Origin: a virus | Length of the DNA: 22,667 bases | Virus record (IMG/VR): IMGVR_UViG_3300038825_000013 | Coordinates: 1 to 22,667 of that record | Strand: one strand, 5' to 3' | Shown here: one piece after another, positions 1 to 22,667 of the stretch | How positions within the stretch are numbered: the first letter of the stretch is position 1 | How the letters are laid out: each line of letters begins with the position of its first letter | Notes under the pieces: generated by a model | What the model saw: only the letters and a program-made list of their open reading frames with translations | Told to the model about the DNA's origin: nothing | The model's database searches: none | Position numbers and translations under genes: made by a program

Positions 1-19
1 GAACAAGAAAAACAACTGA
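1..19 (+). CDS. 3' end of upstream gene, probably small terminase subunit (partial)
   Basis: An open frame enters from the left edge and ends in a TGA at 17-19, giving the last residues N-K-K-N-N. The stop shares its A with the ATG of the large terminase (TGATG), the usual coupling of two cotranslated phage genes. In most tailed phages the gene directly before the large terminase is the small terminase subunit, but only five codons are visible, so the identity is inferred from position alone. Confidence 0.4.
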
Positions 20-1518
20 TGACTGAGCTTTGGTCTATAGACATCAAAGACAGTCCACTAAACTTTGTTAAGTTTGCCTTCCCTTGGAATCAAGAGAATA
101 CCCCCCTCGAAGGTTTTACAGGGCCAAGGAAGTGGCAAGAAAAAATTTTACGAGATATTGGAAACCACATACAAAGAAACCAAAGTTTAGATATGCCAGA
201 GATGTTTAGACTAGCCGTAGCATCAGGTCGTGGTATCGGTAAGTCAGCCTTAGTTTCTTGGCTGATCCTTTGGATGCTCACCACCCGCCTCGGCTCCACC
301 ATCATCGTCACCGCCAACACCGAGCAACAGCTACGCTCGCGCACCTGGGCTGAACTCGGCAAATGGCTTACGCTATCCATTAACTCACACTGGTTTCACA
401 AAACCGCCACCTCACTAAAACCTGAGAAGTGGTTTGAAGAAGCACTGATACGCGACCTACAAATCGACACTGGCTATTACTACGCACAAGCACAACTCTG
501 GTCAGAAGAAAACCCAGACGCATTTGCGGGTATTCACTCCACCTACGGAGTATGTCTAATTATGGATGAGGCATCAGGTATTCCCGCACCCATCTACTCA
601 GTATCGGAAGGGTTTTTCTCCGAACCCACAGCAGACAGATATTGGTTTACTTTTTCTAACCCAAGAAGAAATACAGGGCCGTTCTACGACAGCTTTCACT
701 CCAAGCGCAAATACTGGCATAACGAACAAATAGACTCGCGCGATGTAGAAGGTACGGATCAAAAACTGTTCCAGAGTATGTTAGATCAATACGGAGATAA
801 TTCGACCGTTGCGAGAGTGGAAGTGCTAGGTGAGTTTCCAAGCGCGGATGACGATACGATTATTCCTATGGAACTTGCAAGGGGTGCGGTAGAAAGAGAG
901 GTGTCTTTGAGTGCGTCTGCGCCTATTGTGTGGGGTGTGGATGTGGCGCGATTTGGTGGGGATAACTCTGCGTTGTGTGTGCGACAAGGCAATACTGTTT
1001 TGGAAATGAAAACATTTAACTCTATGGATTTAATGCAACTTTGCGGGGCGATAAAAAACAAGTATGATAACGAAACAGTAATGACAAAACCGCAAGAGAT
1101 ATTGGTCGATGTGATTGGGCTAGGTAGCGGGGTAGTGGATAGGCTGTCAGAGCAGAACTTGCCAGTGCGTGGGGTGAATGTGGCAGAAGCACCATCTACC
1201 AAAAAGAATTTTTTAAACTTGCGGGCAGAACTTTGGTTTGCAATAAAAGATTGGTTAGCACAAAGAGATTGTCGCTTGCCAAATGACGATGAATTGATAG
1301 CAGAGTTGGTTGCACCAATTTATAAATACACATCAACAGGGAAAATAAAGATTGAATCTAAAGAGGAAATGAAAAAAAGAGGGATTAAGTCACCCGATAG
1401 AGCCGATGCATTAGCATTAACTATGGCAAGTGCGGCAGCTTCATTTAGTGGAAGTCAATCATTTATGGGGTATAATTTTAAAAAACCGTTAAAGTCAAGA
1501 ATTTTGAGAGTTGGATAA
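19..1518 (+). CDS. terL: Terminase large subunit (DNA-packaging ATPase/nuclease)
   Basis: This 499-residue protein is the motor that pumps phage DNA into the prohead and cuts the concatemer. An N-terminal ATPase domain shows a Walker A loop at residues 69-76 (SGRGIGKS) and a Walker B strand at 178-184 (VCLIMDE). A C-terminal RNase H-like nuclease domain shows the expected acidic residues at D308 (in WGVDVA), D364 (in ILVDVIG) and D463 (in DRADAL). The length is normal for a two-domain large terminase. The ATG overlaps the stop of the preceding gene, which fixes the start, and the portal gene follows after three bases. Base composition is odd: the ATPase half is C-rich and the nuclease half strongly G-rich on the coding strand (see findings). 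Confidence 0.95.
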   Translation: MTELWSIDIKDSPLNFVKFAFPWNQENTPLEGFTGPRKWQEKILRDIGNHIQRNQSLDMPEMFRLAVASGRGIGKSALVSWLILWMLTTRLGSTIIVTANTEQQLRSRTWAELGKWLTLSINSHWFHKTATSLKPEKWFEEALIRDLQIDTGYYYAQAQLWSEENPDAFAGIHSTYGVCLIMDEASGIPAPIYSVSEGFFSEPTADRYWFTFSNPRRNTGPFYDSFHSKRKYWHNEQIDSRDVEGTDQKLFQSMLDQYGDNSTVARVEVLGEFPSADDDTIIPMELARGAVEREVSLSASAPIVWGVDVARFGGDNSALCVRQGNTVLEMKTFNSMDLMQLCGAIKNKYDNETVMTKPQEILVDVIGLGSGVVDRLSEQNLPVRGVNVAEAPSTKKNFLNLRAELWFAIKDWLAQRDCRLPNDDELIAELVAPIYKYTSTGKIKIESKEEMKKRGIKSPDRADALALTMASAAASFSGSQSFMGYNFKKPLKSRILRVG

Positions 1519-1521
1519 CCT

Positions 1522-3657
1522 ATGAAATACGATAAAAAAGATAAGAAAGCTAAAGGTACAAAAAAAGTAGATTACACAAAATTACAAAGCATTATCCGTT
1601 CTAAATTGGATGATGCCGAAGATTACATCAATCAAATAGGTAAGGAACGCGCAGAAAGCACAGAATATTACTTGGGTACTGAGCCTGATAATACCAGTGA
1701 TTTACAATCTGAGTTCATATCGACTGATGTTAGAGATAGCGTATTGTTTATGTTGCCATCAATCATGCGCACTTTCTTTGGCACTAAAAAAGTAGTGGAG
1801 TTTGTACCCAATAGCCAAGAAGATATTCCTGTTGCAGAGCAACAAACTGACTATATCAATTATATTGTCCAACAAAAAAACTCTGGTTTTAAAGTCTTGT
1901 ACGATGCGTTCAAAGATGCGCTCGTAAGAAAGTCAGGATTTGTTAAGGCTTTTTGGGATGACACCATGAGTTCCACAACGCACGAATACACAGACATTGA
2001 TCCGATGTCATATCAAGCGTTAATACTTGATCCAGATGTTGAAGTCGTGAAAGAGTCGGTAAAGATGGAATCTATGACCATGATAGACCCACAAACCAAC
2101 GAAGAAATTACACAAGAATCACCCGCAAGTTATGACCTAACAATTAGAAGGGTGAAAAGAAAGGATCAAGTCTGCATAGAAGCTGTACCGCCAGAAGAAG
2201 TTTTGATATCAAGAGATGCAAGAAGTTTAGAATCTTCTAGTTATGTTGCGCATCGAATGGTAAAGACTGTATCTGACTTAGTTGCTATGGGATACGATAA
2301 AGAAGAAATAGAGGAATATGCGGGGTCTGGATCGTCTTTTGATGCTAACACCTACACGGAAAGAGAAGCACGAAACCCACTCGGTGAAGATGTCTACCCT
2401 ACGTCTAGCACCGAACACTCAAAAGAAGTTTTATACATTGAACATTATTGTTTTTACGATTTAGACGATGATGGTATAGACGAGAGGATCAGAGTATGCA
2501 CAGTTGGTAATGGCGCAAATATTGTCAACTGCGAACCTTGGGATGACCTTCCTATTGTCATGTTCTGCCCCGATCCAGAACCTCACACCTCTATTGGTAG
2601 TTGCCCCGCAGATTACGTTAAACCAATCCAAGCAGCTAAATCACAGATTATGCGCGACACATTGGATTCATTGGGTCACTCAATATTCCCAAGAATGGGT
2701 GTGGTTGAAGGACAAGTAAACATTGATGATGTATTAAACACTGACATTGGACAACCGATTAGGATGCGTGCGCCAGGTATGGTGCAACCTTTCTCTGTAC
2801 CGTTTGTCGGTAAAGAAGCATTTCCTGTTCTGGGTTACTTAGACGAATCCAAAGAAAACAGAACTGGTGTATCTAAAGCAAGTGCTGGATTAAACGCTGA
2901 TGCATTGCAATCAACCACTAAATCCGCAGTTTCAGCGACTATGAGTGGTGCGCAAGGCAGAATCGAGTTAATTTGCCGTCATTTTGCAGAAGGTGGGATG
3001 CAACAATTATTCAAACTTGTTAATGGTTTAGTGATAAAACATCAGGATTCACAAGCAGTTTATCGCCTAAATAACGAATTTATCGCTGTTGATCCACGTT
3101 ATTGGGATGCAGATAAAGATATGGTGGTAAATGTCGCAATAAGCAAGTCTAGCGATGAAGAAAAGTCTGCATTGCTAGCGCAGTTAGCGGGCAAGCAAGA
3201 GCAAATACTGCAAACGATGGGAATGAATAACCCATTGGTTAGCTTGCAACAATATTCCAATACATTAACTAAAATTATTGAGATGGCTGGATTTAAAGAC
3301 GCGCAATCGTTTATTAATACGCAAGTACCGCCTATGCCACCACAACCAGAACAGCAAAAACCAGATGCAGCAGAGATGTTAGCGCAAGCTGAAATGCAAA
3401 AAGCGCAAGTGCAAGCGCAGAAAGCAATGATTGATTCTGAAACAGATAGAATGAAAATTATCATGGATGACGATAGAGATAGAGATAAAGCAGAAGCTAA
3501 CATTAGATTAAAAGCTGCTGAACTTAACGCTAAATATGGTGCGCAAATTAATGTGGCAGAAATAAATGCGTTAATGGAACGTGATAGAGAAACGCTTAGA
3601 CAGATCGCTAAGACACAATCACAAGGATTATTTACAGGTGGAAATCCAAACAACTAA
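1522..3657 (+). CDS. Portal protein, P22-like long form
   Basis: This 711-residue protein should form the dodecameric ring at one capsid vertex through which DNA enters and leaves, and on which the terminase docks. It follows the terminase by three bases, the standard position. The length and architecture fit the long portal class of P22-like podophages: a helical N-terminal clip and wing region, a central segment with the conserved theme RTGVSKASAGLNADAL around residue 455, and a long C-terminal coiled-coil rich in Gln, Ala, Lys and Asp (about residues 610-700). That tail resembles the helical barrel of P22 gp1. A proline/glutamine-rich hinge (PPMPPQPEQQ) separates core and barrel. No protease domain is fused. 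The family call is from memory of P22-type portals and I am confident of the role. Confidence 0.92.
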   Translation: MKYDKKDKKAKGTKKVDYTKLQSIIRSKLDDAEDYINQIGKERAESTEYYLGTEPDNTSDLQSEFISTDVRDSVLFMLPSIMRTFFGTKKVVEFVPNSQEDIPVAEQQTDYINYIVQQKNSGFKVLYDAFKDALVRKSGFVKAFWDDTMSSTTHEYTDIDPMSYQALILDPDVEVVKESVKMESMTMIDPQTNEEITQESPASYDLTIRRVKRKDQVCIEAVPPEEVLISRDARSLESSSYVAHRMVKTVSDLVAMGYDKEEIEEYAGSGSSFDANTYTEREARNPLGEDVYPTSSTEHSKEVLYIEHYCFYDLDDDGIDERIRVCTVGNGANIVNCEPWDDLPIVMFCPDPEPHTSIGSCPADYVKPIQAAKSQIMRDTLDSLGHSIFPRMGVVEGQVNIDDVLNTDIGQPIRMRAPGMVQPFSVPFVGKEAFPVLGYLDESKENRTGVSKASAGLNADALQSTTKSAVSATMSGAQGRIELICRHFAEGGMQQLFKLVNGLVIKHQDSQAVYRLNNEFIAVDPRYWDADKDMVVNVAISKSSDEEKSALLAQLAGKQEQILQTMGMNNPLVSLQQYSNTLTKIIEMAGFKDAQSFINTQVPPMPPQPEQQKPDAAEMLAQAEMQKAQVQAQKAMIDSETDRMKIIMDDDRDRDKAEANIRLKAAELNAKYGAQINVAEINALMERDRETLRQIAKTQSQGLFTGGNPNN

Positions 3658-3820
3658 GTATTATGACATTGAGTTTTTAGAAGGTGATGAAATATTTACA
3701 GGAACAGATATCCCAGCTAATTCGGAAGAAGAAGCAATAAATAAAATGATGTTTATGTTTATGGGAAAAATAGATCAAAACTCAGAATTAATTCATATTG
3801 AAGAAAACAGGATACATTAA
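3638..3820 (+). CDS. Small acidic hypothetical protein, GTG start
   Basis: This is a 60-residue acidic protein beginning MEIQTTKYYDIEFLEG and containing a Met-rich segment (KMMFMFMGK) in its middle. I place the start at GTG 3638 and not at the in-frame ATG 3581 further inside the portal gene, because an AAGGA ribosome site sits about ten bases before the GTG and the overlap with the portal then shrinks to 20 bases. The next gene starts two bases after its stop, so it is in the same translational unit. I do not recognise the family. By position it may be a head-completion or assembly accessory protein, but nothing in the sequence shows that. Confidence 0.6.
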   Translation: MEIQTTKYYDIEFLEGDEIFTGTDIPANSEEEAINKMMFMFMGKIDQNSELIHIEENRIH

Positions 3821-3822
3821 TT

Positions 3823-4074
3823 ATGGCAATAACTTATCGAGGCGAAAGATTTAGCGGATACAACAAACCCAAAAGAACACCAGGTAAAAATAAAAAGTTT
3901 GCAGTATTGGCAAAAAAGGGTGAAACAGTAAGATTGGTTCGATTCGGTGATCCAAATATGACGATTAAAAAAGATCAACCAAAAAGACGTAAATCATTCA
4001 GAGCAAGACATAAATGTGACACTAACCCACCCAATAAATTAACAGCAAGATATTGGTCTTGTAAAAAATGGTAA
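3823..4074 (+). CDS. Conserved small basic phage protein
   Basis: This 83-residue, strongly basic protein has a motif pattern (LVRFGDPNMTIKKDQP, then RRKSFRARHKCD, then ARYWSCKKW) that I have seen repeatedly in phage proteins, usually uncharacterised and near head genes, sometimes as part of larger structural or protease-related proteins. The two cysteines and the His in HKCD and WSCK could bind a metal, but they are too few to make a convincing zinc site alone. The start ATG at 3823 is two bases after the previous stop. Its family has, as far as I know, no established function. The charge and location suggest an internal capsid or DNA-associated role, which is inference. Confidence 0.75.
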   Translation: MAITYRGERFSGYNKPKRTPGKNKKFAVLAKKGETVRLVRFGDPNMTIKKDQPKRRKSFRARHKCDTNPPNKLTARYWSCKKW

Positions 4075-4083
4075 GGAGATAAC

Positions 4084-4245
4084 ATGGCAAAACGTGGTTT
4101 ATACGCAAATATTCATGCAAAAAGAAAAAGAATAAAAGCTGGTAGTAAAGAAAAAATGAGAAAACCTGGTACTAAAGGTGCGCCTACAGCAAAAGCATTT
4201 AAACAAGCTAAGAAAACTGCAAGGAAAAAGAAAAGATATGCGTAA
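4084..4245 (+). CDS. Small lysine/arginine-rich phage protein (53 aa)
   Basis: The reading frame from ATG 4084 gives a 53-residue protein (MAKRGLYANIHAKRKRIKAG at the start) in which 21 residues are Lys or Arg. It has one of the best ribosome binding sites in the window, AAGGAGAT five to six bases before the ATG, which strongly supports translation despite its size. I remember near-identical short proteins (GLYANI, KRKRI, KMRKPG, KGAPTAKAF) in many environmental phage genomes, with no known function. The composition suggests nucleic-acid binding, such as charge neutralisation of packaged DNA, but this is inference. Its 3' end overlaps the start of an 18-residue frame. Confidence 0.75.
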   Translation: MAKRGLYANIHAKRKRIKAGSKEKMRKPGTKGAPTAKAFKQAKKTARKKKRYA

Positions 4246-4294
4246 AAAAAAGAAAAAATCATCTAAGACTAAAAAGAAAACTTACGGATACTAA
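4238..4294 (+). CDS. Candidate 18-residue poly-lysine microprotein
   Basis: The frame from ATG 4238 encodes MRKKKKKSSKTKKKTYGY, in which 10 of 18 residues are basic. Its ATG lies inside the last codons of the preceding gene (an ATGCGTAA overlap of eight bases), and the next gene begins three bases after its TAA, so it fills an otherwise empty gap. The frame is also open upstream of the ATG through the A-rich 3' end of the preceding gene, so a frameshift extension of the 53-residue protein is an alternative reading. The A-rich composition means that an open frame of this length could be chance. Confidence 0.4.
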   Translation: MRKKKKKSSKTKKKTYGY

Positions 4295-4297
4295 GTA

Positions 4298-4492
4298 ATG
4301 AAAACTAAAAAATCAGCTAAAATGATTAAAGGCGTAAATGTTTCTTCTTTAGATAAACAGCAACAAAACGCCATGAAAAAACACGCAGAACATCACACAA
4401 TCAAACACTTAAAAGTAATGGTTGGTGCTATGAATAAAGGTTCTACTTTTGGCGAATCACATAAACTAGCAACAAAAAAAGTTGGTGCATAA
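4298..4492 (+). CDS. Small basic His/Lys-rich conserved phage protein
   Basis: This 64-residue basic protein contains a histidine-rich helix (KKHAEHHTIKHLKVMVGAM) and ends in SHKLATKKVGA. It resembles a small family I recall from marine and other environmental phages (pattern: KGVNVSxL, MKxHxxHHTxKH, MVxAMxxG, FxxSHKxAxKKVG), for which no role is established to my knowledge. Its stop overlaps the ATG of the holin-like gene (TAATG), tying it into the same cotranslated unit. With its two upstream neighbours it forms a cluster of tiny basic proteins between portal and lysis genes. Confidence 0.75.
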   Translation: MKTKKSAKMIKGVNVSSLDKQQQNAMKKHAEHHTIKHLKVMVGAMNKGSTFGESHKLATKKVGA

Positions 4493-4971
4493 TGAAATTT
4501 AAATTTGTTAAAAACTTAATCGGTGCTGTTGCACCAACAATCGGTACTGCTCTTGGTGGGCCTATGGGTAACATGGCAGCCAATATGGTAGCTGATGCTT
4601 TGGGTTGTGAGCCAACGCCAAAGAAGATAGAGCAAGCAGTACAGCAAGCAACGCCAGAACAACTCGCAGAACTTAAAAAGATTGATACTGATTTTGAAAT
4701 TAAGATGAAAGAGTTAGATGTTGATTTATATGCTTTGGAAACAAAAGACATACAAGATGCGAGAGGTAAGTTTTCTAAAGATTGGACAACTCGAATTATG
4801 GGTATTGCTACTTTGGGTGGATTTATGGGTTATATATTTTTAGTAACACTACAACCACCAGAGCAGAACAGCGAGGCACTCATTAACTTAGTTCTCGGCT
4901 ACCTTGGCGGTTTAGCAAGCGCAGTAATTAGTTTTTATTTTGGTGCATCTAATGGTGGTAGTAAAGACTAA
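4492..4971 (+). CDS. Holin-like membrane protein (GTA holin 3TM type)
   Basis: This 159-residue protein has a Gly/Ala-rich N-terminal hydrophobic segment (about residues 8-38), a charged helical middle (45-100), and two clear transmembrane segments (about 102-120 and 130-151) followed by a short charged tail. This layout, with the DWTTRIMG motif entering the first strong membrane helix, resembles the holin family described from gene transfer agents and many phages. A holin makes the inner-membrane lesion that times lysis. The overlap of its stop with the start of the endolysin gene (TAATG) strongly supports a lysis role. The first hydrophobic stretch may be amphipathic, so I would not insist on three membrane passes. 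Confidence 0.75.
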   Translation: MKFKFVKNLIGAVAPTIGTALGGPMGNMAANMVADALGCEPTPKKIEQAVQQATPEQLAELKKIDTDFEIKMKELDVDLYALETKDIQDARGKFSKDWTTRIMGIATLGGFMGYIFLVTLQPPEQNSEALINLVLGYLGGLASAVISFYFGASNGGSKD

Positions 4972-5408
4972 TGGAAACATCTCAGAACGGAATAGATTTA
5001 ATTAAGCATTTTGAAGGTTGTCGATTAGAGCCTTATTTATGTAGTGCCAATGTTTTAACGATAGGTTACGGTCACACAAAAGATGTGGTAGAGAATATGC
5101 ACATAACCGAAGAAACAGCAGAATCATTACTGCAACAAGATTTAAAAGAGTTTGAAGATCATGTTGATAAATTAGTTACAGTTGATTTAAACCAAAATCA
5201 ATTCGATGCTTTGGTATCATGGACATTCAATTTAGGTGCGGGCAACTTAAAGTCAAGCACTATGTTAAAAGTTCTTAATGAAGAAAAATACGATAAAGTG
5301 CCAGAGCAAATGCAAAGATGGAATAAAAGTGCTGGGGTTGTGAATAAAGGTTTGGTTAAAAGACGAGGTGCGGAAGCATTACTTTTCGCAAGCAAAGCAT
5401 GGACATAA
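4971..5408 (+). CDS. Endolysin, GH24 lysozyme family
   Basis: This 145-residue muramidase or transglycosylase-type enzyme degrades host peptidoglycan at lysis. The GH24 motif E-x8-D/C-x5-T is present as E15 (HFEG), C24 (PYLCS) and T30 (LTIGYGHT), with the family's typical TIGYGHT sequence following. The Cys at the middle position is an accepted variant of the family. Further family landmarks are QFDALVSWTFNLGAGN near residue 82 and RWNKSAG and KRRGAEALLF near the end. There is no signal peptide or signal-arrest membrane segment, so it should need the holin encoded just upstream to reach its substrate. The start ATG overlaps the holin stop and its 3' end overlaps the next gene by ten bases. 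Confidence 0.93.
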   Translation: METSQNGIDLIKHFEGCRLEPYLCSANVLTIGYGHTKDVVENMHITEETAESLLQQDLKEFEDHVDKLVTVDLNQNQFDALVSWTFNLGAGNLKSSTMLKVLNEEKYDKVPEQMQRWNKSAGVVNKGLVKRRGAEALLFASKAWT

Positions 5409-5638
5409 ACCCTTTTTTTCTTTGGAATGTTATTTTAACATTAATATACGCACCATTAATTTATGGTATAAGAAACAACGCGACAGAGATGAAAAGAATA
5501 GATATATTGCTTAATAAAACAAGAGAAGAACTGCCAACAAGGTATGTGACTAAAATTGATTTGTTAGAAGATATGGAAAGATTGTTTAAAAGATTGGATA
5601 ATTTAGAATCAAAAATAGATAGATTAATCTCAAGGTAG
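5399..5638 (+). CDS. Small membrane-anchored coiled-coil protein, candidate inner-membrane spanin
   Basis: This 79-residue protein has one N-terminal membrane segment (about residues 5-24) followed by a charged heptad-like helix from about residue 28 to the end (for example MERLFKRLDNLESKIDRLIS). An N-terminal anchor plus periplasmic coiled coil, overlapping an endolysin gene, is the layout of Rz-type inner-membrane spanins. It is shorter than lambda Rz, and I see no Rz1-type lipoprotein nested in it, so a second holin or antiholin is also possible. It shares this architecture, though no obvious sequence identity, with the protein at 20485-20835. The gene starts inside the endolysin's last codons. 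Confidence 0.6.
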   Translation: MDINPFFLWNVILTLIYAPLIYGIRNNATEMKRIDILLNKTREELPTRYVTKIDLLEDMERLFKRLDNLESKIDRLISR

Positions 5639-5649
5639 AAGGAATAGAT

Positions 5650-6300
5650 ATGGCACAAAGAATTATAGACCCTTTATTCAGTTCGGGTTTAAGGTATGCG
5701 CAATCAATAGCGGGTGGAGAGAATGTAGCTGACATGATTGCACCGGGTGTAGGATACTCAGAGGAGTTTCCAGAAGGTTTTGTAATGCGAGATGGAGTAC
5801 CAGTTTCTGTCAGGGAAGAAGCCCCAATACCCACACCACCTCCACCCCCACCCGCATTAATGCAAGAGCCAGTAAGGACTGCTCCATTTAATCCTAACAA
5901 CCCATACAATCTTCCTATTGATCCTGAGAGTTTATTTATCAACACATTTCCTACTGGATATTCTAGGGAAGGAAAAGAAATGCTAGATACAGGCATACCA
6001 ATGGATGACATGATGAATGTCATTCAACCAAGAGAAGCACCCACACCTGTAATGCAACCACCAATGCCACCGATTGACATGGGCATGGTAGATACTTCTG
6101 GTTTATCAAGAGAAGAAATAGAATCAGGCGCATTTGATGCTTTGATGTTTCCTAGTATTCCAGAGCCACAACCAATTAAATATCCGTCAGTAGGTTATAC
6201 GCCTTTTGATTTTACTAACATACAAGCAGCACTAGATAGTGTTGTTCCAGTAAGAGGTGGTGGAACAGGAACTATAGGTGGTGGAAGAATAAGGAGATAG
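5650..6300 (+). CDS. Proline-rich hypothetical protein
   Basis: This 216-residue protein is not recognised. It is rich in proline, with a run of seven prolines broken once by threonine around residue 62, and further Pro-Met stretches (VMQPPMPPIDMGMVD) near residue 133. It ends in a glycine/arginine tail (VRGGGTGTIGGGRIRR). There are no membrane segments or signal peptide. An AAGGA ribosome site lies well placed before the ATG. It sits between the lysis cassette and the scaffold gene, one base before the following gene, so a minor virion or assembly role is plausible but unproven. Low-complexity composition suggests it is largely disordered. Confidence 0.65.
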   Translation: MAQRIIDPLFSSGLRYAQSIAGGENVADMIAPGVGYSEEFPEGFVMRDGVPVSVREEAPIPTPPPPPPALMQEPVRTAPFNPNNPYNLPIDPESLFINTFPTGYSREGKEMLDTGIPMDDMMNVIQPREAPTPVMQPPMPPIDMGMVDTSGLSREEIESGAFDALMFPSIPEPQPIKYPSVGYTPFDFTNIQAALDSVVPVRGGGTGTIGGGRIRR

Positions 6301-6301
6301 C

Positions 6302-6565
6302 ATGGCTACCAGAGAGGAAGTATTAGAATCAAACGAAGCAGAATTAATTTTAAAAAGCGATGTATTTAAAAAGTCTATCGATAATTTAAAAGAAGAATAT
6401 GTTGCATTATGGATGAATACCAAAGGTGAAGATAATGTTGCCTTTCGGGAAACCTTGCATAATGCGATTAATATTTTACCAGAAGTGGAGAGGCATCTAC
6501 GCATTTTGGTAGAACGTGGGAAGATAACAAGTGCGCAAATCAAAAAATTGCACAATTATATATAA
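6302..6565 (+). CDS. Small helical conserved phage protein
   Basis: This 87-residue protein is predicted from composition to be almost entirely helical. A central pattern (FRETLHNAINILPEVERHLRILVERGKIT) resembles short proteins found beside portal, scaffold or capsid genes in several podophage genomes that I recall, without known function. A strong ribosome site (AAGGAGAT) overlaps the end of the preceding gene, and the two genes are one base apart. By position it is likely an assembly accessory of the head, which is inference. Confidence 0.7.
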   Translation: MATREEVLESNEAELILKSDVFKKSIDNLKEEYVALWMNTKGEDNVAFRETLHNAINILPEVERHLRILVERGKITSAQIKKLHNYI

Positions 6566-6598
6566 CTAGGTAAAATTTTAAAAAATTAAGGAGTAAAC

Positions 6599-7621
6599 AT
6601 GAGCAACAACGCCAAGCCGATTGCTTTACAATCAGAGTTAGATAAAACTGTAAGTTCTTTTGAAAATCTTTTGACTCCAGTTGAGGAAGCACCAGAGGAA
6701 GTTCAAGCAGAACAAGCAGAAACATCTCCAGAAGATGTCGTTGAAACAGAAATGGAAGCGGAAGCAGAAGTTGAGGCAGAAGCAGAAGTTGAAGTCGAAG
6801 ATGATTTCGAGGAAGGAGAAGAAGAAGTAGAACAGTCTTTAGAAGAACAAACAGAAGTAGAGGAAGAACTACAACCTACTGCCTACACCGTAAAGATTGA
6901 TGGTGTTGAGCAAGAGGTCACGTTAGATGAACTCCGAAACGGATATTCTCGTCAGCAAGACTATACTCGCAAAACTCAAGAACTGGCACAACAACGTAAA
7001 AGTTTTGAAGATCAGCAATCAGAGTTAGCGAAAAAAGATGCTATTTACGCTCAGTTGTTGCCTCAGTTAGAGGCAAGTTTAAATGGTGAATTGGAAAACG
7101 AACCAGATTGGTCAGCACTATACGAATCTGATCCTATTGGATATGTTCGTGAAAAAGACGTTTGGGAAGAAAAACGTAAAAAGTTAGATGCTGCTAAAGC
7201 TGAAAACAAAAGATTGCAAGAAGAAGCAATGCAAAAACAGCAAAAGCAAATTCAAGATTTTGTCGATTATGGACAAAAGCAACTTAAAGAAAGAATTCCC
7301 GAATGGTCTGATGCAGAGAAATCCCAAAAGGATAAACTTGCAATCACTAACTATGCAGTTAACGAACTTGGGTTTACTCAAGATGAAGTTAATCAGGTGA
7401 TAGATTATAGAGTGCTACTTGGCTTACGAGATGGGATGCTATACCGCAAACAAGTGGCAGCAACCAAGAAGAAGCCAACCCAAAAAGCAGCTTCAAGAGT
7501 TGCAAGACCTGGAACAGCCAATAAACCTAAAACAGCAACGCCAGTGAAAAAAGCAAAAATGAGATTAGCTAAATCTGGCAAAGTGCAAGATGCAGCTAAA
7601 GTTTTTGAACAATTAATTTAA
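6599..7621 (+). CDS. Capsid scaffolding protein
   Basis: This 340-residue protein should direct assembly of the prohead shell and then leave it before DNA fills the head. It lies directly upstream of the major capsid gene, the standard position. The sequence is typical: a very acidic, low-complexity N-terminal third (Glu/Val/Ala repeats around residues 35-95), then a short conserved domain (YTVKIDGVEQEVTLDELRNG and SRQQDYTRKTQELAQQ, around residues 100-135), a long charged helix, and a basic Lys/Arg/Ala-rich C-terminus after residue 285 that probably contacts the capsid protein. A strong AAGGAG ribosome site precedes the ATG. I see no protease domain here or in neighbouring genes, so scaffold removal is probably non-proteolytic. 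Confidence 0.88.
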   Translation: MSNNAKPIALQSELDKTVSSFENLLTPVEEAPEEVQAEQAETSPEDVVETEMEAEAEVEAEAEVEVEDDFEEGEEEVEQSLEEQTEVEEELQPTAYTVKIDGVEQEVTLDELRNGYSRQQDYTRKTQELAQQRKSFEDQQSELAKKDAIYAQLLPQLEASLNGELENEPDWSALYESDPIGYVREKDVWEEKRKKLDAAKAENKRLQEEAMQKQQKQIQDFVDYGQKQLKERIPEWSDAEKSQKDKLAITNYAVNELGFTQDEVNQVIDYRVLLGLRDGMLYRKQVAATKKKPTQKAASRVARPGTANKPKTATPVKKAKMRLAKSGKVQDAAKVFEQLI

Positions 7622-7633
7622 AGGTATAAAAAA

Positions 7634-8569
7634 ATGGCTAAAGTAACAAACGCCTTTGACACATATACTGCGACTGCTGACAGAGAATCATTGTCTGATA
7701 CTATCTACAATATCTCTCCAATGAGTACGCCTTTTATGAGTTCCATAGGCAAAACAAATGTAAAAAACGTCCAATTTGATTGGCAAACAGAAGCCCTACC
7801 TACTGCATCTGGTACAGGTCAGTTGGAAGGTTTCGAGCTATCAAGAGCAGCTTCTACTGCTACAGTTAGAGAAAGTAACGTATGTCAAATCTCAAGCAGA
7901 GATGCAACTGTAACTGGTACGCAAAATGCTTCCGATGCAGCGGGTAAGCGCACAGAAATGGCGCATCAACTAGCTATTATGGCTAAAGCTTTGAAGCGCG
8001 ATATGGAAACGGCCTTGTGTTCTAAGGTAGCTAAAAATGCTGGTAACGCGACTACTGTTCGTCAAACTGGTGGTTTTGAAACTTGGACAGAAACTAACGT
8101 ATCGCGTGGTTCTGGCGGGTCTGGTGCTGGAAACGGTGCTGCTCCTGTTGACGGTACGCAACGTGCGTTTACTGAAACTATCCTAAAAGCAGTACAACAA
8201 CTTTGCTTTGCAAACGGTGGTGAGCCTTCAATGTTGATCGTTGGCCCACACGTTAAAAGTGTTGTTTCTGGGTTTACTGGTCGTTCATCTGCAAGACAAA
8301 TGATTGATGCTAATACTGTAGAAGCGTCAGTTGCTATCTATGCTGGTGACTTTGGTGAATTGCAAGTAGTTCCTTCTAACTTTAGTAGATCAAGATCAGC
8401 GTTATTTGTTGACCCTGATTACGCTAAAGTTTCTTACTTGAGAGATTTCGAAACTATCGACATTTCCACTATTGGTGATGCAATGACAAAAATGATTGTC
8501 GTTGAATTTGGTTTAGAAGTTTCAAATGAGAAAGCGCACGGAATCGCTGCTGACTTATCAACATCGTAA
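7634..8569 (+). CDS. Major capsid protein, SU10/DUF5309-like HK97 fold
   Basis: This 311-residue protein is the main shell subunit. It follows the scaffold by 12 bases and matches, by motif memory, the SU10-type major capsid family: an N-terminal DTYTATADRESLSDTIYNIS, the SPMSTPFMSSIGK element near residue 30, WQTEALPTA, and RDATVTGTQNASDAAG. The later parts are MLIVGPHVKSVVSGFTGRSS, IYAGDFGELQVVPS and the C-terminal strand FGLEVSNEKAHGIAADL. There is no N-terminal delta domain to be cleaved, consistent with the separate scaffold gene. A terminator hairpin starts 11 bases after its stop, which would help make it the most abundant product of the upstream transcript. Confidence 0.92.
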   Translation: MAKVTNAFDTYTATADRESLSDTIYNISPMSTPFMSSIGKTNVKNVQFDWQTEALPTASGTGQLEGFELSRAASTATVRESNVCQISSRDATVTGTQNASDAAGKRTEMAHQLAIMAKALKRDMETALCSKVAKNAGNATTVRQTGGFETWTETNVSRGSGGSGAGNGAAPVDGTQRAFTETILKAVQQLCFANGGEPSMLIVGPHVKSVVSGFTGRSSARQMIDANTVEASVAIYAGDFGELQVVPSNFSRSRSALFVDPDYAKVSYLRDFETIDISTIGDAMTKMIVVEFGLEVSNEKAHGIAADLSTS

Positions 8570-8579
8570 GTTAAACGGA

Positions 8580-8608
8580 GAGGGGCAGAAATGCCCCTCA
8601 TTCTTATT
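8580..8608 (+). terminator. Rho-independent terminator after the capsid gene
   Basis: An eight-base perfect inverted repeat (GAGGGGCA at 8580-8587 and TGCCCCTC at 8592-8599) encloses a GAAA tetraloop of the stable GNRA class, and is followed by the T-rich run ATTCTTATT. It lies in the 48-base gap between the capsid gene and the next gene, the only sizeable gap in the middle of the window. It probably terminates only part of the transcripts, since genes continue downstream in the same direction without a clear new promoter. It could also protect the 3' end of capsid mRNA. Confidence 0.85.
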
Positions 8609-8617
8609 GGAATAATC

Positions 8618-8908
8618 ATGGCAAAAAGAACTTTAATAGACTCTAAATCAGGATTTATGAGTGAGTTTGCTACAGAAGATGAAAAGAACATTTATCACAG
8701 TTCTCAAAATGTTCAGCCTATTTTGGATAATGTAAAGAATTTATCTTACGGTACGCAAGGTAAAGAATTAAAGCACGTTGCAGAAGTACCTATGGTAATA
8801 TATCAAAAGGCAGTAAGAGAAGGTTGGGCTAAAGACAGAAAGCAATGGAAGAAATGGCTCAATGATCCAGATAATAAATTATTTAGAATATGGCAAGGTA
8901 GAGTATGA
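8618..8908 (+). CDS. Small hypothetical protein between capsid and adaptor
   Basis: This 96-residue protein begins MAKRTLIDSKSGFMSEFATE. I take ATG 8618 as the start. The in-frame ATG at 8591 lies in the loop and stem of the terminator hairpin and would add a hydrophobic MPLILIGII stretch not expected in this protein. The body is soluble and charged, with a tryptophan-rich C-terminal third (REGWAKDRKQWKKWLNDPDN and FRIWQGRV). Its stop overlaps the next start by four bases (ATGA). I have seen similar short proteins after capsid genes in related phages but know no function. A head-completion role is a guess from position. Confidence 0.7.
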   Translation: MAKRTLIDSKSGFMSEFATEDEKNIYHSSQNVQPILDNVKNLSYGTQGKELKHVAEVPMVIYQKAVREGWAKDRKQWKKWLNDPDNKLFRIWQGRV

Positions 8909-9552
8909 CTTATGAAGAATTAAAAACTCAAATAGCAAGTTATTTGAATAGAAGTGATTTAACATCACAAATTGATATATTTATTGACACTACCGAAGCA
9001 GAATTAAACAGAAAGGTCAGAGATAAAGATATGATTAAAAGAGCAACTGCCACAGCAGATGCTCAATACTTAACTCTACCTGACGATTGGTTGGAAGTAA
9101 TTAATGTAGAAATTACATCAAATGATTTTTCTCCATTAATGCAACAATCAATAGAATCATTAGATGTATTTAGAAGGGCAAATGACAATACTTCTGGACA
9201 GCCAAAGTATTTTGCTATTGTAGATGGCACATTAGAACTTGCCCCTACCCCTGACACATCATATACATTACAATTAACTTATTATGGTAAAATCACCGCG
9301 TTAAGCGACTCGAACACCAGTAATTTTGTTTCAACAAACCACCCAGATGTTTATTTATATGGTGCGTTGAAGCAAGCCTCTATTTATCTTATGGAAGATG
9401 ATAGAGTTCAGATGTTTACTGCGCAATTTGAATTAGCTTTAGAAGAAATGCGTATGCAACAAGAAAGAGCTGCGTTTGGAAAAGGTTCTTTAATACCAAG
9501 AAAAAGAACTTATGGTCAACGCAAGAAAACAACATATTTTATGAGAAATTAG
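8905..9552 (+). CDS. Head-tail adaptor protein, SU10 adaptor-like
   Basis: This 215-residue protein fits the adaptor family that forms the ring under the portal in SU10-like podophages. Family features visible are the helical start (MTYEELKTQIASYLNRSDLT), IDTTEAELNRKVRDKDM, the strand pair YLTLPDDWLEVINVEI, a beta region centred on LELAPTPDTSYTLQLTYYGK, and the C-terminal helices VYLYGALKQASIYLMEDDRV and FELALEEMRMQQERAAFGKG. It starts in a four-base overlap with the previous gene. The placement after the capsid gene and before tail genes agrees with this role. The identification is from motif memory and I consider it likely. Confidence 0.82.
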   Translation: MTYEELKTQIASYLNRSDLTSQIDIFIDTTEAELNRKVRDKDMIKRATATADAQYLTLPDDWLEVINVEITSNDFSPLMQQSIESLDVFRRANDNTSGQPKYFAIVDGTLELAPTPDTSYTLQLTYYGKITALSDSNTSNFVSTNHPDVYLYGALKQASIYLMEDDRVQMFTAQFELALEEMRMQQERAAFGKGSLIPRKRTYGQRKKTTYFMRN

Positions 9553-9565
9553 GAGTAAATAGAGA

Positions 9566-9961
9566 ATGGCTGGATTTACAGATTATTTAGAAGATAAAGT
9601 ATTGGATCATGTATTTGGTGGTAGTGCTTACACAGCACCAGGAACTTTATACGTTGGTTTATTTACAGCAGCACCTTCTGATACTGGTGGTGGTACTGAA
9701 TGTTCTGGTGGTTCATACGCAAGAAAAAGTATGGCTGCTATGACTGTATCAGGCACTTCACCAACCACAGCAACCAATGGATCAGCAGTAGAGTTTGTTA
9801 CTGCTACTGGCTCTTGGGGAACAGTAACCCATGTAGGTATTTTTGATGCCTCATCAAGCGGTAACTTAATGGCTTGGGCAGCATTATCTGCTTCCAAAGC
9901 AGTAGCAAGTGGTGATGTATTTAGATTCGATGCTGGTGACTTAGACGTTACATTGGCGTAA
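9566..9961 (+). CDS. Small tail-fibre-type structural protein
   Basis: This 131-residue protein belongs to a common single-domain phage family, often annotated only as tail fibre or structural protein. Visible family marks are FTDYLEDKVLDHVFGG at the N-terminus, TLYVGLFTAAPSDTGGGTE, GGSYARKSM, SWGTVTHVGIFDA and the C-terminal strand FRFDAGDLDVTLA. The fold is expected to be beta-rich. An AGGAG ribosome site precedes the ATG. It sits between the adaptor and two repeat-rich fibre-type proteins, which supports a place in the tail or its appendages. The precise position in the virion cannot be read from the sequence. Confidence 0.78.
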   Translation: MAGFTDYLEDKVLDHVFGGSAYTAPGTLYVGLFTAAPSDTGGGTECSGGSYARKSMAAMTVSGTSPTTATNGSAVEFVTATGSWGTVTHVGIFDASSSGNLMAWAALSASKAVASGDVFRFDAGDLDVTLA

Positions 9962-9964
9962 TCA

Positions 9965-10735
9965 ATGGCCTCAGTAGGCTATGGTTACGGTGGTTATGGG
10001 AAGTCACACTATGGTCAACCCATATTTCAATTTGGCGAAGCGACTCTAGCGCAAACGTCAGGATTATCTGCATCTGCGTCTATGACGTTTGCAGTATCCG
10101 CAACATCAGCACAAACATCAGGTGTAACGGCTTCTGGAACTTTACTCAAGTTAGGTGCAAGCACGATTGCACAAACATCTGCTGTAACCGCAACAGCCGA
10201 AGTAGTAAAACTGGGTTCTGCTACTATGGCACAAACCTCTGGGTTTGCTGCTACTGGCAGACAAATAGATCGTGGTGAAGCTACAATTGCTCAAACTTCT
10301 GGATTATCAGCTACCGCAGAAGTAGTCAAACTTGGTACAGCAACCATAGCACAAACGTCTGCGGTGAGCGCAACAGCAGTTATTGTTCTGAGTGCATCAG
10401 CAACTAGCGCACAAACTAGCGCAGTAAGTGCATCAGGAACATTAGTTAAATTAGGTGTAGCAACCTCGGCAGAAACATCAGGATTTAGTGCTACCGCAGA
10501 GATGGTAGTATCGGGTGATGCTACTATGGCGCAGACAAGTGGAGTTACTGCGCTTGGTAGTATAAAATATTCTGGTGTAGCGACTATCGCACAAACATCT
10601 AGTCTTTCCGCCATTGGTGGCTTAAAATGGGAAGATGATACTGTAACGACAACCACATATACGGATCAAACAGTAACGACAACAACTTGGACAGACCAAA
10701 CTGATCCGTCAACGTCTTGGTCAGAAGCAGCTTAA
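9965..10735 (+). CDS. Tandem-repeat virion protein (ten AQTSG-type repeats)
   Basis: This 256-residue protein starts with a Gly/Tyr-rich head (VGYGYGGYGKSHYG) and continues with ten imperfect repeats of about 20 residues, each of the type G-x-A-T-x-A-Q-T-S-G/A-x-x-A-x-A followed by a hydrophobic strand. After the repeats comes a Thr/Trp/Asp tail (TTTTYTDQTVTTTTWTDQTD, then TSWSEAA), a style of C-terminus seen in phage structural proteins. There is no signal peptide. The alternation suggests a beta-solenoid or fibrous rod. It lies between two fibre-type genes and is probably part of the tail appendages. I do not recognise the exact family. Confidence 0.75.
   Translation: MASVGYGYGGYGKSHYGQPIFQFGEATLAQTSGLSASASMTFAVSATSAQTSGVTASGTLLKLGASTIAQTSAVTATAEVVKLGSATMAQTSGFAATGRQIDRGEATIAQTSGLSATAEVVKLGTATIAQTSAVSATAVIVLSASATSAQTSAVSASGTLVKLGVATSAETSGFSATAEMVVSGDATMAQTSGVTALGSIKYSGVATIAQTSSLSAIGGLKWEDDTVTTTTYTDQTVTTTTWTDQTDPSTSWSEAA
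10034..10630 (+). repeat. Ten in-frame tandem repeats of about 60 bp
   Basis: Ten degenerate units of about 60 bases encode the AQTSG-type protein repeats. Several units share longer near-identical stretches (for example those coding TAEVVKLG and ATIAQTSG), suggesting unit duplication within this gene. The repeat number could vary between related phages. Confidence 0.85.
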
Positions 10736-10750
10736 CATAGGATAGGAAAC

Positions 10751-12613
10751 ATGGCAGATACAACAACTACGAATTTAAGTTTAACAAAACCCGAAGTAGG
10801 GGCGAGTACAGATACTTGGGGTACGAAAATAAATACTGATTTAGATACTTTGGATGCAATATTTGGTGCATCAGGTACAGCAGTCAATATGGGAGCAGTT
10901 ACATTTACCGAAATCAAAAGTGCAACCGCTGGAACATCAAACTTCATAGCTGGTGTAAACGCGGGTAACTCAATCGCATCAGGCGGTAACTACAATGTTT
11001 GCGTAGGTGATGAAGCGGGTACTGCGATTACGACTGGTGATAATAATGTTGCTATTGGTTATCAGGCTTTAGATGCAGAAGATACTAGAAGCGACTCTAT
11101 TGCAATAGGCTATCGTGCCTTAACTGCACAAAACGGAGATACTGCAAATACCTACAACATAGCTATAGGTACTGATGCTGGATTAGCTATTACTACAGGA
11201 AATAGAAATGTATTTTTAGGTGCGCTTGCAGGAGATGCAACAACAACTGCTGATGGAAATACAGCTATTGGACACAATGCTCTTTCAGCTAATACGACAG
11301 CAGAAATAAACACGGCAGTCGGTTTTCAAGCGATGTTATCTAATACAACGGGTACAAGTAACGTGGCGATGGGTTCTGGAGCATTAGACGCAAACACCAC
11401 AGCTTCTAACAACACAGCAATCGGTGCAGAGGCTTTAGGAGCAAACATCACAGGTGCTGACAACACGGCAGTCGGAAAAACTGCTTTAAATTCAAACACC
11501 ACAGGCGCAGACAACACCGCACTTGGTGGTAGCGCAATGTACGCTAATACAACTGGTGGTCAAAATGTTGCAATCGGTGTTGGTTCACTAGATGCTAATA
11601 CGACAGCTTCAAACAATACCGCAGTTGGTAATTTAGCTTTATCAGCAAACACTACTGGAACTAGAAACACGGCAGTTGGTATGAGTACAGGAGCAGCCAT
11701 AACAACAGGTTCTTACAATGTATTGATGGGTGCATATACAGGCGATGCTATTACTACTGGTGAGCAAAACACAGCAGTTGGTGATGCTGCATTAACATCT
11801 TGTATTGCTGGTACAGATAATGTTGCTATAGGCGACCAAACTTTAAAAGTTAGTACAGCTTCTAACAATACAGCAGTTGGTGCAAGTGCCTTAATAGCAA
11901 ACACTACAGGAGGCTCAAGCGTAGCAGTTGGTTTTAAAGCATTAGAAGTACAAACTACAGGTTATTCAAATACAGCACTTGGTGAGTTTGCTGGTGGTAG
12001 TATGACTACAGGATCAAGTAACCTTTTTGTTGGTATACAATCAGGTTATTGGAATGGTAATGCCACAACTACAGGTCAAGCTAATACTATAATTGGTGCT
12101 TATAGCTATACAACATCGACAGGTACTAATGATGCTGTAGGTTTAGGATATAATGTTGCTGCAGAGGGTGGCTACACAACTCTAGGTGTTGCTAATAATG
12201 ACATCAGAGCAGCACACGGAAACATCACTTGGGCTACTGTATCAGACGAAAGAGTTAAGAAAGATATTGAAGATGCTACTGTAGGTTTAGCCTTTATCAA
12301 CGATCTTAGACCAGTAACTTTTAATTATAAAAACAAAGGTGATCTGCCTGAAAACTTTAGAGGTTATGAAGAAGGCTCTACAGAAGTTTATAAAAACTCT
12401 AAATCTCAACACGGTTTTATAGCTCAAGAAGTTAAAGCAGCTATTGATAAACACAGCGATATTAAAGATGGTTTTGGTATGTGGGATGATGATGATCCTT
12501 CTGGACAACAAAGAGTTGGTGAAACAGCAGTAATACCAGTATTAGTAAAAGCAGTACAAGAACTCTCAGCACAAGTTCAAGAATTAAAAGCACAAATAAA
12601 CGAGGAAAAATAA
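10751..12613 (+). CDS. Long tail fibre with NTAVG repeats and C-terminal S74 chaperone
   Basis: This 620-residue protein is a likely receptor-binding or side fibre. The N-terminus ([20 protein letters not shown]) is a widespread phage fibre attachment element. From about residue 82 to 460 there are about 22 units of near 17 residues with consensus N-T-A-V/I-G-x-x-A-L-x-A-N-T-T-G-x-x, similar to the left-handed beta-roll repeats of trimeric adhesin heads. The last part is a peptidase S74 intramolecular chaperone: SDERVKKDI places the predicted catalytic Ser at 498 and Lys at 503, followed by [17 protein letters not shown] and a C-terminal helix ([20 protein letters not shown]). Such domains trimerise the fibre and then cut themselves off, here just before S498. 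A TAGGA ribosome site precedes the ATG. Confidence 0.93.
10994..12130 (+). repeat. About 22 in-frame repeats of 51 bp in the fibre gene
   Basis: Degenerate 51-base units encode the 17-residue N-T-A-V-G repeats. Most units are exactly 17 codons; a few are 16 or 20-21. Neighbouring units such as those at [10 protein letters not shown] and NTTGADNTA are more alike than distant ones, which suggests local duplication. Confidence 0.85.
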
Positions 12614-12614
12614 A

Positions 12615-12908
12615 ATGGCACAAACAGTAAGCGAATGTTTAACAGCAGCTACAGATAGCGTAACAGTAATTAATGATATTAACTCTAAAGGGCTTTCATC
12701 AACGCATATTTCAGCATCCGATCCATCTGCTGGAGTTACACAAGCCGATGCAAACTCTAGAGTTAAAGCAAACGTAGATCATCTAACTACTATTCTTGCG
12801 TATGACGGAACTAATGACACACCTAATGTTAAAGACGCAAGTGACGATAAGTCATCTTACACTACAGCGATTACTACTGGTAATACATATATTTCTAACA
12901 ATAGCTAG
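12615..12908 (+). CDS. Small hypothetical protein after the fibre
   Basis: This 97-residue Ser/Thr/Asp-rich protein starts one base after the fibre stop (TAAAATG). It has no membrane segment or signal peptide. Segments such as CLTAATDSVTVINDINSKG and VKANVDHLTTILAY could form two helices. I do not recognise it. Its placement directly behind a self-cleaving fibre suggests a fibre-associated or assembly role, which is a guess. Confidence 0.65.
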   Translation: MAQTVSECLTAATDSVTVINDINSKGLSSTHISASDPSAGVTQADANSRVKANVDHLTTILAYDGTNDTPNVKDASDDKSSYTTAITTGNTYISNNS

Positions 12909-12916
12909 GAGATCAC

Positions 12917-13036
12917 ATGGATTTCATAATTTGGATATTAGTAATAGTGGCTTTTGGTTTAGTTGGGTTAAGGTTTTTTAATGAGCCAAAATTTAATCAA
13001 TTAAAAGATTTTCTTAAAAATAGATATAAGAGGTGA
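12917..13036 (+). CDS. 39-residue single-pass membrane microprotein
   Basis: The frame from ATG 12917 encodes 39 residues with a clear hydrophobic helix at about residues 3-18 (FIIWILVIVAFGLVGL) and a basic tail (FLKNRYKR). A good AGGAG ribosome site lies five bases before the ATG and the gene fills the gap between its neighbours exactly, with the next start three bases after the stop. These points support translation in spite of its size. It could be a small holin-like or lysis-timing protein or a host-membrane modifier, but no family is recognised. Confidence 0.65.
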   Translation: MDFIIWILVIVAFGLVGLRFFNEPKFNQLKDFLKNRYKR

Positions 13037-13039
13037 TGA

Positions 13040-14554
13040 ATGGCTTTATTGCCAATTACGCCAGTTCCAGGAATAGTCACAAATGGCACACCTTACTCAA
13101 AGAAGGGTCGTTGGACTGATGGCGATTTAGTACGTTTCCAAAACGGAAACTTAAAACCTATTGGTGGCTGGGAAAAATTAAGATCAACAGCACTAACAGG
13201 CACACCCACCGCACTCTACGCATACAGCGATAACTTTGGTAACTCAGTATTAGCCGTTGGCACTCGACAAAAAGTCTATGTATTAACTCGTAATATTTGG
13301 TACGACATAACACCAACTGGATTCGTAACGGATGCCTCAAATGATCCACTAGGCTATGGTGCATACCAATACGGACAAGAAGATTATGGAGATGCCAGAT
13401 CACAGTCTGGATTACTGTTTGATACAACTTCATTCTCATTCGATAACTGGGGTGAGTTTTTAATATTTTGCTCTGCATCCGATGGCAAGATATATCAATG
13501 GCGACCGCATGGCGGTGGCACAAATACACCTGACTCTGCGGGAACAGCAGTAACCAATGCACCTACTGGAAATTTAGGAGTAGTAGTAACAAATGAAAGA
13601 CATATTTTAGCGATTGGTGCGGGTGGTGATCCAAGAAAGGTATCGTGGTGTTCAAGAGAAGATCAAACTAACTGGACAGCGAAAGCAACCAATACTGCGG
13701 GTGACTTGCAAGTGCCGACAGGTGGTAGATTAATTGGTGCTAAAAAGTTTCAAACAGATGTTATTTTATTTACTGATACTGGTATTGCTAGGTTGTTTTA
13801 TAATGGCAATCCATTTGTATATGGTGTTGCAGATGCGGGTACTAACTGTAAAGCAATATCAACTCGATCTATAGCAAGTTCTGGTAACGCATTATCTTGG
13901 GTGGGAGAGAACGCGATATTTGTTTACGATGGAGTGGTGCGAGAAGTGCCATGTGAGGTACACGATTATATCTTTAGCGATCTAAATTACAGTTATCGTA
14001 AAACCATAGCGGGTGGTCATAACTCTAATTACAATGAATTTATTTGGTTCTTCCCATCTACTGACAGTCAAAAACCCGATAAATATATTATTTGGAATTA
14101 CATGGATAATGTGTGGGCGGTAGGTGCTATGGACAGAGGTTGTTGGGTGGATCAAGGTGTATTTGATTATCCGATTGCGTGTGATAATAGTGGTTTTGTA
14201 TATCAACACGAAAGCACCACATTAAATAACTCACCGAACTTAGGAACATCTGTACCGTTTTGTCAGTCAGGGCCAATAGAAATATCTAACGGTGATCGTT
14301 ATGTGCAATGCAATCAAATCATACCCGATTCAGAAGCAAGCACATTACCTGGTGTGACATTAAGTTTTACTGGTAAGTTTACACCGTTAGGCCCAGAAAC
14401 AGATTTTGGTTCATTTACATTTGATTCGAGTGATGGTTACACAGATGCCAGATTCAGTGCTAGGCAAGTGCAGATGAAAGTAACAGGCGATACTACACAA
14501 GATTTTGAGTTAGGTAATGTTCGTTTGGATGTAGTCACTAGAGGCAGAAGATAA
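13040..14554 (+). CDS. Nozzle / packaged-DNA stabilisation-type tail protein
   Basis: This 504-residue beta-rich protein resembles the family of P22 gp10-type and SU10 nozzle-type proteins that close the tail end and keep the DNA in the head. The recognisable N-terminus is PVPGIVTNGTPYSKKGRWTD, DLVRFQNGNLKPIGGWEKL. After it come repeated strand-turn units with aromatic residues (LVFTDTGIAR-like, NYMDNVWAVGAMDRGCW), as expected of a beta-propeller. The C-terminal region contains FSARQVQMKVTGDTTQDFEL. There is no signal peptide. Its stop overlaps the next start (TAATG). The exact role is inferred from family memory and from context in a short-tailed virion gene set. Confidence 0.8.
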   Translation: MALLPITPVPGIVTNGTPYSKKGRWTDGDLVRFQNGNLKPIGGWEKLRSTALTGTPTALYAYSDNFGNSVLAVGTRQKVYVLTRNIWYDITPTGFVTDASNDPLGYGAYQYGQEDYGDARSQSGLLFDTTSFSFDNWGEFLIFCSASDGKIYQWRPHGGGTNTPDSAGTAVTNAPTGNLGVVVTNERHILAIGAGGDPRKVSWCSREDQTNWTAKATNTAGDLQVPTGGRLIGAKKFQTDVILFTDTGIARLFYNGNPFVYGVADAGTNCKAISTRSIASSGNALSWVGENAIFVYDGVVREVPCEVHDYIFSDLNYSYRKTIAGGHNSNYNEFIWFFPSTDSQKPDKYIIWNYMDNVWAVGAMDRGCWVDQGVFDYPIACDNSGFVYQHESTTLNNSPNLGTSVPFCQSGPIEISNGDRYVQCNQIIPDSEASTLPGVTLSFTGKFTPLGPETDFGSFTFDSSDGYTDARFSARQVQMKVTGDTTQDFELGNVRLDVVTRGRR

Positions 14555-14919
14555 TGGATTTATCCTCACAACGTCAATACATACAACGCGCAATCAATGT
14601 TAAATATTCGTTTTCTGCAACTACACAGCAAACCATATACACAGCACCTAGTGGCGGTGATTTTGATTTTGCAATTATTAAAGGGTTTATAGCTTGCGAT
14701 CATGGCAACCAGCAAACCAATTTAGATGTTTCTATAACCGATACCAGTTCTAATGAGTTTTTTATATACAAACAACATAATATAACTGCATACGCTACTG
14801 ACGAATTACAGACCAACGCTGGTATTATTTTACAACAAGGCGAGATTGTTAAAGCACAAGTAAACCATGCCAACATAGATTTGGTTTTAAGTATTATAGA
14901 ATATGCAAAAGGCGACTAA
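14554..14919 (+). CDS. Small beta-rich virion protein (unknown)
   Basis: This 121-residue protein starts in a TAATG overlap with the nozzle-like gene, so it is almost certainly cotranslated with it. It is rich in alternating hydrophobic residues (FDFAIIKGFIACDH, LDVSITDTSSNEFFIYK, IDLVLSIIEYAKGD), suggesting a small beta-sandwich. No signal peptide or membrane segment is present. I do not recognise the family. It may be a minor tail protein. Its last 17 bases overlap the next gene. Confidence 0.7.
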   Translation: MDLSSQRQYIQRAINVKYSFSATTQQTIYTAPSGGDFDFAIIKGFIACDHGNQQTNLDVSITDTSSNEFFIYKQHNITAYATDELQTNAGIILQQGEIVKAQVNHANIDLVLSIIEYAKGD

Positions 14920-15313
14920 TAAAGTTGTTGATTTATACCCACAGCAAGAACTTGAGCCGTGGGAAATAGAATGGAAAAAATGTAAGCCGTTACTTGTAAA
15001 GGCAATGAAGTATCAAGACACCTATACAATTAACGACATAGAGGATAAAATAAGAAACGGAATAGCCTTTTTATGGCCTGGTAAGGAATCCGTCATAGTT
15101 ACTGAATGTGTTGCATTTAGCCAAAAAAATATCATGCACATCTTATGTGCAAGTGGCAAATACGAAGAAATAGAACAAATATATAAATGCATAGAACAAC
15201 ACGCAAAAGAAATAGGCATAAATAAAATTACATTAATAGGCAGAAAAGGTTGGTTTAGAAAAATAAAACATTTAGGTTTTAAGCCAGAATACCTAGTTAG
15301 CAAAGATTTATAA
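14903..15313 (+). CDS. Possible GNAT-fold-like phage protein (degenerate)
   Basis: This 136-residue protein looks like a family of phage proteins with an acetyltransferase-like fold that sits just before ejection-type virion genes, a position comparable to T7 gp13. The pattern is a helix with acidic residues (DTYTINDIEDKIRNGIAFLW), strands VIVTECVAF and IMHILCASG, a helix (YEEIEQIYKCIEQHAKEIGI), a strand ITLIGRKGW and a final LGFKPEYLVSKDL. The acetyl-CoA binding motif Q/R-x-x-G-x-G/A is not visible, so enzyme activity is unlikely. A structural or assembly role is more probable. The resemblance is weak and from memory. Confidence 0.6.
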   Translation: MQKATNKVVDLYPQQELEPWEIEWKKCKPLLVKAMKYQDTYTINDIEDKIRNGIAFLWPGKESVIVTECVAFSQKNIMHILCASGKYEEIEQIYKCIEQHAKEIGINKITLIGRKGWFRKIKHLGFKPEYLVSKDL

Positions 15314-15324
15314 GAGGAATAGAA

Positions 15325-16311
15325 ATGGCAGCAGCATTACCAATATTAACAACCGCTGGAAAAGTAGCTGGAGCAGCTGGTGCTGTTAAAGGTTTATTCG
15401 ATGGTGGAAGCACAGGTCAAACTCAAGCATCAATGATGGTTGATCCACAAACTCAAGCAATACAAAGAGATTTATACGAGAAAGCGCAAGCTGCATCACA
15501 ACAACCTTTCGTACCCTACACAGGGCCTATGGTTGCTGGTTTCTCACCAGATCAGTTACGAGCATTTGGTGCTACCAGAGGTATGTTTGAAAGAACTCAA
15601 GCACTCGATCCTGTTTCAAGGTTAAGTGAACTTTCTGGACAACCAGCACCGTCTTTATTGGGTGCAGACATTGGTGCATATCAAAGTCCATACACTTCTC
15701 AAGTTATAGAGCAATCCATGCAAGATATTCAGCGACAAGCGGATATTGCTAGAGGTGGTGCGCAAGCTAGGGCAATTGGTGCGGGTGCATTTGGTGGTTC
15801 TCGATCTGCTTTATTGGAAGGTGAGTCACAAAGACCTTTTGCAGAAGCTATGGCAAGAACATCTGCGGGCTTGCGTGAGGCGGGCTTTGGTAGGGCGCAG
15901 AGGGCAGCAGAATCAGACATTGAAAGACAAATGAGAAACAGAATGTTTCAAGCAGACTTACAAAGAGGTTTGCTTGGTGAACAGTATCGTGGTTTAGGTT
16001 TGCTAGGTGGTATTGGTGGTCAACAGCAAGCGTTGCAACAGCAAGCGATAGCTGCTGGGCGGGGTGAGTTCCAGAGAGCATTAGATTATCCACAACGACA
16101 ACTTGGATTACTGGCAACTGGTGTGAGTGGAGTTACACCAAGTAGAACACAAACAGAAAGATACAGTCCTGGTATATTTGATAGACTGTCTGCTGGTATT
16201 GGTTTATATGAGCAAGCACAACCATTTTTAGGTAGTTTGTTTCAATCACCTTCTACCCAATCATGGAGAGAAAACCCAGAACAATATATTTCAGATTTAG
16301 GATTTAGTTAA
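15325..16311 (+). CDS. Putative internal virion / DNA-ejection protein A
   Basis: This 328-residue Ala/Gly/Gln-rich protein carries a pattern I recall from many podophage internal or tail proteins: a Gly/Ala-rich N-terminus (GKVAGAAGAVKGLFDGG), QPFVPYTGPMVAGFSPDQL, YQSPYTSQVIEQSMQDIQRQ, and the hallmark GAGAFGGSRSALLEGE around residue 150. A long amphipathic, glutamine-rich helical region follows. There is no signal peptide. An AGAGGA ribosome site precedes the ATG. Together with the next two genes it forms a block in the place where podophages encode the proteins ejected into the host with the DNA. The family is well represented in phages but its function is inferred. Confidence 0.72.
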   Translation: MAAALPILTTAGKVAGAAGAVKGLFDGGSTGQTQASMMVDPQTQAIQRDLYEKAQAASQQPFVPYTGPMVAGFSPDQLRAFGATRGMFERTQALDPVSRLSELSGQPAPSLLGADIGAYQSPYTSQVIEQSMQDIQRQADIARGGAQARAIGAGAFGGSRSALLEGESQRPFAEAMARTSAGLREAGFGRAQRAAESDIERQMRNRMFQADLQRGLLGEQYRGLGLLGGIGGQQQALQQQAIAAGRGEFQRALDYPQRQLGLLATGVSGVTPSRTQTERYSPGIFDRLSAGIGLYEQAQPFLGSLFQSPSTQSWRENPEQYISDLGFS

Positions 16312-17028
16312 ATGGCAATACAAGATTTATTAAGAACTTTAGGTCAAAGAGCAAGCACAGGCTTGGAAAGAATGGCAACCGATGAGAGGTCTGGATTAGA
16401 AAATCTAGGCAGAGCTTTCGAGATTGCTGGCGCAAGACTATCTGGCGATCCAAGAAGAATGGCTTTTATTGCTCAACAACAAGAAAACGAAAGAAGAAGA
16501 AAAGAAATTGCGTTAGAAAAAGCAAAAATTGAACAAAGAAAATCAGATGCTCAAAAAAAATTAGATATGCTATTAGAAGAAGGCGCAATGACAAAAGAAA
16601 TGTATGAGTTAGCTTCTCTTAATCCAGAAAGATATGCGGGTGTTAGGTTGCAAGCAATGGAGCAACAAAGATTGCAAGACATTAAAACTAAAGAAATTAA
16701 AGATCAAAAAAATAACTTGATAGATCAATTAGTTGAAGATGGGATGCCAGAAAAAAAAGCAAGAGCTGCGGTAGAAGGCATATCACCTAATTATTTTGCT
16801 GATGATAGTGTTACTCCTTTAAGCCCTAGTCAACAAATTAATAGTATAAAATTAGTTATATTGCAAAAGATACAACAAGGAATAAAACCAGAAGATTTGC
16901 CAGAAGGTGAAAAAACTATTTACGATGAATTTATGAAAAATAAAACCGCTGAAAGTATTTTTGAATCTTTAGGTATAGACATTACTGGTGGTAAATCCAA
17001 TACCTTAGAAATTAACAAGATTGAATAA
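16312..17028 (+). CDS. Coiled-coil virion protein (putative ejection protein B)
   Basis: This 238-residue protein starts directly after the previous stop (TAAATG). The first 50 residues resemble the N-terminus of phage internal proteins (MAIQDLLRTLGQRASTGLER, SGLENLGRAFEIAGARLSGD, PRRMAFIAQQQENER). The middle is a long charged coiled coil (about residues 55-150). No enzyme motif or membrane segment is visible. Its close packing between the two ejection-type genes suggests the three products act together in the virion core or in DNA delivery, which is inference. Confidence 0.7.
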   Translation: MAIQDLLRTLGQRASTGLERMATDERSGLENLGRAFEIAGARLSGDPRRMAFIAQQQENERRRKEIALEKAKIEQRKSDAQKKLDMLLEEGAMTKEMYELASLNPERYAGVRLQAMEQQRLQDIKTKEIKDQKNNLIDQLVEDGMPEKKARAAVEGISPNYFADDSVTPLSPSQQINSIKLVILQKIQQGIKPEDLPEGEKTIYDEFMKNKTAESIFESLGIDITGGKSNTLEINKIE

Positions 17029-17032
17029 TGAT

Positions 17033-20017
17033 ATGTCTGTTTACCAAATCACCGATCCTAATACTGGTAAAACTTTAAAGGTAACAAGCAACAGACAGCC
17101 TACGCAACAAGAGGCAAGAGATATATTTTCTGGTCAGCTTGGTAGTGCAACTATGCAACCAGAAAAACTTACGGAAGAAAACATAGTAAAAAATTTAGAC
17201 TGGATTAATGCCTCAAAATCAATATATAAATTAAACGAAGGCGCAGATGCCCCTGACCTCGACTCTGATAAACAGTACGCAAATTATGGTTTACGTTATA
17301 TGGGTTTATTTAACTATAACCTTCCAAAGATGGGTTTAGAAGCCACGCAACTAACTAAAGCTACAGATCAGCAAAAAAAAGATTTTGTTACATTGATGGA
17401 TATGTATGATGAGAAAGAAGCTAGTTTTGCTGGTTTTGGTAGATTTGCAAAAGGTGTACTAACTGACCCAACTACTTATGCTGGTATCGGAACATTTGGT
17501 GCAGCAACTGCTGGTGCGCAAGCATTAAAACAAGGAATAAAAGAGGGTGTAAAACAAGCAACTAAAGCGGGTGTAAAACAGGGTGCAAAAGTTGGTGCAA
17601 TAGAAGGTTCTGTTTATGCAACCGCAGACAATGCACTTAGACAATCAGCTAGAATACAAGCTGGTCAACAAGAAGGTTTTGATTTAAAACAATCTGGAAA
17701 AGCAGCTTTAATTGGTGCGGGGGCTGGATCAGTTTTAGGTGGAACTGTTGGTGGTATTGGTAGCAGAAACTCAGCAATAAAAACACAACAACAATTACAA
17801 AAAATGGAAGCTGAGTCTGTTATTGATACATCTTCTACTGTTAAAGAAGCAAAGGAAAGCATCAAGCCAAATGTAGAAAAATTTGATAGAAAATTAGCAG
17901 AAGATGTTAGACAAGAAGTTGCAGACGTAAAACAAGACTTACAAACAGATTTTAATTTAGATATCAGTCAAAAAGGAATTGATGTTGGTATTGAAGTATT
18001 AGATGAATTACAAATACCAAGAGACCCAAATATAAAAATATCAGATCAATTATTCGATGCTTTGCAATTAGTAAATAAAAACGAAACATACAGAAATGCT
18101 TTTACTGATGTATTAAAAAGAAACAATATAAATGAAATTCAATTTGCACAACTTTGGAGATTGGGTGCTTCTGATGCTGGTCGAAGGTTGGCTCAATTAA
18201 GTGTGGCAAAAAAAGCAATGAAAGATATTGGTCAACAAATATCTGAAACTGCACCGCAAGAAGGGATGGCAAGCTCACTCATTAAATCTTTTGGCGATAC
18301 AGCATACAAACTAGATAACGTAAGACGAGGGCTTTTAGTAAGCCAAGTAGCCACTTCTATGAGAAACTTTACAGCGCAAGTAGGTAGAGTTGGTGTGCAT
18401 ACTTTAACTAAAGGTATGGATAATATTCTAAACAGAACATTTAATCCTATGCGTAGGTTATTTGGAAAAGAAGAAGTTCCAGTAGATCAAACAGAAACTT
18501 TTGGTTTATTGTTAAATTTAACAAGCAATAAAAAGAAAGCCAAAGAAGCAACAGAATTTGCCACTAAATATTTTGTTAATGAAAAAGATAGATTGTTTAA
18601 TAACTATGCTTCTGAGGTCGCATCTGCTGCAGATACTCAAACACTAAAAGGTGCGCAAAAAGTAGTTGATGGTTTAAACGTAATAAATAGGATGCAAGAA
18701 TTTTATTACAGAAGGGGAATGTTTGCTGCTTCTTTAGATAAAACTTTAAAGAAAAAAGGAATATCTTTAGATGATGTTGTAAAAAATAATGACACCAAAG
18801 CAATTACTAAAGCTGATGTAGAAAAAGCAGTTGATGATGCTTTAGAGTTTACTTATGCAAAAACACCAGATAATAAGATTGGTAAAGCTTTTGTAGATAT
18901 ATCTAACTCTATACCTTTTTTAACTACAGGATTAATTCCATTTGCTAGGTTTATGACCAATGCAATGAAGTTCCAATACCAGCATAGTCCATTAGGGCCT
19001 TTATCTTTACTCTCAGGAAAAGAAAGAGCCAAAGTTGCTGCTGGAGATATGGGCGTATTTAGTAGGGCTATGATAGGAACATCATTATTAATGGGAACTA
19101 TTGAGGCAAAACGCAGAGGATTTGGTTCTGAAAAATGGTATGAAATGCAAACCGAAGATGGAAAAACAATAGATATGCGACCTTACTTTCCTTTAACACC
19201 ATATTTATTGGTTGCTGATTTAATAGTAAGGGCAGAAGACGGCAGAATACCACCAAACGCAAAAGATGTTATACAGGGTTTAACTGGAGCGCAGTTTAGG
19301 GCTGGTGCTGGTTTAGCTTTAGTTGATAATTTTATAAATGAAATATCTGGTGTAAGCAATGAGGCAAGAATTTCAAAGGCTGTAGCTAGATTTACTTCTG
19401 AGGTTCTGGGTGGTTTTTTAACTCCATTAAGAATGTTTGGAGATTTTATAGAACAAGATCAGCCATTTAGAACTGCATTACCAGAAACACAAACATACGG
19501 AGATATTCCATCTGCTGTAGTAGAGCAGTTGAAAACTAGTATACCTGGTATTAGAGAAACTTTGCCAGAAGCAGAATCTCCAACAAGAGCAGAAACACCT
19601 GGCAGACCAGAAACAGTAAAGCTACCTTTTACTGACATAGAGCTACCTGGCCCATTAACAAGACAATTAACTGGTGTTACTGTTAGAGAACAAAAAAATC
19701 TCGCTGAAAAAGAATTAGACAGATTAGGATTTAAAAGAATAGACATATTGCCTTACACTGGAGATAGAACAGCAGATCAGATAATGGCTAAATACATGGG
19801 GCCATTGGTTGAGAATTTAATATCAAGATTAGTAGTAGCACCAAAATATCAAAAATTAAATAATCCAGCTAAAGAGTTAGTAATGCGTGAAGCTCTCAAG
19901 GAAATCAGAAAAGAAATAAAACCATTTGCACAAGCAGAAGACCCGCAAAGATTTGCGCAAATACAATACAACAGATTAAGTAGAGCTGTAAGAAAGATAG
20001 TTGAAAGAGCAAAATAA
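17033..20017 (+). CDS. Large internal virion / DNA-ejection protein
   Basis: This is the largest protein of the window, 994 residues from ATG 17033. A TTG four codons upstream (17021) is in frame but lies inside the previous gene, and the sequence MSVYQITDPNTGKTLKVT is a typical phage protein start. The N-terminal small domain (about 1-35) has the pattern YQITDPNTGKTLKVT then PTQQEARDIF, often seen at the start of large virion proteins. Gly/Ala-rich hydrophobic stretches at about 224-241 (ALIGAGAGSVLGGTVGGIG) and 627-641 (IPFLTTGLIPFARFM) could insert into membranes. Long helices fill much of the rest. I see no lytic transglycosylase motif. Size, hydrophobic helices and position suggest a T7 gp16-like or P22 ejection role. 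Confidence 0.75.
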   Translation: MSVYQITDPNTGKTLKVTSNRQPTQQEARDIFSGQLGSATMQPEKLTEENIVKNLDWINASKSIYKLNEGADAPDLDSDKQYANYGLRYMGLFNYNLPKMGLEATQLTKATDQQKKDFVTLMDMYDEKEASFAGFGRFAKGVLTDPTTYAGIGTFGAATAGAQALKQGIKEGVKQATKAGVKQGAKVGAIEGSVYATADNALRQSARIQAGQQEGFDLKQSGKAALIGAGAGSVLGGTVGGIGSRNSAIKTQQQLQKMEAESVIDTSSTVKEAKESIKPNVEKFDRKLAEDVRQEVADVKQDLQTDFNLDISQKGIDVGIEVLDELQIPRDPNIKISDQLFDALQLVNKNETYRNAFTDVLKRNNINEIQFAQLWRLGASDAGRRLAQLSVAKKAMKDIGQQISETAPQEGMASSLIKSFGDTAYKLDNVRRGLLVSQVATSMRNFTAQVGRVGVHTLTKGMDNILNRTFNPMRRLFGKEEVPVDQTETFGLLLNLTSNKKKAKEATEFATKYFVNEKDRLFNNYASEVASAADTQTLKGAQKVVDGLNVINRMQEFYYRRGMFAASLDKTLKKKGISLDDVVKNNDTKAITKADVEKAVDDALEFTYAKTPDNKIGKAFVDISNSIPFLTTGLIPFARFMTNAMKFQYQHSPLGPLSLLSGKERAKVAAGDMGVFSRAMIGTSLLMGTIEAKRRGFGSEKWYEMQTEDGKTIDMRPYFPLTPYLLVADLIVRAEDGRIPPNAKDVIQGLTGAQFRAGAGLALVDNFINEISGVSNEARISKAVARFTSEVLGGFLTPLRMFGDFIEQDQPFRTALPETQTYGDIPSAVVEQLKTSIPGIRETLPEAESPTRAETPGRPETVKLPFTDIELPGPLTRQLTGVTVREQKNLAEKELDRLGFKRIDILPYTGDRTADQIMAKYMGPLVENLISRLVVAPKYQKLNNPAKELVMREALKEIRKEIKPFAQAEDPQRFAQIQYNRLSRAVRKIVERAK

Positions 20018-20023
20018 CCCTAT

Positions 20024-20461
20024 ATGAACAGAGCAACACAAAGGCTCGGCAAGTCAGGTGAATATTTTACCGCTTCCGTTTTGTCTTTGATTAGCGACTA
20101 TGTGATTGTAAACACCGATGGTGCGCAAGCAGATGTATTATTTGAATATGAATCGGATTTTTTAAAAGTACAAGTAAAAACAAAATCCAAAAGACATAGC
20201 TCAAGACCAGGTTGGAAGTTCGATATAAGGCGCGGTTCTCATTCTAGCGAAAGATTTTTTAGAAAAGGTTATGTAGATTTATTTGCTTTGTACTGCGCTA
20301 AGTATAAAAAAATATTGTTTTATCCTTTCCATAAAGCAATAAATGATAAAGGTCATTCTAAAAATTGTATTTATGTTACAGATGACAACATGAAAAATGC
20401 TAACAGTATGGAAAGTTTAGAATCTGCATTACAATCGCTAAAAGAATATAATAGTAAATAA
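20024..20461 (+). CDS. PD-(D/E)XK nuclease-like protein (resolvase/endonuclease type)
   Basis: This 145-residue protein has the core of the PD-(D/E)XK nuclease fold: a helix with KSGEYFTASVL (E13), then D37 in QADVLFEY, and QVKTK with the Q-x-K motif at Q50-V51-K52. It resembles a family of small endonuclease-like or Holliday-junction-resolvase-like proteins (KSGEYF, VNTDGAQADVL, LKVQVKTKS). Such proteins may trim or resolve branched DNA before packaging, or attack host DNA. It lies between the ejection protein and the membrane-protein/curli genes, an unusual place for a nuclease. It has only a weak ribosome site before ATG 20024. All three acidic/Lys catalytic positions appear intact. Confidence 0.75.
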   Translation: MNRATQRLGKSGEYFTASVLSLISDYVIVNTDGAQADVLFEYESDFLKVQVKTKSKRHSSRPGWKFDIRRGSHSSERFFRKGYVDLFALYCAKYKKILFYPFHKAINDKGHSKNCIYVTDDNMKNANSMESLESALQSLKEYNSK

Positions 20462-20484
20462 GAATGTAATTAAGCGGTAATACC

Positions 20485-20835
20485 ATGAACGAAGCGATTG
20501 AATTCATTAATCAAGTAGGATTCCCAATAGCAAGTGCATTGGGTTTAGGTATATTTATATGGAAATTAATAAACCGAATTATTGATGGTATGGAACAAAA
20601 GATAGATGTCGTTGATGAAAAAGTAGATGCCAGTTTAAACGCAATGGAAGAAAGACTCAGCACTAAACTGGATGCTCAACATGGCATTATAGTGGCTCTT
20701 ATAGACCGGGTACGCGCTCTTGATAATCAAACAATCAGGCAAGATGTCTTATTAAAAACATTACTTGGCGCACCAAACTTAATAGAAATTGATAAAATAG
20801 CAAAGGCCGAACGTGAAGATCAGCGCAAAGATTAG
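20485..20835 (+). CDS. Membrane-anchored coiled-coil protein preceding csgF (holin-like?)
   Basis: This 116-residue protein has one N-terminal hydrophobic helix (about residues 11-28, GFPIASALGLGIFIWKLI) and a long charged helical region after it (about 35-100) with heptad-like spacing. This layout recalls the small BhlA/UviB-type holin-like proteins and other phage membrane proteins, and matches the architecture of the protein at 5399-5638. Its 3' end overlaps the csgF start by 23 bases, so csgF translation is probably coupled to it. It could be a holin, a superinfection-exclusion protein, or an inner-membrane partner of the curli secretion genes. Sequence alone does not decide. Confidence 0.65.
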   Translation: MNEAIEFINQVGFPIASALGLGIFIWKLINRIIDGMEQKIDVVDEKVDASLNAMEERLSTKLDAQHGIIVALIDRVRALDNQTIRQDVLLKTLLGAPNLIEIDKIAKAEREDQRKD

Positions 20836-21256
20836 TTTATTGGTATTATTTGCAAGTAATTTAGTTGCAGATGAAATATCATTCAGATTTAAAAGCCCTA
20901 GCTTTTCTGGTGTTAACAGTTCTTCACATTACTTAACAATCGAGAATCAAGAGAACACCAGAAGGCAGAGCATTAAAGATGAAATACAGGCATACCAAGA
21001 CGAACTCGCAAGAGAAGCGGATAACACAACACTGGCAAGATTTATACGCAACTTGGAATCTCGTATTTATGCACAGTTAAGCCGTCAAATGGTAGAACAA
21101 CTGTTTGGCGAAACACCACAGAAAGAAGGTAAACTTGAGCTAGAAGGTAATACGATTGAATATGTTGTTGAAGATGAAACAATTACTCTTATCATCACAG
21201 ATGAAACAGGCGGTACGACTTCTATTACTGTTCCTATTGGTAGCTTTACTTTCTAG
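20813..21256 (+). CDS. csgF: Curli assembly/transport component CsgF
   Basis: CsgF is a secreted factor that binds the CsgG pore in the outer membrane, with its N-terminus forming a second constriction in the channel, and helps anchor the curli nucleator at the cell surface. This 147-residue protein starts at a GTG (MKISAKISLLVLFASNLVA) with an AAAGG ribosome site six bases upstream. It has a type I signal peptide with cleavage after A19. The mature N-terminus (EISFRFKSPSFSG) has the CsgF signature F-x-F-x-N/S-P-x-F-x-G, compared with MTFQFRNPNFGG in E. coli. The C-terminus (YVVEDETITLIITDETGGTT, then SITVPIGSF) matches the CsgF beta strands. Length is close to E. coli CsgF (138). The 3' end overlaps csgG by 56 bases. 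Confidence 0.92.
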   Translation: MKISAKISLLVLFASNLVADEISFRFKSPSFSGVNSSSHYLTIENQENTRRQSIKDEIQAYQDELAREADNTTLARFIRNLESRIYAQLSRQMVEQLFGETPQKEGKLELEGNTIEYVVEDETITLIITDETGGTTSITVPIGSFTF

Positions 21257-22022
21257 TTGCGCACCAAGATATAGCTCTCTATTAGAAGAAGGCGGTCTGC
21301 CTTATATAGTAATAGAAAAAGCATCAATACTAGAGCTACAAAACGAAGAACTTCTAAATCTAAAGCCAGCAAAAAGAAAACCAGTAATAGCTGTATATCC
21401 TAATAGCTTTAAAGATATGACAGGACAGAGAAGGAGTAACTCGCAATTCGCCTTATTCTCAACCGCTATTACTCAAGCACCAGAAGCACTTTTAATTAGA
21501 GCATTAAAACACGCATCGAATGGTGAGTTCTTTCAAGTAGCAGAACGAGTTGGATTAGACAGTTTAACCAAAGAAAGGCAATTAATACGTTCAACAAGAG
21601 AAACATTTGAAGAGGAGAGTACTGTCAAACCTCTTTTGTTGGCTGGGTTATTGGTACAGGGTGCTGTCCTTTCCATAGATTCTAACATTAGAAGCGGTGG
21701 AATGGGTGCGCGTTATTTGGGGATAGGAAGCTCTAAAGAGTATCGGGAAGATTTAATTACTATTTCATTACGCTTGGTTTCTGTTTCCACAGGGGAAGTT
21801 TTAATTGAAGTATTGATAAATAAAAGTATTATCTCAGTAGGGCTGTCGCAAGACTTGTTTCGTTTTATATCTAATGGAACTGAGTTAGTTGAAATAGAAG
21901 GTGGCGCAGCAGAGAATGAAAGTACATCAATCGCATTGCAACAATCAATCGAACAAGGAGTATTACAAATAATTAAGATAGGAATTAGCAAGGGGTATTG
22001 GGAATATGAAGAAATTAATTAG
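21201..22022 (+). CDS. csgG: Curli secretion pore lipoprotein CsgG
   Basis: CsgG forms a nonameric outer-membrane channel that exports curli subunits. From ATG 21201 the protein has 273 residues (277 in E. coli). It begins with a lipoprotein signal (RLLLLFLLVALLSSC), lipid-attachment Cys 20. Family landmarks follow: IAVYPNSFKDMTGQ, the constriction-loop region with the conserved FSTA at residues 86-89, then ERVGLDSLTKERQLIRSTRE. The first barrel hairpin has the diagnostic SNIRSGGMGARYLGIG at 161-176, and the second LRLVSVSTGEVL. In E. coli the constriction is Tyr51, Asn55 and Phe56 (mature numbering). Here the Phe is kept, while the Asn position appears to be Leu and no Tyr is visible. An in-frame ATG at 21156 would add 15 residues; I prefer 21201 as it gives a normal lipoprotein signal. 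Confidence 0.94.
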   Translation: MKQAVRLLLLFLLVALLSSCAPRYSSLLEEGGLPYIVIEKASILELQNEELLNLKPAKRKPVIAVYPNSFKDMTGQRRSNSQFALFSTAITQAPEALLIRALKHASNGEFFQVAERVGLDSLTKERQLIRSTRETFEEESTVKPLLLAGLLVQGAVLSIDSNIRSGGMGARYLGIGSSKEYREDLITISLRLVSVSTGEVLIEVLINKSIISVGLSQDLFRFISNGTELVEIEGGAAENESTSIALQQSIEQGVLQIIKIGISKGYWEYEEIN

Positions 22023-22667
22023 TTTATTTTTATTGTTATCGTGTAGCGCAATAGCTGACGATAACGAAATCTATGTAGATCAAGTTGGTGCAACAGCCAA
22101 CATTGACTTAGAGCAACTAGGTTCTGGAAACATTATAGGTGGCTTGAACTCTGCACACGGCTCTATGACTGCGTTTGATCTTGATGGTACTACAATGACA
22201 TTAGATGTGAACCAGATAGGAAACAATAATAAAATGCTTGGTGATATAAACGCAGATTCATTCACTGGCATATTTGATTTTGATGGTGATACCAACTTAT
22301 ACACTATTCAAGTTGATCCTGGTAATGCCAATAGTGCAGATTCATCAAACGTGAATGTGGATGTGGACGGGTCAACCAACACCTTTACATTAGACTTAGC
22401 TACCAACAGTTTAGCGAGTGGTGCAGACATTGATACGATAGTGCAAGGTGCAAGCAACACAGTAAACATTGACCTTGATGTTGATAGCGCAACCAACTAT
22501 ATTGATTTAGATGGAGATAGTAATACTGTAAATTATGATGGAGATGGTTATGCGGGTGCTTATTTCAAGTTGGAACACGATGGTAACTCAAGGTCTTTTG
22601 ACATTGACCAACAATCTACGTTGGATAACGATTGGTTACAAGTTACTTCTTCTGGCAATAATGGTAG
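22006..22667 (+). CDS. Curlin-like amyloid subunit, partial (runs off the window)
   Basis: The frame starts at ATG 22006, overlapping the csgG stop by 17 bases, and is open to the window end (220 codons visible). It begins with a type I signal peptide (MKKLISLFLLLSCSAIA, cut after A17). The mature part is built of strand-turn units rich in Asn, Asp, Gln, Gly and Ser, about one residue in six being Asp. The first units (VDQVGATANIDLEQLGSGN and VNQIGNNNKM) fit the curlin Q-x-G-x-x-N type repeat of CsgA and CsgB. Later units drift to forms such as DLDGDSNTVNYDGDG. Context next to csgF and csgG makes it the likely cargo. It is already longer than E. coli CsgA (151) and ends beyond the window. Confidence 0.85.
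   Translation, partial: MKKLISLFLLLSCSAIADDNEIYVDQVGATANIDLEQLGSGNIIGGLNSAHGSMTAFDLDGTTMTLDVNQIGNNNKMLGDINADSFTGIFDFDGDTNLYTIQVDPGNANSADSSNVNVDVDGSTNTFTLDLATNSLASGADIDTIVQGASNTVNIDLDVDSATNYIDLDGDSNTVNYDGDGYAGAYFKLEHDGNSRSFDIDQQSTLDNDWLQVTSSGNNG

Follow-up and report, generated by a model that had tools for sequence, protein, structure and literature searches.

Knowledge of how marine phages with short tails attach exchangeable host-binding fibers to a conserved tail comes from few laboratory phages, and the tail module described here raises the question of what a repetitive protein, P0001, does beside such a fiber. The window analyzed is the whole stretch of 22,667 nucleotides formed by positions 1 to 22,667 of virus record IMGVR_UViG_3300038825_000013. 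Pfam and PHROG matches show that its left part holds the structural gene module of a short-tailed marine phage (podophage) resembling SU10 and GP4, which includes a scaffold protein (phrog_3927) and the following features:

1522–3657, forward strand: SU10-type portal protein (PF23899, E = 4.6e-193)
7634–8569, forward strand: SU10-type major capsid protein (PF17236, E = 1.3e-86)
8905–9552, forward strand: SU10-type head-tail adaptor (PF24175, E = 1.7e-37)
9566–9961, forward strand: homolog of GP4 "fiber I" gp80, 131 aa (PF23140, E = 1.3e-45; PDB 8jou_a, E = 2.7e-12)
9965–10735, forward strand: putative connector P0001, a 256-aa CDS with an ATG start (69 distinct complete relatives among the IMG/VR matches listed)
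10751–12613, forward strand: tail fiber/spike of 620 aa with a C-terminal Peptidase_S74 chaperone domain (PF13884, E = 3.7e-13; phrog_4636, tail spike, E = 1.2e-76)
10751–10876, forward strand: N-terminal 42 aa of that fiber, proposed docking partner (co-occurrence seen from the fiber side)
13040–14554, forward strand: probable nozzle/stabilization protein (phrog_3287, E = 4.1e-71)

P0001 follows the gp80 homolog and precedes the S74 fiber. The body of that fiber carries NTAVGxxAL/NTTG repeats of ~17 residues, seen in the DNA as a 51-nt array at 11390–11521; these are presumably reminiscent of YadA-type head repeats.

P0001 consists of three parts:

9965–10036, forward strand: Tyr/Gly-rich head (residues 1–24, MASVGYGYGGYGKSHYGQPIFQFG), putative tail-side anchor
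10037–10636, forward strand: ten 20-residue units (residues 25–224), proposed beta-solenoid spacer from repeat analysis and a low-confidence model
10628–10732, forward strand: aromatic ladder W222, Y232, W242, and W252, proposed fiber dock, with W222 lying within the last unit

A first-pass annotation of this DNA had described ten 20-residue units, and the units are real. All ten are exactly 20 residues long with zero indels, and units 1–9 share a mean pairwise identity of 52%, compared with 12% (sd 1.1%, maximum 17%) in 2,000 composition-preserving shuffles. Unit positions T3, A5, T7, S8, and A12 are identical in all ten units and Q6 in nine, and autocorrelation of the body is strongest at lags of 40 and 20. 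The array had been placed at 10034–10630; its measured limits are 10037–10636. A second repeat in the same open reading frame had been overlooked, namely, the C-terminal Trp/Tyr ladder, whose rungs are spaced 10 residues apart and whose DNA forms a 30-nt array at 10643–10701. W222, W242, and W252 are invariant in alignment A3 of relatives. In the head, M1, A2, G5, Y6, G7, and Y11 are invariant among 39 aligned sequences, and head type varies from one phage group to another.

Database searches with P0001 itself returned little. No family match was obtained in Pfam or NCBIfam, and the only PHROG match, phrog_31951, was not significant (E = 0.12). When P0001 and the A1 profile were searched against PDB sequences, only chance-like matches appeared (antibody chains, a phosphatase), and queries with the ladder-bearing proteins of phiM5, MW202462, and MW202481 and with the BcepMigl protein from this locus gave either no match or chance-like ones. 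A scan of 84,980 genomes from bacteria and archaea found no relatives at its sensitivity; it yielded 55 pattern matches, none confirmed. A limited literature search found no published description of the family. While tblastn of P0001 against 50,697 phage records gave no match, the diverged relative L036 matched five records, one at E = 7e-6 and the rest between 0.01 and 1, which made comparison with annotated phages possible.

Structure prediction was similarly modest. AlphaFold2 modeling, with 39 sequences for P0001 and 28 for a 180-aa relative, reached pLDDT values of 51.5 and 36.2, respectively, and both low-confidence models contain three short strands per 20 residues. Foldseek comparison of the model with the PDB gave nothing below E = 0.9, with mostly generic beta-helices near E = 1 or worse, and the best BFVD match, an uncharacterized phage protein (E = 8e-5, TM 0.2), was given no weight. 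Because the model is poor, fold comparison is uninformative. The fibrous beta-solenoid rod of the first-pass annotation thus keeps its beta-rich repeats in a tail module and its three modeled strands per unit, but, given the low pLDDT and the generic Foldseek matches, the predicted solenoid fold is a lead and no more.

Relatives of P0001 were recovered from 114 IMG/VR loci among the matches listed (some contigs being present twice), of which 107 were complete and gave 69 distinct proteins of 256, 257, 261, 262, or 276 aa; those aligned share 55–98% identity with P0001 of the window. The first Trp rung stands at residue 222 in 67 of them and at 223 in the remaining two, so all 69 close relatives listed have ten units, and their length differences fall in the ladder or the final residues. 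Unit similarity had been taken to suggest recent duplications, a view the DNA contradicts: the units of P0001 are on average 55% alike in DNA (maximum 72%), and Tandem Repeats Finder reported no 60-nt array at the ten-unit body. Across phages, equivalent units are more alike than different units (mean of 68% versus 47% over 67 relatives; 53% versus 39% for the most diverged relatives), which indicates that the array predates the close clade. The constant number of ten in all 69 close relatives listed likewise means that the duplications are old, and recent duplication was rejected on the combined grounds of low unit DNA identity and cross-phage unit similarity. These 69 distinct close relatives also speak against a fast-varying length, since the first-pass annotation had itself named an invariant repeat number among relatives as a refuting outcome.

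Length does change farther out. Two wider sets were collected, each of 78 new loci from the best 80 matches: one anchored on the gp80 homolog, which favors close relatives, and one anchored on a 180-aa relative, with 54 distinct proteins. Separately fetched locus sets overlap (same contigs with other flanks), so distinct proteins are counted wherever counts matter; the one exception is the fiber-side figure of 68 of 72 given below, which counts loci. Among the matches listed for the wider family, the first rung lies mostly at residue 121, 139–142, 162, 182, 222, 242, or 442, that is, in 20-residue steps; a minority, mostly with other heads, have it at 159, 161, 164–166, 178, 181, 194, 199, 203, or 204. 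Profiles of the ten-unit and 180-aa families match unambiguously (hhalign E = 3.9e-42), the latter family being shorter by ~80 residues, or four units. The earlier idea that repeat number sets a variable length therefore applies to the wider family, where changes are mostly of whole units, but not to the close relatives listed. The P0001 family is real, old, and modular.

The ladder is the other constant of this family. Among 1,717 distinct open reading frames from the collected loci that encode 100 aa or more, 96 contain at least three Trp at 9–11-residue spacing, versus 9 of 1,717 after one shuffle each. In all 96, the Trp run lies inside the last 80 residues; one of them, on the reverse strand of L117, looks like chance. 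A ladder of at least two rungs ends 131 of 139 distinct proteins among the matches listed (at least three rungs in 121), and the eight without one resemble fibers directly after gp80. Rung numbers are strikingly regular. Within the 131 distinct proteins listed, 100 have four rungs, 19 have six, and 10 have two, the exceptions being MW202879 with three and MW202481 with seven by a loose count and six by a strict one. The 54 distinct proteins listed for the second set comprise 52 with four rungs, one with two, and one with six, and the IMG/VR matches listed from the fiber side (see below) comprise 34 with four, 22 with six, and 10 with two; a single five-rung ladder in that set is truncated by the contig end. 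Looser counting chains Phe and Tyr of the body into as many as nine rungs, and a stricter count was used as a check. Complete ladders thus almost always have 2, 4, or 6 rungs, spaced 9–11 and mostly 10 residues apart.

Parsimony on a tree of the gp80 homolog with 147 tips gave 24 rung-number changes, of which 23 were even, a rough total, given the 131-aa marker, that recombination may have inflated. In L266 and L269, the difference from the 180-aa relatives is exactly 20 residues and two rungs. Because nearly all rung-number changes are even, this pattern suggests that two rungs, equivalent to one 20-residue coil, may form the structural unit, if a single 30-nt gain arises as easily as two.

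A conserved terminal ladder invites the question of what it contacts, and gene order points to the neighboring fiber. The partner fiber has an N-terminal consensus of MADTxTTNLxLTKPE..DTWGxKLN, hereafter TTNL-type. Among the matches listed, a TTNL-type fiber is the next gene for 106 of 115 distinct ladder proteins (the 131 less 6 belonging to the collection of annotated phages and 10 lacking a readable next gene) and for all 52 with a readable next gene among the 54 distinct proteins of the second set. The nine exceptions comprise one other fiber and eight nozzle-like genes, seven after ladders of two rungs and one after a ladder of four; where the next gene of a two-rung protein is readable, it is nozzle-like rather than a fiber in seven of nine cases.

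Since this pairing could be mere linkage, we also approached it from the fiber side, searching the 50,697 phage records with the first 65 aa of the window's fiber. Eight records, representing seven phages, were retrieved from the annotated collection. In six of the seven (phiM5, MW202879, MW202496, MW202711, DB2 [gp11], and OspP_OH [p46]), a ladder protein lies directly upstream of the fiber, and the six proteins share the ladder, although neither their heads nor their repeats are alike. The seventh, CV-1-33, has the fiber N-terminus and no ladder protein, its upstream gene being adaptor-like. In IMG/VR, an upstream ladder protein was present at 68 of 72 loci with a readable open reading frame (from the best 80 loci), a count in which the ladder frame was preferred where several ended near the fiber start and whose contigs overlap in part with the gp80-anchored set, the listing favoring close relatives. 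Among the 71 distinct upstream proteins listed, 57 have at least three rungs, 10 have two, and 4 have none, the last being a fiber-like frame in L342 and a small protein in each of L343, L346, and L348. The strongest autocorrelation lag is 20 in 64 of the 65 listed fiber-side ladder proteins longer than 120 aa.

In the gp80-anchored set, among the matches listed, a fiber-like gene that follows gp80 without a ladder protein has another N-terminus at 11 of 11 loci; a fiber N-terminus of the MALVLADRVKET type is one example of a mismatch with the TTNL type. Ladder–fiber co-occurrence may nonetheless be partly inherited linkage. At L175 (position 5987), gp80 is followed directly by another fiber type, and a 154-aa Trp-ladder protein lies further down, followed by an unrelated gene. 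The Zobellviridae phages MEP402 (L121, 3256–4071) and CRP-4 (L120, 2447–3208) encode after gp80 a protein with a different aromatic C-terminus, of YVKxxGxWK type in MEP402, and a fiber-like gene with another N-terminus comes next, directly or after one more gene. This aromatic C-terminus is possibly a second plug type.

These observations bear on two ways in which P0001 could be read as something other than a connector. The first, close to the first-pass annotation, makes P0001 itself a second host-binding tail fiber or rod of variable length whose Trp-rich end binds surface sugars. Its beta-rich repeats do sit inside a tail module, its array length does vary in the wider family, and Trp is common in sugar-binding sites. 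Receptor tips, however, normally change fast, whereas this Trp ladder is conserved and tracks one fiber N-terminus across unlike bodies; the ten units common to all 69 distinct complete close relatives listed also sit poorly with variable reach. Pfam, PHROG, and NCBIfam searches found no receptor domain in P0001, which differs from a classical trimeric tail fiber in having no C-terminal receptor-binding or chaperone domain, the S74 domain being encoded by the next gene. We consider a second fiber distinctly unlikely and a connector the better reading because the conserved ladder co-occurs with the N-terminus of the neighboring fiber. The second view takes P0001 for a decoration or minor head/neck protein that is paired with the fiber by inherited gene order only. 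Module gene order is indeed conserved throughout, and PHROG labels for parts of the neighborhood read "head and packaging." Against it, the TTNL-type pairing persists where heads and repeats are unlike, other fiber types directly follow gp80 where no ladder protein is present, and the ladder proteins of MW202481 and Venkman lie far from gp80, adjoining another fiber type. This reading is improbable.

We favor, with moderate confidence, P0001 as a two-ended tail-to-fiber connector of a short-tailed phage. The Tyr/Gly-rich head would anchor on the tail in the collar/adaptor region, beside the gp80 homolog; it is put on the tail side because the ladder tracks the fiber. The ten units would make up a stiff, beta-solenoid-like spacer with a reach set by their number, and the Trp ladder would grip the fiber N-terminus in the mature virion. 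This grip would resemble the three-Trp dock loop of SU10. In the available part of the SU10 report, a loop of nozzle protein gp17 carrying W839, W847, and W857 holds the trimeric short fiber, with each Trp touching Ile24 in the N-terminal region of one fiber subunit (PMC9509320). We located these residues in KM044272, where they are spaced by 8 and 10 residues, similar to the 9–11 of the ladder proteins, and the portal, major capsid protein, and adaptor families also match those of SU10, a podophage of the same class. There are also differences: three Trp there against 2, 4, or 6 rungs here, with rare exceptions; a loop within the beta-propeller of the nozzle protein there against the tail of a separate 256-aa protein here; and a fiber N-terminus of another type. 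One Trp per fiber subunit as a general rule was rejected on the even rung numbers, and since these misfit one Trp per trimer subunit, the docking geometry should differ from that of SU10. The probable nozzle protein of the window matches the N-terminus of SU10 gp17 weakly (E = 0.003 for a single comparison), and inspection of its Trp positions revealed no evident SU10-like three-Trp loop; on the simplest reading, docking is therefore the task of the stand-alone ladder protein, which would set the distance as well.

Other phages offer partial parallels. In the Ralstonia podophage GP4, as described in the available part of the LSH1 paper, 8JOU chain g is a dimeric fibril linking an adhesin to the nozzle collar (PMC13243795), and a homolog of GP4 gp80 directly precedes P0001. 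Up to E = 10, a profile of the P0001 family matched none of the 8JOU chains, a phmmer search of PDB sequences gave no 8JOU match for P0001, and PF23148 (the GP4 gp77 fiber-tail adaptor) was absent from the 18 proteins of the window that were compared with Pfam. By analogy, the GP4 fibril appears close to P0001 in its putative working.

A second comparison concerns the proteins that occupy this locus in Lessievirus, Ittyvirus, and Namazuvirus (BcepMigl gp57, Itty13, BcepIL02 gp56, JC1 gp54, DC1 gp54, and POI1126 gp16). They too directly follow a gp80 homolog, and the best period is 20 residues in five of the six (22, then 20, in JC1); they differ from P0001 in that profile comparison detects no similarity (hhalign E = 0.73) and their alignment shows no Trp ladder.

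Closer to P0001 are the annotated ladder proteins of Sinorhizobium phage phiM5 (phiM5_18), MW202462, MW202879, MW202481, MW202496, MW202711, DB2 (gp11), Venkman (gp51), C72C1, and OspP_OH (p46). They share a repeat body with a C-terminal Trp ladder, whereas their head and repeat sequences are unlike those of P0001; across nine distant members, the sole invariant residues are M1, G4, and two Trp. A profile of nine of these proteins (A7, without DB2) matches that of the 180-aa relatives (A5) with hhalign E = 1.3e-16, a value that repeats can inflate, and the 180-aa relatives in turn match the P0001 family, completing a chain to the phiM5_18-type proteins. Their public labels are "hypothetical protein" or wrong-looking: "putative E3 ubiquitin-protein ligase HERC6," "serine-rich adhesin" (twice), and "ribonuclease E." The ladder proteins with wrong-looking names are the following:

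L119, 7932–8648
L118, 7983–8759
L116, 4389–5219
L285, 2968–4494

P0001 itself combines what we use to define a Trp-ladder connector: a 20-residue-period body, a C-terminal Trp/Tyr ladder of ~10-residue spacing, and an adjoining TTNL-type fiber.

Whether such proteins stay in the virion separates a connector from an assembly factor, a chaperone or scaffold for fiber attachment that would be gone from the finished virion. Strong pairing with one fiber type would suit such a factor as well, as would the proteome records. In the phiM5 particle notes, phiM5_18 is not flagged as detected, while its neighbors 17 and 19 are; in the available part of the JC1 report, the virion proteins named are gp53, gp55, and gp56, with gp54 absent from that list (PMC9144972). 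Yet phiM5_18 yields only two tryptic peptides of 7–30 residues, versus 5 and 11 for its neighbors, and the aligned JC1 gp54 lacks a Trp ladder, so these absences weigh little, but not nothing. BcepIL02 gp56, the Lessievirus protein at the P0001 locus that shares the 20-residue period, is annotated as virion-associated, and BcepMigl gp57 and Itty13 match phrog_19041, which is labeled "virion structural protein." A modular rod with mostly whole-unit length changes also suits a spacer. An assembly factor is accordingly unlikely, although it deserves some weight.

A last alternative stems from the right end of the window, where two features recall curli export:

21156–22022, forward strand: CsgG homolog, curli export pore (PF03783, E = 2.2e-45; NF011731, E = 5.4e-39, below its cut-off)
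22006–22665, forward strand: protein directly after CsgG, past the window end, with a signal-peptide-like start

The latter protein is Asn/Asp/Gly-rich with curlin-like QxGxxN stretches by inspection, and it gave no curlin family match. With a CsgG gene within the window, and since beta repeats of ~20 residues recall curlin, P0001 could be a secreted curli-like subunit exported by this homolog. P0001, however, lies in the tail operon, shows no signal peptide or hydrophobic leader at its N-terminus by inspection, and has no curlin family match, and no CsgG is annotated in the related-phage stretches inspected. This possibility is scarcely credible.

P0001 is thus probably a fiber connector with a Trp-ladder dock. 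More broadly, and tentatively, at somewhat less than an even chance, the family may represent undescribed, widespread stand-alone fiber adaptors in which a Trp-ladder plug for one fiber N-terminus is joined to interchangeable spacers of 20 residues per coil, such that reach would change in whole coils and fibers could be swapped, with a functional unit of two rungs unlike that of SU10. The rung pair rule is a directly testable structural prediction. If the reading is true, one short ladder motif would predict the fiber-tail junction in many unannotated phages, connector and fiber could be paired from sequence alone, misleading database labels would be replaced, and phages of this kind would possess a natural stepwise length scale for fiber reach.
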